A stretch of 64,000 bases of DNA from Gluconobacter kondonii (GTDB lineage Bacteria; Pseudomonadota; Alphaproteobacteria; Acetobacterales; Acetobacteraceae): assembly GCF_002723995.1 (NCBI RefSeq), contig NZ_BEWP01000007.1:62001-126000 (forward strand). The letters are read 5' to 3'. Position 1 is the first letter of the stretch; each line of letters opens with the position of its first letter. A model generated the notes under the pieces. It was given only the letters and a program-made list of their open reading frames with translations. It had not been told where the DNA came from and ran no database searches. Below are positions 1 through 64,000 of this stretch, in pieces. Made by a program: the position numbers and the translations under genes.

Positions 1-759
1 TCCAGACATCTGCCGCCCAACAACAAGCAGATCGGACAGCGCCAGAACGCCCAGAAGCAACGCCACAATCACGCCGAGGACGCTCCAGCCCTCGACACCC
101 GCCGCCATGCCCAACGCCGCATGAATCCCAAGCCACAGAACGACCAGTCCGGGCAAAGGCGGAAACGGCAGACGCAATACGGCCAGCGCTGGAAACCGAA
201 GCCCCAGTGATACCGTCAAAACCAGAGTTGCGAGATCAAGAAACGCAGCTTCCAGTGCAATCCGGGCACAGACCGCAAGCCCTTCGTCCTGCGCGGCCAC
301 CACCAGAACCATCAACAGAACGGGGCGCAAAAGCCCCAGATTTCCCGGCCGACGCGCTCCCAGAACGGACCATCCGATCAGCCCGAGCACACCCACACCC
401 AGACCAGCAACCAGTTCGGCCGATACAGCTTCCGGAGCATGCCACACCAGCGACACGCCCAGAATGCTCATAACGGCGGAGCAGCCCCCGTCTCTGCGAC
501 GCACGAGCGCAGACCAGAACAGAACAGGCAGCAGCCCCAGCAAAACAGGTGTCTGGGCGGGAAACAGAACGCTCAGCAGCAGAACCGGAACGCTCCACAC
601 CGCCGGACAGGCATCCCGCTCCTGCGCCGCAATCACGCCCAGCGACACAGCCAGAACGGCAGGCGAAAGCGCCAATACCGCAGCCAAAGCCGCCAGACAC
701 ACGACTACAGCCTGCCCGAACCGCCCCGGCTGGATCACCCGCACACAGGCAGGCACCAC
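1..759 (-). CDS. Polytopic membrane protein, unknown, 3' end outside window
   Basis: I do not recognise the family. One minus-strand frame stays open from 834 to the window edge and encodes a very hydrophobic, Leu/Val/Ala-rich protein with about seven or eight probable membrane segments separated by short Arg-containing loops; this is far more protein-like than the Arg/Gln/Pro-rich plus-strand frames over the same DNA. The start is unclear. The natural ATG (858-856), 8 bp after the aldo/keto reductase stop, is in the same frame but meets TAA at 837-835 after seven codons. The first in-frame GTG after that stop is at 759, with no clear ribosome binding site. It probably belongs to the upstream reductase/Rieske operon. 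The protein may be intact from an alternative start or a nonsense-broken gene. Confidence 0.5.
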   Translation of the reverse strand, partial: MVPACVRVIQPGRFGQAVVVCLAALAAVLALSPAVLAVSLGVIAAQERDACPAVWSVPVLLLSVLFPAQTPVLLGLLPVLFWSALVRRRDGGCSAVMSILGVSLVWHAPEAVSAELVAGLGVGVLGLIGWSVLGARRPGNLGLLRPVLLMVLVVAAQDEGLAVCARIALEAAFLDLATLVLTVSLGLRFPALAVLRLPFPPLPGLVVLWLGIHAALGMAAGVEGWSVLGVIVALLLGVLALSDLLVVGRQMSG

Positions 760-822
760 CAGAACCGCAAGGCAGAGGGAAACCGGATCAGTATGGAACA
801 GGGACGTGAAAATATGCAGGGC

Positions 823-852
823 GCGGTCCGCAGGTTAGGGAGAACGGACCGC
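823..852 (-). terminator. Inverted repeat after aldo/keto reductase
   Basis: GCGGTCCG (823-830) and CGGACCGC (845-852) form a perfect 8-bp stem with a 14-nt loop, 15 bp past the reductase stop. It lacks a strong U tract, so it may be a weak terminator or an mRNA processing/leader structure. It overlaps the seven-codon reading frame that starts at 858. Confidence 0.35.
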
Positions 853-866
853 AACCATCACGACCG

Positions 867-1712
867 TCAGATCATGGCGAGAGATAGCTTGCGTTTCGGA
901 GAAGGGAAAGCACTGTCAAGCGTTTTGAGATCCGCATCCGTCAGGCTGATCTCCAGACTGGCAAGATTTCCCGCCACATGCTTCTCAGACGCGGCCTTCG
1001 GAATGGCCAGAACATTTGGTCGACGCAACACCCAGGCCAGAGCAATCTGGGCCGGATCGGCAGGCCCAAGCGACGTCTCATGCCGTGACGCCAGCTCTTT
1101 CAGAGCCGGATGCTCCAGAAGCTCCCCGCCCTGCCCGAGCGGCGAATAGGCCATCGTCACCGTTCCGGATTTCAGATCATGATCCAGAAGATCGAACTCT
1201 GTTCCCCGGTGCTCCAGATTATATAGAATCTGATTGACCAGACAGTTTTCGGACAGGCTTTCGATCTCTTCCATGTCCTCGACATCGAAGTTCGACACAC
1301 CCCAGCCCCGGATCAGACCTTCGTCCTTCAGATCCTCAAAAGCCTGAACCGTTTCCTCAAGTGGCGTCCCCCCGTGCCAGTGCAGCAGATACAGATCCAA
1401 CCACTCTGTCTCCAGATGCTCCAGAGACCGCTGACAGGCCTTATAAACCCCGTCATAAGACGCATTTGACGGCACGATCTTGCTCACGAGATAAACATCC
1501 TCGCGCACATCCGAAATTGCTTCCCCCACCAGATCTTCCGAGCGCCCGTCTCCATACATCTCAGCCGTATCAATAACCCGCAGACCGGCCTCCAGCCCCT
1601 TGCGCAGGCTCTTGATCTCACTGCTGCGCCGCGAAGCACTGTCGCCGATATTCCAGGTTCCCATCCCCAGTGCCGGAACCGTGACACCATTCCTGAGCGT
1701 GACTGTTTTCAT
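867..1712 (-). CDS. Aldo/keto reductase
   Basis: NAD(P)H-dependent carbonyl reductase of the AKR superfamily, cytosolic, 281 aa. The catalytic tetrad is visible: Asp48 and Tyr53 (IDTAEMY), Lys78 (VSKI) and His111 (LLHWHG). The ligand and cofactor end is present near the C-terminus (AIPKAASEKHVAGN). ATG at 1712 is preferred over an in-frame GTG at 1718 because AGGAGG (1723-1718) sits 5 nt ahead of it. It resembles the YeaE/methylglyoxal reductase branch, but the substrate cannot be read from sequence. It lies 21 bp downstream of the Rieske oxygenase on the same strand, so the two are probably co-transcribed and may act on the same metabolite. Confidence 0.9.
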   Translation of the reverse strand: MKTVTLRNGVTVPALGMGTWNIGDSASRRSSEIKSLRKGLEAGLRVIDTAEMYGDGRSEDLVGEAISDVREDVYLVSKIVPSNASYDGVYKACQRSLEHLETEWLDLYLLHWHGGTPLEETVQAFEDLKDEGLIRGWGVSNFDVEDMEEIESLSENCLVNQILYNLEHRGTEFDLLDHDLKSGTVTMAYSPLGQGGELLEHPALKELASRHETSLGPADPAQIALAWVLRRPNVLAIPKAASEKHVAGNLASLEISLTDADLKTLDSAFPSPKRKLSLAMI

Positions 1713-1733
1713 GACCACCTCCTGTCCCTGCCC

Positions 1734-2837
1734 TCAAGACCCATGCTCCCAAACAACGACAGGATCGGCAGTCTGTTCCCTCACAATCCCCTCGACCTTC
1801 AGAAGGTCGCGCAGCTTTCGCACGATCGGGAAAACTTCGACGTTGTGATCTCCCCCCAAATCCCGCCAGGCCGCCTGCTCCAGTTCCATGATCTCCCGGT
1901 CTTCCTCAAAAATCCGGTTCGTGAAAATGCCCAGCGCGGGCCAGATCACATCAATCAGGAATGGCGTTTTCGGACGCAGCACCGAAAGCAGACCGAATGT
2001 CTGCGTACTCGCGCCATCAGCACTATTCGGGACGTAAACACTGAACAGTTCCATGATCAGATCACCATCCTTGTCGTGGATTTTCAGGCTCTGATACGGA
2101 TAGGTCGTGCGAATGCTGACGATTTCCTCAACCGGCTGCTCCCGGCCCGGATCATCATGGTGTTTGCCGAAAATCAGCCGCTCTGCCAGTGGCTGCTGGT
2201 TGCCGCTGCGTGCGAAACTGTAACGCGCCTCAATAAAGCCCTCGCCCGCATCCTGCCCCAGAAAACGCGCCTTGATCTGCCCCATCTGGCGGCGGTGCAG
2301 GAACTGATGGTTCATGTCCATCAGGTTCTCATGCATGAACGTGTAATGGCATTTCACGACAGGGCTGAAATGCCGCGTCTTGAACGCCGGATTGTCCACC
2401 TGCGCCAGCGACGGCAGGGGAATGCTGTCCGCCTTCGCCGCATCACCGGGAAAAACGAAAATCATCCCGCCCGCCTCACGGCAGGGATAAGTCCTCACAC
2501 CATTCGGCAGCTTGCCTTTGCCGAGATACGGCACATCAATGCACCGCCCCGATCGGCCATACGCCCAGCCGTGATAGCAGCACTGAACAGCCTCGCCGCT
2601 CACCTTGCCCAGACTGAGCGGAACCTGACGGTGCGCGCAGCGATCTTCCAGCGCAAACACGCTGCCTTCCGCAGGCCGGACCAGCGCAATGGGATGACGT
2701 CCGAACCGACACCCGATCGTCTTCCCGCGTTTAAGATCCTTCGACCACGCCAGCGGATACCAGAAGTCTGGATTGATATCGACGCGACGAAGATCGGTTT
2801 TCAGAGGATCAGGGGAAGAATTCGTGGGGTCCGGCAC
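1734..2837 (-). CDS. Rieske [2Fe-2S] aromatic-type oxygenase subunit
   Basis: 367-aa Rieske non-heme iron oxygenase. An N-terminal Rieske domain (about residues 25-125) carries C67-x-H69 and C86-x2-H89, the [2Fe-2S] ligands. The C-terminal catalytic domain has the mononuclear iron motif D174-x2-H177-x3-H181. Such enzymes hydroxylate or O-/N-demethylate rings using electrons from a separate reductase; no ferredoxin reductase gene is adjacent. It resembles the VanA/pheophorbide-oxygenase-like branch more than two-subunit ring dioxygenases, and no beta subunit is next to it. The start is GTG at 2837 with AGAGGA about 9 nt upstream. Substrate unknown. Confidence 0.85.
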   Translation of the reverse strand: MPDPTNSSPDPLKTDLRRVDINPDFWYPLAWSKDLKRGKTIGCRFGRHPIALVRPAEGSVFALEDRCAHRQVPLSLGKVSGEAVQCCYHGWAYGRSGRCIDVPYLGKGKLPNGVRTYPCREAGGMIFVFPGDAAKADSIPLPSLAQVDNPAFKTRHFSPVVKCHYTFMHENLMDMNHQFLHRRQMGQIKARFLGQDAGEGFIEARYSFARSGNQQPLAERLIFGKHHDDPGREQPVEEIVSIRTTYPYQSLKIHDKDGDLIMELFSVYVPNSADGASTQTFGLLSVLRPKTPFLIDVIWPALGIFTNRIFEEDREIMELEQAAWRDLGGDHNVEVFPIVRKLRDLLKVEGIVREQTADPVVVWEHGS

Positions 2838-2921
2838 AGTCAGGTGTCCTCTCCAATGACATGAAAGACGACCCCGTTATTGGTCCCCTTCCATCAATGG
2901 TTTCAGACATACTTTGAAACC

Positions 2922-3398
2922 TTACCCAGCCTTTTTCCAGCCCCGCTCTTCCTGTTTCCAATACACGAGATTGTGACCTGAAGCTTTCATCGCCACCCAG
3001 CGATCTCTTGCCCGCTGCACGGATTGCGGGTTGCCGCCGTCGAACAGATCGAAAATCCGGGTGAATGGCGCGAAATCATCCTCCCCCGCACCATCGACCC
3101 GAAACAGGAAACGCGCCCCATTCGGCACGTCTTCGCCTTCCGTCAGCCAGATCGGCTGCCGGGCCGCATGACCACTCTTTGCGCTCCCATGCGGAAGCCA
3201 CACCGGGTCCCGACACGCCCAAAGCGCCGTATCCAGCGCCATGACCGCCGCCGCATCAGGACAGCGCACAAGCGCGCGCTCCCCCGCATCCAGCGTCCGG
3301 CCCAGAAGAGCCGGAAGCGCTTCCTCAAGCGGCGTGCGCGTCAGATGATAGAACCCGACATCCACAGCGTGATCCTGCCCCTCAGGCGCTGGCTTCAT
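2922..3398 (-). CDS. holC: DNA polymerase III chi subunit
   Basis: 158-aa HolC-family protein of the replicative clamp-loader assembly, which links DNA polymerase III to single-strand binding protein. The family pattern is visible: FYHL near residue 16, an ALVRC strand, DxALW and a WLPHG segment in the middle, and a RFLFRVDG strand followed by RIFDLFDG. The ATG at 3398 lies inside the 3' end of pepA, so the two genes overlap by 17 bp and are translationally coupled. pepA-holC adjacency is common in Proteobacteria. A weak 6-bp inverted repeat (2899-2921) follows the stop. Confidence 0.88.
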   Translation of the reverse strand: MKPAPEGQDHAVDVGFYHLTRTPLEEALPALLGRTLDAGERALVRCPDAAAVMALDTALWACRDPVWLPHGSAKSGHAARQPIWLTEGEDVPNGARFLFRVDGAGEDDFAPFTRIFDLFDGGNPQSVQRARDRWVAMKASGHNLVYWKQEERGWKKAG

Positions 3399-4854
3399 GC
3401 GCCTTCACAAACCGGTCCAACAGACGCACGCCAAAGCCCGTTGCCCCCTTCGGCGCAATGGCAGACGCCTTGGTCTTCCAGGCCGTCCCGGCGATATCGA
3501 GATGCGCCCAGTCCGTATCGCCCACAAAGCGCTTGAGGAACTCAGCAGCCAAGATCGCACTGCCCGGACGTCCGCCGATATTCTTCATATCGGCAATATC
3601 GGAATCGATTTCACGGTTATAGGCCTCGCCCATCGGCATCCGCCACAGGCCCTCACCCACCTGCGTTCCGGCTTCCGAAAGCCCCTTGGCCAGCACATCG
3701 CTGTTGCTGAACAGACCGGCATTTTCATAGCCGAGGCTGACTACAATCGCGCCCGTCAGCGTGGCGAGATTGACCATGAGCTTCGGGCTGAACCGCTTGC
3801 GCGTGTAGGACAGCACATCCGCCAGAACGAGACGCCCTTCCGCATCGGTATTGAGGACCTCAATCGTCTGTCCGTCATAGGCCCGCACGATATCGCCCGG
3901 ACGCTGCGCCCCGCCGGACACCATGTTCTCAACCAGCCCGACCACACCGACCGCATTGACCGGCGCCTTGCGACGGGCCAGCGCACTCATGAGACCAATC
4001 ACGGTCGCGGCCCCGCCCATATCGGTCTTCATCTCGTCCATGCCAGCCGCAGGTTTGATGGAAATGCCACCACTATCGAACGTGACCCCCTTGCCAATGA
4101 ACGCCAGAGGCGCCTCGCTGCCGCCGCCATCATGACGGACAATCACCGTCCGCGGCTTGTGTACGCTGCCCTGCGCCACACCCAGAAGCGCACCGAACCC
4201 GAGCTCCGTCATGGCTTTTTCGTCAAGAACCTCAACCGTCAGGCCAAGGTCACGCAATTCTTCAATCCGCTGCGTAAAGCTCTGGGGATAAAGCACATTC
4301 GGCGGCTCGCTCACGAGGTTCCGCGTCAGGATCACACCTTGGGACACCGCATCCAGAGCCGTCCAGCGTGCCTGAGCCGCCGCCACGTCCGAGACTGCAA
4401 CAGTCAGCGACTTCAGAACCGGACGCGCACCGGGCTTCTTGCTGCGATACAGCTCGAAATCATAAGACGCCAGACGCGCGCCCAGAGCCGATTCTGGAGC
4501 AAACTGCTCCAGTGCCCCAGACACGACCAGAACCGCATTTTCAACACCATCCAGCAGCCGCACCGCCCGGCCCGCAGCATTCTCAACCGCCACAGCATCC
4601 ACAGCCGCGCCGCCCTTCGGCGTCACCCCGGCGAGAACGATCTGCGACAGCCCTTCAGCCGGAGCAGGCAGCACCACGCTCTGCCCGGCCTCTCCCTTGA
4701 ACCCCTTCAGGGCAACAGCGCGTGACACCGCACCCGCCGTCGCCTTGTCCAGCGCCAAGAACGTCTCACCACCCGCAGCCTCGCACAGCAGCACAACCGC
4801 CTTGGGCGCATCCGCCGAAAAAGCAGGAAGGGAATCGAAAATCACTGAAAGCAT
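3382..4854 (-). CDS. pepA: Leucyl aminopeptidase
   Basis: 490-aa cytosolic M17 metallopeptidase that removes N-terminal residues from peptides using two divalent metals. The C-terminal catalytic domain (about 180-485) has the metal ligands K255, D260, D278, D337 and E339, with catalytic K267 and R341, including the signature NTDAEGRL. The N-terminal domain (1-165) is the usual macrodomain-like part, divergent in sequence. Some PepA proteins also bind DNA (Xer recombination, carAB control in E. coli); carAB is about 20 kb away here and such a role is not shown. AGGG lies 6 nt before the ATG. It overlaps holC. The 233-bp region to divergent cysQ contains only a small inverted repeat (4981-5000). 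Confidence 0.96.
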   Translation of the reverse strand: MLSVIFDSLPAFSADAPKAVVLLCEAAGGETFLALDKATAGAVSRAVALKGFKGEAGQSVVLPAPAEGLSQIVLAGVTPKGGAAVDAVAVENAAGRAVRLLDGVENAVLVVSGALEQFAPESALGARLASYDFELYRSKKPGARPVLKSLTVAVSDVAAAQARWTALDAVSQGVILTRNLVSEPPNVLYPQSFTQRIEELRDLGLTVEVLDEKAMTELGFGALLGVAQGSVHKPRTVIVRHDGGGSEAPLAFIGKGVTFDSGGISIKPAAGMDEMKTDMGGAATVIGLMSALARRKAPVNAVGVVGLVENMVSGGAQRPGDIVRAYDGQTIEVLNTDAEGRLVLADVLSYTRKRFSPKLMVNLATLTGAIVVSLGYENAGLFSNSDVLAKGLSEAGTQVGEGLWRMPMGEAYNREIDSDIADMKNIGGRPGSAILAAEFLKRFVGDTDWAHLDIAGTAWKTKASAIAPKGATGFGVRLLDRFVKAHEASA

Positions 4855-5087
4855 GATGGCCCTGTCGTCTGGAACATGAAATCGTCAGCTCCGTTATCGG
4901 AAACACCGCCCCGGCATACAAGCCCTCCCTCGAGAAAGACCTGCCATGCGGATATCGCGCTCAGCGCCGCAACAAAAATTCCGTTCGCAACATGGAACGG
5001 CCCTCAGGAGCCTGTGCCGACCTGTCCGCAGTGACACCACTCGCATCAACACATGACGCAAAAGCCATCTTGGAGTAGTCTGGTAGA

Positions 5088-5885
5088 ATGACTTCCGCTT
5101 CCCCCTTTACCGTCCCCGCGAACGATGACCGCGCCCTGCTGGATCTGGCGTTCCGGCTCGCTTCCGAAGCTTCGGACATTATCAACGCCATCCGCGAACG
5201 CGGCTTTCGCACGGATATCAAGGACGACGCCTCCCCCGTCACGGAAGCGGACCATGCCTCCGAACATCACATCCTCTCCGGTCTGCGTGCGGCCTGCCCA
5301 TCCATTCCCGCAATCGGCGAGGAAGAAATTTCTGCCGGGATCCGTATCACCGCAGGAGACGCCTACTGGCTGGTCGATCCGCTGGACGGCACGCGGGGCT
5401 TTGCGTCGGGTGGCAGGGATTTTACGGTCAATATCGGCCTCGTCCGCCATGACCGTCCGGTTCTGGGCGTTGTGGCGCTTCCCGGTTACGGACTGATCTA
5501 TAGCGGTGGTCAGGGCTTGGGGGCGCATCGCTGGGACGGCACCCACAACACCCCGATCCAGACCGCAATACCGTCTGTCGAAGGCCTGCGCGTGCTGGCC
5601 TCCAGCCATCATGGCGACCCGGAACTGCTGGACCGCTGGCTCGCAGGACGGAAAGTCGCGTCCATCGACAAACTGTCCTCTTCAGTCAAATTCATGCGCG
5701 TCGCAGAGGGATCGGCGGATTTCTACCCGCGCTTTGGCCCCACCATGGAATGGGACACCGCCGCCCCGCAGGCCATTCTCGAAGCGGCAGGCGGCGCCCT
5801 TCTGGACGCGGACGGCCAGCCCCTGCGCTATGGCAAGCCGGGCCGACTGAATTCGTCCTTTTACTGCACGGGAGGTGCATCTTGA
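5088..5885 (+). CDS. cysQ: 3'(2'),5'-bisphosphate nucleotidase
   Basis: 265-aa inositol-monophosphatase-superfamily enzyme. CysQ hydrolyses 3'-phosphoadenosine 5'-phosphate to AMP, recycling the by-product of sulfate assimilation and sulfotransfer. Metal-binding motifs are present: TEAD (D55), GEEE (77-80), DPLDGT (97-102) and MEWDTAA (220-226). The segment SSVKFMRVAEGSADFYPR just before the last motif points to CysQ rather than a plain inositol phosphatase. It is divergent from pepA and its stop overlaps the TTG start of the Sua5 gene. Confidence 0.92.
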   Translation: MTSASPFTVPANDDRALLDLAFRLASEASDIINAIRERGFRTDIKDDASPVTEADHASEHHILSGLRAACPSIPAIGEEEISAGIRITAGDAYWLVDPLDGTRGFASGGRDFTVNIGLVRHDRPVLGVVALPGYGLIYSGGQGLGAHRWDGTHNTPIQTAIPSVEGLRVLASSHHGDPELLDRWLAGRKVASIDKLSSSVKFMRVAEGSADFYPRFGPTMEWDTAAPQAILEAAGGALLDADGQPLRYGKPGRLNSSFYCTGGAS

Positions 5886-6907
5886 GCGACACGCCGTATA
5901 CCGAACGCCTGACAGCCACACCCGAGGGCATCCGCCGCGCGGCGGAGCTTCTGAAAGCCGGAAAGCTGGTCGCCTTCGGTACCGAGACCGTCTACGGCCT
6001 TGGGGCCATCGCCTCGTCCGACACCGCTGTCGCCCGGATTTTCGCCGCCAAGGGGCGCCCGCGCTTTAATCCCCTCATCAGCCATCTTCCCGATGCCGAA
6101 AGCGCCTTCGCACAGGCATCCCTTAGCGGCAGGATGAAAGAAATCGCCCATACGCTGGCCGAGCGCTTCTGGCCCGGCCCGCTAACGATGGTGCTCCCCC
6201 GCTCTCCTGACTCGACCGTCTCAGATCTCGCCGCCGCCGGGCTCTCCACGCTCGCCCTGCGTGTCCCTCGCGGACGGACGGCACTGGCACTCCTGCGCGA
6301 AGTCGGTGCGCCGGTTGCCGCACCGTCCGCCAATGTTTCGGGCACCGTCAGCCCCTCCGACGCGTTCCACGTCCTGCGCTCGCTGGACGGCCGGATCGAC
6401 GCAGTTCTGGATTCCGGCCCCTGCTCCATCGGCGTGGAAAGCACGGTTCTGGACCTGACCCGGAACGTGCCGGTTCTTCTGCGTCCGGGCGGGGTCACGC
6501 TCGAAGAGCTGAACGATCTCTGCGGCCCAATCCGCCATCCGGACGATTTCGCCGAAATCGCACCCGCCTCCCCCGGCAGACTGGCCTCACATTACGCCCC
6601 CAGCCTGCCCGTCAGGCTGGACGTGACCTCCATTGCACCTGACGAAGCCCAACTTGCTTTCGGCCGACCATTCCCCGGTGCGGGCCTGACATGGAATCTG
6701 AGCGAAAGCGGCAATCTTGAAGAAGCAGCGGCCCGCCTCTTCGCCGGACTACGCTTTCTGGATGCGGAAGGCAGCCGACGCGGCCTGAAAACCATTGCGG
6801 CCCAGACAATCCCTCGTCACGGACTGGGCCTCGCGATCCGTGACCGCCTGCGCCGCGCGGCCGAACCCCGCACAGAGACGCACGCAGATACCATGGCACC
6901 GTCCTGA
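5882..6907 (+). CDS. L-threonylcarbamoyladenylate synthase (Sua5 type)
   Basis: Makes threonylcarbamoyl-AMP from threonine, bicarbonate and ATP for the t6A37 modification of ANN-decoding tRNAs. 341 aa: an N-terminal YrdC domain (about 10-205) with the K-x-R (57-59) and S-x-N (149-151) signature, a linker, and a C-terminal Sua5 domain starting near the SHYAP segment. A longer frame runs upstream inside cysQ, but TTG at 5882 is the likely start: GGAGGT lies 5 nt ahead and the codon overlaps the cysQ stop, as expected for coupling. Long Sua5 and short TsaC forms share this role. Confidence 0.93.
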   Translation: MSDTPYTERLTATPEGIRRAAELLKAGKLVAFGTETVYGLGAIASSDTAVARIFAAKGRPRFNPLISHLPDAESAFAQASLSGRMKEIAHTLAERFWPGPLTMVLPRSPDSTVSDLAAAGLSTLALRVPRGRTALALLREVGAPVAAPSANVSGTVSPSDAFHVLRSLDGRIDAVLDSGPCSIGVESTVLDLTRNVPVLLRPGGVTLEELNDLCGPIRHPDDFAEIAPASPGRLASHYAPSLPVRLDVTSIAPDEAQLAFGRPFPGAGLTWNLSESGNLEEAAARLFAGLRFLDAEGSRRGLKTIAAQTIPRHGLGLAIRDRLRRAAEPRTETHADTMAPS

Positions 6908-6909
6908 AC

Positions 6910-7407
6910 ATGGCTCGTGCGCCTGACCCCAAAGACATCGACCCACGGGAAATCAAGATTCTTTCCGACATTCTGGCGCTGGTTCTGGACGAGCAACCGG
7001 GCCACGCCGCCACGGCTCTGGAACGGATCCGCCAGATGGCCCGGCGGGACGTCGTCACGGGTGGCGCACTGAAAAACCTGTTCATCACACGGATTGGAAC
7101 AGTCTCCCCACAAAACGTCATCGCCCGCGAAAAGGGACTACGTGATCGCGTCCGCGATCTGGAACGCCGTCTCAGTCAAAGCGAAAGCGATACCCGCACA
7201 GCCCAGTCACGACTGGGGCGATGCCAGATGGACATGGGACTGCTTCAAGTGGAAGTGGCGACCTTCCGTTTGCAGAAACCCTGGCGATATGCTGCCCTGG
7301 CATTTGCAACAGGCGCGGGCCTTCTGGTCGGCATTGCCGGAACCCAGTTCTATCACAGCCTGACAACGACAAGGGCAGTCATCGACCGGGCGACCTATCT
7401 GCGATAA
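6910..7407 (+). CDS. Unknown tail-anchored coiled-coil membrane protein
   Basis: 165 aa, family not recognised. The N-terminal 70 residues look helical and soluble. Residues about 75-115 are a charged heptad-like stretch (probable coiled coil). A single membrane segment follows at about 132-155 (ending GLLVGIAGTQFY), with a short basic tail. It starts 2 bp after the Sua5 stop, so it is probably in that operon, and it precedes lptF by 57 bp. Topology suggests a cytosolic coiled coil anchored in the inner membrane. No enzymatic motif is visible. Confidence 0.7.
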   Translation: MARAPDPKDIDPREIKILSDILALVLDEQPGHAATALERIRQMARRDVVTGGALKNLFITRIGTVSPQNVIAREKGLRDRVRDLERRLSQSESDTRTAQSRLGRCQMDMGLLQVEVATFRLQKPWRYAALAFATGAGLLVGIAGTQFYHSLTTTRAVIDRATYLR

Positions 7408-7464
7408 AAACTGTTTCGTTTTTTCGCCTTCCTCCCGCCACGCGCTAGGGATAGATGAAGGGTT

Positions 7465-8634
7465 ATGGCCTCATCCTCCGGTACTTCCGGGCGGCAGATC
7501 CTGCCTCTGCTCGACCGCTACATCCTCCGTCAGCTCCTCATCGCCCTGCTGGCGCTGACCGGAGGTGCAACAGCCCTGATCTGGCTGACCCAGTCGCTGC
7601 ATTTCGTCTCGATGGTGGTTCAGCACGGCCTGTCCCTGCGCGTGTTCATCCAGCTTACCTCGCTGATGCTCCCGACGTTCATTGCCGTCATTCTTCCCAT
7701 CACGACATTCCTCGTCGTGCTGTTCACCTATCAGCGCATGGTCGGAGACCGGGAACTTACCGTCATGCGCGCCGCCGGGCGTTCTCCGCTGGAACTGGCC
7801 AGACCGGGGCTGCTCTGCGCGTTTTTCTCCGTGGCGCTATGTTATGTTCTGACCCTGTGGCTCGCGCCCGTGTCCTATCATGCGTTTCACCGCTACGAAT
7901 TCCAGATCCGCAACCGCATGGCAGCCTTCCTACTTCAGGACGGCGTCTTCACCAGCCTTTCGGGTGACATGACAGTCTATGTCCGCGGACGGACCAGTGA
8001 CGGCCAGCTTCATGGCGTTCTGGTCGAAGACGACCGCAACCCCGATTCCCACACCACGATCCTCGCCGAGCGCGGCACCATGGTCGTGGTGAACGACCAG
8101 CCCCGCGTCGTTCTCTACGACGGTTCGCGCGAGGAAATCGACCATCATACCGGGCGACTGAATGTCCTGATCTTCGGACGCAACACCATTGACCTGACAT
8201 CAGGACGCCGGAACAGCCACGAAGACCGCGACCCGGACGAGATGTCTCTCCACGAACTGTTCCATCCCGACCCCCATGAAGTGTCCGAACGCGATCGCGG
8301 CAAGAATATCGTCGTAGGCTGGCGACGGCTCACCTCTCCGCTGACCGCCCTGTCTTTTGCCATGATCGGGCTGGTGACAGTGCTGCGCGGTGCCTTCTCC
8401 CGCCATGGCAATATCACTCGCCCCCTGACCGCGATCCTCACCGTCGTCGGACTGCTGGCCCTCTCGCTCATGCTCCAGAATCTCGCCGGGCGGCATCTGG
8501 CGCTGGTGCCGCTCATCTGGCTTGAAGCCCTCCTGCCCGCAGTCGTTTGCGCCGTCCTGCTGTTCCTCGAACAATGGACCGGAAGCGTGAAACAGCCCGT
8601 TCCCATGACGCCCTCACCAGAGGCCTCCCGATGA
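7465..8634 (+). CDS. lptF: LPS export ABC transporter permease LptF
   Basis: 389-aa inner-membrane permease of the LptB2FG complex, which extracts lipopolysaccharide from the inner membrane and pushes it along the Lpt bridge. It has the family architecture: LDRYILRQ at the start, three N-terminal membrane segments, the cytosolic coupling stretch VGDRELTVMRAAG (contacts LptB), a periplasmic beta-jellyroll-like domain in the middle, and three C-terminal membrane segments. The stop overlaps the lptG start by 4 bp (ATGA). The partners lptB, lptC and lptA are not in this window. Confidence 0.94.
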   Translation: MASSSGTSGRQILPLLDRYILRQLLIALLALTGGATALIWLTQSLHFVSMVVQHGLSLRVFIQLTSLMLPTFIAVILPITTFLVVLFTYQRMVGDRELTVMRAAGRSPLELARPGLLCAFFSVALCYVLTLWLAPVSYHAFHRYEFQIRNRMAAFLLQDGVFTSLSGDMTVYVRGRTSDGQLHGVLVEDDRNPDSHTTILAERGTMVVVNDQPRVVLYDGSREEIDHHTGRLNVLIFGRNTIDLTSGRRNSHEDRDPDEMSLHELFHPDPHEVSERDRGKNIVVGWRRLTSPLTALSFAMIGLVTVLRGAFSRHGNITRPLTAILTVVGLLALSLMLQNLAGRHLALVPLIWLEALLPAVVCAVLLFLEQWTGSVKQPVPMTPSPEASR

Positions 8635-9821
8635 GAAGTATCGCCTCCCCGAGACTGGGCCTGTGGCTGACCTCGCTCTTTCAGGTTTTCAGCACCCGCG
8701 ACGACCATGCCGGTTTCTCCACAACACTGGCCATCTATATCGCCCGTCAGTTCATGCTCAGCACCCTGTCCATGGTGCTGGCGCTGACCGGACTGGTTTC
8801 GCTGTTCGATTTCATCGACCTGCTGCGCCGAGCGGCCACACGGCCCAATGTCCCGGCCAGCCTCGTCGTCAAAATCGCGGCGCTGCATGTGCCGTACTAC
8901 ATCATCTATGTCCTGCCCTTCGGAATCCTGCTGGGGGGGATTGTCTGCTTTTCGCGCCTGACGCGCTCGTCTGAACTCATCGTCGCCCGCGCCGCCGGTA
9001 TTTCCGCCTGGCAGTTCCTCGCCAGCCCTCTGGCCTGCGCGCTTCTGACGGGGCTACTGACCACAACCGGTATTTCCGCCCTGTCGTCGAGCATGTTCCG
9101 CAGCGCCGAAATGCTGGATCAGACCTATCTCCGCACTGGCGGAGGCCCCTTGACGCTCAACGGAGGCGCCCTGTGGCTCAGACAATCCGATGACGGACTG
9201 GTCCCCCACGGCGTTGCGATCCTGCACGCGCAGGATGTTCATCTCGTCAACGGCGCACTGAACGTTTCCGGCGTTTCGATCTTCCGCCTCGATGACCGGG
9301 ACCGTCTGATCCTGCGTGTCGAATCCCCCAATGGCAGTCTAGGCGATCATCAGTGGCTCCTGCACGACACCTCTGTGCTGCACCCCGATCACCTACCCCA
9401 GAAAATCGGCGACATGACCCTGCCATCCGACCTGACAGTCGGTCGTGTGCAGGAAAGTTTTGCCTCCCCCGACACGCTGTCAGTCTTCGCACTTCCGGGG
9501 TTCATCAGCCTTCTGGAACGCTCGGGATTCCCCTCGATCCGACACAGACTTCATTTCCAGTCGCTGCTGGCCCTTCCCATTCTGGCCGGGACCATGGCAT
9601 TGGTATCCGCAGGCTTCTCGATGCGTCCGACACGGCGCGGCGGCGTGGCCCGGATGCTGGGATCGGGAATTGCCGCAGGCTTTGCGCTGTTCACCATCTC
9701 GAAAGTGGCCGAACAGTTTGGTGAATCCGGTGCCTTGCCACCGGTTCTTGCGGCATGGGCGCCGACGGGTGCGGGGCTCTGCCTCGCCGTGGCGCTTTTG
9801 CTGCACATGGAGGATGGTTGA
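8631..9821 (+). CDS. lptG: LPS export ABC transporter permease LptG
   Basis: 396 aa, second permease of LptB2FG. It starts at ATG 8631, overlapping lptF by 4 bp, not at earlier in-frame codons within lptF. The first 30 residues extend ahead of the conserved start of the fold (IYIARQFMLSTL). Six membrane segments flank a periplasmic domain, and the coupling-helix stretch SRLTRSSELIVARAAG matches the LptF equivalent. The stop codon shares one base with the lptD start (TGATG), so F, G and D are translated as one coupled unit. Confidence 0.94.
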   Translation: MRSIASPRLGLWLTSLFQVFSTRDDHAGFSTTLAIYIARQFMLSTLSMVLALTGLVSLFDFIDLLRRAATRPNVPASLVVKIAALHVPYYIIYVLPFGILLGGIVCFSRLTRSSELIVARAAGISAWQFLASPLACALLTGLLTTTGISALSSSMFRSAEMLDQTYLRTGGGPLTLNGGALWLRQSDDGLVPHGVAILHAQDVHLVNGALNVSGVSIFRLDDRDRLILRVESPNGSLGDHQWLLHDTSVLHPDHLPQKIGDMTLPSDLTVGRVQESFASPDTLSVFALPGFISLLERSGFPSIRHRLHFQSLLALPILAGTMALVSAGFSMRPTRRGGVARMLGSGIAAGFALFTISKVAEQFGESGALPPVLAAWAPTGAGLCLAVALLLHMEDG

Positions 9822-12145
9822 TGACGGTGCCCCTGTGGCTCCCAGCACGCGCCCGCAGACGCGCTTCGTTCGTCGGTGCCACACTGATGGCTGGAACCGC
9901 GCTCGTAGCGCCGCAGAAAATGTCTGCCAACACGATGCAGCGCGACAACTCCCATGTCATCGTCATCGGAAAGCCCACATCCCAGACCGATCCCCTGACC
10001 TATCTCGCCGATAGCGAAAGCTATGCGAAGAACGGCCTGATCACATGGGACGGCAACGTGCGCGTCTGGCAAGGCGACCACGCCATGCGCGCGGACCGCG
10101 TGACCTATGACCGCAGCACCGGCATCCTGTCGGCAAAGGGCCATGTCGCGGTCGTAGAACCCGACGGCAGCACGACCTACGCCGATTATGTCGAGTTCAG
10201 TCATGGCATGCACGACGGCATTGGCAGCGGCATCTATATCCGCATGGAAGACAACGCCAAGCTGGCCGGCAACGGCATGCGCCGCACGAACGGGATGCTG
10301 AACGACCTGACGCATGCCGTCTATACGGCGTGCAAAATCTGCGAGAAGAACCCCGACCTGCCGCCGTTCTGGCAGTTTCAGGCTTTCGACGCGACACAGG
10401 ACGTACAGCACAAGCGGCTCGAATTCGATCACGCATGGCTCAAGATGCTCGGCCTGCCGGTCTTCTACTTCCCGTTCTTCTCCATGACCGACCCGTCCGT
10501 GAAGCGCCAGAGCGGATTCCTGATGCCGGGCATCAGCCCGCATGACCGCTATCTCGGCACGTATTTCACACTGCCGTATTTCTGGGCGATCGACGAACAT
10601 CAGGATCTGACGGTCCGTGGCCTCGTCTCCACCAAGACCGGCCCGGAACTGACTGCGCAGTACCGCAACCGCCTCAACTTCGGCGCGATCGACGTGACCG
10701 GCGGCGTTGCCTACGATACCCACGACGAAAGCCGCTACACAAACACGTTCGGCGATAATGTCGGTTCGTCCAACGAATACGGCATTCAGGGTTATGTGTT
10801 CGGCCGGGGCAATTTCGCTCTCAATCGCAACTGGCAGCTCGGCGCCAACATCAACGTCGCCAGTTCCGCCAACTACATGCGCGACTACCGCGTTCCCGGC
10901 TACGGTCAGGAAATGCTGAACTCCAACCTGTTCCTCGAAGGTTACGGCGTCGGCTCGTATCTGCGCTTCGACGGGCAGGCCTATCAGGGCCTGAACCAGG
11001 GCGTCATCCGAAACTCCGATCTGCCCTGGGCGCTACCGCGACTGACCTATGCGTTTCAGGGACAGCCGGACATGTTTGGCGGCCGTCTCAGTGTGAAGAC
11101 GACCGACTTCAACCTGTATCGAAAGAACGGCATCAACGATCAACGTGGTCAGGTGGCCATCCAATGGGATCGTCCGTTCCACAACAAACTCGGCCAGCAG
11201 TTCCTGCTGACGGCGCGGATCGATTCGATGGTCTATCACGCCACGCAGGCCTACCAGCAGCCGACCTATTACATGAACGCAGGCGGCAACCATCTCGTGG
11301 GACAGGTCCAGCCGACCATCGCCCTGCGGATGAACTGGCCGTTCCTGCGCAGCTTCGCCAAAGGCCATGGCTCGCAGATCCTGGAACCCATCGCCCAGAT
11401 CATCGCCGCGCCCAACACCGGCAATTCGCAGAACCGCCACCTGCCTAATGAAGACAGCCTGTCCTACGAGTTCACGGACACGACGCTGTTTTCCCTTAAC
11501 CGCTATCTCGGAACCGACCGCCTTGATGGTGGCCTGCGCGCCAATGTGGGCATCCATCAGAACTGGTCATGGAACGGCCATGCAATCGACATGCTCGTCG
11601 GCGAAAGCTTCCAGCAGCATATCGACCATAACCGCCTGCCCTATTCCGGCCTCGACCATCACCTGTCGGACCCGGTGGCCCGCCTGCGTGTCAGCCCGAA
11701 CCAGTATGTCGATGTGACAGCCCGCGGTCGATATAATCCCTGGACCCACCAGTTCGATTACGGCGAAGGCCTGATCAGCACAGGCGTTCCGATGTTCCGC
11801 CTGACAGGCGGCTACGTCTATGCTCCCGTCACGCCATATTATTATTACGCAACAGATTTCCGCCAAAACGGCCCCAACGCTCCCTATTTGGTCAAAACCA
11901 GCGAAGTGACAGGCGGTTTCTCCACCCACTGGCGCAATTACCATGCGTCAGGTTTCTTCCGTCGCAGCCTGTCCCGGAAACAGTTCGTCGCCAACGGGGG
12001 CACAATCGGCTATTCCAATGACTGTTTCGGGCTGGATATCATGTATATCAAACAATACACCCGTATCGGCGGCGAACAGCGTAACGAGACCATCCTCTTC
12101 AACTTCACGTTCAAGACGATCGGCACCTTCGGAATCAACGGTTGA
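9821..12145 (+). CDS. lptD: LPS assembly outer-membrane protein LptD
   Basis: 774-aa outer-membrane beta-barrel that, with lipoprotein LptE, inserts LPS in the outer leaflet. N-terminal signal region (about 1-36), then an OstA/LptA-like domain (about 45-155) receiving LPS, then the barrel domain rich in alternating aromatic strands to the C-terminus. A C171-x2-C174 pair lies at the domain junction; E. coli LptD uses interdomain disulfides, but equivalence is inferred. ATG 9821 is chosen because it overlaps the lptG stop. surA follows 2 bp later, coupling the porin-type barrel with its chaperone. Confidence 0.94.
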   Translation: MTVPLWLPARARRRASFVGATLMAGTALVAPQKMSANTMQRDNSHVIVIGKPTSQTDPLTYLADSESYAKNGLITWDGNVRVWQGDHAMRADRVTYDRSTGILSAKGHVAVVEPDGSTTYADYVEFSHGMHDGIGSGIYIRMEDNAKLAGNGMRRTNGMLNDLTHAVYTACKICEKNPDLPPFWQFQAFDATQDVQHKRLEFDHAWLKMLGLPVFYFPFFSMTDPSVKRQSGFLMPGISPHDRYLGTYFTLPYFWAIDEHQDLTVRGLVSTKTGPELTAQYRNRLNFGAIDVTGGVAYDTHDESRYTNTFGDNVGSSNEYGIQGYVFGRGNFALNRNWQLGANINVASSANYMRDYRVPGYGQEMLNSNLFLEGYGVGSYLRFDGQAYQGLNQGVIRNSDLPWALPRLTYAFQGQPDMFGGRLSVKTTDFNLYRKNGINDQRGQVAIQWDRPFHNKLGQQFLLTARIDSMVYHATQAYQQPTYYMNAGGNHLVGQVQPTIALRMNWPFLRSFAKGHGSQILEPIAQIIAAPNTGNSQNRHLPNEDSLSYEFTDTTLFSLNRYLGTDRLDGGLRANVGIHQNWSWNGHAIDMLVGESFQQHIDHNRLPYSGLDHHLSDPVARLRVSPNQYVDVTARGRYNPWTHQFDYGEGLISTGVPMFRLTGGYVYAPVTPYYYYATDFRQNGPNAPYLVKTSEVTGGFSTHWRNYHASGFFRRSLSRKQFVANGGTIGYSNDCFGLDIMYIKQYTRIGGEQRNETILFNFTFKTIGTFGING

Positions 12146-12147
12146 GC

Positions 12148-13506
12148 ATGTCCAAGACCCATTGCACCGCATCCACGGCCCTGGCTGTCCTTCTGGCTTT
12201 CTCGGCCACTCTCCCGGCCATGGCCGCCCCGCACCACAAGGCGGCCACGAAACCTGCTGCCACCAAAGAGGCCGCAGCACCGGTCAAGCCCCCTGAAGAC
12301 CAGATTCTGGCCGTCATCAACGGACAGGTTCTCACGCAGCGTGACGTGGACAACCGCGCAAAGCTGTTCGTGCTTTCGACTGGTCTGCCCATCAGCCCGG
12401 AAATTATGGGGCGCATGCGCGGCCAGATCATCCATCAGCTGATCGACGAACGCCTGAAAACGCAGGAAATTCTCAAGCGCCACATCAACGTGGAGCCGGA
12501 TCAGATCGCAGGCGCCATCGCCAATATCGAGCAGCGCAACGGGATGCCCAAGAACGCCCTGCGCAACCGCCTGGCTTCGGACGGCGTCTCGCTCACGACA
12601 CTGATCGACCAGATCCGCGTCCAGATCGGCTGGATGCAGGTTCTGCGTGAAAAGCTTGGCGAAGAAGGCCGGATCACCGCCACCCAAATCAGCCAGCGCG
12701 AACAGGCGCTTCAGGCGGAACAGGGACGCCCGCAGTATTTCATGAGCGAAATCTTTGTTCCCGTCGCCGACCCGCGCCATGACGAAGCCGAACTCGCCTT
12801 CACCAAAACCATCATCTCCCAGCTCCGCGAGGGCGCACCGTTCCCGATCGTGGCCGCGCAGTTCTCTCAGGCCCAGTCTGCTCTCGACGGTGGTTCCATG
12901 GGCTGGGTGCAGGAAGACAACCTCGATCCGCAGGTCGTCAACATCGTCCGCCAGATGCCGATCGGCGCCATCTCTAACCCGATTCAGGTCGCAGGCGGCT
13001 TCGTGATCGCCACCGTTCAGGCCAAGCGCGTGGTCGGCAAACAGATGGGCACCCAGCTTGATCTGAGACAGGCATTTTTCCCGTTCGACGCCCCCCTGAA
13101 CCCGCAGAACCCGACCGAACAGCAGCGCGCAGCCTTGCAGAAAGCCACAGCCGCCGTTCAGACCGTCCATAGCTGTGACGCCATGGAAGCGCTCAACAAG
13201 TCTCTGGGTGAAAAGCGCCCCGGCAATCCCGGATCGCAGATTCTGGAACGTCTGATGCCGCAGATGAAGTCAGTCCTCGAATCGCTGCCGCCGAACAAGG
13301 TCAGCCGTCCGCTGGTCTCGATGGACGGTATCGCCCTGCTCATGGTCTGCAACCGGCAACAAAAAAATCTGGCACAGCAGAGCCCGAGCGAAATCGCCGA
13401 CCAGCTCATGAACGAGCATGTCGAACAGGCTTCACGCCAGCTTCAGCGTGATCTTCAGCGCCGCGCCATCATCGACATGCGTCCTGCTGCCAAGGCCACC
13501 AACTGA
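12148..13506 (+). CDS. surA: Periplasmic chaperone/peptidyl-prolyl isomerase SurA
   Basis: 452 aa. A signal peptide ends near AMA-A (residues 24-27); it is followed by an Ala/Lys-rich linker, a SurA N-terminal chaperone domain (about 48-185), one recognisable parvulin PPIase domain (about 195-295), and a degenerate second region up to the C-terminus that completes the chaperone module. It escorts unfolded outer-membrane proteins such as LptD through the periplasm. ATG 12148 is preferred over TTG 12142, which overlaps the lptD stop. The order lptD-surA-rsmA matches E. coli except that pdxA is missing between surA and rsmA. Confidence 0.92.
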   Translation: MSKTHCTASTALAVLLAFSATLPAMAAPHHKAATKPAATKEAAAPVKPPEDQILAVINGQVLTQRDVDNRAKLFVLSTGLPISPEIMGRMRGQIIHQLIDERLKTQEILKRHINVEPDQIAGAIANIEQRNGMPKNALRNRLASDGVSLTTLIDQIRVQIGWMQVLREKLGEEGRITATQISQREQALQAEQGRPQYFMSEIFVPVADPRHDEAELAFTKTIISQLREGAPFPIVAAQFSQAQSALDGGSMGWVQEDNLDPQVVNIVRQMPIGAISNPIQVAGGFVIATVQAKRVVGKQMGTQLDLRQAFFPFDAPLNPQNPTEQQRAALQKATAAVQTVHSCDAMEALNKSLGEKRPGNPGSQILERLMPQMKSVLESLPPNKVSRPLVSMDGIALLMVCNRQQKNLAQQSPSEIADQLMNEHVEQASRQLQRDLQRRAIIDMRPAAKATN

Positions 13507-13507
13507 C

Positions 13508-14326
13508 GTGTCCCTTCCCTCACTGCGCGACACCATCCAGATCCATGGTCTGGATGCCAAGAAATCCCTCGGCCAGCACTTCCTTCTTGATCCGGGCATC
13601 TGCGCCCGGATCGCAGCCCTTGGCGGCGACCTCACAGGCCGCAGCGTCGTCGAAATCGGTCCCGGTCCCGGCGGCCTGACCCGCGCTTTGCTGGACACGC
13701 CCGCCACCCGCGTCGATGTCGTGGAAATCGACGAACGCGCCTGGCCCCTTCTGGACGAATTAGCGACCTACTATCCGGACCGCCTGCACGTCGTCCGTGA
13801 GGACGCCCTGAAACTGGATGCCGCCACCCTCGCTCCGGCACCACGCCAGATTATCGCCAATCTACCCTATAACGTCGCCACCCCTCTCCTTGTGGGATGG
13901 CTGCGACAGGCGTCGCAGTGGGAACGGCTGTCCCTGATGTTCCAGCTCGAAGTCGCCGAGCGGATCTGCGCAGAGCCGGGGAGTTCAGCTTACGGGCGCC
14001 TCGCAGTTCTGGCCCAGTGGTGCGCCTCCTGCTCGGTCGCCCTGCGCATTCCGCCCGGAGCGTTCTCACCGCCCCCCAAGGTCCATTCCGCAGTGGCCGT
14101 CATTATCCCACATGCCGAGCAGCCCTCCCCACAGTTGTTCCGCGCCATGGAGCAGGTTACGGCGGCCGCCTTCGGACAACGCCGCAAAATGCTGCGCTCC
14201 TCGCTGAAATCCATTGGAGGCGAACGCCTGCTGGAAAAAGCTGAAATCGAGCCGACCCGCCGCGCCGAAACCCTCTCGGTCGCTGAATTCGCACGGCTGG
14301 CGGAACTCAATCTCGCCAGCCGCTAG
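13508..14326 (+). CDS. rsmA: 16S rRNA dimethyladenosine transferase
   Basis: 272-aa KsgA/RsmA, which dimethylates two adjacent adenines in helix 45 of 16S rRNA using S-adenosylmethionine, late in 30S assembly. The SAM-binding motif EIGPGPGGLT (residues 49-58) and catalytic NLPYN (118-122) are intact; LGQHFL (21-26) marks the family start. GTG 13508 begins 1 nt after the surA stop; the earlier in-frame codon lies inside surA and would add 30 unconserved residues. It converges on cfa with only 9 bp between stops and no obvious terminator. Confidence 0.95.
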   Translation: MSLPSLRDTIQIHGLDAKKSLGQHFLLDPGICARIAALGGDLTGRSVVEIGPGPGGLTRALLDTPATRVDVVEIDERAWPLLDELATYYPDRLHVVREDALKLDAATLAPAPRQIIANLPYNVATPLLVGWLRQASQWERLSLMFQLEVAERICAEPGSSAYGRLAVLAQWCASCSVALRIPPGAFSPPPKVHSAVAVIIPHAEQPSPQLFRAMEQVTAAAFGQRRKMLRSSLKSIGGERLLEKAEIEPTRRAETLSVAEFARLAELNLASR

Positions 14327-14335
14327 AACCCCTTA

Positions 14336-15553
14336 TTAACCCGCACCCGCCCGTTCACGCTCGAACATATAATCGCGCGTGAACGGCACGGCATCAATCG
14401 ACCGGGTCAGCTGAAGCTGAAAATTCATGTGCCCCTGCACCCGGAACGACAGCTCAGCTCCCACCAGATAGAACTCGAACATCCGAACAAACCGCTCGTC
14501 ATACAGCGCCCGGATCTTCTCACGGTTGGCGTCAAAGCGCTTACGCCATTCCGCCAGCGTTCGCGCATAATGCAGACGCAACACTTCACAATCCGTCATC
14601 CACAGCCCTGATCGCTCAATCGCTGCCAGCGTTTCGCTCAGAGCGGGTGAATAACCGCCGGGGAAAATATATTTCTGAATCCAGGGATTGGTCGTTCCCG
14701 GCCCGTCCATCCGTCCGATGGAATGGATCAGCGCCACGCCATCGGGCTTGAGACAGACCTTCACTTTTTGGAAAAAAGCCTCGAACTGCGGCGGCCCCAC
14801 ATGCTCGAACATGCCCACCGAAACAATCCGGTCAAACTGCTGGTGCAGGTTGCGATAATCAATCAATTCAAACCGGACCTGCCCGTCGAGCCCTTCATCC
14901 TTCGCCCGCTGCCGCGCCACAGCAAGCTGTTCCCGTGACAGCGTGATTCCCAGAACCCGTGCGCCATAATCCTTCGCCAGTGTCAGCGCCATGCCACCCC
15001 AGCCACAGCCGATATCCAGCACCTCCAGCCCCGGACGATCCAGATTGAGCTTGGCCGCGATATGACGCTTCTTGGCAATCTGCGCCTCCTCCAGCGTCAT
15101 GTCCTCACGCTCAAAATACGCGCAGGAATACTGCCGGTCCTTATCAAGAAACAGATCGTACAGCGCGCCGTTCAGATCATAGTGATGCGCCACATTGCTT
15201 CGGGATGTCTTGAGAGAATTCAGCGTCTTCCAGGCCCGGGTGACATACCGCAGACGGTCCTCGATTTCCTCGAAGACATGACCATGGCTGTTGATGTTCT
15301 CCATCAGCACCGTCAACAGCGTTTCAAGCGTACATCCATCGGGCACAATACTGCCCGCCATGTATTCTTCACCAAAGGCGAGACCGGAATTGACGATCAG
15401 GGCCCGCTCGGCCCGCTTGGTCCGAAGATGCAGACCCGCCTCAAGTCCCGGCTTTGATCCGCGATAGGTCCGGACAATACCATCGCTGAATGTGACCCGC
15501 AGGCGTCCCGTCTGAATGAATTTCCGCAAGACAAAATCCAGAATTCGCTTCAT
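14336..15553 (-). CDS. cfa: Cyclopropane-fatty-acyl-phospholipid synthase
   Basis: 405-aa SAM-dependent enzyme that adds a methylene across cis double bonds of membrane phospholipid acyl chains, a common acid and stationary-phase adaptation. The N-terminal domain (1-115) is followed by a Rossmann methyltransferase with VLDIGCGWGG (178-187). The bicarbonate-pocket cysteine segment QYSCAYF (C144) is conserved. It lies downstream of rplI on the same strand but is separated by a strong terminator, so it has its own promoter in the 140-bp gap; I could not assign one. Confidence 0.94.
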   Translation of the reverse strand: MKRILDFVLRKFIQTGRLRVTFSDGIVRTYRGSKPGLEAGLHLRTKRAERALIVNSGLAFGEEYMAGSIVPDGCTLETLLTVLMENINSHGHVFEEIEDRLRYVTRAWKTLNSLKTSRSNVAHHYDLNGALYDLFLDKDRQYSCAYFEREDMTLEEAQIAKKRHIAAKLNLDRPGLEVLDIGCGWGGMALTLAKDYGARVLGITLSREQLAVARQRAKDEGLDGQVRFELIDYRNLHQQFDRIVSVGMFEHVGPPQFEAFFQKVKVCLKPDGVALIHSIGRMDGPGTTNPWIQKYIFPGGYSPALSETLAAIERSGLWMTDCEVLRLHYARTLAEWRKRFDANREKIRALYDERFVRMFEFYLVGAELSFRVQGHMNFQLQLTRSIDAVPFTRDYMFERERAGAG

Positions 15554-15628
15554 TCCGATCTCCTGATTCCAATACCAGGAAAAAGCCTCAGCGGGCCTGT
15601 AGTTGTATCCTGCCAGTCAAATGGACAT

Positions 15629-15664
15629 AAAAAAACCCGGCTCGGGAGTGTTCCCGGCCGGGTT
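15629..15664 (-). terminator. Rho-independent terminator of the rpsF-rpsR-rplI operon
   Basis: Outer arms 15634-15641 and 15657-15664 pair perfectly (8 bp), and inner arms 15643-15647/15652-15656 extend the stem to a 4-nt loop. On the minus strand the stem ends in a U tract (15635-15629). It sits 30 bp after the rplI stop. Confidence 0.88.
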
Positions 15665-15693
15665 CTTTAAAACCAAGATCAGCGGTAAAAGCC

Positions 15694-16284
15694 TTACGCT
15701 TCTTCCGATGCCTCGGCAGCTTCGGCAGCAGCCTCTTCGGCGGCGTTCTCAGCCTGCAGGTCACCAAGGATGTTCTCATCCTCTTCCTGCACGCCGATCT
15801 CTTCGCCACGAGCCTGACGCTCGGCTTCTTCAGCGGAACGGGCAACGTTGACCGTCAGCGGAATGGACACTTCCGGATGCAGCACAACGCGTGCTTCCGT
15901 CAGACCAAGCTGCTTGATCGGGTGTGCCAGAACAACCTGCTGACGCGAAATCGTCAGGCCGGCATCCGTAGCGGCAACCGCGATGTCGCGGGTGCTGACG
16001 GAACCATACAGGCTGCCACTGTCGCCAGCCTGACGGATGACAACAACGGACAGCTCGTGCATGCGCTCGGCAAGGCGCTCGGCCTCTTCGCGCTTCTTGA
16101 GGTTCTGGGCCTCAAGCTGGGCGCGCTCGGTTTCGAAACGCTTCTTGTTGGCAACCGTGGCGCGCATGGCCTTGGCCTGGGGCAGCAGGAAGTTACGGGC
16201 ATAGCCCGGCTTCACGTGCACCAGGTCGCCCATCTGGCCGAGATGCTCGACCCGCTGCAGCAGGATCAGTGCGGTCTGGGACAT
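15694..16284 (-). CDS. rplI: 50S ribosomal protein L9
   Basis: 196 aa. The N-terminal rRNA-binding domain is typical ([28 protein letters not shown], positions about 11-38), followed by the long helix and the C-terminal domain to about 150. A further 45 residues form an acidic, Ala/Glu-rich tail, so the protein is longer than the usual 150 aa. It is the last gene of rpsF-rpsR-rplI, 10 bp after rpsR. Confidence 0.96.
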
Positions 16285-16294
16285 GATGCTCTCC

Positions 16295-16585
16295 TCAGTT
16301 CACAACGTAGGGGAGCAGGGCGAGGAAGCGGGCGCGCTTGATCGCCTGTGCCAGCTCACGCTGCTTCTTGGCCGAAACGGCCGTGATGCGGCTCGGCACG
16401 ATCTTGCCGCGCTCGGAAAGGAAGCGGCTCAGCAGACGCACGTCCTTGTAGTCGATCTTCGGGGCATTGGCGCCGGAGAACGGGCAGGACTTGCGACGAC
16501 GGTAGAACGGACGACGTGCGCCAACTGCCGTGCGACGGGCAGCGGGGTTCACTTCGTTTGCATCAGGCGTGATGGTGTCAGACAT
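16295..16585 (-). CDS. rpsR: 30S ribosomal protein S18
   Basis: 96 aa. The family core RRKSCPF begins near residue 30, followed by [30 protein letters not shown]. Residues 1-25 are a divergent N-terminal extension. S18 forms a heterodimer with S6 on the 30S platform, and the genes are 5 bp apart in the same order as in most bacteria. Confidence 0.97.
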
Positions 16586-16590
16586 AATTC

Positions 16591-17073
16591 TTACTCCGCT
16601 CCAGCCGTCTCGCGAACATCGTCATGCTCGCCGCGTGCACGATATTCTTCACGGTCTTCGCTGCTGCGACGGGGACCGCCACGGCCGCTCTCGAAACGAC
16701 CAGCCGGCTTGGAGCCGCCACGGAAGTTACCGCGATCGCCACGATCGTCGCTCTTGCGAGCCAGAACCGGAGAGGGGTTCTCGTCGATCTCGTCAACGCG
16801 CAGCGTGAGGACGCGCAGCACGTCTTCGTTCAGGCCGAGCTGACGCTCAACTTCGCGCAGCGTGTCGGGGGTGCAGTCAAGGCCCAGCAGGACGTAATGG
16901 CCCTTGCGGTTCTTCTTGATGCGGTATGCGAGGGAACGCAGGCCCCAGAACTCGCGCTTCTGGATGGAACCGCCGTTGTCCGTGAGCAGGGTTTCGATGG
17001 TCTCGACCAGGGTTTCCACCTGAGCCTGCGACACATCATTACGTGCAATGAGCACGCTTTCATACAATGGCAT
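16591..17073 (-). CDS. rpsF: 30S ribosomal protein S6 with RG/acidic tail
   Basis: 160 aa. The S6 ferredoxin-like fold occupies about 1-100 ([13 protein letters not shown] at the start, [14 protein letters not shown] in the middle). The remaining 55-60 residues are a low-complexity tail rich in Gly, Arg, Asp and Glu with several RG dipeptides. Typical S6 is 95-130 aa. GGGAG lies 5-6 nt ahead of the ATG. It is the first gene of the operon with rpsR and rplI; S6:S18 autoregulation through the leader is known in many bacteria but the binding motif is not demonstrated here. Confidence 0.96.
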
Positions 17074-17157
17074 GAAGACTCCCTTCGGATTGGGTCAACC
17101 CGCAACTGGCTCCGACCCATGCCGGAAACAGGGCCCATGTTACAGGGCGCGGGTATA

Positions 17158-17183
17158 GCCGGCGCGATGCCACATCGCCCGGC
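17158..17183 (-). other. Hairpin upstream of rpsF
   Basis: GCCGG/CCGGC and CGATG/CATCG arms (17158-17162 with 17179-17183; 17065-offset inner arms at 17165-17169 with 17173-17177) form a two-tier stem with a 3-nt loop, 85-110 bp ahead of rpsF and 50 bp past the GNAT stop. No U tract follows. It could be an rpsF leader structure or an mRNA 3' end for the acetyltransferase. Confidence 0.35.
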
Positions 17184-17232
17184 AGGGAAAGGCGGCATTA
17201 ATCACGCACAGCCCCCAAAAGCAAGTCTTAAC

Positions 17233-17808
17233 TCAGAGTCGCCTCAGTCTTTCCGGCACATATTCGTCCGGAACGTCCCATGTTTCAGACACAACATGCC
17301 GGACTGCAAATCCCGCCCGACGATAATTCGGAAGCGCATTGGGATGGTCCAGCGTGCAGGTATTGACCCTCAGCCGCCAGCTTCCCGCCCCGAACGCCCG
17401 TGCAACAGCATGGTCCAGAAGCGCCCGACCCAGCCCACGCCCCATCGCCTGCGGCAGAAGGCCAAAATAGGCCAGATTGGCATCCCCACCCTGCCGCAGA
17501 TCCAGCTCATAGAAACCAGCCGGTTCGCCACTATTGTCACGCAGAACCATGAAATGGACAGCAGGATCGTGAAGGATTTCTCCCAATTCCGCATCCGGCA
17601 TCGACCGGCGCATCCACCAGCAGTATTCCTGCCCGACTGTCGAATACAGGAAACGGTAAAGCGGAAGAGCTTCGTCCCCCGTCATGCGCGACAGGGAAAA
17701 CCCTTCAGGCAGCACCGGAGAGGGTCGGGAAGAACACGTCTCCAGAAAAGTGACATCCACCGCAAGACGGGTGGATGCCCCTTTCGGCCTGAGCCAGTCC
17801 GGCAACAT
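17233..17808 (-). CDS. GNAT-family N-acetyltransferase
   Basis: 191 aa. The acetyl-CoA-binding motif A is visible as QAMGRGLGRALL (about 135-146), preceded by the strand NLAYFGLLP and followed by a conserved NTCTLDHPNALPNYRRAGF segment typical of a GNAT subgroup whose substrate is not established. The N-terminal 45 residues are less conserved. It starts 21 bp after the rpoD stop on the same strand, so it is likely read through from rpoD. Confidence 0.85.
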   Translation of the reverse strand: MLPDWLRPKGASTRLAVDVTFLETCSSRPSPVLPEGFSLSRMTGDEALPLYRFLYSTVGQEYCWWMRRSMPDAELGEILHDPAVHFMVLRDNSGEPAGFYELDLRQGGDANLAYFGLLPQAMGRGLGRALLDHAVARAFGAGSWRLRVNTCTLDHPNALPNYRRAGFAVRHVVSETWDVPDEYVPERLRRL

Positions 17809-17829
17809 TGCCGCGCGCTCTCAGACGGC

Positions 17830-19788
17830 TCAGTTGTCGTCGAGGAAGGAGCGCAGCTTGCGCGAACGGCTCGGATGCTTGAGCTTGCGCAGCGCCTTTG
17901 CCTCGATCTGACGGATACGCTCACGCGTGACGTTGAACTGCTGGCCCACTTCCTCAAGGGTGTGGTCCGTGTTCATGCCAATACCGAAGCGCATCCGCAA
18001 CACGCGCTCTTCACGCGGCGTCAGAGACGCCAGAACGCGGGTCGTGGCTTCACGCAGATTCGTCTGGATCGCAGCATCCAGAGGAATAACGGCCGTCTTA
18101 TCCTCGATGAAATCACCGAGATGGCTGTCTTCCTCATCACCGATCGGCGTCTCAAGCGAGATCGGCTCCTTGGCGATTTTCAGGACCTTGCGGACCTTCT
18201 CAAGCGGCATACCGAGCTTCTCAGCCAGCTCTTCCGGAGCCGGCTCACGCCCGATCTCATGCAACATCTGACGCGACGTCCGGACCAGCTTGTTGATCGT
18301 CTCGATCATGTGGACCGGAATACGGATCGTCTTGGCCTGATCCGCGATGGAGCGTGTGATCGCCTGACGGATCCACCAGGTCGCATAGGTCGAGAACTTG
18401 TAGCCGCGACGGTACTCGAACTTGTCCACAGCCTTCATCAGGCCGATATTGCCTTCCTGAATCAGATCCAGAAACTGCAACCCACGGTTCGTGTATTTCT
18501 TGGCAATCGAGATCACCAGACGCAGGTTCGCTTCGATCATTTCCTTCTTGGCGCGCGTAGAATCACGCTCACCACGGGAAACGGTCGCATAAACGCGACG
18601 GAACTCACCAACCGGCAGACCCGTCTCATGCGACAGAGCCGCAATCTCGCCACGCAGGTTGCGCAGCTGGTCCATGTGCTTGGTCGTCAGGTTTTTCCAG
18701 CCCTTGCCGGGCAGCGCGGAAATGCTGTCCAGCCAGGTCGGGTCCAGTTCGCGGCTGCGATACTTGATGAGGAAGTCATCGCGCGAAATCTTGCAGCTCT
18801 CGGCCAGACGCATCATCCGGCCTTCAACGCCGTTCAGCTTCTGAACCTGCATTTTGATCTGCGCGACCAGTTCCTCGATCCGGTTGTTGTGCAGATGCAC
18901 CTGCTCAACCAGACTGACCAGCTCGTGACGCAGCTTCTCATAGGTCTGCTCGGACTTGTCCGAGTGATCCTCGCCACCCGTCAGGGCTTCAATACGCTTG
19001 ATCTGGATCTTGCGCAGCTTGTGATACAGCGGCTCGATGGCTTCGAAACGGGCCAGAATTTCCGGCTTCAGCTTCTCTTCCAGCGCAGACAGGGACAGGC
19101 CACTGCCTTCCTGCTGCTCGCCGTCGCCCTCTTCGTTCTCGTCCTCGGCCTTGTCGTCCTCTTCGGACGCCTCATCGCCTTCTTCGCCTTCAACCGCGTC
19201 CGGATCGGGACCACCGCCCTGACTGGCCTCCAGATCGACGATGTCGCGCAGGAGCATCTCGCCGTCCTTGAGGCGCTCATGCCAGGAAATGATGGCGCGA
19301 ATCGTCAGCGGGCTCTCGCACAGGCCGCCGATCATCTCATCGCGACCCGCCTCGATCCGCTTGGCGATCGCGATTTCGCCTTCGCGGGAAAGCAGTTCAA
19401 CCGAACCCATCTCACGCAGATACATCCGGACCGGATCATCCGTGCGGCTGGCGGCCTCGGCATCGACGTTACCGCCCTGAGGGCCTTCGGCCTCCTCGGT
19501 CTCGGCTTCGCTTTCCTTTTCGGCAGCGCCTTCGGCTTCTTCCTGATCCTCGTTCTCAAGGACCTGAATGCCCATTTCCGACAGGGCCGCCATGACGTCT
19601 TCGATCTGCTCGGAAGACATCTGGTCCTGCGGCAGGACCGCATTCAGTTCATCAAAAGTGATATGCCCGCGTTCACGCCCTTTGGCGATCAGCCGCTTGA
19701 CGGCAGCGGACTGCGTATCAAGGAGAGTGGCATCCCCCTCCTGTTCCTGCGCGTTCCGATCCGTTCCAGAGGCTGTTTTCGTCGCCAT
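17830..19788 (-). CDS. rpoD: RNA polymerase primary sigma factor
   Basis: 652 aa, sigma-70 group 1. Region 1.1 is near the N-terminus; region 1.2 begins at [12 protein letters not shown] (about 117-128). Two acidic low-complexity blocks lie at about 79-110 and 194-230. Region 2 (418-490) includes [19 protein letters not shown] and the -10 recognition helix with [11 protein letters not shown]; region 4 near the C-terminus has [17 protein letters not shown] for the -35 element. ATG 19788 with GGAGAG upstream is preferred to TTG 19803. It follows dnaG after a 165-bp gap, enough for its own promoter. Confidence 0.97.
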
Positions 19789-19953
19789 TCGTCTCTCCGT
19801 CAACTCCGCCGCGAGTTAGCAATCCGGCAGCGTGCAGGTGGTCGATCCTTCGCCCGAAGTCAAGATTGCAGCCCCAAAGAATGCAACCTTTCGGGAATAA
19901 AAATCGTTTCGCATTCGTTTCTTCGCAGGTGATCCCGACATCACATCAAGCGC

Positions 19954-21801
<1,848 letters not shown>

Positions 21802-21833
21802 GGGCAGAAAGAGCCTTTCATGAGCGTTGGAGA

Positions 21834-21884
21834 AAAGTTTCCCGAGCGCATACAGCGCCAGCGCTCCTGTTTAAAGGAAACTTT
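21834..21884. repeat. Nested inverted repeat in the dnaG leader
   Basis: AAAGTTTCC (21834-21842) pairs with GGAAACTTT (21876-21884); inside it GAGCGC (21844-21849) pairs with GCGCTC (21861-21866). Both stems are perfect and concentric, separated by one base on one side and nine on the other. It has no U tract, so it is more likely an operator or structured leader than a terminator. Confidence 0.6.
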
Positions 21885-21937
21885 CCACCGAAATCCATAT
21901 CCGTCACATCGCACCGCCCGTTGTTCAGGATACAAGG

Positions 21938-21952
21938 TTAAGGCATGCTTAA
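21938..21952 (+). promoter_or_regulatory. CtrA-like box TTAA-N7-TTAA
   Basis: TTAA (21938-21941), seven bases, TTAA (21949-21952): a perfect match to the core spacing of the alphaproteobacterial CtrA site, 55 bp ahead of the secreted-protein start at 22007. The arms also form a short palindrome. Binding is inferred only. Confidence 0.4.
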
Positions 21953-22006
21953 GGCCATCTCTCTGCTGCCGGGTGCTCCAGCAGCTTTGAAAAACAGGAA
22001 GCGTTC

Positions 22007-22378
22007 ATGAAAAAGTACCTGATGCTTGCAGCTGCAACGGGCCTGCTGGCAACGTCACTCACAACAGCGCAGGCCGAACCGGGCGGATGCCTCAAATATG
22101 GGGCCGCCGGTGCCGTCGGTGGCCATGTCGCCAATCATCATGGCTTTCTGGGCGCCATGGGCGGCTGCGTGACCGGCATGTATGTGCGTCACCGTTACCG
22201 TAAGGAAGCCCGGGCCAAGGCCGCTCTGTACGATCAGGAACATCCGGGCGCCAAGGGCTCTTACGAACAGAAAGCCACGGCCTATGACGTGGAACATTCC
22301 ACCAGCCCCGGCCAGATGCATAACACCGCACCTGCAAACTCTGCACCAGCCGCACCGGCTCCGGCACAGCCCGAGTAA
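22007..22378 (+). CDS. Small secreted glycine-rich protein, unknown
   Basis: 123 aa. Signal peptide about 1-23 (LATSLTTAQA-E). A Gly/Ala-rich segment (GAAGAVGGHVANHHGFLGAMGGCVTG, positions about 32-57 in pieces) looks like a glycine-zipper membrane-spanning or oligomerising stretch with two Cys residues. It is followed by a basic patch (RHRYRKEARAK) and a Pro/Ala-rich tail. AGGAAG lies 5 nt ahead of the ATG. The gene is monocistronic, bounded by a CtrA-like box upstream and a hairpin downstream. The glycine-zipper plus basic patch resembles small envelope proteins, but function is unknown. Confidence 0.75.
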   Translation: MKKYLMLAAATGLLATSLTTAQAEPGGCLKYGAAGAVGGHVANHHGFLGAMGGCVTGMYVRHRYRKEARAKAALYDQEHPGAKGSYEQKATAYDVEHSTSPGQMHNTAPANSAPAAPAPAQPE

Positions 22379-22389
22379 AACATCCTGCA

Positions 22390-22415
22390 CCGGCCTTTCG
22401 TTAAAGAAAGGCCGG
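22390..22415. terminator. Bidirectional hairpin between convergent genes
   Basis: CCGGCCTTTC (22390-22399) and GAAAGGCCGG (22406-22415) form a perfect 10-bp stem with a 6-nt loop, between the stops at 22378 (plus) and 22428 (minus). The U tract is weak on both strands. Confidence 0.65.
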
Positions 22416-22427
22416 CCTGCTCTGGTT

Positions 22428-23378
22428 TCAGATCGGAACCGGCACACCATCCTTGTGATCCTGTGCCTCGACATACATCCGCATGACCGACGGATACCGC
22501 GCCCGTGTCATCCGCTCCAGTGCTGACACGCCCTGCTCGACCTGACCTGCCGTCAACGTATCCTCCCAGTCCAGAGACAGCAGCACGATAATACTCCCCG
22601 GCCCCCGCGTTTCAGTCACAACCTCATTCACCCCGACCACGCCCGGCAGCCTCATCGCCTCCTTGCGCACATAGGCGTCAATTTCCGGATTGCTCTCTCC
22701 GACCAGCAAAGAGCGCGTCTCGTTCGTCAGCAACACCGCCACGATCACCAGCACCAACCCGATCAGCAGCGATGCGACACCATCCAGCACATGCCATCCC
22801 GTCACAACGGACAGCACGGTAAAGACCAGCGCGATCACCAGACTGACCAGCGCCGCGCCGTCCTCGAACAACACGACAAACAGTCCCGGATCGGTACTGC
22901 GCCGGATCATGGTCCACAAAGATCCCTTGCCCGATGGCAGGGACTTCATGGCTGCCAGAAAACCGTACCCTTCCAGACATCCCGAAATCCCGAGAATGGC
23001 CACGTTCAACCACCAGCCGGGCAGAACATGCCCCAGAACATGAACAGGCTCCATCGCCGAGGGGTGCCAAACCTTCTCCCAACCTTCATGCAGGGACGCG
23101 ACACCACCCCCGACAAACAGCGCCCCCGCCACAACCAGCGTCCAGAAATAAAGCTCCCGGTGATATCCCAGCGGATGCTCTTTCGTCGCCGGAGCCGCCG
23201 CCCGCTTCATCCCCACCAGCAGCAGGATCTGGTTGCCGCAGTCGACAAACGAATGAACCGTCTCCGCCAACATAGCCGCCGAACCGGTCAGCAGCGCAGC
23301 GGCCCCCTTCACGCAGGCAATTCCGAAATTGACCCCCAGGGCAATGAAAACGACCTTCGTTGAACCACCTGCGGACAT
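22428..23378 (-). CDS. Cation diffusion facilitator transporter
   Basis: 316 aa. CDF-family inner-membrane exporter, probably of a divalent metal by proton antiport. Six membrane segments are visible with the metal-site helix HSFVD (H42, D46) and, in the fifth helix, E172-D173 in place of the usual H-x3-D pair. That substitution resembles the SLC30A9/ZNT9-like branch, whose metal is uncertain. The final 80 residues form the cytosolic ferredoxin-like regulatory domain. It ends 50 bp from the secreted-protein gene (convergent) and is separated from yqeY by a terminator. Confidence 0.88.
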   Translation of the reverse strand: MSAGGSTKVVFIALGVNFGIACVKGAAALLTGSAAMLAETVHSFVDCGNQILLLVGMKRAAAPATKEHPLGYHRELYFWTLVVAGALFVGGGVASLHEGWEKVWHPSAMEPVHVLGHVLPGWWLNVAILGISGCLEGYGFLAAMKSLPSGKGSLWTMIRRSTDPGLFVVLFEDGAALVSLVIALVFTVLSVVTGWHVLDGVASLLIGLVLVIVAVLLTNETRSLLVGESNPEIDAYVRKEAMRLPGVVGVNEVVTETRGPGSIIVLLSLDWEDTLTAGQVEQGVSALERMTRARYPSVMRMYVEAQDHKDGVPVPI

Positions 23379-23455
23379 TCTGGCCTCATTCGTAAAATCC
23401 GGACATCAGAGTGATGACCTCCACGCACCGCTGTCAAACGTCCGTTCCAACAAAA

Positions 23456-23481
23456 AAAGCCGCCCCCGAAGGAGCGGCTTT
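23456..23481 (-). terminator. Rho-independent terminator after yqeY
   Basis: AAAGCCGC (23456-23463) and GCGGCTTT (23474-23481) form a perfect 8-bp stem; on the minus strand it is followed by a seven-U tract (23458-23452). It lies 28 bp past the yqeY stop. Confidence 0.88.
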
Positions 23482-23508
23482 CTGCATTATAGGCTTTTGA
23501 ACGATCGA

Positions 23509-23964
23509 TCAGGCCGAAAGATGGGCCTTCACCAACGCACTGGCCTTCGCCGGGTCCAGATCTGCGCCGAAGCGCTCTTTCAGAGCGGCCATGACCTTGC
23601 CCATGTCTTTCATGCCCGCCGCTTCGGTCTTCTGCACCGCTTCGGCAATCCCGGCCTTCAGCGCAGATTCATCGAGTTCCGGCGGCAGGTAGGACTTGAT
23701 CGTGGCGATCTCGCCCTCTTCCTTTTCCGCCAGTTCCGGACGGCCACCCTCACGATACATCGTGGCGGATTCCGTGCGGGACTTGATCATGGAGCGCAGA
23801 GCGGAAATGATGTCCGTATCCGTCACCTCGGCGCTTTTGGCACGGGCAGCGACATCCAGATCCTTGATCTTGGCCGTGATCCCGCGGATCTGCGCCACCG
23901 TCTCGGACTGACCGGCCTTCATCGCCGTCTTGAGGTCATCCATGATCTGCTTGCGAAGCGACAT
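23509..23964 (-). CDS. GatB/YqeY domain protein
   Basis: 151 aa, nearly full family length. YqeY-like proteins resemble the tail domain of GatB, the tRNA-dependent amidotransferase subunit, but act as free proteins of unclear role. Visible family features are MSLRKQIMDDLKTAMK at the start, the ALRSMIKSR segment, and AVQKTEAAGMKDMGKVMAAL plus the terminal DPAKASALVKAHL. It is divergent from carA, an arrangement common in alphaproteobacteria, where yqeY is often followed directly by dnaG-rpoD; here two genes intervene. Confidence 0.88.
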   Translation of the reverse strand: MSLRKQIMDDLKTAMKAGQSETVAQIRGITAKIKDLDVAARAKSAEVTDTDIISALRSMIKSRTESATMYREGGRPELAEKEEGEIATIKSYLPPELDESALKAGIAEAVQKTEAAGMKDMGKVMAALKERFGADLDPAKASALVKAHLSA

Positions 23965-24099
23965 CGCCGTTCTCCTTTATCGGACAGCCCGCAGGAAATT
24001 CCCTCGGCGAGCCGTCCCTCATTCCGTGAATGGCGGCAAAATCGCACAAAAGCCGGTTTGCAACAATCCGACAGCCTTCCAACGCACGAAACGAGCCAT

Positions 24100-24160
24100 T
24101 CGGAAAAAACTTCCCACCCCCTCCCGGCATGCACAACACGCAGTGGGAAAAAACTTCCCA
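24100..24160. promoter_or_regulatory. Twin 17-bp dyads upstream of carA
   Basis: TCGGAAAAAACTTCCCA (24100-24116) and TGGGAAAAAACTTCCCA (24144-24160) are identical at 16 of 17 positions and each has dyad symmetry of the form GGGAA-N5-TTCCC (first copy GGAA-N6-TTCC). Start-to-start spacing is 44 bp, about four helical turns. They lie 65-125 bp ahead of the long carA start, between carA and divergent yqeY, as expected for a pair of operators. Confidence 0.6.
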
Positions 24161-24224
24161 TTCCGTTGCCGATCCCTTATTCAGAGCCTCCAGAGTACAT
24201 CCGGCAGCCAGCAACGGGGCGACC

Positions 24225-25619
24225 ATGGACATCGACAAAATCATTGAAAAAGCCGGAGGCGCGGACGAAATCGCCGCTCTCGCCGGCGTCGGACTGGAGG
24301 CCGTGCGCAAATGGCGCCAGTCCCGCATGGTCCCCACCAAACACTGGCCAGCCCTGCTGCGCGTACCGGGAATCGCCCTTCAGGATCTGACAGCGGATCT
24401 CACCGCACCTCAACCCCCACAAGAACAAGCCCAGCAAGAACAAGAAAGAGAGACGGACGTGTCCAATCCCTGCCCTCCCGGCGCCAACGCCGCCCTTGTC
24501 CTTGCAGACGGGACAGTCCTGTGGGGTCGCGGCTTCGGCGCCCACACCGATGGCGCCGTCGGTGAACTGTGCTTCTCCACCGGCATGACCGGCTATCAGG
24601 AAACCCTGACAGACCCGTCCTTCGCCGGACAGATCGTGACCTTCACCTTCCCGCATATCGGCAATGTCGGCACCAATGCCGATGACAACGAGGCCCCGAA
24701 AATGGCTGCCCTCGGTGCCGTCGTGAAGGAAGACATCACCGCCCCTGCAAGCTGGCGTTCGCATGACCCCCTCGCGGCATGGCTGAAGCAACACAACCGT
24801 GCGGGCATCAGCGGCGTCGATACCCGCGCCATCACCCGCACCCTGCGCGACAACGGCCCCCAGACCGCCATTCTCGCCTTCCCGGAAAACGGCCGCATCG
24901 ACACGGACAGCCTGCTGAACCGCGCCCGCCAGTGGCCCGGCCTCGAAGGCATGGACCTCGCCAAAGAGGTGACGCAGCCCAAGCGCGTCTGGACACAGGG
25001 TGTGTGGGAAACCACCCGCCCGGCCCGAACCGAAAACCGTCGCCGCGTTGTCGCCATGGACTATGGCGCCAAGGACAACATCCTGCGCTGCCTCGTGACC
25101 GCCGGCTGTGACGTCACCGTTCTGCCCGCCACGGCTACCGCCGAAGAAATTCTGGAACTCAAGCCCGAAGGCGTGTTCCTCTCCAACGGCCCCGGCGATC
25201 CGGCCGCAACCGGCACCTATGCCGTCCCCGCCATCCGCACAGTGCTCGACGCGAACGTCCCCGTCTTCGGAATCTGCCTCGGCCACCAGCTTCTCGCACA
25301 GGCGCTGGGCGGCAAGACCTACAAGCTGGAACGCGGCCATCGCGGCGCCAACCAGCCGGTCAAAGACATTGAGACCGGCCGCGTGGAAATCACCAGCCAG
25401 AACCACGGCTTCGCAGTGGACGAAAAGTCCCTGCCTACGGACGTGAAGGTGACGCATGTGAGCCTGTTCGACGGCTCCAACGAAGGCATCGCCTCGACCA
25501 CGAAGGACGCCTTCTCCGTCCAGTACCACCCCGAGGCGAGCCCCGGCCCGTCTGACAGTTTCTATCTTTTCGAGCGTTTCGTCGCGGTCATGGACCGTCG
25601 CGCTAAAGCAGGAGCCTGA
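24225..25619 (+). CDS. carA: Carbamoyl-phosphate synthase small subunit with N-terminal HTH domain
   Basis: 464 aa from ATG 24225. CarA hydrolyses glutamine and passes ammonia to CarB to make carbamoyl phosphate for pyrimidines and arginine. Residues 1-60 are an extra helix-turn-helix-like domain (IIEKAGGADEIAALAG, then EAVRKWRQS and a WPALL segment) of the small YdaS/Cro-like type. Residues 61-78 are a Gln/Glu-rich linker. The CarA N-domain follows, then the class I amidotransferase with nucleophile C351 (GICLGHQ) and the terminal VQYHPEA. An in-frame GTG at 24459 with a purine-rich stretch upstream would give a standard-length CarA of 386 aa. Both products are possible; the upstream frame is uninterrupted and protein-like. 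carB follows after 3 bp. Confidence 0.92.
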   Translation: MDIDKIIEKAGGADEIAALAGVGLEAVRKWRQSRMVPTKHWPALLRVPGIALQDLTADLTAPQPPQEQAQQEQERETDVSNPCPPGANAALVLADGTVLWGRGFGAHTDGAVGELCFSTGMTGYQETLTDPSFAGQIVTFTFPHIGNVGTNADDNEAPKMAALGAVVKEDITAPASWRSHDPLAAWLKQHNRAGISGVDTRAITRTLRDNGPQTAILAFPENGRIDTDSLLNRARQWPGLEGMDLAKEVTQPKRVWTQGVWETTRPARTENRRRVVAMDYGAKDNILRCLVTAGCDVTVLPATATAEEILELKPEGVFLSNGPGDPAATGTYAVPAIRTVLDANVPVFGICLGHQLLAQALGGKTYKLERGHRGANQPVKDIETGRVEITSQNHGFAVDEKSLPTDVKVTHVSLFDGSNEGIASTTKDAFSVQYHPEASPGPSDSFYLFERFVAVMDRRAKAGA

Positions 25620-25622
25620 GCC

Positions 25623-28877
<3,255 letters not shown>

Positions 28878-28886
28878 CAGGAGCAT

Positions 28887-28913
28887 CCCCGTCGGGACAT
28901 CATCTCGACGGGG
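28887..28913. terminator. Hairpin between carB and xre
   Basis: CCCCGTCG (28887-28894) and CGACGGGG (28906-28913) form a perfect 8-bp stem between the convergent carB and xre stops. No clear U tract on either strand. Confidence 0.55.
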
Positions 28914-29123
28914 CTATTCCTCTTCGGAAAATCCGAGGATATCGCCCGGCTGACACTCCAGCACACGGCACAGCATTTCTAGCGTTGAAAACCGGACGGC
29001 CCTGGCCTTTCCCGTTTTGAGAATAGACAGGTTCGCCAAAGTCAGCCCGACCCGTTCCGACAGTTCTGTCAGGGTCATCCCGCGCTCACGCAATAGCGTA
29101 TCCAGATTAATGGCAATGGGCAT
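28914..29123 (-). CDS. Small XRE-family HTH regulator
   Basis: 69 aa, consisting of little more than one Cro/C1-type helix-turn-helix: LLRERGMTLTELSERVGL, a turn, then TLANLSILKTGKARAVRFSTLEMLCRVLECQPGDIL. This is the compact YozG-like form. No toxin, DUF2975 or other usual partner is adjacent, so it is not an obvious antitoxin. It faces greA across a 260-bp AT-rich region carrying two identical dyads that could be its operators. Confidence 0.85.
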   Translation of the reverse strand: MPIAINLDTLLRERGMTLTELSERVGLTLANLSILKTGKARAVRFSTLEMLCRVLECQPGDILGFSEEE

Positions 29124-29224
29124 TCAGAGAGCCTCGTTCCGGTCTTTGCTTTTCATTCAGACCCAATTGAAGCATCCAGATCACATTTGGTTTCAACCCG
29201 AAGCTGAAAGCTGGCAGTAAATTC

Positions 29225-29286
29225 TTATTGTTTTTCAATGAAATAATTTCTTCTCTACGAACAGAATAATTTTATTGTTTTTCAAT
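29225..29286. promoter_or_regulatory. Twin ATTG-N5-CAAT dyads between xre and greA
   Basis: TTATTGTTTTTCAAT occurs identically at 29225-29239 and 29272-29286 (47 bp apart). Each contains the inverted repeat ATTG-N5-CAAT. The second copy ends 17 bp ahead of the greA -35 element. The region is strikingly AT-rich for this genome. Candidate operators for the adjacent XRE protein. Confidence 0.5.
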
Positions 29287-29303
29287 AACAAATTTTCCAA
29301 CTC

Positions 29304-29332
29304 TTGCAAAAATCGCTAAAAAACCTTATTAT
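29304..29332 (+). promoter_or_regulatory. Sigma-70 promoter of greA
   Basis: TTGCAA (29304-29309) and TATTAT (29327-29332) with 17-bp spacing. This predicts a transcript start near 29339 and a leader of about 45 nt before the greA GTG. Confidence 0.65.
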
Positions 29333-29382
29333 TCGGTACTTATGCGCATTCAGTCGCAATGATTTTTCCCAAGGATTTCAGA

Positions 29383-29856
29383 GTGCAGAAGATCCCCATG
29401 ACCGCGAAGGGACAGCAGCGTCTCGAAGACGAACTGCGGACCCTCAAGAGCGTCGACCGCCCGGCCGTCATTCGCGCTATCGCAGAAGCCCGCGAACATG
29501 GGGACCTGTCCGAAAACGCCGAATACCACGCTGCCCGTGACCGTCAGTCCTTCATCGAAGGCCGTGTTCTGGAGCTGGAAAGCATCATTTCCAACGCAGA
29601 AGTTATCGATCCTTCGACCCTGACCGGAACGCGTGTCCGCTTTGGTGCGCATATCGAACTGGTGGACGAAGAAACCGACAAGGAAGCCCTGTACCAGATC
29701 GTCGGCGTCCATGAGGCCGACATCAAACAGGGCCTGATTTCGATTTCCTCACCGCTGGCCAAGGCCCTGATCGGCAAGGATGTCGGTGACACCGTGTCCG
29801 TCCCCGCGCCCGGCGGAGACCGGACTTATGAAATCCTCAAGGTCGCATATCGCTAA
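29383..29856 (+). CDS. greA: Transcription elongation factor GreA
   Basis: 157 aa, the family's usual length. It enters the RNA polymerase secondary channel and stimulates cleavage of backtracked RNA. The N-terminal coiled coil carries the tip acidic residues (HGDLSENAEYHAARDRQ, about 35-51), and the C-terminal FKBP-like domain follows. GTG 29383 is chosen over 29359: it gives the conserved QKIPMT start and has AAGGA 7 nt upstream. The stop overlaps the ilvA start by one base (TAATG). Confidence 0.95.
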   Translation: MQKIPMTAKGQQRLEDELRTLKSVDRPAVIRAIAEAREHGDLSENAEYHAARDRQSFIEGRVLELESIISNAEVIDPSTLTGTRVRFGAHIELVDEETDKEALYQIVGVHEADIKQGLISISSPLAKALIGKDVGDTVSVPAPGGDRTYEILKVAYR

Positions 29857-31082
29857 TGTCTGACGTCCTGACGTCCACCGCCCCTGTCGTGACCATCGAG
29901 GATATCGAGAGCGCCCACGAGCGTATCGCGTCCACCGTGGTCCGCACGCCGACGATTTCCTGCCCCGCCCTGTCCAGGCTGACAGGCGCGGAGATTACGC
30001 TCAAGCTCGAAAACCTTCAGGCGATCGGCTCCTTCAAGGAGCGCGGAGCGGCCAACAAAATGGCCCTTCTGACACCGGAAGAGCGGTCCCGTGGCGTGAT
30101 TACCGTCTCGGCAGGCAATCATGCACAGGGTGTGGCTCGTCAGGCCAGTCTTCTCGGCATTGATGCCACCATCGTCATGCCGCGCTTCACGCCCGCCACC
30201 AAGGTCGCGGCAACGCAGGCTTGGGGCGCGAATGTGGTGCTCGCGGGCGACGACTTCGCGCAGGCCAGCGAAACAGCCGCCGAGCTTCAAAAACAGGACG
30301 GGCGCGTTCTCGTTCACCCGTTCAACGATCCGGCCGTTATCGCCGGTCAGGGCACGGCTGCACTTGAGCTTCTGCAAGACGCCCCGGATATCGACACGGT
30401 CGTCGTACCGATTGGCGGCGGCGGGCTGATTGGTGGGTTTGCCACCGTCATGGCAGCCCTTCGCCCGGATGTTGAGGTGATCGGCGTACAGGTTGAAGCC
30501 TATGCCTCGCTGTCCAGCTATCCCAAGGAAGACGGCCCAACCCTGGGCGGTTCGACCATTGCGGAAGGCATCGCTGTTACCAAACTCGGCGATCACTGCC
30601 TGAGCGCGTTTCGTAACAAGGTCTCGAAGATCCTTGTCGTCAGCGAGCTTCAGGTCGAAAGCGCCGTCACGACACTGGCCGAAAAAGCCAAGCAGGTCTG
30701 CGAAGGCGCGGGCGCGACGGGCCTTGCCGCCGTTCTTGCCTATCCTGAACTGTTCAAAGGACGCCACGTCGCCCTGCCGCTTTCAGGCGGCAACATCAAC
30801 GCCCGCATTCTCGCCAATACGATCCTGCGCTCCCTGCTCCGGGATGGACGGATCCTGCGGCTGATCTTCCAGATCCCCGATCGTCCGGGCACACTGGCGG
30901 ACATCTCCACCCGTATCGGCAATTACGGCGGCAACATCATCGAGGTTTCCCATCACCGCCTGTTTGCCTCTCCGTCCGTTCAGACGGCGGAACTGCTGGT
31001 GATGGTGGAAGCCCGTGATACCGAACATGCCCACCAGATCGAAACCGATCTGGCGCGGCATTACATCGTCCGGCGGGATTGA
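29856..31082 (+). CDS. ilvA: Threonine ammonia-lyase
   Basis: 408-aa PLP enzyme converting threonine to 2-oxobutanoate, the first step of isoleucine synthesis. The PLP lysine is K61 in SFKERGAANK; a serine-rich glycine loop follows (PIGGGGLIGG around 185-194). The C-terminal 80 residues form a single ACT domain (IPDRPGTLADISTRIGNYGGNI), so this is the short one-ACT form. It is coupled to greA by a one-base overlap and converges on the DUF1330 gene with 3 bp between stops. Confidence 0.92.
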   Translation: MSDVLTSTAPVVTIEDIESAHERIASTVVRTPTISCPALSRLTGAEITLKLENLQAIGSFKERGAANKMALLTPEERSRGVITVSAGNHAQGVARQASLLGIDATIVMPRFTPATKVAATQAWGANVVLAGDDFAQASETAAELQKQDGRVLVHPFNDPAVIAGQGTAALELLQDAPDIDTVVVPIGGGGLIGGFATVMAALRPDVEVIGVQVEAYASLSSYPKEDGPTLGGSTIAEGIAVTKLGDHCLSAFRNKVSKILVVSELQVESAVTTLAEKAKQVCEGAGATGLAAVLAYPELFKGRHVALPLSGGNINARILANTILRSLLRDGRILRLIFQIPDRPGTLADISTRIGNYGGNIIEVSHHRLFASPSVQTAELLVMVEARDTEHAHQIETDLARHYIVRRD

Positions 31083-31085
31083 TCC

Positions 31086-31373
31086 TCAGACCCCGTCCAC
31101 GATCACGACATTATACGGCCCGGCCTTCCAGCGATGCTCCGCAGCCTTCTGGTAGGCCGGGCTTTCGTACCAGGCGCGGGCCGAAGCCACGTCCGGAAAC
31201 TCGATAATCACCACACCATCAGGCTCAGTGCCTTCGAGTTTTTCCTGCTTGCCGTAGGCCGCAAGGATTTTGGCCGGAAACCCCTTGAAGGTTTCAGCCA
31301 CAACTTCCGAATATTTTTTGAATTCAGCCGGATCGGCCAGTTTTTCACGAATGAACAGGGCATAGGCAGGCAT
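31086..31373 (-). CDS. DUF1330 domain protein
   Basis: 95 aa. Small ferredoxin-like dimeric alpha/beta-barrel fold typical of DUF1330: AYALFIREKLADPAEFKKY at the start, GVVIIEFPDVASARAWYESPAYQ in the middle. Biochemical role unknown. ATG 31373 gives the conserved start; the longer frame adds 20 unconserved residues. Confidence 0.85.
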   Translation of the reverse strand: MPAYALFIREKLADPAEFKKYSEVVAETFKGFPAKILAAYGKQEKLEGTEPDGVVIIEFPDVASARAWYESPAYQKAAEHRWKAGPYNVVIVDGV

Positions 31374-31454
31374 GGAACGCTCTCCACAGGATGAGCCCCC
31401 ATACCCGCCACAAAACGCCTGACATTTCAGCACACAAGACCGTGTGCCTTTGTT

Positions 31455-32093
31455 TCAGCGCGTTCCGAACAGACGGTCGCCCGCATCTCCGAGGCCCGGA
31501 ACAATATAGCCATGCTCGTCCAGATGGCTGTCGATCGAACAGGTCACGATCTGCACATCCGGATGCAGTTCCGCCATGTGGGCAATTCCCTCCGGAACAG
31601 CCAGCAGGCAGGCGAAAATCGGGTTCGTCGCCCCGGCGGCCTTTACGCGGGTCAGCGCAGCCGCAGCCGAGTGGCCCGTGGCAAGCATCGGGTCCAGAAC
31701 GATGCATGTCCGGCCCGGAACATCGCTCGGCATGTTGAAGTAGTATTCACTCACTTCCAGCGTCTCATGATCCCGGCGCAGACCGATATGCCCTACGCGC
31801 GCGGACGGCACCAGATCCAGCATCCCGTCCAGAAGGCCGTTTCCAGCCCGCAGGATGGAAACGAAACATAGCTTCTTACCGTCCAGTTCCTCACCTTCCA
31901 TCGGCCCGCTCGGCGCTTCGATATGGCGCGGTGCCAGCGAGAGATTCCGCGTGGCTTCATAGGCCAGCAGCAGGCTGAGTTCGCGCGTCAGACGCCGGAA
32001 ACCGGCCGTGGACGTATTGTGGTCACGCAGACGGGTCAGCTTGTGGCGCACCAGCGGATGGTCGAGGACGATAGGCGGCAGCGCCTTGCTCAT
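31455..32093 (-). CDS. upp: Uracil phosphoribosyltransferase
   Basis: 212-aa pyrimidine salvage enzyme converting uracil and PRPP to UMP. The PRPP loop [16 protein letters not shown] is intact, as is the C-terminal [10 protein letters not shown] uracil-binding end. ATG 32093 overlaps the msrB stop by 4 bp (ATGA). A weak hairpin of GCACAC/GTGTGC arms lies between the stop and the DUF1330 gene. Confidence 0.96.
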
Positions 32094-32506
32094 GCTTTTT
32101 CTCCTTCGGCCGGGCGGAAATCGAGCGCCAGACCGTTCATACAATAACGAAGCCCCGTGGGCGGCGGCCCATCGGGAAAGACATGCCCCAGATGACCCTT
32201 GCAGTTCGCACAGTGAACTTCCGTGCGAACCATGCCGTAGCGGCTATCCTGCGTGGTCTCGACGCCTCCAGCCAGAGGCCGGAAAAATGACGGCCAACCA
32301 CTGCCGCTGTCATATTTAGTCTCTGAGGAGAACAGCGAGCGTCCACAGGCTGCACAGGCATAGGTTCCCGCACGTTTTTCATCATTGAGCGGGCTGGAAC
32401 CGGGGCGTTCCGTGCCATGTTCGTGAAGGATGCGCCGCTGCTCAGGTGTCAGGCCAACACCGCAACCACTGCCGGTCTGCCCGTTCGGGCCGCAACTCTG
32501 GGTCAT
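32090..32506 (-). CDS. msrB: Peptide-methionine (R)-S-oxide reductase
   Basis: 138 aa. Repairs oxidised methionine. Structural zinc ligands C51-x2-C54 and C99-x2-C102 are present; catalytic C122 lies in RYCMNG. There is no signal peptide, so it is cytosolic. The first 16 residues are a Cys/Gly-rich extension ([12 protein letters not shown]). It overlaps upp by 4 bp. Confidence 0.95.
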
Positions 32507-32669
32507 GCTGGTTCTCCGGAAACTCTGGGGGACGTCTTCTGGGAATGGATCTTTGGGGATGTATGAAAGCGCGGCCGTATTTTGTCACGCATCTTAAACT
32601 GTCAGAACGCAACCCGGCACGCTGAAACCCGTTAATATTCGCACAACATCAAGACGGAAGGATCCGGTC

Positions 32670-32861
32670 ATGAGTTCCATCGAAGACAAGATCAAAGGCG
32701 TTGCCAATCAGGTGACGGGCAAGATCAAGGAAGAAGTCGGCCACGTGACGCACGATGAGAAGCTTGAGGCTGAAGGCATTGCCCAGAACCTCAAGGGTAA
32801 GGTCCAGAAAGGCGTCGGCGATGCCAAGGATGCGGTCAAGAGCGGCATCGACAAGCTCTGA
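32670..32861 (+). CDS. CsbD-family stress protein
   Basis: 63 aa, hydrophilic, helical. KIKGVANQVTGKIKEEVGHVTHDEKLEAEG is the family core. CsbD-like proteins are usually general-stress induced; molecular role unknown. GGAAGGATC precedes the ATG. It has its own terminator. I found no EcfG-type promoter upstream, unlike the second CsbD-like gene at 52731. Confidence 0.88.
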   Translation: MSSIEDKIKGVANQVTGKIKEEVGHVTHDEKLEAEGIAQNLKGKVQKGVGDAKDAVKSGIDKL

Positions 32862-32878
32862 CCCCCATCTCCGATCAC

Positions 32879-32914
32879 AATGCAGCGCCCGCCTTCATGG
32901 CGGGCGTTCGCATT
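32879..32914 (+). terminator. Hairpin after csbD
   Basis: CGCCCGCC (32886-32893) and GGCGGGCG (32899-32906) pair perfectly around a 5-nt loop, extended by AATGC/GCATT (32879-32883, 32910-32914). No U tract, but the stem is very stable. Confidence 0.65.
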
Positions 32915-32975
32915 TGCGGGGAATGGTGGCATGATGGACGGAAGTTCACTCCTTCTTTCCCTTCAGGAGACTGTC

Positions 32976-34508
32976 ATGTCTGCATCCTCAACGCCCCGCC
33001 CCGTTATGCTGGTCATTCTCGACGGCTTCGGCTGGCGTGAAGATGAGTCCGACAATGCGGTCCGCCTTGCCAATACCCCGACATTCGACACCCTCTGGGC
33101 CACAAGCCCACATGCGTTTCTGAAAACATCCGGCGAGGATGTCGGCCTTCCGGACGGCCAGATGGGCAATTCCGAAGTCGGGCATCTGAATATCGGCGCA
33201 GGCCGCGTCGTCATGCAGGAATTGCCCCGCATTTCCCGCAGCGCCCGGGACGGCTCTCTGGCCCAGAACCCCGTCCTTCTGGACCATATTGCGGCGCTGA
33301 AAGCCTCGGGCGGAACCTGCCACCTCATGGGCCTGATTTCGCCCGGCGGCGTACATGCCCATCAGGATCATGTCGTGGCACTGGCCAAAATCGTCAGCGC
33401 AGCAGGCGTTCCGGTCGCCGTTCATATCTTCAGCGATGGCCGCGATACCGCGCCGCGTTCTGGTGAGGAGTTCATCGGTAAATTCCTCCGCGACCTGCCA
33501 GACAGCGTAAAAGTCGCCACACTCAGCGGCCGCTATTACGCCATGGACCGCGATCGCCGCTGGGAACGTGTTGGGCTAGCCGTCGCGGCCATCCGCGATG
33601 CGAAGGGGCCTCACACCAAGGACGCGCTCTCCGCTCTTCAGGCCAGTTACGACAGCGACAAGGGCGATGAATTCGTTCTTCCCACCGTTCTGGGCGATTA
33701 CGCTGGCATGAAGGACGGAGACGGCATCCTGTCCTGCAACTTCCGTGCGGACCGCATCCGCCAGCTTCTGGACGTTCTGGTTCTGCCAGATTTTGCGGAC
33801 TACGACAGCGGACGGAAGATAAACTTCGCGTCCGTCTGCGGCATGTCCCGCTACTCCGACCATCTGGCCCCTTATATGAGTGTCCTGTTCTCCAAGGTGC
33901 CGCTCGACGATCTGCTGGGAGACGTAGTGGCCAAAGCAGGCAAAACACAGCTCCGCATGGCGGAGACGGAGAAATATCCGCACGTCACCTATTTCCTCAA
34001 CGGTGGCCGTGAAGTCCAGTTCGAGGGTGAGGAGCGCATTCTGGTCCCGTCCCCCAAAGTCGCGACCTACGATCTTCAGCCCGAAATGTCCGCACCCGAA
34101 CTGACGGACAAGGCCGTTGCCGCCATCGAGAGCGGCAAGTTCGATATGATCGTCCTGAATTTCGCCAATCCGGATATGGTCGGCCACACAGGCTCCCTGC
34201 CCGCAGCCATCAAGGCCTGCGAAACAGTCGATCAGGGACTGGGCCGTATCAATGACGCCATTGTCAAAGCAGGCGGAGCCCTGCTCGTAACAGCGGATCA
34301 CGGCAACTGCGAAACCATGCGGGACCCCGTAACGGGCGGCGCCCATACGTCCCACACCCTGAATGTCGTGCCGGTCATTCTGGCCCATGCAGACGGCAAA
34401 ACCATTCATGACGGTCGTCTGGCGGATCTCGCCCCGACCATGCTGGCTCTCATGAATATCAGGCAGCCTGACGCGATGACGGGTGTCTCCCTGCTTGAAA
34501 GCCCCTGA
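32976..34508 (+). CDS. gpmI: Cofactor-independent phosphoglycerate mutase
   Basis: 510-aa glycolytic enzyme interconverting 3- and 2-phosphoglycerate with two Mn ions. D16 (LDGFGW) and the phosphorylated Ser66 (MGNSEVGH) are intact, and the C-terminal metal segment TADHGNCE is present. ATG 32976 has AGGAG 8 nt upstream; the longer frame adds an unconserved leader. The 3' end overlaps the EnvC-like gene by 26 bp, starting the gpmI-envC-ctpA-yibQ-rppH run. Confidence 0.96.
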   Translation: MSASSTPRPVMLVILDGFGWREDESDNAVRLANTPTFDTLWATSPHAFLKTSGEDVGLPDGQMGNSEVGHLNIGAGRVVMQELPRISRSARDGSLAQNPVLLDHIAALKASGGTCHLMGLISPGGVHAHQDHVVALAKIVSAAGVPVAVHIFSDGRDTAPRSGEEFIGKFLRDLPDSVKVATLSGRYYAMDRDRRWERVGLAVAAIRDAKGPHTKDALSALQASYDSDKGDEFVLPTVLGDYAGMKDGDGILSCNFRADRIRQLLDVLVLPDFADYDSGRKINFASVCGMSRYSDHLAPYMSVLFSKVPLDDLLGDVVAKAGKTQLRMAETEKYPHVTYFLNGGREVQFEGEERILVPSPKVATYDLQPEMSAPELTDKAVAAIESGKFDMIVLNFANPDMVGHTGSLPAAIKACETVDQGLGRINDAIVKAGGALLVTADHGNCETMRDPVTGGAHTSHTLNVVPVILAHADGKTIHDGRLADLAPTMLALMNIRQPDAMTGVSLLESP

Positions 34509-35775
34509 TCCACGACACATTCTGTCGCTTGCCCTGCTCCTGTCGCCCCACTGGGCGACAGCGCATCCTGCGGCACACCACCATCCTGCCAAATCAACGG
34601 CGACAGCGCCGAGCGCGGGGCAGAAAGCTCTCGCCCGCGCACAGGCCGCACGTCGCACGCTGGAGCAGCAACAGGCCGCAGAAGCCGCAACCCTGCGCGC
34701 CAAACAGATCGCGTCGGCGCAGGCCGAGGCAAAAGCCCGGCAGGATACAGCCCGAACGCTCGCCTACACCGCACAGACCCATACGGCGCAGTCCGCCATG
34801 GACAGCACCCAAAGCCACATCCAGACTCTTCAGGCCAACATCTCAGAACTGAAAAACAAACGGACAGCCATTCAGGCCGGCATCCAGCAACAGAATGCCG
34901 CCCTGCAACCCCTGCTCCCCATCGCAGCGCGCCTGTCCATAGCGCCTGACGCCGCCTTGCTGGCGTCTCCGGAAACAGCGTCCGAAAGCGTCACCGCCCT
35001 GTCCATTCTCGGCGGCTTTTCCCAGCTCACCCGACAGCGCGCCCAGACCCTTCAGTCCCGCGAAGACGAGCTCCATGCCATCAGCAGCGATCTGGAACAG
35101 CACCAGAAAGAACTTTCAGACCTGCTGACGCAACAGACGCATGAACGCAACACCGCCGCGGCCCGGACTCGAATTGCAGCGCATCAGGAAGCCGTCGCAG
35201 ATCAGGGCGCGCAAAAAGCCCGCAAAGCCGTCGCCGACGCCATGCAGGCCGCAGCGGATCTGTCTGCGGAAATCACCAACCTGGTGCAACAGGAAGCGCA
35301 GGCCCGCGCCGAACTTGAAAAAGAAGCCGCAGCTCTCGCCCGCCAGCACGAATTCGAACGTGCCCGTCATGCGCGCTCGCAGGCCCAGTCACTCTCCTCC
35401 GCCGGACAGGGCGTTTCCAGCACCGGCGGCCACGCCCCGGTTCCGGGCCATGTTGCGATCCGCTGGGGGCAGGCAACAGAAGCCGGTCCGGCCACCGGCA
35501 TTACCTATGCCGCCCTCTCTTCCGCCCCCGTACAGGCTCCCTGCACGGGCCGAGTCGAATTTGCCGGTCCATTCCGCTCTTTCGGACAGATGCTAATCCT
35601 TGATTGTGGGCGCAACTATCGTTTCGTGCTGTCAGGACTGGGCCAACTCACTGTTTCGGGTGGCCAAAGCATCAGGAAAGCTGCCACACTCGGCCAGATG
35701 CCTGCGGCAGAAGGGATGCTGTTCGTCCAGCTCCGTCACGGCGCACAGGTGGTCAGCCCGGCGCCTTTCCTCTGA
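34483..35775 (+). CDS. EnvC-like murein hydrolase activator
   Basis: 430 aa. Signal peptide (about 12-27, ending ATA-H), a long Gln/Ala/Glu-rich coiled coil (about 40-310), and a C-terminal LytM/M23-like domain (about 325-430). The LytM domain lacks the zinc-binding His-x-His set (the last motif reads FVQLRHG), so it is probably catalytically dead and works by activating an amidase at the division septum, as E. coli EnvC does. GTG 34483 lies in the gpmI end. The cluster with gpmI, ctpA and yibQ matches other alphaproteobacteria. Confidence 0.85.
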   Translation: MSPCLKAPDPRHILSLALLLSPHWATAHPAAHHHPAKSTATAPSAGQKALARAQAARRTLEQQQAAEAATLRAKQIASAQAEAKARQDTARTLAYTAQTHTAQSAMDSTQSHIQTLQANISELKNKRTAIQAGIQQQNAALQPLLPIAARLSIAPDAALLASPETASESVTALSILGGFSQLTRQRAQTLQSREDELHAISSDLEQHQKELSDLLTQQTHERNTAAARTRIAAHQEAVADQGAQKARKAVADAMQAAADLSAEITNLVQQEAQARAELEKEAAALARQHEFERARHARSQAQSLSSAGQGVSSTGGHAPVPGHVAIRWGQATEAGPATGITYAALSSAPVQAPCTGRVEFAGPFRSFGQMLILDCGRNYRFVLSGLGQLTVSGGQSIRKAATLGQMPAAEGMLFVQLRHGAQVVSPAPFL

Positions 35776-35903
35776 GCCGGTTTGCCGAGAGCGTCTGACC
35801 TTGTAGGATCGTATCTTAGTAATTTGGCAACCTGAACCGGCCTAGTCTCCCTGCGGAGCACCGTCGGCCAGCAGGTTCCTTCGTGCCCGAGGATGGAGAT
35901 CAC

Positions 35904-37361
35904 ATGAAGTTTCGCAGTGGCCTGTTGCTGGGCACCGCCTTTCTGGCCGGACTGGCTGTCGGACCGGGCGCCCTGCGTCTTGCTGGCTCCGGCGACTTTC
36001 CGGGCGCAGCCTTCGCCCGTGAAATTTCTCATGACAACAGCGCGGAAACCGTCCGCCTGCTGACGCTGCTGGGGACCGTCATGGACGTGGTGAAGGCGGA
36101 ATACGTCCATCCTGTGTCTGACAAAGACCTCATCAACAACGCGCTGGATGGCATGGTCGGCAACCTCGACCCCCATTCCTCCTACATGACCGCAGCTCAG
36201 TTCCACGACATGCAGACCGAGATTTCGGGCAAGTTTGGCGGTCTGGGCCTGCAGGTTCAGGGTGAATCCGGCCATGTCCGTGTCGTCTCCCCGATCGACG
36301 GCACCCCTGCCGCACGCGCTGGCATCCAGCCGGGCGATTTCATCACGATGGTCGACCACAAAAGCATTGATGACCTGACGCTCGATCAGGCCGTCCGCAA
36401 GATGCGCGGCGATCCGGGTACCAAAATCAGCCTGACAGTCGTGCGCCCCAAGACCGGCAAGACCCTGACCTTCGACATGACGCGTGAAATCGTCCATGTC
36501 CAGATCGTAAAGTCGGCGCTTTATGGCAGCACGGGCTATATCCGTCTGACCGAATTCGATGACGATCTTGAAGGCGCCATGCATGCCGCGTTCGACAAAC
36601 TCAAGGCAGAAGCCGCCAAGACCCCCGGCGGCAAGTTGACCGGGATCATCCTCGATCTGCGTTCCAATCCGGGCGGCAAGCTCGATCAGGCCATCGCGGT
36701 CGCGGACGATTTCATCAAGGACGGAGAAATCGTCTCCATCCGTGGCCGCCATGCGGAAAACAACCAGCGCTGGGATGCGAAGGGTACGGACATCACCAAT
36801 GGTCTGCCGATCGTCGTTCTGACAAATGGGGGTTCCGCTTCGGCCAGTGAAATCGTGGCTGGCGCGCTGAAGGACCATCACCGCGCCATCATCCTCGGCG
36901 AAAAAACTTTCGGTAAGGGTTCGGTCCAGACCCTGATCCCGATCGGAGATCAGGGCGCAGTCCGCCTGACGACAGCCCGCTACTACACGCCATCCGGGCG
37001 CTCCATTCAGGGCCTTGGCATCACCCCCGATATCCCCGTCTCCGAAACAAAAGACGACGATTCCTACGGATATCGTGAAGCGGATCTGTCCCACATTTTG
37101 ACGAATATCGGCGGTAACCGGACGACCGAAACGCCACGCACCGATATTCCGCCGATTGCGAAATCCATTCCCAAAATGCCGGATGCCAACTGGCCCGCAT
37201 TTGACGCGACGAAACCCGCGACGGATTTCCAGCTTCAGCAGGCCATCAAGGTCGTCAACGCCATGGCAGGCATTTCAAATCCGGCTCCTGCGACAGCACC
37301 GGCAACCGAGGTCAAAACTACTGCTCCTGCTGCCCCCAAACCGTCTGAAGCACATCACTAA
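35904..37361 (+). CDS. ctpA: S41 carboxyl-terminal processing protease
   Basis: 485-aa periplasmic serine protease. A signal/anchor segment (about 5-25) is followed by a helical region, a PDZ domain (about 85-165) and the S41 catalytic domain with Ser313 (GGSASASE), Lys338 (GKGSVQ) and Gln342. A Pro/Ala/Thr-rich tail ends the protein. ATG 35904 with GGAG upstream is preferred to GTG 35883. In related species such proteases trim envelope proteins or activate cell-wall hydrolases, which fits the adjacent EnvC-like gene. Confidence 0.93.
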   Translation: MKFRSGLLLGTAFLAGLAVGPGALRLAGSGDFPGAAFAREISHDNSAETVRLLTLLGTVMDVVKAEYVHPVSDKDLINNALDGMVGNLDPHSSYMTAAQFHDMQTEISGKFGGLGLQVQGESGHVRVVSPIDGTPAARAGIQPGDFITMVDHKSIDDLTLDQAVRKMRGDPGTKISLTVVRPKTGKTLTFDMTREIVHVQIVKSALYGSTGYIRLTEFDDDLEGAMHAAFDKLKAEAAKTPGGKLTGIILDLRSNPGGKLDQAIAVADDFIKDGEIVSIRGRHAENNQRWDAKGTDITNGLPIVVLTNGGSASASEIVAGALKDHHRAIILGEKTFGKGSVQTLIPIGDQGAVRLTTARYYTPSGRSIQGLGITPDIPVSETKDDDSYGYREADLSHILTNIGGNRTTETPRTDIPPIAKSIPKMPDANWPAFDATKPATDFQLQQAIKVVNAMAGISNPAPATAPATEVKTTAPAAPKPSEAHH

Positions 37362-37379
37362 CTAAGGACATCCCGGATC

Positions 37380-38525
37380 GTGCAGAACCGTCCCGCCTCC
37401 AGCCGCGCAGGGCTCTGGCAACGACTTCCCGTTATCGGACGCCTTCTGATCGCGTTCTGGGCCGTCCTTCTGGCAGGAGGAGCGGCAGCGTTTCTGTTTC
37501 ATCAGCAGAAACCTGTCGTTCTGGCAAAAACTACCCCCCCGGCACGACCGGAAGCTCCGCCTGCACAGAACGCTTCCTCAATCGTCTCCACACCGGTGCC
37601 GAAAGAGGCAGTCCGTTCTGTCAGTCCATCTGAGGTGCAGCAACCTGCAATGCCGGTTGCTGCACCGACAGTCATTCCCGCCAAAGCCGTTCCGCCCACA
37701 CTGGCAGCCCCCTCAACCGCAGTGACGCAACAACCTCTGCCGTCGCCTGCCGCCGCCAGTCCAGCAGCCGTCGTCAGACCGCCTTCACCCGCAGTTCCGG
37801 CGGACAAAACCGCCATTGCAATCGTGCTTCAGGGTTTCGGTTATTCCGACGCGCTGACCTACGACGTTCTTTCGCGCATTCCAGCCCCAGTTGCGGTCGG
37901 GATTTCGCCTTATGTGAGCAATATCGGCGACATTATTGCGCGAGCCCATGCCAGCCATCGTGAAGTCTATGTCACGCTTCCGATGCAAAGCGCACACCCC
38001 GAACGCGTCGATGAAGGCCCGCATGCACTCGGATATGGCAACTCCGCCGCCGATGACCAGCGTGAACTGGAATGGTGTCTATCCAGAGCCACAGGCGCAG
38101 AAGGCCTGACGGACGCTTCCGAAAACGGAGACGACCAGCCGGGTGGCGGATATGCGACCTCACCGGATTTTGCTCCAATCGCCAGTTTCATCAGCAGTAA
38201 AGGGCTTCTTTATCTGGCTGGCTCTGCACAGGATAGTCGCCGCACGCGCGGCATGACTGCGACAGCCTGGATTGATGGCGACACAGACGCGGCCACTCTG
38301 GACAGCCGCCTTGCCGCGCTGCTGCCCCAGGACGGAAAGCCCACAAAAATTCTGCTGATGGTTGGTCCTGTCACCCCCGTCATGATCGACCGTCTTGCAA
38401 ACTGGCTCAAAGGCCCGGCGGCAGGCCGCTTTGTTCTGGTGCCGCCGTCCAGTTTCGTCGATAGCGGCATCGGAAACGATCAGGCCGCCAATCTGCTGTC
38501 TTCCAGCCCGGTGGCCCCTTTATGA
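37380..38525 (+). CDS. Divergent polysaccharide deacetylase (YibQ family)
   Basis: 381 aa. N-terminal membrane anchor (about 18-42), a Pro/Ala/Val-rich periplasmic linker (about 45-140), then a degenerate polysaccharide deacetylase barrel (AIAIVLQGFGYSDALTYDVLSRIPAPVAVGISPY, about 142 onward in pieces). The usual DD metal pair is replaced (LQGFG), so catalysis is doubtful. GTG start 18 bp after ctpA. Its stop overlaps the rppH start (ATGA). Confidence 0.85.
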   Translation: MQNRPASSRAGLWQRLPVIGRLLIAFWAVLLAGGAAAFLFHQQKPVVLAKTTPPARPEAPPAQNASSIVSTPVPKEAVRSVSPSEVQQPAMPVAAPTVIPAKAVPPTLAAPSTAVTQQPLPSPAAASPAAVVRPPSPAVPADKTAIAIVLQGFGYSDALTYDVLSRIPAPVAVGISPYVSNIGDIIARAHASHREVYVTLPMQSAHPERVDEGPHALGYGNSAADDQRELEWCLSRATGAEGLTDASENGDDQPGGGYATSPDFAPIASFISSKGLLYLAGSAQDSRRTRGMTATAWIDGDTDAATLDSRLAALLPQDGKPTKILLMVGPVTPVMIDRLANWLKGPAAGRFVLVPPSSFVDSGIGNDQAANLLSSSPVAPL

Positions 38526-39034
38526 GCGATTGCATGACCCTGCCCTATCGTCCGAATGTCGGAATTGCGCTCTTTAATCGGGAGGGCAAGCTGTTCATCG
38601 CCTGCCGGACGGACCTTCCGGGACGCGTCTGGCAGTGCCCGCAAGGTGGGATCGATGAGGGCGAGACGCCCGAAACAGCCGCCATACGAGAGATGGGCGA
38701 AGAAATCGGTACAAGCAGCGCCCGCATTCTTGCCGAACGTGAGGGGTGGCTGTCCTATGATCTGCCATCTGCCCTGATCGGCAGAGCCCTGGGTGGCCGG
38801 TTCCGGGGGCAGACCCAGAAGTGGTTCGTGATGGGATATGAAGGGCAGGATTCCGATATTCGGCTGGACCTTCATGAGCCAGCGGAATTCGACTGCTGGG
38901 AATGGGTTGAGCCGAACGACGTTCTGGAACGCGATCTGGGCTTCAAAAAAGACCTGTATGCCGCATTAATCCCAGAACTGACGGCCCTGTTTCAGGCCGC
39001 TGCCAAAGACTGGGTTCGTACCAGCCGCGCGTAA
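38522..39034 (+). CDS. rppH: RNA pyrophosphohydrolase (Nudix)
   Basis: 170 aa. Removes pyrophosphate from mRNA 5' ends, starting RNase E decay. The Nudix box is complete: G42-x5-E48-x7-R56-E57-x2-E60-E61-x-G63. LPYRPNVGIALFN at the start and WQCPQGGID are family hallmarks. The start is ATG 38522 (overlapping yibQ) or 38534. The last 43 bp overlap the 3' end of the convergent ABC transporter gene, both reading frames being coding. Confidence 0.93.
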   Translation: MSDCMTLPYRPNVGIALFNREGKLFIACRTDLPGRVWQCPQGGIDEGETPETAAIREMGEEIGTSSARILAEREGWLSYDLPSALIGRALGGRFRGQTQKWFVMGYEGQDSDIRLDLHEPAEFDCWEWVEPNDVLERDLGFKKDLYAALIPELTALFQAAAKDWVRTSRA

Positions 39035-40746
39035 AGACCGTCTTTCCTAATCAGTTCAGTATGTGTCCCCGCTTCGGCGACGGCACCATGATCCATGACG
39101 ACGATAAGATCCGCCGCCTGCACCGTGGAGAGCCGGTGCGCCACAATCACGGTCGTGCGGCCCGAACGCAGATTGGCCAAGGCTTTTTGAACCCGCGCTT
39201 CGCTTTCTGAGTCCAGCGCGCTCGTCGCTTCATCCAGCAGAAGAATTCGCGGGTTGCGCAGGAGTGCACGGGCCAGTGCCACACGTTGACGCTGGCCGCC
39301 CGACAGTCGACGTCCACCCGGGCCTACCCGCGTTTCCAGTCCCGCGGGCAGATTATCGAGAAAATCGACCGCCGCCATGGCACATGCCTTTTCGACTTCA
39401 TCCCGCGAGGCTGACGGTCGCCCAATCCAAATATTCTCGATCAGGGACATGTCAAAGAGTGTTGTGTCCTGACTGACATAGGCAATGGCATCGCGAAGGG
39501 ATGAGAGCGTAAGATCGCGCAGATCCACGCCTTCCAGTTGGATACTCCCTTCACTCACATCATGCAGACGCGGAATCAGGGATAGAGCCGTAGATTTTCC
39601 GGCCCCACTGGGACCGACAAGCGCCACGGTTTTTCCGGGCTGCACATCGAACGTCAGGCCGCGCAACGCGACCCGGCCGTCTTCGTAACAATAGCCGGCC
39701 TGCTCGAACACCAGATGCCCCTTGCCTGCCGGGAGAGGCTGTGCCCCTACCCGCTCCATCACGGCGGGGGGTTCATCGATCACGGCGAAAACACGCGATA
39801 GTCCGGCCAATCCTTCCTGAAGGGCCGTGTTGAGAGAGCCCAGCGCGCGGATGGGGCGGGATGCGGTGAGAAGGGCTGCGATGAACGCAGTAAAATCTCC
39901 GAGCGTCGCACCGCCCTGAGCGGCCCGCCAGCCCGCAAACCCCAGCACGGCAGCCACTGCTGCACCACCCAGAACTTCAAGCACCGGATCGACGCGGGCA
40001 CGGCCTTTGGCAATGCGCAAAAATGCGGAATGCAGCAGATCAAGGGAGTGATCGACCCGCGTGCTTTCCCGGTCTTCCATGCGGTAGATACGGATCTGCC
40101 GGGCCAGAGCGAAACTTTCGTTCAGCAGCGCCGAGGTCTCGCCAATCTGCTCCTGCATGCCGCCCGAGGCGCGGCGTACCTTTTTGCCCAACTTCTGGAT
40201 GGGGACAGCCGCCACCGGATACAGTACGAGCGCGATCAGGCTCAGTTCCCAGTCCGTCACGATCATGGAAATCACCAACCCCACCACCGTCACAGCGTCT
40301 CCGAGCGCATTGACCACACGGATCATGGCCTCGCGGATCGAGATAGCATCAGTCGTAAAGCGGGCGGCCCATTTGGCGGGCGCTTCCTTTTCAATCGTCG
40401 AGACATCTGCCTGAAGCGAATGGGCGAACATCCGGGACTGCAAGCCGCGAATCACCGCCAGAACAAGCCCCTGCACAGCAATCGTCTGTCCATACTGGGA
40501 TGCAGCCTTGAGCCCTGTAACGAGAACAACCAGAGCCGGAATCTGATACAGGATCCGGGAATCATGCGCCGCAAACATATCCACGGCTCGTTTGATAACG
40601 GCAGGATAAAGCGCGGTCAGCGCTGCCATCAGAACGGTCAGGACAACAACGGAAACGATCCGTCCGACATGCTGGCGCATTTCCTCGCGCCAGATGCGTT
40701 TCATCAGGACGCGGCTATCCGTATCAAGGGCTGTGGTTTTCGTCAT
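38992..40746 (-). CDS. MsbA-like ABC exporter (lipid A flippase type)
   Basis: 584 aa, a membrane domain of six helices (about 25-320) fused to an ATPase domain. Walker A is GPSGAGKST, the signature is LSGGQRQR, and Walker B is ILLLDEATSALD. The length and half-transporter layout fit MsbA, which flips lipid A-core across the inner membrane before LptBFG takes it; the lpt genes are 28 kb away and specificity is inferred. The 3' end overlaps rppH by 43 bp. It lies 45 bp downstream of cca. Confidence 0.82.
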   Translation of the reverse strand: MTKTTALDTDSRVLMKRIWREEMRQHVGRIVSVVVLTVLMAALTALYPAVIKRAVDMFAAHDSRILYQIPALVVLVTGLKAASQYGQTIAVQGLVLAVIRGLQSRMFAHSLQADVSTIEKEAPAKWAARFTTDAISIREAMIRVVNALGDAVTVVGLVISMIVTDWELSLIALVLYPVAAVPIQKLGKKVRRASGGMQEQIGETSALLNESFALARQIRIYRMEDRESTRVDHSLDLLHSAFLRIAKGRARVDPVLEVLGGAAVAAVLGFAGWRAAQGGATLGDFTAFIAALLTASRPIRALGSLNTALQEGLAGLSRVFAVIDEPPAVMERVGAQPLPAGKGHLVFEQAGYCYEDGRVALRGLTFDVQPGKTVALVGPSGAGKSTALSLIPRLHDVSEGSIQLEGVDLRDLTLSSLRDAIAYVSQDTTLFDMSLIENIWIGRPSASRDEVEKACAMAAVDFLDNLPAGLETRVGPGGRRLSGGQRQRVALARALLRNPRILLLDEATSALDSESEARVQKALANLRSGRTTVIVAHRLSTVQAADLIVVMDHGAVAEAGTHTELIRKDGLYARLVRTQSLAAA

Positions 40747-40791
40747 GTCCGGGGGTGTAGCAAACCTTGCGAAAAGGACGAAACCGCCATC

Positions 40792-41982
40792 TCACGGATG
40801 CGCGAGAAGATAGGCCAGACACTGCGCCCGATCCGGCAGACATCCCTGCGCCATCCACCAGTCCCGGCCTTTTTTTAACCACTGCCCCATACCCGGCCCC
40901 GGCGGAACGCCGTGCGCGAGGGCGTCCTTACCCGATAACGGAAAATACGGCTGCGGAAGCGCCTGCAATCTGGAACGAAAACCGTCCCAAATGCTGTCAG
41001 GCTTACCCACAAGACAGGCCTGATGCAGCCAACTCCGTTCCAGACTCTGGTCCAGCTCCTGCTCCGCGCGCAGCCGACGCAGGTCATCGTCAGACATGTG
41101 CGGAGACAGGATCGGCCTGCCTGAAGCCCAGACGTCAATTCTCGCGGCATCCGCATTGGAAAGTTTCAGTCGTCCGGGCAATTCCCGGCTGCTTTCCTGG
41201 CAAAGGACGAATAACCTGAGCAGAGGATTTTCCGGAGCACCGCAATTCAGTAACCGATTCAAAGCAGCAGGGTCCGGATCAGGCAGGATAACCTGCAAGA
41301 GTCCAACCGCCTCCATCGCCGCGATTGTTTCCGCGAGGCGCGGACCCAAAAGAATCCTGAAGAGTTCGGACGCGACCCGTTCGGCAGAAAGCGTCCCAAT
41401 CAACCCAAGTTGTTCGGACACAGCTTCACATGCTGCCGTGTCAGGACGTCCACTTCCATAACGCGCGTCGAACCGGAAAAAACGCAGTGCTCTCAAGGCG
41501 TCTTCTGCAATCCGACGTGATGCGTCCCCGACAAAACGGACCTGACGGCTTTTCAGATCCTCTTGTCCTCCAAAGTAGTCATGGAGGCGATCATGACGAT
41601 CCAACGACATGGCGTTGATCGTGAAATCGCGTCGAGCCGCGTCTTCCGTCCAGTCCTGCGTCCAGACTACGACCGCGTGACGTCCATCCGTTTCTTCGTC
41701 ACGACGCAGGGTCGTGATCTCATATGGAACACTATCCAGCACCGCTGTTACCGTTCCATGGGACAGGCCAGTCGGGATCACACGGATTCCCGCACCTTCC
41801 AGCCGACGCTGAACTTCCTCGGGAGGCTCCGGATTCGCAAGGTCCAGATCATGGACAGGAACCCCTGCGAGCAAATCACGGACCGAACCGCCGACAAGAC
41901 GCGCTTCAGGCAGGACACTCCAGATCCGGTCCAGACCTTTCCGATCCGGCAGACGCTCCAGCAGACCAGAGCTCTGTGTCAT
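40792..41982 (-). CDS. cca: CCA tRNA nucleotidyltransferase / poly(A) polymerase family
   Basis: 396 aa. Class II nucleotidyltransferase that repairs or adds the tRNA 3' CCA. The active site LVGGSVRDLL with the D-x-D carboxylates (VHDLDLA), RRDFTINAM and the neck motif RIAEDALRALRFFRFDARYG are intact. The C-terminal half is divergent and has no HD motif that I can see. ATG 41982 overlaps the DUF1285 stop by 4 bp. Confidence 0.92.
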   Translation of the reverse strand: MTQSSGLLERLPDRKGLDRIWSVLPEARLVGGSVRDLLAGVPVHDLDLANPEPPEEVQRRLEGAGIRVIPTGLSHGTVTAVLDSVPYEITTLRRDEETDGRHAVVVWTQDWTEDAARRDFTINAMSLDRHDRLHDYFGGQEDLKSRQVRFVGDASRRIAEDALRALRFFRFDARYGSGRPDTAACEAVSEQLGLIGTLSAERVASELFRILLGPRLAETIAAMEAVGLLQVILPDPDPAALNRLLNCGAPENPLLRLFVLCQESSRELPGRLKLSNADAARIDVWASGRPILSPHMSDDDLRRLRAEQELDQSLERSWLHQACLVGKPDSIWDGFRSRLQALPQPYFPLSGKDALAHGVPPGPGMGQWLKKGRDWWMAQGCLPDRAQCLAYLLAHP

Positions 41983-42596
41983 ACAGGCCGCGAAAGCGGG
42001 AAAAAGCAATCCTGACTCCAGACACCGAGACAGGGCTTTCCTTTTACATGACCGGGAACGGCGAGAGCCGCGAGTTCATAATGGACCGCGCGCGTCACCC
42101 GAGCCTGGATTGGAAAGGCGCCTTCGCCGTCGCGCACATGGATATAAGGCACCCCCGCACACTCTTCCGAAGGCCGGTCCCAGTCGCACGACAGCGGATG
42201 TTCAGGGCCAATGCAGATCAGTTCGTCCATATTCGTGCGGAAACAGAGATTCTGCTGCCGCCCGCAGGTTCCGCGAAAATCCAGTTCGACCACCACGAAC
42301 GGGGCGTCCTCGACCTGAATGATCCCCTGCTCCATCGGCGTTTTCAGCCAGTAGATGCCTTCGGGGTCGCGGGTCAGCATGGACGAGAACATACACAGCA
42401 TGGCTTTGCGCTTTACTGCAGAGCCCCGATACAGCCACGTCCCGTCGCGCTGGATCAGAAAGGGCAGCTTTCGAGGGTCCGTGGACGAGCAGTCGGGAAA
42501 GGAAGACGGTGCCACCAGCGGATCTGGAGCCGCGAAGACGTCAGGCCGGGCCGCCTGCCGGAACTGATGATCGCTCAATTTTCCCTCCAACTGCAT
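41979..42596 (-). CDS. DUF1285 domain protein
   Basis: 205 aa. Beta-rich DUF1285 protein: PFLIQRDGTWLYRGSAVKR and FSSMLTRDPEGIYWLKTPMEQGIIQVEDAPF are recognisable, with a C-terminal RVTRAVHYELAALA segment. Function unknown. It is divergent from the MoxR operon and coupled to cca; the same group (DUF1285, MoxR, DUF58, DUF4159, cca) occurs in other alphaproteobacteria. ATG 42596 with GAGAAGAGAG upstream is preferred to TTG 42629. Confidence 0.82.
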   Translation of the reverse strand: MQLEGKLSDHQFRQAARPDVFAAPDPLVAPSSFPDCSSTDPRKLPFLIQRDGTWLYRGSAVKRKAMLCMFSSMLTRDPEGIYWLKTPMEQGIIQVEDAPFVVVELDFRGTCGRQQNLCFRTNMDELICIGPEHPLSCDWDRPSEECAGVPYIHVRDGEGAFPIQARVTRAVHYELAALAVPGHVKGKPCLGVWSQDCFFPLSRPV

Positions 42597-42670
42597 AAAA
42601 ACTCTCTTCTCACACCAACTTGGGTGCAATCGAGCCTTGATGAAACCCCCACACCTGTCAGACTGGCGTT

Positions 42671-43699
42671 ATGAGCGAGCAGCAATATTCTTCCGGCGTC
42701 TCCGCCGGCACCCTGCGGGGCGAGGCGGACGTGGCTGAAGCCGATCGTCTGGCTCCGGTTCTCCATCATGTCCGTCAGGCCATCGGCAGCATTGTTCTGG
42801 GCCAGGACAGCGTCATCGAACAGGTTCTTGTCACGATCCTGTCAGGTGGTCACGCACTTCTGATGGGCGCGCCCGGTCTGGGCAAGACCCTGCTAGTCAA
42901 CACGGCCTCACAGGTTCTGGGTCTGGACGCCACGCGCATCCAGTTCACGCCCGACCTGATGCCGTCGGACATCACCGGGGCGGAAATTCTGGATCAGGAT
43001 GCTGACGGACGACGCGCCTTCCGCTTCCTGCCCGGCCCGATCTTCGGCCAGTTGGTCCTTGCTGACGAAATCAACCGCGCCAGCCCCCGCACCCAGTCCG
43101 CGCTGTTGCAGGCCATGGCGGAACGTCGGGTCACACAGGGGGGCAAGGATTATGCCCTGCCGCGCCCCTTCCATGTTCTCGCGACCCAGAATCCGATCGA
43201 GCAGGAAGGCACCTATCCCCTACCTGAAGCCCAGCTCGACCGGTTCATGCTTCAGATCAGCCTCGGCTTTCCGAACCGGGACGCGGAACGGCAGATGCTG
43301 CTTCAGACGACAGGCGCCACGACGCCGACGGTCTCTGCCCTGATGAATGCCGAAAGTCTGCTCGCGGCCCAGAACCTTGTCCGGCGTCTGCCAGTTGGCG
43401 ATCAGATCGTGGATGCCATCCTCAGCCTGACGCGTTCGCTGCGTCCGGAAGATCCATCCGCCTCGCCGGACGTGCGGGAGGCCGTGTCTTACGGCCCCGG
43501 CCCCCGCGCGGCCCAGGCGCTGATGGTCGCCACCCGTGCGCGTGCGCTGCTCGATGGCCGTCTGGCGCCAAGCCTTGATGATGTTGTGGCGCTTGCAAGC
43601 CCGGTCCTGTCCCATCGTATCGGGCTGGGCTTTGGCGCCCGCGCCGCAGGAACGGACAGCGAAGTCCTGATCCGCAAGCAGGCTCAGGCCCTCCTCTGA
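42671..43699 (+). CDS. MoxR-family AAA+ ATPase
   Basis: 342 aa. Walker A GAPGLGKT (about 64-71), Walker B LVLADEIN (about 129-136), sensor 1 VLATQNPIEQEGTYPLPEAQLDRF, and a C-terminal lid domain. MoxR ATPases act as chaperones that mature or activate partner complexes, usually together with a VWA protein; here the DUF58, BatA-like and VWA-like genes follow directly. First gene of a four-gene operon. Confidence 0.94.
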   Translation: MSEQQYSSGVSAGTLRGEADVAEADRLAPVLHHVRQAIGSIVLGQDSVIEQVLVTILSGGHALLMGAPGLGKTLLVNTASQVLGLDATRIQFTPDLMPSDITGAEILDQDADGRRAFRFLPGPIFGQLVLADEINRASPRTQSALLQAMAERRVTQGGKDYALPRPFHVLATQNPIEQEGTYPLPEAQLDRFMLQISLGFPNRDAERQMLLQTTGATTPTVSALMNAESLLAAQNLVRRLPVGDQIVDAILSLTRSLRPEDPSASPDVREAVSYGPGPRAAQALMVATRARALLDGRLAPSLDDVVALASPVLSHRIGLGFGARAAGTDSEVLIRKQAQALL

Positions 43700-43704
43700 T
43701 CGCC

Positions 43705-44631
43705 GTGAAAAGTCCGTCCGATACCCTGCGCAGTTTCTTCCGCCGCAACCGGGGCGCCAGTTCCCGCGCGTCAAGCGCACAGGCGGAAAACCTGCCCCTG
43801 CCCGCGCTCGTTCTTGAAGCCGAAAAGATTGCTGCAAGCCTGCAAAGCGGCGTTCATGGCCGCAGACGTTCAGGACCGGGCGAGGATTTCTGGCAGTTCC
43901 GGCCCTATCATGCCGGCGAGCCCGCAACATCCATCGACTGGCGTCAGTCTGCCCGCTCGCCGGTCGAAGACACGTTCTGGGTCCGTGAGCGCGAGCACGA
44001 GAACGCCCAGTCGCTGATGCTGTGGTGTGACCCCTCGCCCTCCATGCAGTGGCGGTCTTCCGATACCCTGCCGACCAAGACGGAGCGCGCGCAGCTTTGC
44101 ACGCTGGCGCTGGCGTCCGCGTCCCTGCGCGGCGGCGAACGCGCGGGTCTGCTGACCGGAATCGAGGCCGGACGTGCCCTTGCCGGACGTCAGGTTCTCC
44201 CGCGGTTGGCAGCCTCCCTTCTGCGTCCGGATGCGGATGAGCCCGAATTTCCCCGCATGTCTCTGGTTCCTCCACGGTCCGATCTGGTCGTAATCAGCGA
44301 TTTCCTGTGGGACGAAGACCGGATCGACACATTCCTCAAAACCTGCGCCAGCCGTCCGGTGCGGACCCATCTTCTCTGTATTCTCGATCCGGCGGAACGC
44401 GAGTTGAAACGTGCAGGACGAATCCGGTTCGAAGGTCTTGAAGGGGGCGTTCTGACTCTTCCCGCCATGGAAAGCCTCGGTCCGGCCTATGAGCAGGCGA
44501 TGAACGCGCATCTTGCGGCCCTCAAACAGAGTGCGGTATCACTCCATGCCGACTGCATCGTGCATGACACGTCGCAGAACCCGCTTCCGGCGCTTCTGGC
44601 GTTGCACATGGCGCTCGGAGGCGGCCGATGA
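43705..44631 (+). CDS. DUF58 domain protein
   Basis: 308 aa, soluble. GRRRSGPGEDFWQFRPYHAGEPATSIDWRQSARS (positions about 53-86 in pieces) is the DUF58 signature; a VWA-like fold with LMLWCDPSPSM follows, where the metal motif is weak (D-P-S-P-S). Probable partner or substrate of the MoxR ATPase. GTG start 5 bp after moxR; it overlaps the next gene by 4 bp (ATGA). Confidence 0.88.
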   Translation: MKSPSDTLRSFFRRNRGASSRASSAQAENLPLPALVLEAEKIAASLQSGVHGRRRSGPGEDFWQFRPYHAGEPATSIDWRQSARSPVEDTFWVREREHENAQSLMLWCDPSPSMQWRSSDTLPTKTERAQLCTLALASASLRGGERAGLLTGIEAGRALAGRQVLPRLAASLLRPDADEPEFPRMSLVPPRSDLVVISDFLWDEDRIDTFLKTCASRPVRTHLLCILDPAERELKRAGRIRFEGLEGGVLTLPAMESLGPAYEQAMNAHLAALKQSAVSLHADCIVHDTSQNPLPALLALHMALGGGR

Positions 44632-47360
44632 TCCTTCTTGCTCCGTTCCTGCTGCTTGGTCTGCTCACACTGCCTGCGCTGTGGTGGCTGGTGCGCGCGA
44701 CGCCGCCCGCTCCGCAGGAACAGTCCTTTCCGTCCCTGCTCATCCTGAACCGGCTGACGGCACGGCGGGAAGACGCCGCCCGTTCCCCGCTCTGGCTTCT
44801 GATTCTGCGCATGGTGGCGGTGGCCCTCATCATTTTCGGGCTGGCGCGCCCTGTCCTGACGCCGCATCAAACCGAAACCGGCAACGGACCGCTGACCCTC
44901 ATTCTCGACGATGGCTGGGCCGCCATTCCGCACTGGACCGACCGTATTTCCGCAGCGCTCGCGCTTGGCGAAACCGCGATCCGCAACGGTCAGGACGTCA
45001 CGTTCCTGCATGCTGCACGCGCACCGGACGGCGCAATGCCCGAAGCGTTTACGACCCACGATTCCCATGCCCTGTCCGAACATCTCTCACATTTGCGTCC
45101 GCAGCCCTGGCCGACGGACCGTCAGGCGCTGGCCGCGCTGCTCGGGGGCCGGGATCTGTCGAACCAGCGCGTAATGATTCTCTCGGACGGTCTGGCTACG
45201 ATGGGAGACGACGCGCTGCGTGGCGCGCTGGCAAAGGCGCGGTCCGTTCAGGACATACGCTGGAACGGCTGTGACATCCTGCGCCTTGACGCCGCGACAG
45301 GTCAGGACGGCGCGCTTCATGCAAAAGTCGACACACTGCCCTGCCCGACCCGGACCGTGACGCTGCATGCCGTCAACGCCAATGGCGGCACACTCGCGGC
45401 CTATCCCCTCACGACGGGGAAAGACCAGACGCTCTCCCTCCCGGCCCTGCTGCGCAACCAGCTCGATCGTCTGACACTTGAAGGCGCGACTGGCCCTGCT
45501 GCTGTACATCTGATGGGACAGGCCGATCATCGCCGCCCGGTCGGTATCCTCCAGACGCCCGGCGACGCCACGCCTCTTGTCGGATCAGCGTTCTTCCTCA
45601 ATCGCGCCCTGCAACCGATTGCGGACCTGCATAGCGGCGATGCCACGGCCCTGCTGGGCGCGCCCCTGTCAGTTCTGATCGCCACGGATGGTGCGCTTTC
45701 GGGCGAGCAGACGCGCCATCGCGTTCTGGAATGGGTGCGTCATGGCGGAATGCTCGTCCGCTTCGCAGGCCCCGGTCTCGCCGCCGATCAGACCGCCACG
45801 TCCGACGCGACCTCCGATGCGCTTCTCCCCGTCCATCTCATGAGCGGAATGCGCCAGCTGGGGGGGCCGATGTCATGGGGGAAACCCCAGACGCTGGCCC
45901 CCTTCCCCGAAACTTCGCCGTTTTCGGACCTGACGATTCCGCCCGATGTCACCGTTTCGCGACAGGTTCTGGCCAAGCCCGAAACGGGCCTGACGGATCA
46001 TGTCTGGGCGGCTCTAAGTGACGGCACCCCGCTCGTGACTGCGCGCGCGGAAGGTAATGGAGAGATCGTGCTGTTCCATGTCACGCCCTCGCCCGACTGG
46101 TCGAATGTGCCGCTTTCGGGTCTGTTTCCCGACATGCTGGAGCGCCTGATCGAACGGTCCGCTGGAGTGGCGGGCGGTGGCCCTGCGGAACTGGCACCGT
46201 GGCGTATCGTCGGGAGTGATGGGGGCCTCGTCATGCCGCCACAGGCCGCGCGCTCCATCCGCGCTTCGGATCTGGCGCATACGGATGTTTCCGTCACGCA
46301 TCCTGCCGGGCTTTATGGCCCAGCCCGTGGAACGCGCGCGCTCAATCTCGGTGACGCTGCTTCGCCGATGGTGGAGGAACCTTTGCTCGGCACCCGGATT
46401 CTACCCGACGGCGCGCATGCGGATCGTCCGATCGGCCCCGCGCTGATGGCGGCGGGTCTGCTACTGCTGCTGCTGGATCTGATCCTGTCCCTGCGGCGGC
46501 GCGGTCTGCTCGGCGCCCTGGCGGTTGCAGGTCTGCTACTTCTGCCGATGGCCCATGTGCAGGCACAGACATCCGCAACCCTTCCGGCAACCGTACCGCA
46601 GGCCGCACTCGAAACGCGGCTGGCCTATGTTCTTACGGGCCATGACGATATCGATGCCGTCTCCCGCGAAGGACTTCAGGGTCTCTCCGACTATACGAGC
46701 GCCCGCAGTTCCGCGACGCTCGGTCATCCCGACGGTGTCGTTCCCGGCAAGGACGATCTGGCGTTCTATCCACTCCTGTACTGGCCGATCACGCCGGATA
46801 TGCAGCCCGATCCCGAACGCACGAAAGCGCTCAATACCTTCATGGAACACGGTGGGATCCTGCTGATCGACGAACAGGGCGCGGGCACCGACACAGATTC
46901 CGGCACCAGCGCCGCCGCCCGGGCTGCGTTGCAGCGCGTGACCGATGGCCTTGTCGTGCCCCCACTCGCCAAGCTGACGGACAAGCACGTTCTGGCCCAC
47001 ACCTTCTATCTGCTGCACAGCGGCTTTCCCGGTCGCGTTGCCGGACAGCCAGTTTATGTCGCGCGCAACGGGGACGAGGCGAATGATGACGTCAGCCCCG
47101 TCATCATCGGGAATGGCGACTGGGCGCATGCCTGGGCCGTGGACGGGTCGGGCAACCATCCGTTCGCCGTCATTCCCGGGGGCGAAGACCAGCGCACGCA
47201 GGCCTATCGTTTTGGCGTAAACATGGTGCTCTACGCCCTGACCGGAAACTACAAGAACGATCAGGCCCAGTATCCTGAAATGCTCCGCCGCCTCGGCAGC
47301 CCGGATGCACCAGCCGCAACAACCAGCCCCGACACCACCGACGAGGAGGACGCGCCATGA
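44628..47360 (+). CDS. BatA-N/DUF4159 membrane protein
   Basis: 910 aa. Two N-terminal membrane segments (about 3-24 and 58-78) form the BatA/aerotolerance-type start (PFLLLGLLTLPALWWLVR). A large periplasm-facing or cytosolic middle follows, with glutamine-amidotransferase-like (ThuA-type) patches (HRVLEWVRHGGMLVRFAGPG). Two membrane segments lie near 603-645. The C-terminal DUF4159 domain (about 660-890) contains FYPLLYWPITPD, EHGGILLIDEQG and the terminal FGVNMVLYALTGNYKNDQ. No catalytic function is established. It overlaps both neighbours by 4 bp. Confidence 0.82.
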   Translation: MILLAPFLLLGLLTLPALWWLVRATPPAPQEQSFPSLLILNRLTARREDAARSPLWLLILRMVAVALIIFGLARPVLTPHQTETGNGPLTLILDDGWAAIPHWTDRISAALALGETAIRNGQDVTFLHAARAPDGAMPEAFTTHDSHALSEHLSHLRPQPWPTDRQALAALLGGRDLSNQRVMILSDGLATMGDDALRGALAKARSVQDIRWNGCDILRLDAATGQDGALHAKVDTLPCPTRTVTLHAVNANGGTLAAYPLTTGKDQTLSLPALLRNQLDRLTLEGATGPAAVHLMGQADHRRPVGILQTPGDATPLVGSAFFLNRALQPIADLHSGDATALLGAPLSVLIATDGALSGEQTRHRVLEWVRHGGMLVRFAGPGLAADQTATSDATSDALLPVHLMSGMRQLGGPMSWGKPQTLAPFPETSPFSDLTIPPDVTVSRQVLAKPETGLTDHVWAALSDGTPLVTARAEGNGEIVLFHVTPSPDWSNVPLSGLFPDMLERLIERSAGVAGGGPAELAPWRIVGSDGGLVMPPQAARSIRASDLAHTDVSVTHPAGLYGPARGTRALNLGDAASPMVEEPLLGTRILPDGAHADRPIGPALMAAGLLLLLLDLILSLRRRGLLGALAVAGLLLLPMAHVQAQTSATLPATVPQAALETRLAYVLTGHDDIDAVSREGLQGLSDYTSARSSATLGHPDGVVPGKDDLAFYPLLYWPITPDMQPDPERTKALNTFMEHGGILLIDEQGAGTDTDSGTSAAARAALQRVTDGLVVPPLAKLTDKHVLAHTFYLLHSGFPGRVAGQPVYVARNGDEANDDVSPVIIGNGDWAHAWAVDGSGNHPFAVIPGGEDQRTQAYRFGVNMVLYALTGNYKNDQAQYPEMLRRLGSPDAPAATTSPDTTDEEDAP

Positions 47361-49396
47361 TGTTCGATCTTTCTCCGATGCTGCCCGTCTGGCTGCTGGC
47401 GACGCTGGCCGCACTGAGTGTTGCAGGAGCGATTTACGGTGCCCTGCGTGGCGCGCGCGGAATGCTCTGGCGGGCTCTGGCCGTTCTCGCTCTGCTGGGG
47501 TGGCTGTCCGGACCCCGCGCGCTTCACCCGGTGCTCCGCCCGGTGCCGCAGGATGCGCTGCTGGTCGTAGATCGCTCGGCCTCGATGCAGGTCGGCCCCC
47601 GTACGGCCATCGCGGATCAGACCGCACGGCAAATCATGCAGGACGCAGAACACCTTCCGGGCCTGACCCTGCATCGCGTCGATGTTCCCGGCGGCACAGG
47701 CCACGGCACCCGCCTGTTCGAGGCGCTGGATCATGCGGATCTGCCGCAGGGCCGGTTCGCAGGTGCCATCGTCGTAACGGACGGCATGGATCATGACGTT
47801 CCGGCCCATCTTCCGGCGCGCTTTCAGGGACCGGACGGACAGAAACTTCCGCTGCATCTTCTGCTGACGGCGCGGGGCGAGGAACAGGACCGTCGCCTGC
47901 GCATCCTGAGCACGCCGCCCTATGCCATCGTCGGGCAGAACGCCACGATCCGCGTTCAGGTCGATGATCTGGGCGCTCCGGGTGCCGCCGACGCGGTTCT
48001 CACGATCCGCTCGGGCGATACCCCGCCGCAGACCCGCCCGATCCGGACCGGCACGCCACAGGACATCACGGTTCCCGTCCAACATCCCGGCGAAACACTT
48101 GTCGGTCTGTCCGTCTCTCCGCTGACCGGGGAAGCCTCTACGGAAAACAATAGCGATGTTGTACGGATCCGGGGCGTGCGCGACCGGCTGAGGGTACTGC
48201 TGGTCTCCGGCGTGCCCAATCAGGGCGAGCGCGTCTGGCGCAGGTTGCTGAAGGCCGATCCGTCCGTGGATCTCGTGCACTTCACCATTCTGCGCTCCCC
48301 CAACACCGATGATGGCACCCCGCTTTCGGATCTGGCGCTGATTCCGTTCCCCATCCGCGAACTGTTTCAGGAAAAGATCCGCAGCTTCGATCTCATCATT
48401 CTGGACGGCTTTCGCAACAGCAACATCCTGCCGGACGAGTACCTGACCAATATCGCCGACTATGTCCGTAACGGCGGCGGCCTGCTGGTGACGGCTGGGC
48501 CTGAATTCACACAGGACGGCACCCTTCAGGATACCAGCCTCGCACAGATTCTTCCGGCCCATGTCGGGACGGACGGGGTCGTTACGCAGGCTTTCCGTCC
48601 CTCCCTGACTGCTCTGGGCAAAACCCATCCTGTCACGGCTGGCCTGACGGAAGACTGGGGCCCTTGGTATCGCGCCCTCCGCGCAGACCAGTCGCACGGC
48701 GAAGACCTGATGCATGGCCCGGAGGGCGCGCCGCTTCTGCTGCTGGACCGTGTCGATCGGGGGCGCGTGGCCATGCTCATGTCGGACCAGCTCTGGCTCT
48801 GGTCTCGTGGCGAAGGCGGTGGCGGCCCGCAAGCCGAACTTCTGCGGCGGCTATCACACTGGCTCATGAAAGAGCCGGATCTTGAGGAAAACCGTCTCAC
48901 CGCCCGGATCGAAAACGGCCAGCTCGATATTGAGCGGCACGCTGCGGGACAGGCTGTTTCGCCTGAGGCTTTCGTCACGGCGCCGGACGGCAAGCGCACA
49001 CCCGTTACCCTGAAACAGACGGATGGCGTCTGGCACGCCACGCTGACCGCAACCATGCCCGGCATCTGGAGTGTCCGACAGGATGGTCTGGTCGCTTTCG
49101 CCAGTCCCGTTTCTCACGATCCGATCGAGCGGCAGGACCTGCGCGCCACTGCGACCGTCATGGGCGGCAGCGCTCAGGCATCGGGAGGAATCGTGGCGTG
49201 GGTCGCGGACCATACGCCCCATCTGAAACAGGTGCCCGTCGGTTCGGCCACGACCGGCTCGGACTGGATGGGGCTTCCCGTCACCACGGCGGCCGTCGCA
49301 GGCGAGACGCGGACGACAGACCTTGTTCCGGCATGGGCAGCCCTACTTGCAGCACTGATTTTCCTCGCAATCGGTTGGTGGCGGGAAGGTCATTGA
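47357..49396 (+). CDS. VWA-like membrane protein of the MoxR operon
   Basis: 679 aa. Two N-terminal membrane segments (about 10-48) and one at the C-terminus (WAALLAALIFLAIGWW). A VWA-type domain begins near residue 70 with an intact MIDAS start, LLVVDRSASM (D-x-S-x-S), and a GAIVVTDGMDHD strand. A beta-rich stretch (about 190-270) and a class I glutamine-amidotransferase-like domain (FDLIILDGF, YVRNGGGLLVTAGPEF) follow without an evident Cys nucleophile. Probably the metal-binding partner of the MoxR ATPase. Confidence 0.8.
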   Translation: MMFDLSPMLPVWLLATLAALSVAGAIYGALRGARGMLWRALAVLALLGWLSGPRALHPVLRPVPQDALLVVDRSASMQVGPRTAIADQTARQIMQDAEHLPGLTLHRVDVPGGTGHGTRLFEALDHADLPQGRFAGAIVVTDGMDHDVPAHLPARFQGPDGQKLPLHLLLTARGEEQDRRLRILSTPPYAIVGQNATIRVQVDDLGAPGAADAVLTIRSGDTPPQTRPIRTGTPQDITVPVQHPGETLVGLSVSPLTGEASTENNSDVVRIRGVRDRLRVLLVSGVPNQGERVWRRLLKADPSVDLVHFTILRSPNTDDGTPLSDLALIPFPIRELFQEKIRSFDLIILDGFRNSNILPDEYLTNIADYVRNGGGLLVTAGPEFTQDGTLQDTSLAQILPAHVGTDGVVTQAFRPSLTALGKTHPVTAGLTEDWGPWYRALRADQSHGEDLMHGPEGAPLLLLDRVDRGRVAMLMSDQLWLWSRGEGGGGPQAELLRRLSHWLMKEPDLEENRLTARIENGQLDIERHAAGQAVSPEAFVTAPDGKRTPVTLKQTDGVWHATLTATMPGIWSVRQDGLVAFASPVSHDPIERQDLRATATVMGGSAQASGGIVAWVADHTPHLKQVPVGSATTGSDWMGLPVTTAAVAGETRTTDLVPAWAALLAALIFLAIGWWREGH

Positions 49397-49473
49397 AAAA
49401 ATGTCACAATCCGGCACCTCCGAAAGGCATCTGCAGACTCGCGCAGGACGAACGATCACAGTATATTGGTTTC

Positions 49474-50091
49474 ATGCGACTGCTCCCCACCCTGCCCCGC
49501 CTGCTGCTCGTTGCCGCTCTGGCAATGACGCCGACGATTCTCGTACCCTGGCACCATGCTCAGGCTCAGGATGCCGACGACGCCGAGGCTGAACAGGAAG
49601 CCGAAGCCAATCAGAAAAAAGCCGAAGCCCGTAAGGCCGCCCAGCGCGCCGCGCCGCCTTCCGCACTTCCGGGAGCAGAAGCCTCCGACGACGACGCCGG
49701 TCATGCGCGCGTTGACGTAAACCCGACTGTCGCCCTGTTCGATGCCATCAACCGTGGCTCACTCAACGCGGCAAAAGAAGCGCTCAACCGCGGCGCCGAT
49801 ATGGGGGGGCACAATGTTCTGGACCAGACGCCGCTGGACATGGCCATCGATCTGAACCGTAAGGACATCATGTTCCTGCTTCTGTCGATGCGGACCTATA
49901 ACCCGGACGGAAAGATCGAGAACAGCGTGTCTGATCAGGGTGTGGAGATGAAGAACGGCAGCGGCCATCTGACGATCGGCGGGAAATCCGTCACGCCCAA
50001 ACGCGCCGCCGTCGCAGCGTCCCCACATTTCGACGCAAGCGGCGGCAAAGCCGATCCTTCCATCGGCTTCCTCGGCTTTGCGGGGCACTAA
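49474..50091 (+). CDS. Exported ankyrin-like small protein
   Basis: 205 aa. Signal peptide (about 1-31, ending AQA-Q), an acidic then Lys/Ala-rich linker (about 32-60), and roughly one and a half ankyrin-like repeats (ALFDAINRGSLNAAKEALNRGADMGGHNVLDQTPLDMAIDLNRKDIMFLLL, about 88-138 in pieces). The C-terminal 60 residues are unassigned. Likely periplasmic. A TATATT hexamer 17 bp before the ATG may be a -10 element. A strong terminator follows. Confidence 0.75.
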   Translation: MRLLPTLPRLLLVAALAMTPTILVPWHHAQAQDADDAEAEQEAEANQKKAEARKAAQRAAPPSALPGAEASDDDAGHARVDVNPTVALFDAINRGSLNAAKEALNRGADMGGHNVLDQTPLDMAIDLNRKDIMFLLLSMRTYNPDGKIENSVSDQGVEMKNGSGHLTIGGKSVTPKRAAVAASPHFDASGGKADPSIGFLGFAGH

Positions 50092-50110
50092 ACGCTCCTG
50101 ATCCAGACGC

Positions 50111-50144
50111 AAAAAAAGCCGGAGAAGTTTCTCCGGCTTTTTTT
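50111..50144. terminator. Bidirectional Rho-independent terminator
   Basis: Perfect 14-bp arms (50111-50124 and 50131-50144) around a 6-nt loop, with A7 on one end and T7 on the other, so it works on both strands: for the ankyrin-like gene (plus) and ccrM (minus). Confidence 0.95.
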
Positions 50145-50163
50145 ATAGGCGTAAGTTCTTGCG

Positions 50164-51249
50164 TCAGCCGACGTTACGCAGCGCCTGACTTTCCTGACGC
50201 AGGACGTCGATCTGAACGAACTGGCCGTCACGCTCGAAATACCAGAACGTCCAGCCATTGCAGGACGGCGCGCCCGTCAGACCCGCACCGAGTTTATGGA
50301 TGGAGCCGCGCTGGTTGCCCGATACAAGCGTACCATCGGGTGTCACGGTCGCTTTCAGACGCTTCTGCCGGTCATAAAGCACCGTTCCTGCTGGCAGGAC
50401 TCCCGTTTCCACAAAACTTCCGAACGGAATACGCGGCATTTCGCGCCGGGCGGGCGTCGTCGCCAGTTGTTCGGAGGTCAGACGCTCTTCACGCGCCACA
50501 CGCTCACGCGCTGCCTTGACATAATCCGGGTGCCGCTCGATGGCGATGTAATGACGGCCCAGACGCTTGGCCATTGCCGGGGTCGTGCCACTTCCGCAGA
50601 ACGGGTCCAGCACCACATCATTGGCGTTGGTCGACGCCACCAGAACGCGATGCAGCAGACTTTCCGGCTTCTGCGTCGGATGCAGTTTCAGGCCATGTTC
50701 GTTCTTCAGACGTTCATTGCCCGTGCACAGCGGCAGATACCAGTCCGAACGCATCTGAAGGTCGTCGTTCAGGGCCTTCATGGCCTGATAGTTGAACCGA
50801 TACTTGCTCTGCGGACCACGCGCGGCCCAGATCAGCGTCTCATGCGCGTTCGTAAAGCGCCGCCCGCGGAAATTCGGCATCGGGTTGGATTTGCGCCAGA
50901 CGATATCGTTGAGGATCCAGAACCCCAGATCCTGCATGATCGCGCCCAGACGGAAGACATTGTGATAGGAGCCAATGACCCAGATCGTACCGTCCTTGTG
51001 CAAAATCCGGCGCGCTTCTCTGAGCCAATCGCGCGTGAAATTGTCATAGGTCGCGTAATCCGCGAACTTGTCCCAGTCGTCGTCCACACCATCCACGACA
51101 GTCTCGTCCGGACGGCGCAGTTCGCCACGCAATTGGAGATTGTACGGCGGATCGGCGAAAATGCAGTCCACGCTCCCATCGGGCAGCGTCTTCATCGTTT
51201 CGATGCATTCTCCACGCAGGATCTGGTCGACGGGAAATTCACCGCTCAT
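50164..51249 (-). CDS. ccrM: CcrM-type adenine DNA methyltransferase (GANTC)
   Basis: 361 aa. Beta-class N6-adenine methyltransferase: catalytic DPPYNL (33-38) precedes the SAM-binding DPFCGSGTT (215-223). The C-terminal 85 residues are the CcrM-specific DNA-recognition extension. It is an orphan enzyme with no restriction partner. CcrM methylates GANTC and marks replication progress in alphaproteobacteria. It overlaps rnhB by 4 bp, so its expression depends on the rnhB promoter, where three GANTC sites cluster. Confidence 0.95.
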
Positions 51250-51869
51250 GCTGCGTGTGCCTCTGCTTCAATCATGTTTCGTATCGGCGCGAAACCGCGC
51301 CTGTGATGAGGTGTCACCCCACGGAGCTTCAGACCCTGCATGTGCGCGGCCGTGCCGTATCCCGCATTGCGCTCCCAGCCATAGGCATCATGACGCATGG
51401 CCAGACGTGCCATCAGGCGGTCCCGCGTCACCTTGGCGATGATGGAGGCTGCGGCAATGGACAGGCTGATCCCGTCGCCACCGATCACCATTTTGATGGG
51501 ACAGGGCAGTTTCGGGGCGTGTTTGCCGTCCACGAGGGCAAGGTCCGGCATTCGGCCGAGCCGGGACAGAGCCCGGCGCATGGCCAGATAGCAGGCCTGA
51601 GCGATATTGATCTGCTCGATTTCCAGAACCGATGCCGCGCCAATGCCGATCAACGCCTGTTCGTCAGCCATCAAGGCCTCATAGGCGAGCATCCGGCGCC
51701 GGGCCGTCAGTTTCTTGGAATCATCGAGAAGGGCAGACAGAGTGTCAGACGGCTGCGCCGTAAAAGCCACGGCAGCTGCCACGACCGGCCCAGCCAGAGG
51801 ACCACGCCCGACTTCGTCGATCCCGACGACCAGCCCCCCATGGGCAGCTTCCAGGGCGTAATCCGGCAT
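51246..51869 (-). CDS. rnhB: Ribonuclease HII
   Basis: 207 aa. Cleaves RNA of RNA-DNA hybrids and misincorporated ribonucleotides. Metal ligands D18 and E19 ([12 protein letters not shown]) and D114 (LVDGKHAP) are intact. First gene of rnhB-ccrM; the pairing is frequent in alphaproteobacteria. The stop overlaps the ccrM ATG. Confidence 0.95.
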
Positions 51870-51912
51870 TTGTGAGCGTCTCCCCGACAGATCACCGCGA
51901 AATCAGGTGACC

Positions 51913-51938
51913 GAATCGGTTTTGAATCATGGCGACTC
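51913..51938. promoter_or_regulatory. Three phased GANTC sites upstream of rnhB-ccrM
   Basis: GAATC at 51913-51917, GAATC at 51924-51928 and GACTC at 51934-51938: three CcrM target sites in 26 bp, spaced 11 and 10 bp (one helical turn). They lie 44-69 bp ahead of the rnhB start and just downstream of the proposed promoter, so in the mRNA leader. Confidence 0.65.
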
Positions 51939-51954
51939 GAAAGGGAAGCCCAAA

Positions 51955-51984
51955 AATGCAGGAGTTCTAAGTTTAATATGTCAA
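51955..51984 (-). promoter_or_regulatory. Candidate promoter of rnhB-ccrM
   Basis: Perfect -35 TTGACA (51984-51979) and a weak -10 TGCATT (51960-51955) with 18-bp spacing. The transcript would start near 51947. Confidence 0.4.
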
Positions 51985-52015
51985 GTGTGGTGGGAAAGAC
52001 TCTTTACCAGGAGCG

Positions 52016-52654
52016 TCAGAGGTCTTCCTGCTGGTTCTCCTGGCCGGAGGTTGTCGGCGGCGAGGAGGCGGCGGGCTGGCCCGTTTGTTCATGCTGCATC
52101 TGCAGTTCCTTCTCGATCTGAGGGAGCTGGTAGATTTTCTCCGTCACGTTGACCGCAAGAAGCACAAAGCTGACGATCAGCAACGACATTCCCCGGCCGA
52201 CAATCTGGCGCCTTTTCCAGAAATATCCCGGCAGAAACAACCACCACCAGAAGCCCGGTGGCGTCTTCCCGCTTTCCCGGATCGAGTTGCGGTCCAGCAT
52301 GAAGGAAATGAAAAACAGGAACAGCGACATCATCGCGACGATCGAAAACGGTCCCATCCGATCACGCTCCGGGATCTGGCGCCAAACCAGAATCAACAGC
52401 GTCAGACGCTGGATCAACCATGGTCCGACCAGAAGCACCCAGGCCCAGTGTTCCGCACTCCCCGAAGACATCCGCAGAAGTCCCGTCAACGGAGAGACAA
52501 GCCCCGCAGCACTGGCGGGCCTCCACGTCTCTCCGAATTCAGACGTCCAGACGAGCGTTTCAGGCTTGATCTGCCGCTGCATGATCAGGCGCAGGATTTC
52601 CTCACGGGAGACTGGACCGGCCTGTTGCCCGTTATTGTCGTAAAACCATTCCAT
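52016..52654 (-). CDS. GYF_2-domain membrane protein
   Basis: 212 aa. N-terminal GYF_2/DUF4339 domain (about 1-55: WFYDNNGQQAGPVSREEI and TLVWTSEFGETWRPA), thought to bind proline-rich peptides. Four membrane segments follow (about 68-88, 101-121, 132-150 and 158-177) with a short Gln/Pro/Ser-rich cytosolic or periplasmic tail. Function unknown. The ATG abuts the U tract of the upstream terminator; the only good Shine-Dalgarno is inside that stem. Confidence 0.78.
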   Translation of the reverse strand: MEWFYDNNGQQAGPVSREEILRLIMQRQIKPETLVWTSEFGETWRPASAAGLVSPLTGLLRMSSGSAEHWAWVLLVGPWLIQRLTLLILVWRQIPERDRMGPFSIVAMMSLFLFFISFMLDRNSIRESGKTPPGFWWWLFLPGYFWKRRQIVGRGMSLLIVSFVLLAVNVTEKIYQLPQIEKELQMQHEQTGQPAASSPPTTSGQENQQEDL

Positions 52655-52688
52655 AAAAAAAAGCCTCCCGGATCACTCCGGAAGGCTT
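52655..52688 (-). terminator. Terminator of the CsbD-like gene, overlapping a ribosome binding site
   Basis: Arms 52661-52672 and 52677-52688 form a 12-bp stem (one G-U) with a 4-nt loop, then eight U residues up to the ATG of the GYF_2 gene. GGGAGG (52669-52664) in the 3' arm is 9 nt from that ATG. Confidence 0.85.
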
Positions 52689-52730
52689 CTAGCACAAAGA
52701 CGTCCGTCCGGTCGAAACGCCTGTTGCGCC

Positions 52731-53021
52731 TCAATCGCTTTTGCGGCCGAAGAACAGTCCACCAACGATCATTCCGACGACCGTAGCAATCACCAGCGAG
52801 ATCAGCGGACGATCCTGAACGAACGCTGTTGCTGCTTCGAGCTTGGTTTCGCCCTCATCGTACAGATCAGCGAAATCCTGCTGAGCCATACCGGAAAGCT
52901 GGTCGAACTTGCCTTCAGCCTGGAGTTTCGCATCGCCAGTCAGGCCGCCAAAACCGTCCTTGAGCTTGCCCTTGGCTTCATCCAGGAGGCCTTCGACTTT
53001 GGTCTCAGTTGTATCAGCCAT
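52731..53021 (-). CDS. CsbD-like protein with membrane anchor
   Basis: 96 aa. The N-terminal 50 residues are CsbD-like (VEGLLDEAKGKLKDGFGGLTGDAKLQAEGKFDQLSG), and the C-terminus has one membrane segment (PLISLVIATVVGMIVGGLFFGR) ending in a short basic tail, as in DUF883/ElaB-type proteins. Probably a stress-induced inner-membrane protein. AGAGGAG lies 6 nt before the ATG and an EcfG-type promoter is 40 bp upstream. Confidence 0.85.
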   Translation of the reverse strand: MADTTETKVEGLLDEAKGKLKDGFGGLTGDAKLQAEGKFDQLSGMAQQDFADLYDEGETKLEAATAFVQDRPLISLVIATVVGMIVGGLFFGRKSD

Positions 53022-53060
53022 TTTATTCTCCTCTGTCCGGATTAACCTGTCCTTAGTTCA

Positions 53061-53086
53061 AACGCATGACGGAGGCATCCGGTTCC
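53061..53086 (-). promoter_or_regulatory. EcfG-type general stress promoter
   Basis: GGAAC (53086-53082), 17 bases, CGTT (53064-53061): exact match to the alphaproteobacterial sigma-EcfG consensus, in the right orientation and distance for the CsbD-like gene, a typical member of that regulon. Confidence 0.6.
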
Positions 53087-53220
53087 AGTCCGATATGATC
53101 TCTGGGCAGGGAAGAGACAAGCCCCCGAAAAAGAGTGTTGGGCAGAATAGTAACGAAACGTATCATTTTCGGTCATTTTGATTTTCATTACCAAAACTGA
53201 ACAGGATTTAAGGTCGCGTC

Positions 53221-53265
53221 ATGGCAGGCGCTGGCCTCCTGCCGTATAAGCATGAAAACACATAA
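53221..53265 (+). other. Possible leader peptide of the efflux operon
   Basis: ATG 53221, preceded by AAGG at 7 nt, encodes 14 residues (MAGAGLLPYKHENT). A GGCAGG/CCTGCC hairpin (53223-53243) lies inside it. A second 8-codon frame (53252-53278) and an AGAGC/GCTCT hairpin follow before mdtA. Suggestive only. Confidence 0.25.
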
Positions 53266-53295
53266 CATCGTCGCCTGAGAGCCCTGCGCTCTGCT

Positions 53296-54663
53296 ATGCG
53301 GAAAGACAGAACCACCATGGATCAGCAGACGGCCAGCTCCAGCGACCGCCTTACGAACAGCACCGCCCAGTCTTCTCCCCCTCCTGCGCGGTCCCGCCGT
53401 CGGCGCTGGATCCTGTGGGGCGTTGTTCTTCTGATTGCTCTTCTGATCCTGTTCGCGATTTTTCGCCCTCATGGCGCGACACACAAACATGGTCGTGGTG
53501 CCGCAGCCGATGGAAGCGTGCAGCCCGTTGCCGTCGCAACCGTCCATACTGGCGACATGCCCGTGATCTTTCAGGAGCTCGGCACGGTCGTCCCCGTGAC
53601 AAACGTGACGATCACGCCGCGCGTCAACGGCCATATCTCGGCCGTCTATTACAAGGAAGGCCAGCACGTCCATAAGGGTGACGAACTCGAACTGATCGAC
53701 CCGCGCCCCTATGAGGCCACGCTCGCCCAGTATCGCGGCACACTGGCCGCCGATATGGCGCAGCTTGAAAAAGCCCGTGTGGACAACGCCCGTTACCAGC
53801 GCCTGATCAAACAGAACTCGACCTCGGCCATGACGGCGCGCGATCAGGAATTCACGGTGCAGCAGCTTGAAGGTCAGGTCGAATTCGACCGGGCCAATGT
53901 CCGCAATGCCGAACTGAACGTGATGTACTGTCACATCATTGCGCCGGTCGAAGGCCGTGTCGGTATTCGTGTGCTCGACATTGGCAACTATGTGACGGCT
54001 GGCCAGTCCGGCGGTCTGACCATCCTGACGATGATGCAGCCCATTTCCGTGATCTTCACGGTTCCGCAGAACCAGCTTCAGGAGGTCATGAAATATCTGG
54101 ACAAGACCGGCGAGCTGTCCGTCGAAGCGTGGGACAGCGACAATACCCACAAAATTGCCAATGGCACCGTCAAGGCGCTCGACAGCCAGATCGACACAGC
54201 AACCGGGACGGTGCGGATGCGTGGCATCTTCCCGAATGAGGACGAGCACCTTTTCCCGAACCAGTTCGTCAACCCGCATCTGCTAGTCACGACGCTACAT
54301 GACGCCCTGCTCGTGCCCGCCAATGCTCTTCAGACCGGCCCGGACGGTCGCTTCGTCTATCGCGTCAAGCCTGACATGACCGTGGAAGTCGTGCCCGTGA
54401 CGGTCGGTACGACCGATGGCACGAACGCCGTGATCGAAAAGGGTCTGAGCAGCGGCGACCGGATCGTGACGGATGGCGTCAGCCATCTGCGCCCCGGCCA
54501 GAAGGTCTCCATCCCCGATACCTCGTCAGCAGCAGCGCAGACGACGGAAGCCGAGCACAAGAGCGCCAGCCAGCACCGTCATCATCGTGACGGGCAGCAG
54601 AGTTCGGATGCGCCCCAGCAGAAGAACGACCCGTCCTCGTCCGCCGACACCGGCAACCACTGA
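53296..54663 (+). CDS. mdtA: RND efflux periplasmic adaptor, MdtA-like
   Basis: 455-aa membrane fusion protein linking the inner-membrane RND pump to the outer-membrane channel. Membrane anchor at about 37-58, then a barrel-sandwich/lipoyl domain (VTITPRVNGHISAVYYKEGQHVHKGDELELIDPRPYEA, about 112-149 in pieces), a helical hairpin, a beta-barrel domain (TMMQPISVIFTVPQNQ), and a low-complexity Ser/Gln/His-rich tail. No lipobox. Starts at ATG 53296 or 53317; neither has a strong ribosome binding site. First gene of mdtA-mdtB-mdtC-oprM. Confidence 0.92.
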   Translation: MRKDRTTMDQQTASSSDRLTNSTAQSSPPPARSRRRRWILWGVVLLIALLILFAIFRPHGATHKHGRGAAADGSVQPVAVATVHTGDMPVIFQELGTVVPVTNVTITPRVNGHISAVYYKEGQHVHKGDELELIDPRPYEATLAQYRGTLAADMAQLEKARVDNARYQRLIKQNSTSAMTARDQEFTVQQLEGQVEFDRANVRNAELNVMYCHIIAPVEGRVGIRVLDIGNYVTAGQSGGLTILTMMQPISVIFTVPQNQLQEVMKYLDKTGELSVEAWDSDNTHKIANGTVKALDSQIDTATGTVRMRGIFPNEDEHLFPNQFVNPHLLVTTLHDALLVPANALQTGPDGRFVYRVKPDMTVEVVPVTVGTTDGTNAVIEKGLSSGDRIVTDGVSHLRPGQKVSIPDTSSAAAQTTEAEHKSASQHRHHRDGQQSSDAPQQKNDPSSSADTGNH

Positions 54664-54701
54664 TCGCCATCCAGAACAGTCAAACAGGGAACATCAAGAT
54701 C

Positions 54702-57700
54702 GTGAATCCGTCCCGCCTGTTCATCGAGCGCCCGGTTGCCACCAGCCTTCTGATGTTCGCCATCCTGCTGAGCGGCCTGCTCGGCTACCATTTTCTGGCC
54801 GTCTCAGCCCTGCCGCAGGTCGAATATCCCACGATCACGGTCTCGACATTCTATCCGGGCGCCGGGCCGGACGTCATGAGCACGTCCGTTACCGCTCCTC
54901 TGGAAACCCAGCTTGGCCAGATGGCCGGGCTGGACCAGATGACATCCCAGTCCTCCGGTGGCGCTTCGGTCCTGACACTGCGCTTCGGGCTGGACATGTC
55001 GATGGACGTGGCGGAGCAGGAAGTTCAGGCCGCGATCAACAACGCGACTTCCCTGCTGCCGAGCGATCTGCCCGCCCCTCCGATCTATGCGAAGGTCAAT
55101 CCGGCGGACACTCCCGTCCTGACGCTCGGCATCACGTCGAAAACGCTGCCGCTTCCTGAAGTCGAAGATTACGTCAACACGCGGCTTGAGCAGAAGATCA
55201 GCCAGATTTCCGGCGTTGGTCTTGTCACCCTGTCGGGCGGCAATCGCAAGGCGTACCGGATTCAGGTCAACATTCCGAAGCTGACCTCTTACGGCATCGC
55301 GATCGATACGCTGCGCACCATCATCAGCACGGTCAACGTCAATTCCCCGACCGGAACGTTCGACGGCCCCAAGCGCTCCACCTCCCTGCGCATCGACGGT
55401 CAGATCCAGTCTGTCGAACAGCTCATGAATCAGGTGATCGCGTATCAGAACAACGGTCCGATCCGCGTGCGCGACATTGCGACGGTCGTTGAAGGGGCGG
55501 AGAACGCACAGCTTGCCGCCTGGGCCAACCGCACGCCTGCGCTGATCCTGAACGTACAGCGCCAGCCCGGCGCAAACGTTATTGGCGTCGTGGACAACGT
55601 GCTGCGCATCCTGCCGCAGCTCAAGCTCGACCTGCCGCCGGGCATCGACGTTACACCTCTGACCGACCGCACCACCACCATCCGCGCCTCGGTTAGCGAC
55701 GTAGAATATGAACTGGCGCTCGCCATGCTTCTCGTCGTGGGCGTGATCTTCGTGTTCCTGCGGAATGTTCCGGCGACGATCATTCCCAGCCTGTCCGTTC
55801 CGCTGTCTCTGATTGGCACGCTGGCGGCGATGTATCTGCTGGGCTTCTCGCTCGACAATCTGTCGCTGATGTCCCTGACGATTGCGACCGGCTTCGTCGT
55901 CGATGACGCCATCGTCGTGATCGAGAACATCGCCCGTTACGTCGAGGCTGGCGAAGACCGCTACACCGCTGCGCTCAAAGGTGCGGGGGAGATCGGCTTC
56001 ACCATCATCTCTCTGACGGTCTCGCTGATCGCTGTGCTGATCCCGCTATTGTTCATGAAGGACGTCGTCGGGCGTCTGTTCCATGAATTCGCGATGACGC
56101 TCTCCATCACCATCATCATTTCCGCAGTCGTCGCCCTGACGCTGGTGCCGATGATGTGTGCCCGTCTGCTCTCCGACACGCATGCGCCGTCCACGAAAAA
56201 CACGGTCTGGAGCCGCCTGTCCAATAGTACCGAGCGCGGCATCAATGCCCTGATCGCAGGGTACGGGCGCTGGCTCGATGTCGTGTTGCGCTTCCGGGTC
56301 ACGACCCTTCTGGTGACGCTCGGTACGATCGTCCTGACCGGCGTTCTGGCCTGGACCATTCCCAAGGGCTTTTTCCCGACACAGGACACTGGCGTTATTC
56401 AGGGCATCTCCGTGATGTCGCAGGCCATCTCCTTTGAAGGCATGAAGAACCGTCAGGCCGCTCTTGGAGACGTGATCCTGAAAGACCCGGATGTCGCCAG
56501 CATCTCGTCTTTTGTGGGCATTGACGGCCAGAACATGACGCTGAATGTTGGCCGCTTCCTGATCAACCTCAAACCGCGGGACCAGCGCACGTCCAGCCTT
56601 GAAGCCATCATGCGCCGCCTGTCCTCCACTGGAGATCAGGTGATCGGCGCCCAGCTTTACGTCCAGCCGATTCAGGACCTCTCGCTGGATTCTTCGATTT
56701 CCGCCACGCAGTACCAGTTCATGCTGGAAAATCCGGATTACGACACCTTCAAAATCTGGGTGCCGAAATTCGTGGATGCCCTCCGCAAGGAACCGTCGCT
56801 GCGGGATGTCACGTCCGATCTTCAGGCCGAGGGGTTGGTCGCCCAGCTTTCGCTCGACCGCCCGACCGGCGCGCGATACTCCATCACACCGCAGACGATC
56901 GATAACCTGCTGTATGACAGCTACGGCCAGCGCCAGATCACGACGATCTATACGCAGTCCAACCAGTACCGCGTCATTCTGGAAGCCGATCCGAAACTCC
57001 AGACTGACCTGACATCCCTGAGCCAGCTCTACCTGCCGGGTATTTCCTCACAGGCCGGTGGCAGCACGTCGGGCCCGACGCGCCAGCCGACATCGGGGCT
57101 CGTCCCACTGTCGCAGGTGACGACGATGACGCATGTCCTCGCCCCATTGCTCATCAGCCATTTCGGTCAGTTCCCGGCCACGACCGTGTCGTTCAACGTC
57201 GCCAGCGGCTATTCGCTGGGGGCTGCGACCAACGCCATCGAGCGCGTGGAAAAGCAGATCGGCCTGCCGCCGGAATTCCAGACCGCCTTTCAGGGCACGG
57301 CAGCAGCGTTCCGCTCGTCGCTATCGAACGAGGTCTGGCTGGTTATGGCAGCTGTGATCGCTGTCTATATCGTGTTGGGTATTCTCTATGAGAGCTATAT
57401 CCACCCGATCACGATCCTCTCCACCCTGCCTTCCGCCGCCATCGGTGCGCTGATCGGGCTTTATCTGTTCGGGATGGATCTCGACATCATGGGCATCATC
57501 GGCATCGTGCTGCTGATCGGTATCGTGAAGAAAAACGCCATCATGATGATCGACTTCGCGCTCGAAGCCGAACGTCTGGAGGGCCATACGCCGCTTGAAT
57601 CCATCAAGCAGGCGGCAATGCTCCGCTTCCGTCCGATCCTGATGACCACGCTGGCCGCCCTGTTCGGTGCCCTGCCCCTGCTGATCGGCACGGGCGTCGG

Positions 57701-57902
57701 TTCCGAACTGCGCCGACCACTGGGTGTGGCCATCGTTTTCGGCCTGATGATGTCCCAGCTTCTGACCCTGTTCACCACGCCCGTCATCTATCTGTTCATG
57801 GATGAACTGGGGACGAAAACGCGCGCCTTCATACAGCGTCACCGTCGCCACAACCCACCGTCGCAGCCCCAGACCCCAAGCTCCCATACAGGCGCTCCGT
57901 GA
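54702..57902 (+). CDS. mdtB: RND multidrug efflux permease, MdtB-like
   Basis: 1066-aa proton-driven inner-membrane pump with 12 membrane segments and two large periplasmic loops. FIERPVATSLLMFAILL at the start, the TM4 proton-relay aspartates in GFVVDDAIVVIENIARY, and NAIMMIDFALEAER are intact. Adjacent mdtC is a paralogue; in E. coli the two form a B2C trimer. A short Ser/Gly-rich insertion lies at about 778-798. GTG start. It overlaps mdtC by 4 bp. Confidence 0.94.
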   Translation: MNPSRLFIERPVATSLLMFAILLSGLLGYHFLAVSALPQVEYPTITVSTFYPGAGPDVMSTSVTAPLETQLGQMAGLDQMTSQSSGGASVLTLRFGLDMSMDVAEQEVQAAINNATSLLPSDLPAPPIYAKVNPADTPVLTLGITSKTLPLPEVEDYVNTRLEQKISQISGVGLVTLSGGNRKAYRIQVNIPKLTSYGIAIDTLRTIISTVNVNSPTGTFDGPKRSTSLRIDGQIQSVEQLMNQVIAYQNNGPIRVRDIATVVEGAENAQLAAWANRTPALILNVQRQPGANVIGVVDNVLRILPQLKLDLPPGIDVTPLTDRTTTIRASVSDVEYELALAMLLVVGVIFVFLRNVPATIIPSLSVPLSLIGTLAAMYLLGFSLDNLSLMSLTIATGFVVDDAIVVIENIARYVEAGEDRYTAALKGAGEIGFTIISLTVSLIAVLIPLLFMKDVVGRLFHEFAMTLSITIIISAVVALTLVPMMCARLLSDTHAPSTKNTVWSRLSNSTERGINALIAGYGRWLDVVLRFRVTTLLVTLGTIVLTGVLAWTIPKGFFPTQDTGVIQGISVMSQAISFEGMKNRQAALGDVILKDPDVASISSFVGIDGQNMTLNVGRFLINLKPRDQRTSSLEAIMRRLSSTGDQVIGAQLYVQPIQDLSLDSSISATQYQFMLENPDYDTFKIWVPKFVDALRKEPSLRDVTSDLQAEGLVAQLSLDRPTGARYSITPQTIDNLLYDSYGQRQITTIYTQSNQYRVILEADPKLQTDLTSLSQLYLPGISSQAGGSTSGPTRQPTSGLVPLSQVTTMTHVLAPLLISHFGQFPATTVSFNVASGYSLGAATNAIERVEKQIGLPPEFQTAFQGTAAAFRSSLSNEVWLVMAAVIAVYIVLGILYESYIHPITILSTLPSAAIGALIGLYLFGMDLDIMGIIGIVLLIGIVKKNAIMMIDFALEAERLEGHTPLESIKQAAMLRFRPILMTTLAALFGALPLLIGTGVGSELRRPLGVAIVFGLMMSQLLTLFTTPVIYLFMDELGTKTRAFIQRHRRHNPPSQPQTPSSHTGAP

Positions 57903-60900
57903 ATCTGGTTCGCCTCTTTGTCCTGAGGCCCGTTGGCACGACGCTGCTGGCGGTAGCTCTCGTGATCGGCGGCGTTATGGGCTATTTCGCCCTGCCCGTC
58001 GCCGATCTGCCGGACGTGGACTTTCCGGTCATCATGGTGACCGCGAACCAGCCCGGCGGCTCTCCGTCCGAAATTGCAAGCACGATCGCAGGGCCTCTGG
58101 AGCGGCATCTGGGGGCGATTTCCGGCGTCACGGAAATGACCTCGGAATCCATGGTCAACCAGACGCGCATCACCCTTCAGTTCGACCTGTCGCGCGACAT
58201 CAACGGCGCTGCGCGTGACGTGGAAGCGGCCCTGCAGGGCGCGCGGCAGGATCTGCCCACCAGCCTTCGCAGCAATCCGACTTACATGAAGGCGAACTCC
58301 AATGGCCCGCCCATTCTCGCTTTGACGCTATCGTCCAGCACCCGGACGCCGCAGGAACTCTACGATTTCGCAAGCAACATCCTCATCCCTCAGCTCAGCC
58401 AGATCCAGGGCGTCGGTGATGTGGAAATCCGCGGCGCGTCCCTTCCTGCCGTGCGTGTTGAAATCAATCCGCTGCGCCTGTTCCATTACGGGATCGGCTT
58501 CGAAGATCTGCGCGCCGCCCTCGCCTCCGCCAACGCCCATACGCCCAAAGGTTTTCTGGATGCCAATGGCGAGCGGATGATGCTCTCCACCAACGATCAG
58601 GCGACGGATGCGGAGGAATATCGTGATCTGGTCATCGCCTATCGCAACAACCAGCCGGTCCGCCTGACGGATCTGGCGGACGTCAGGAACAGCGTCGAAG
58701 ATCTCCGTCAGGCGGGGTATCTGAACGGAAATGCCGCCATCATCTGTACGGTATTCTCGCAGGGTGGCGCGAACGTCATCAAGACGATTGACGGCATCCG
58801 CGGTCGCCTGCCAGCCCTTCAGTCCGCCCTGCCCGGCAATACCAATATTTCGATCCTGATCGACCGCTCCAAAACAATCCGGGCCTCTTTGGACGATACG
58901 AAACAGACGCTTGTCATTGCCGTCGTGCTCGTGGTCGTGGTCGTCCTGCTGTTCCTGCGCAGCCTCTCTGCCATCATGGTTCCGGCCATCGTGGTGCCGG
59001 TTTCGATTATCGGAACCTTCGGAGCCATGGCACTGATGGGATACCAGCTCGACAACATGTCGCTGATGGCCCTGACGATTTCGACGGGCTTCGTGGTCGA
59101 TGACGCCATCGTCGTTCTGGAAAACATCGCTCGCTACATGGAGATGGGTTACAACCGACAGGACGCCGCCATCAAAGGCACGACCGAAGTCGCGTTCACG
59201 GTCGTTTCGATCACAGTCTCGCTGATCGTGGTGTTTGCACCGATCATGCTCATGGGCGGGATCGCGGGGCGGCTGTTCCACGAGTTTGCGATGACCATGG
59301 TCATCACGCTCTGTATTTCGCTGCTCCTGTCCCTGACGCTGACGCCCATGATCAGCGCCCAGCTTCTGACCCACACGGACGATAACGGTCCGGGTCTGTG
59401 GAAGAAGACCGGCCGTTTCCTCGAACGCATGATCAGCGCCACCACGTCGGGTTACGGCAAATCGCTGGACTGGGCCTTGGGGCATCAGTTCCTGATCGCA
59501 ATGTCCCTGCCCGCCACTTTGGTGCTGGCCGGTGTGCTGTATGTGAAAATGCCCAAAGGTTTCTTCCCCTCCGAAGACACCGGGCAGATCATGGGGCGTG
59601 TGGTTGCCGATCAGTCGATCTCGTTTCAGGCGCTTCAGAAAATCGTGGTCAAGGCCATGAAGAGCGTCGCGTCCGACCGGGATGTCGTGGGCGTCATGGG
59701 CGGTGTCGGTGGACGTTCGGCCAACTCGGCGAACATGTTCATCGCACTCAAGCCCAAATCCGAGCGGACGGACGATCTTGCAACCACCATTCAACGCCTG
59801 ACCCGCAGGTTCTCCCATATTCCCGGCGCGCAGCTCCGCCTGATGGCCCCCGGCAGTGTTCGCACGGGCGCGCGGCCCGGAGACGCCGCCTATCAATATT
59901 CACTTGAGGGCCCCTCCGCCGAAGACCTCTTCGAATGGACTCCCAAGATCGTAACCGCGCTTTCCAGACTGCCGGAACTCATGGACGTAACATCGGACGT
60001 GGAACAGGGCGGTCAGGGGATCAACATCGCGATCAACCGCGACACGGAAGCGCGCTATTCCGTCACGCCACAGCTCATTTCCAATACGCTCTATGACGCA
60101 TTCGGCCAGCGCGCCGCCTCCATTATCTACGGCAACCTCAACCAGTACCGCGTCATCATGGAAGCCGCGCCCCGCTACTGGCAGGATCCGTCGATGTTGC
60201 AACAGATGTGGATCAGCACCTCCGGCGGAACAGCAGCAGGCGGCACGGCGTCGAACAATATCCGCGCCCGCGCCACAACGGCTGTCACGACCCTGTCGCA
60301 GAGTGAGCAATCCTATCAGAACTCGGTCGCCAACGCGCTGGCAGGTGGAAAATCGGCATCAAGCGGTGCAGCCGTTGCCACCAGCGTGGACAACATGGTC
60401 CCCCTGTCCGTCCTCTCACGCCAACGCAACACCAACACCGCCCTGACCGTCAGCCACGAAGGACAATCCGTCGCGACGACCGTATCCTTCAACCTTGCAC
60501 CCGGCGTCTCGCTTGGCACGGCCGTGGATGCCGTCCAGGCCGCCATGGTGAAGCTGCATGTCCCGTCAGACATTCACGGCGGGTTTGCGGGCAATGCGGC
60601 CGCTTTCCAGAAATCCGCAGGGAGTGAGGTTCTGCTGATCCTCGCCGCCCTCGCCGCCGTCTATATCGTGCTGGGCGTCCTGTATGAAAGCCTGATCCAT
60701 CCCCTGACGATCCTTTCAACGCTGCCATCCGCAGGCGTTGGCGCCATTCTGGCACTTCAGATCTGCGGCGAGGAATTCTCCCTCATGGCCATGATCGGCG
60801 TGATCCTGCTCATCGGCATCGTCAAGAAAAACGCCATCATGCTGATCGACTTCGCCCTCGTGGCACAGCGTGAAGGGCTGTCGGCCAGAGAGGCTATCCG

Positions 60901-61177
60901 TCAGGCCAGCCATCTGCGTTTCCGCCCGATCCTCATGACGTCTCTGGCCGCTGCATTCGGTGCCGTGCCCCTCATCATCGGCAACGGATATGGCTGCGAA
61001 CTCCGCCGACCGCTGGGGATCGCCATTCTCGGCGGTCTCGTGGTCAGCCAGTTGCTGACGCTCTACAGCACGCCCGTCATTTTCCTGTATCTCGACCGGT
61101 TCGGACGCGCCATGGGCCGTCTGCGTGCCCACGTCGCTTCCTTTTTCCATCTTTCAGCCCGGGGAACACAGTCCTGA
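57899..61177 (+). CDS. mdtC: RND multidrug efflux permease, MdtC-like
   Basis: 1092 aa, same fold as MdtB: FVLRPVGTTLLAVALVIGG at the start, GFVVDDAIVVLENIARYMEMG in TM4 and KKNAIMLIDFALVAQRE in TM10/11. An extra low-complexity Ala/Ser/Thr/Gly stretch of about 55 residues lies at about 773-828 in the second periplasmic loop. GTG start inside the mdtB stop (GTGA), and the stop shares one base with the next gene, so the operon is tightly coupled. Confidence 0.94.
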   Translation: MNLVRLFVLRPVGTTLLAVALVIGGVMGYFALPVADLPDVDFPVIMVTANQPGGSPSEIASTIAGPLERHLGAISGVTEMTSESMVNQTRITLQFDLSRDINGAARDVEAALQGARQDLPTSLRSNPTYMKANSNGPPILALTLSSSTRTPQELYDFASNILIPQLSQIQGVGDVEIRGASLPAVRVEINPLRLFHYGIGFEDLRAALASANAHTPKGFLDANGERMMLSTNDQATDAEEYRDLVIAYRNNQPVRLTDLADVRNSVEDLRQAGYLNGNAAIICTVFSQGGANVIKTIDGIRGRLPALQSALPGNTNISILIDRSKTIRASLDDTKQTLVIAVVLVVVVVLLFLRSLSAIMVPAIVVPVSIIGTFGAMALMGYQLDNMSLMALTISTGFVVDDAIVVLENIARYMEMGYNRQDAAIKGTTEVAFTVVSITVSLIVVFAPIMLMGGIAGRLFHEFAMTMVITLCISLLLSLTLTPMISAQLLTHTDDNGPGLWKKTGRFLERMISATTSGYGKSLDWALGHQFLIAMSLPATLVLAGVLYVKMPKGFFPSEDTGQIMGRVVADQSISFQALQKIVVKAMKSVASDRDVVGVMGGVGGRSANSANMFIALKPKSERTDDLATTIQRLTRRFSHIPGAQLRLMAPGSVRTGARPGDAAYQYSLEGPSAEDLFEWTPKIVTALSRLPELMDVTSDVEQGGQGINIAINRDTEARYSVTPQLISNTLYDAFGQRAASIIYGNLNQYRVIMEAAPRYWQDPSMLQQMWISTSGGTAAGGTASNNIRARATTAVTTLSQSEQSYQNSVANALAGGKSASSGAAVATSVDNMVPLSVLSRQRNTNTALTVSHEGQSVATTVSFNLAPGVSLGTAVDAVQAAMVKLHVPSDIHGGFAGNAAAFQKSAGSEVLLILAALAAVYIVLGVLYESLIHPLTILSTLPSAGVGAILALQICGEEFSLMAMIGVILLIGIVKKNAIMLIDFALVAQREGLSAREAIRQASHLRFRPILMTSLAAAFGAVPLIIGNGYGCELRRPLGIAILGGLVVSQLLTLYSTPVIFLYLDRFGRAMGRLRAHVASFFHLSARGTQS

Positions 61178-62721
61178 TGCCCGCCCTCCGTAAATCCACC
61201 CTGCGCACTGCCCTGCTGGGGGCGGCGACCCTGCCTTTCCTGAGCGGCTGTATCGGCGGCATGGTCGGGCCGAACTATCATCGTCCGAAAGCCATCATCT
61301 CCGCCAAGTTCAAGGAAGCACCTCCGCCACCGGGCTGGCAGATGGCTGCCCCCGATCTTGCGAAAATGCCCAAAGGAGACTGGTGGACGATCTTCAACGA
61401 TCCCGTTCTCAACGACCTTGAAGAACGCGTGGCCACGTCCAACCAGAGCCTGAAGGAATATGAGGCGCAGTATCGCAAGGCGGCCGCGACGATTGATTCG
61501 ATCCGCGCGCAGCTTTTCCCGACCCTGAGCGGCAAGTTCAGCTTCAACCGCAACTCACAGGGAAGCAGCGCCGAAAATACCAGCGGAGGCTTCACCTATA
61601 CCTCCAGCCAGTCCTACACATCCAACACATGGACGACCGGCCCATCCGCAAGCTGGACCGTCGACGTCTGGGGCATGATTCGCCGGCAGGTTCAGCAGCA
61701 GGTTGCCGCCACTCAGGCCGACGCTGCCCTCGTCGCCAACATGCGGCTGTCCTATCAGCTTCAGCTCGCGCAGGACTATTTCGACCTGCGCTATCAGGAC
61801 AGCCTGATTGCGCTCTATGCCCGCAACGTGGATCTCTATCGCCACAATCTGGAAATCCTCCAGAACCAGCTCGACGCTGGTGTCGCGGATCCAACAAGCG
61901 TCCTTCAGGCCCGCTACCTGCTGCAATCGACGCAGGCCAGCCTGTCCAACGCCCATATCGCCCGGGCGCAATACGAACACGCCATCGCCATGCTGACGGG
62001 CCGGGCTCCAGCAGAACTCACACTGGCAGACTCTCCCCTCCCCGAGACGATCCCCGCCGCACCCGTCGCCGTGCCCTCCATGCTGCTTCAGCGTCGTCCG
62101 GACGTGGCGCAGGCCGAGCGCAACATGGAAGCCTATAATGCGGAAATCGGATACGAGATCGGCGCGTTCTTCCCACAGGTCACGCTCTCCGCGTCCTATG
62201 GCTATAGCGGCAATCCTCTCGAACAGCTGATCCAGACCGCTACGCGCACTTGGAGCCTCGGTGCGGCTGCAAGCGAAACCATTTTCCAGGGCGGGGCGCG
62301 CTCCGCTGCGGTGCGCAGCGCAGAAGCCGATTACGACAATGCCGTGGCCACCTACCGCCAGACGGTTCTGGCAGCTCTTCAGGACACCGAAGATCAGATG
62401 TCCGGCCTGCGCTATCTCGATCAGCAGCTTGCCTTGCAAAATGCTGCCGTGAAAACCGCAGAAAGCGCCGTTCAGGTGTCCATGAACGAGTATCTTGCCG
62501 GAACACAGATCTACACGACGGTCATCACTGCCGAACAGAACGCCCTTCAGTATCAGGAAACCCAGCTCAGCGTGCGCCAGCAGCAGTTTCTTGCTGAGGT
62601 CAAGCTCATGACGGATCTGGGCGGCGGTTGGACGACGCAACAGCTTCCAAGCAAAAACTCGCTTCAGACGGACAATCCACTGCTTCCATCTTTCATTCAG
62701 AAAGACAAGAACGGGAACTAA
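61177..62721 (+). CDS. Outer-membrane efflux lipoprotein (NodT/OprM family)
   Basis: 514 aa. Lipoprotein signal peptide with lipobox LSGC (Cys near residue 28), then two repeats of the outer-membrane-factor fold: DWWTIFNDPVLNDL near 67-80 opens the first, LLQRRPDVAQAERNMEAYNAEIGYEIGAFFPQV (about 304-336 in pieces) the second. It forms the trimeric channel for the MdtABC pump. Starts inside the mdtC stop (TGATG); followed by a strong terminator. Confidence 0.93.
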   Translation: MPALRKSTLRTALLGAATLPFLSGCIGGMVGPNYHRPKAIISAKFKEAPPPPGWQMAAPDLAKMPKGDWWTIFNDPVLNDLEERVATSNQSLKEYEAQYRKAAATIDSIRAQLFPTLSGKFSFNRNSQGSSAENTSGGFTYTSSQSYTSNTWTTGPSASWTVDVWGMIRRQVQQQVAATQADAALVANMRLSYQLQLAQDYFDLRYQDSLIALYARNVDLYRHNLEILQNQLDAGVADPTSVLQARYLLQSTQASLSNAHIARAQYEHAIAMLTGRAPAELTLADSPLPETIPAAPVAVPSMLLQRRPDVAQAERNMEAYNAEIGYEIGAFFPQVTLSASYGYSGNPLEQLIQTATRTWSLGAAASETIFQGGARSAAVRSAEADYDNAVATYRQTVLAALQDTEDQMSGLRYLDQQLALQNAAVKTAESAVQVSMNEYLAGTQIYTTVITAEQNALQYQETQLSVRQQQFLAEVKLMTDLGGGWTTQQLPSKNSLQTDNPLLPSFIQKDKNGN

Positions 62722-62729
62722 AGATCATA

Positions 62730-62763
62730 AAAAAGGGCGGGGCCATCGGCACCCGCCCTTTTT
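62730..62763 (+). terminator. Rho-independent terminator of the efflux operon
   Basis: AAAAAGGGCGGG (62730-62741) pairs with CCCGCCCTTTTT (62752-62763), a 12-bp stem with a 10-nt loop, 9 bp past the stop. The A tract also lets it act for the minus-strand DUF1328 gene. Confidence 0.92.
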
Positions 62764-62785
62764 ATTTCAGGTCTTTTTCGTGTTC

Positions 62786-62956
62786 TTACAATGCATGCAG
62801 TCCAGCGACACCCGCCAGAATGGCCAGCACTGCCAAAACGATGAACACGATGAAAAACAGCTTGGCAATTCCTGCCGTAGCCGCAGAAATGCCGGAAAAG
62901 CCGAAAACACCAGCAATGATGGAAATAATGAAGAAAACAATCGCATAGTGCAGCAT
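62786..62956 (-). CDS. DUF1328 small membrane protein
   Basis: 56 aa, almost entirely two hydrophobic helices: [20 protein letters not shown] and a second starting [13 protein letters not shown], with the [11 protein letters not shown] turn typical of DUF1328 (YtjA-like). Inner-membrane, function unknown. AAGGAACC lies 6-9 nt upstream of the ATG. Confidence 0.85.
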
Positions 62957-63017
62957 GACGGTGGTTCCTTGCGCAACAATTCGCGGTTATGTCGTAACGT
63001 CATGCGGCTGCGGAAGT

Positions 63018-63236
63018 TTAATTTTTTCCTAAAAGACGTTTTCCCAACAAAAACCCAACAAGAGACGCCGTCAGAAGCCAAAAAAGTGGCTGGTCCACCA
63101 TCAAATCACTGAGAAGTGCTTCCGTTTCTCTTACCGCGCGCGAGCATTTTGTTCCCAGAAAGCTTTTCTTGGGACAAGCATCGGCATCCTCCTGCAAATG
63201 CTCCAGACCAGCATCCATCAATCTTCCCCCTGACAT
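63018..63236 (-). CDS. Small single-span membrane protein
   Basis: 72 aa. Hydrophilic N-terminal two thirds with two Cys, then one membrane segment and a basic end (FWLLTASLVGFLLGKRLLGKN), the layout of DUF883/ElaB-like proteins. GGGGGA precedes the ATG. It lies 61 bp upstream of the DUF1328 gene on the same strand and may share a transcript. Family assignment is tentative. Confidence 0.6.
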   Translation of the reverse strand: MSGGRLMDAGLEHLQEDADACPKKSFLGTKCSRAVRETEALLSDLMVDQPLFWLLTASLVGFLLGKRLLGKN

Positions 63237-63255
63237 GACATTCCCCCAACGCAGA

Positions 63256-63285
63256 AAAAGGCAGCCCGGTCTCGGACTGCCTTTT
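63256..63285 (-). terminator. Terminator of the MFS gene
   Basis: AAAAGGCAG (63256-63264) and CTGCCTTTT (63277-63285) form a 9-bp stem followed on the minus strand by a U tract, 50 bp past the MFS stop. Confidence 0.8.
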
Positions 63286-63335
63286 CTTTTACATCGTCAG
63301 AACGCTCACGGAATGCCCTGAATCAGGGCATCCAC

Positions 63336-64000
63336 TCAGTGACCGACGGCAGGGGTGTCTTCGCCCCGACGTGCGGCTTCTTCGTTATAGCGCTGCGCCT
63401 CAGGAGAGATGGTCAGAGCCATCGTCATCCCGGCTGACAGCAGATAGATCACCGCAAACGTCCAGATCACATACTGCATGCCCGGTCCGAAGACCGCTTC
63501 ACACCCGGCAACAACAGCCGGTCCGACCCATGTGGACGCACCGGCGCCCAGACCAAGAATAGACAGTGCAGCCGCTTTCTCGCGCGGGCAGATCTGCGGC
63601 ATCAGGCCCGACAGCGGTACGAAAGCCGCGACCGTTGCGCCATAGAAAATCCCTGCAGCAGCCACGGCCCAGAAATTCCCCGGGAACCAGAGCGGCACAT
63701 AATAAAACAGCGGAATGGCTACGAAACCACCGATCCCGCCGAAAACGGCCACGACAAACCGGTGCCCGAGTGTATCCGCCACCATGCCCGAGACGAGATT
63801 GAACAGGATGTTACTCAGGAAAATCAACGACAGGAGGTTCAACCACTGAGCAAGGGAAAAGCCGAGATGATCCACAAAGAATGCAGGCATGATCGCAAGG
63901 AAGGCATATTCCGAAGACGTATCAATCACGCGGACGATACCGGCAATCAACGTCTTCGGTTCACGCCACATGATGCTCATAGAACCGAAGAAAATATCCT
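63336..64000 (-). CDS. MFS permease, C-terminal half (5' end outside window)
   Basis: The frame is open to the window edge beyond the internal ATG at 63980, so the N-terminus is missing. About six membrane segments remain. The loop FNLVSGMVADTLGHRF is the MFS A-like motif that connects helices in the second half, and EYAFLAIMPAFFVDHLGFSLAQW resembles the RbtT/DalT/CsbX polyol permease branch. That would suit a sugar-alcohol-oxidising acetic acid bacterium, but the substrate is inferred with low confidence. Confidence 0.8.
   Translation of the reverse strand, partial: DIFFGSMSIMWREPKTLIAGIVRVIDTSSEYAFLAIMPAFFVDHLGFSLAQWLNLLSLIFLSNILFNLVSGMVADTLGHRFVVAVFGGIGGFVAIPLFYYVPLWFPGNFWAVAAAGIFYGATVAAFVPLSGLMPQICPREKAAALSILGLGAGASTWVGPAVVAGCEAVFGPGMQYVIWTFAVIYLLSAGMTMALTISPEAQRYNEEAARRGEDTPAVGH

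Follow-up and report, generated by a model that had tools for sequence, protein, structure and literature searches.

Proline utilization A (PutA) is a trifunctional metabolic enzyme with an N-terminal DNA-binding domain of the ribbon–helix–helix type and acts as an autogenous transcriptional repressor of its own regulon (PMC5293562). CPSase, the enzyme of carbamoyl-phosphate synthesis, is located at the branch of arginine and pyrimidine synthesis, and its regulation in Escherichia coli is a complex classic case with several separate regulators. Promoter P1 of E. coli carAB is controlled by the trigger enzymes PepA and PyrH (PMC6245113). These enzymes act at carAB together with ArgR, PurR, RutR and other regulators. 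Phage Cro proteins, including those of Xfaso 1 (3bd1), N15 (6on0) and P22 (1rzs), are small free-standing proteins, and Cro binds a palindromic site. A Cro/XRE-like helix–turn–helix (HTH) fold is also present inside the phosphonate enzymes HEPD, MPnS and HppE.

The product of the carA gene of Gluconobacter kondonii, designated here HTH-CarA, is similar to PutA in that a DNA-binding-type domain and a catalytic enzyme are found together on one chain. It differs in the enzyme and the pathway, in the type of the domain, which is a Cro-type HTH and not a ribbon–helix–helix, in that the enzyme belongs to an allosteric complex as one of its subunits, and in that the regulatory function is inferred. 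The case also resembles E. coli P1, where carAB is controlled by enzymes, but those trigger enzymes are separate proteins, whereas in Acetobacteraceae CPSase itself carries the DNA-binding-type domain. The CarA HTH resembles phage Cro in predicted fold, with weak sequence similarity (E 8.6e-4 for 3bd1), but it is fused in frame to an enzyme and is not free-standing. Structural matches to HEPD, MPnS and HppE reach only Z 5–7, and the fold is a common one.

The window, that is, the whole analysed stretch of 64,000 nucleotides of the G. kondonii genome, contains carA on the forward strand as a single uninterrupted frame of 464 amino acids from ATG 24225 to TGA 25617–25619, according to the open reading frame listing and the translation. 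GTG 24459, codon 79, lies in the same frame. The frame encodes the Cro-type HTH domain (residues 1–56, 24225..24392, +; NF046037 60.7 bits), with the recognition helix at residues 24–33 (24294–24323, +); an inter-domain linker (residues 57–78, 24393..24458, +), disordered in the model and variable among relatives; and CarA proper, comprising the CPSase domain and the glutamine amidotransferase (24459..25619, +; TIGR01368, PF00988, PF00117). An earlier note, written without database searches, had claimed an uninterrupted HTH–CarA frame, a small YdaS/Cro-type HTH in residues 1–60 and an 18-residue Gln/Glu-rich linker. All three claims held: the 464 codons contain no stop, NF046037 matches residues 3–56, and the linker corresponds to residues 61–78.

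The CarA part is complete, since TIGR01368 scores 444.7 bits over residues 89–457, above the equivalog-domain cut-off of 307.35. Residues C351, H435 and E437 are invariant among 35 aligned sequences; these are the catalytic Cys, His and Glu of class I amidotransferases. The linker has pLDDT below 50 at residues 59–79 in the full-length model, and its length and composition differ among relatives, with other linkers in other genera. The gene carB, encoding the CPSase large subunit (25623..28877, +; open reading frame listing and Pfam CPSase_L domains), starts 3 nt past the carA stop and is presumed, by inference only, to be co-regulated with carA.

Residues 1–78 alone match the NCBIfam family NF046037 ‘carph-isopro’ with 60.7 bits over all 54 positions, and the whole protein scores 55.4 bits, both above the cut-off of 38. 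Pfam PF15943 (YdaS_toxin) gives 26.7–27.5 bits for the domain alone and 22.9 bits for the whole protein, below the gathering cut-off of 30; the HTH of CarA is accordingly a relative of YdaS_toxin that does not reach membership. An AlphaFold2 model based on an alignment of 32 sequences has a mean pLDDT of 90.5 for residues 1–60 and contains predicted helices at 3–10, 13–20, 24–33, 38–44 and 52–55. Its top PDB match is the Cro protein of phage Xfaso 1, 3bd1 (TM 0.80, Foldseek E 0.012; Z 8.3, rmsd 2.2 over 59 residues). Other structural matches are N15 Cro 6on0, which is also available on operator DNA, and P22 Cro 1rzs, so that Cro proteins rank first. No Foldseek match is below E 0.001, the small helical fold is common, a Z of 8.3 is counted modest for a small helical bundle, and both the HTH and full-length models are monomer predictions.

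In the sequence profile search, Cro proteins were also found first (E 5e-4 to 2e-3). The best PHROG match is a transcriptional repressor (E 2.8e-5), and the best phage matches, with 38% identity at E 1e-3, come from Caulobacter phages, one of them annotated as a transcriptional repressor; the plasmid search with the domain gave no match at E<=1e-3. The domain is 98% identical to that of named Gluconobacter species. Across 32 sequences G11, G12, A26, R28, K29, W30, P37, H40 and W41 are invariant, and in the recognition helix E25, A26, R28, K29, W30, R31 and Q32 are invariant or nearly so. A phage-Cro-like fold is predicted by the model for the HTH of CarA.

The domain is present throughout the family Acetobacteraceae. 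Matches at E<=1e-5 were found in 382 of 391 genomes, each at least 95% complete, although linkage to CarA was not checked for each match. The nine genomes without it comprise four small genomes (G029, G116, G440 and G488) and five assemblies of 300–700 contigs. A draw of 150 Acetobacteraceae genomes gave a match at E<=1 in 146, of which 141 lie below 1e-9 and five are weak (E >0.1). From this draw 121 genomes were tabulated, 115 of them among the loci described below; 25 of the remaining 29 were not retrieved, and G019, G039, G075 and G110 had no CarA-body match. No CarA body was obtained from G540, G546 and G686, and only partial bodies from G026 and G656. In total, 142 genomes with a tabulated carA yielded 135 fused loci with at least 200 nt upstream, after exclusion of G035, G026, G146 and G069 (contig ends) and of the fusion-less G116, G029 and G440.

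Fusion to CarA was verified at all 135 loci, and HTH and CarA body share one stop-free frame in 134 of them, the exception, G088, being a frame slip. The HTH codons are under purifying selection, with a median dN/dS of 0.15 (53 pairs), and a 60-codon stretch of the CarA body has a median of 0.09 (48 pairs). Fusion, conservation and selection are all shown directly by these data, and conservation of residues 1–60 in related genomes, which the earlier note had set as a check, held across Acetobacteraceae. All 60 genomes searched contain a single CarA match, which leaves only the fused protein to serve as the working subunit.

Outside the family the domain has other partners. None of the 49 examined NF046037 loci outside Acetobacteraceae is a CarA fusion; these are the strongest matches, weaker ones being left out, and comprise 29 loci of the class search (L044–L073 minus L066, which belongs to Acetobacteraceae) and 20 further matches. 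In L044–L073 except L066, the same domain family is N-terminal on several unrelated alphaproteobacterial proteins. The commonest partner, identified by eye, is what we take to be a COG4223/mitofilin-like membrane protein; in L044 a gene of this type directly follows an apparent end of hemD, also by eye. Single partners, again by eye, resemble NAD(P)HX epimerase (L063) and a reductase (L070). The carph-isopro domain is thus repeatedly joined to other proteins and merits a separate study.

Two palindromes, absent from the earlier note, are located upstream of carA. The proximal putative operator, TGGGAA-AAAAC-TTCCCA (24144..24160), is an inverted repeat with family-wide conservation. The distal putative operator, TCGGAA-AAAAC-TTCCCA (24100..24116), is imperfect and forms a direct repeat of the proximal one with a spacing of 44; its dyad lies 44 bp upstream of the proximal dyad, and both are 5' of ATG 24225. 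The same two-palindrome layout recurs in relatives of this locus. An exact GGAA-N5-TTCC was found within 200 nt upstream in 131 of the 135 fused carA loci (two copies in 80, one copy in 51), representing 83 of 85 genera, and the remaining four contain one-mismatch copies. As controls, the motif occurs in none of the 135 carA bodies (203 nt each) and in 0.19% of simple shuffles.

Paired palindromes 30–60 bp apart, with at most one mismatch overall, were detected at 120 of the 135 loci and in none of 6750 shuffles; the other 15 loci have no pair by this definition. The paired sites are therefore shown. Their spacing is mostly 38–40 bp, with smaller groups at 44 and 50. These peaks differ by roughly half-helical-turn steps, a regularity that might simply reflect lineage, and a model of rigid looping is weakened by the varying spacing. 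The recognition helix and the palindrome half-sites are conserved to about the same degree.

The 131 loci with an exact site, aligned on the site nearest to the start, fall into two classes with respect to promoter-like elements. In class B (71 loci) the 17-bp palindrome fills the -35/-10 spacer between a TTG element (0.99, 0.92 and 0.93 at -8 to -6) and a TA element (T 0.59, A 0.90, with A at +16). The start codon usually follows about 6 nt past the TA element (A 0.65, T 0.61, G 0.65), a leaderless-like arrangement. In class A, to which Gluconobacter belongs (60 loci), a TA-rich element (T 0.75, A 0.73) follows 17 bp after the right half-site, which therefore overlaps the -35 region. Correspondingly, in the window the right half of the proximal palindrome is located where the -35 element is expected, and a weak putative -10 element, TATTCA (24178..24183, +), inferred from the class A alignment, lies 17 bp after the TTCCCA half-site. 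The site nearest to the start may be the distal one where the proximal is mutated, and class B takes in a few loci without the spacer arrangement, e.g., G100.

The promoter-like placement is shown by the alignment; that the palindromes overlap elements of the carA promoter is an inference made from sequence alone, with no transcript data, as is the repression that the class B geometry favours. A consensus promoter and terminator scan of the window region gave no sigma-70 promoter and no terminator. A known riboswitch in the carA leader is unsupported, as the Rfam search of 23900–24600 gave no RNA family at gathering score. The gene yqeY (PF09424; 23509–23964, minus strand) is divergent from carA across the operator region, and control of yqeY by the distal operator, which was also considered, is not supported: no conserved promoter elements surround that operator in 42 class A and 38 class B loci.

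The strict palindrome TGGGAA-N5-TTCCCA is almost confined to carA. It was found at 69 places in 60 searched genomes (50 with a match), 64 of them at carA, in 48 genomes, and five elsewhere; the reversed-pattern control gave five in the same 60 genomes. A tandem-pair scan of 150 genomes gave matches in 77, and 69 of the 75 listed forward places are at carA, one per genome; this count leaves out a few further matches. Four of the six listed pairs away from carA belong to one repeat array, and the reversed control gave nine places, five in one genome. Judged by these controls of five and nine, the sites away from carA (five and six) are at about chance level. No wider regulon was seen from the off-carA strict sites, a ribH-like frame lying about 640 nt from the one examined. 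When one mismatch is allowed, the looser pattern GGGAA-N5-TTCCC is frequent in the genome of the window (124 against 67 in the control), so that single loose matches carry no meaning. Near-confinement to carA is shown for the strict and paired patterns.

Domain and sites are also absent together. Within 400 nt upstream, no exact site was found for the carA genes without fusion, namely those of G029 and G116 (genus g30) and of G440 (genus g31), although the region of G440 contains two one-mismatch matches. In genus g31 the HTH domain is kept by 42 of 44 genomes, the exceptions being G440 and G488, of which the latter has only 41 nt upstream on its contig. For carA of 28 other alphaproteobacterial families, neither the HTH (0/28) nor the site (0/28, 27 with the full 400 nt) was found. 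That exact sites are missing where the domain is missing is shown; its weight is limited, because the three fusion-less carA sit in reduced genomes of 1.7–2.1 Mb, where wholesale loss of regulation is possible, and, since they fall within two genera, at most about two loss events were sampled. Loci L193 (G440), L078 (G116) and L079 (G029) may be noted as small-genome Acetobacteraceae without the CarA HTH and exact operators. Among the 49 NF046037 loci outside the family, GGAA-N5-TTCC occurs in one, and recognition therefore probably differs there.

The linker may contain a second start. In the window the candidate internal start of a short CarA consists of the purine-rich GAAAGAGAGACGGAC followed by GTG 24459 (24444..24461, +), and AAAGAGAGACGGACGTG is identical in at least 17 close Gluconobacter loci despite indels in the preceding linker. 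A Shine–Dalgarno core (GGAG, GAGG or AGGA at proper distance) with a start codon is present in 71 of 131 linkers, four of the 135 loci without an anchor being dropped, while codon shuffles gave a mean of 11.7 and a maximum of 25 in 1000 runs. The duplex energy to the anti-Shine–Dalgarno averages -4.5 for 104 linker starts versus -2.1 for 3390 other codons. The carA of G440, which has no fusion, seems to begin at the equivalent ATG. GTG 24459 itself is preceded by purines but has no strict core, so that the linker of the window counts among the 60 negative ones of 131, and in 21 of 117 scored loci (18 of 135 dropped) the linker is devoid of start codons. Many members, though not all, are accordingly likely, by inference, to make a short HTH-less CarA; the internal start may alternatively be a relic of the ancestral CarA start. 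The earlier note had posed a choice between ATG 24225 and GTG 24459, which is probably not exclusive, as both starts may be used; the outcome it named as refuting, translation only from 24459, has the sequence evidence against it. Translation from the long ATG is supported by the purifying selection and by class B promoter-like elements nearly abutting the HTH start.

Taken together, HTH-CarA is likely to be both the CPSase glutaminase subunit and a PutA-like autogenous repressor of carAB, with binding, sign and effector inferred. The suggestion of the earlier note that this CarA may bind DNA and control its own operon gains support from conserved paired palindromes in the carA promoter region that are found nearly only at carA and are absent without the domain; the function is still inferred. 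In the proposed mechanism, the Cro-like HTH on its flexible linker would let the protein bind DNA and regulate the carAB operon that encodes it. HTH domains, paired through the CarA–CarB oligomer or by the domain itself, would bind the two TGGGAA-N5-TTCCCA-type palindromes, mostly 38–50 bp apart. As the proximal palindrome covers the putative carA promoter, binding would most likely block RNA polymerase and repress carAB, and the distal one would probably add affinity through cooperative binding or looping. Binding of the HTH to these sites, repression rather than activation, the role of the oligomer and any connection with effectors (ornithine, UMP or others) are inferred.

A CPSase tetramer would present as many as four HTH domains, sufficient to occupy two palindromes. 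In the presence of ornithine E. coli CPSase is tetrameric, and in that of UMP it exists essentially as a single heterodimer (PMC6245113); by analogy the oligomer state is a plausible sensor for carAB control. The effector is left open because the sign of the coupling is not obvious, as ornithine signals a need for more enzyme. Control of the enzyme level simply by unassembled CarA has the same likelihood as effector-linked oligomer control. On a bolder and only possible reading, the two starts supply HTH-CarA and HTH-less CarA to the same CPSase oligomers, and the effector-set state together with the number of HTH domains decides operator bridging; the allosteric state of CPSase, set by effectors such as ornithine and UMP, would then be directly read out as carAB transcription.

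Against the autorepressor reading it can be said that the evidence is correlative and that a trans-acting factor could own the palindromes. The corresponding rival, in which a separately encoded factor binds the palindromes and the CarA HTH serves otherwise, e.g., in protein contacts, is favoured by the merely correlative link of domain and site and by their possible joint loss upon decay of carAB regulation. It is nevertheless very unlikely: the sites are found almost only at carA, whereas sites of an unlinked regulator would usually be expected at its own gene or at other targets as well, and the recognition helix varies about as little as the half-sites. One candidate for such a factor was considered and, for the family, rejected. 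A 69-residue Cro/C1-type HTH protein (PF13443, E 3.7e-22) is encoded convergently just after carB (28914–29123, minus strand), but this small HTH_26 gene is present in three of 22 family genomes, in the other two far from carA. Activation of carAB by HTH-CarA from the same sites, or a switch by ligand or oligomer state, is unlikely. In its favour, the proximal site of class A reaches into no promoter element other than the -35 region, a position that activators also use. The TTCCCA half found there bears little resemblance to the -35 consensus, and no promoter was detected by the consensus scan. It is opposed by the class B site, which fills the whole -35/-10 spacer between TTG and TA, a typical repressor place, and by the fold match to Cro, whose relatives are repressors.

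The remaining alternatives concern translation. That the upstream frame is untranslated and CarA is made only from GTG 24459 agrees with the enrichment of core-preceded start codons in linkers but is all but excluded by the purifying selection on HTH codons, the stop-free continuation of the HTH frame into the CarA body (134 of 135 loci), the scant room for an untranslated leader in class B, where promoter-like elements nearly abut the HTH start, and the genera without a linker start codon (21 of 117 scored loci). A further reading makes two products obligate in all members, with the long form dedicated to regulation and the short form acting as main enzyme. The 71 of 131 linkers with core and start, against the shuffle mean of 11.7 and maximum of 25, and the start of the fusion-less G440 carA speak for it; the 60 linkers without such a start, the window included by the strict rule, make a second product unlikely to be obligate in the family, and this reading is improbable. 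The preferred reading remains that HTH-CarA is the glutaminase subunit and, by inference, the autogenous repressor of carAB.

No paper on the HTH-CarA fusion or its function was found in the open-access literature searched (titles and abstract openings), and the main text of a Gluconobacter oxydans RNAseq paper (PMC5756330) contains no occurrence of ‘carA’ or ‘carbamoyl’. The HTH domain is already known to annotators, as its NCBIfam name shows. By the inferred autoregulation HTH-CarA groups functionally with autogenous enzyme-repressors such as PutA, while enzyme, fold and operator differ.

Instead of the several separate regulators of E. coli, Acetobacteraceae appear to use an enzyme-fused phage-repressor domain and a paired operator on the promoter. 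If this is true, it would be a compact example of enzyme synthesis being controlled by the enzyme itself, directly testable in the tractable Gluconobacter and Acetobacter and useful for strain engineering, and would show the capture of a phage-type repressor domain by core metabolism.
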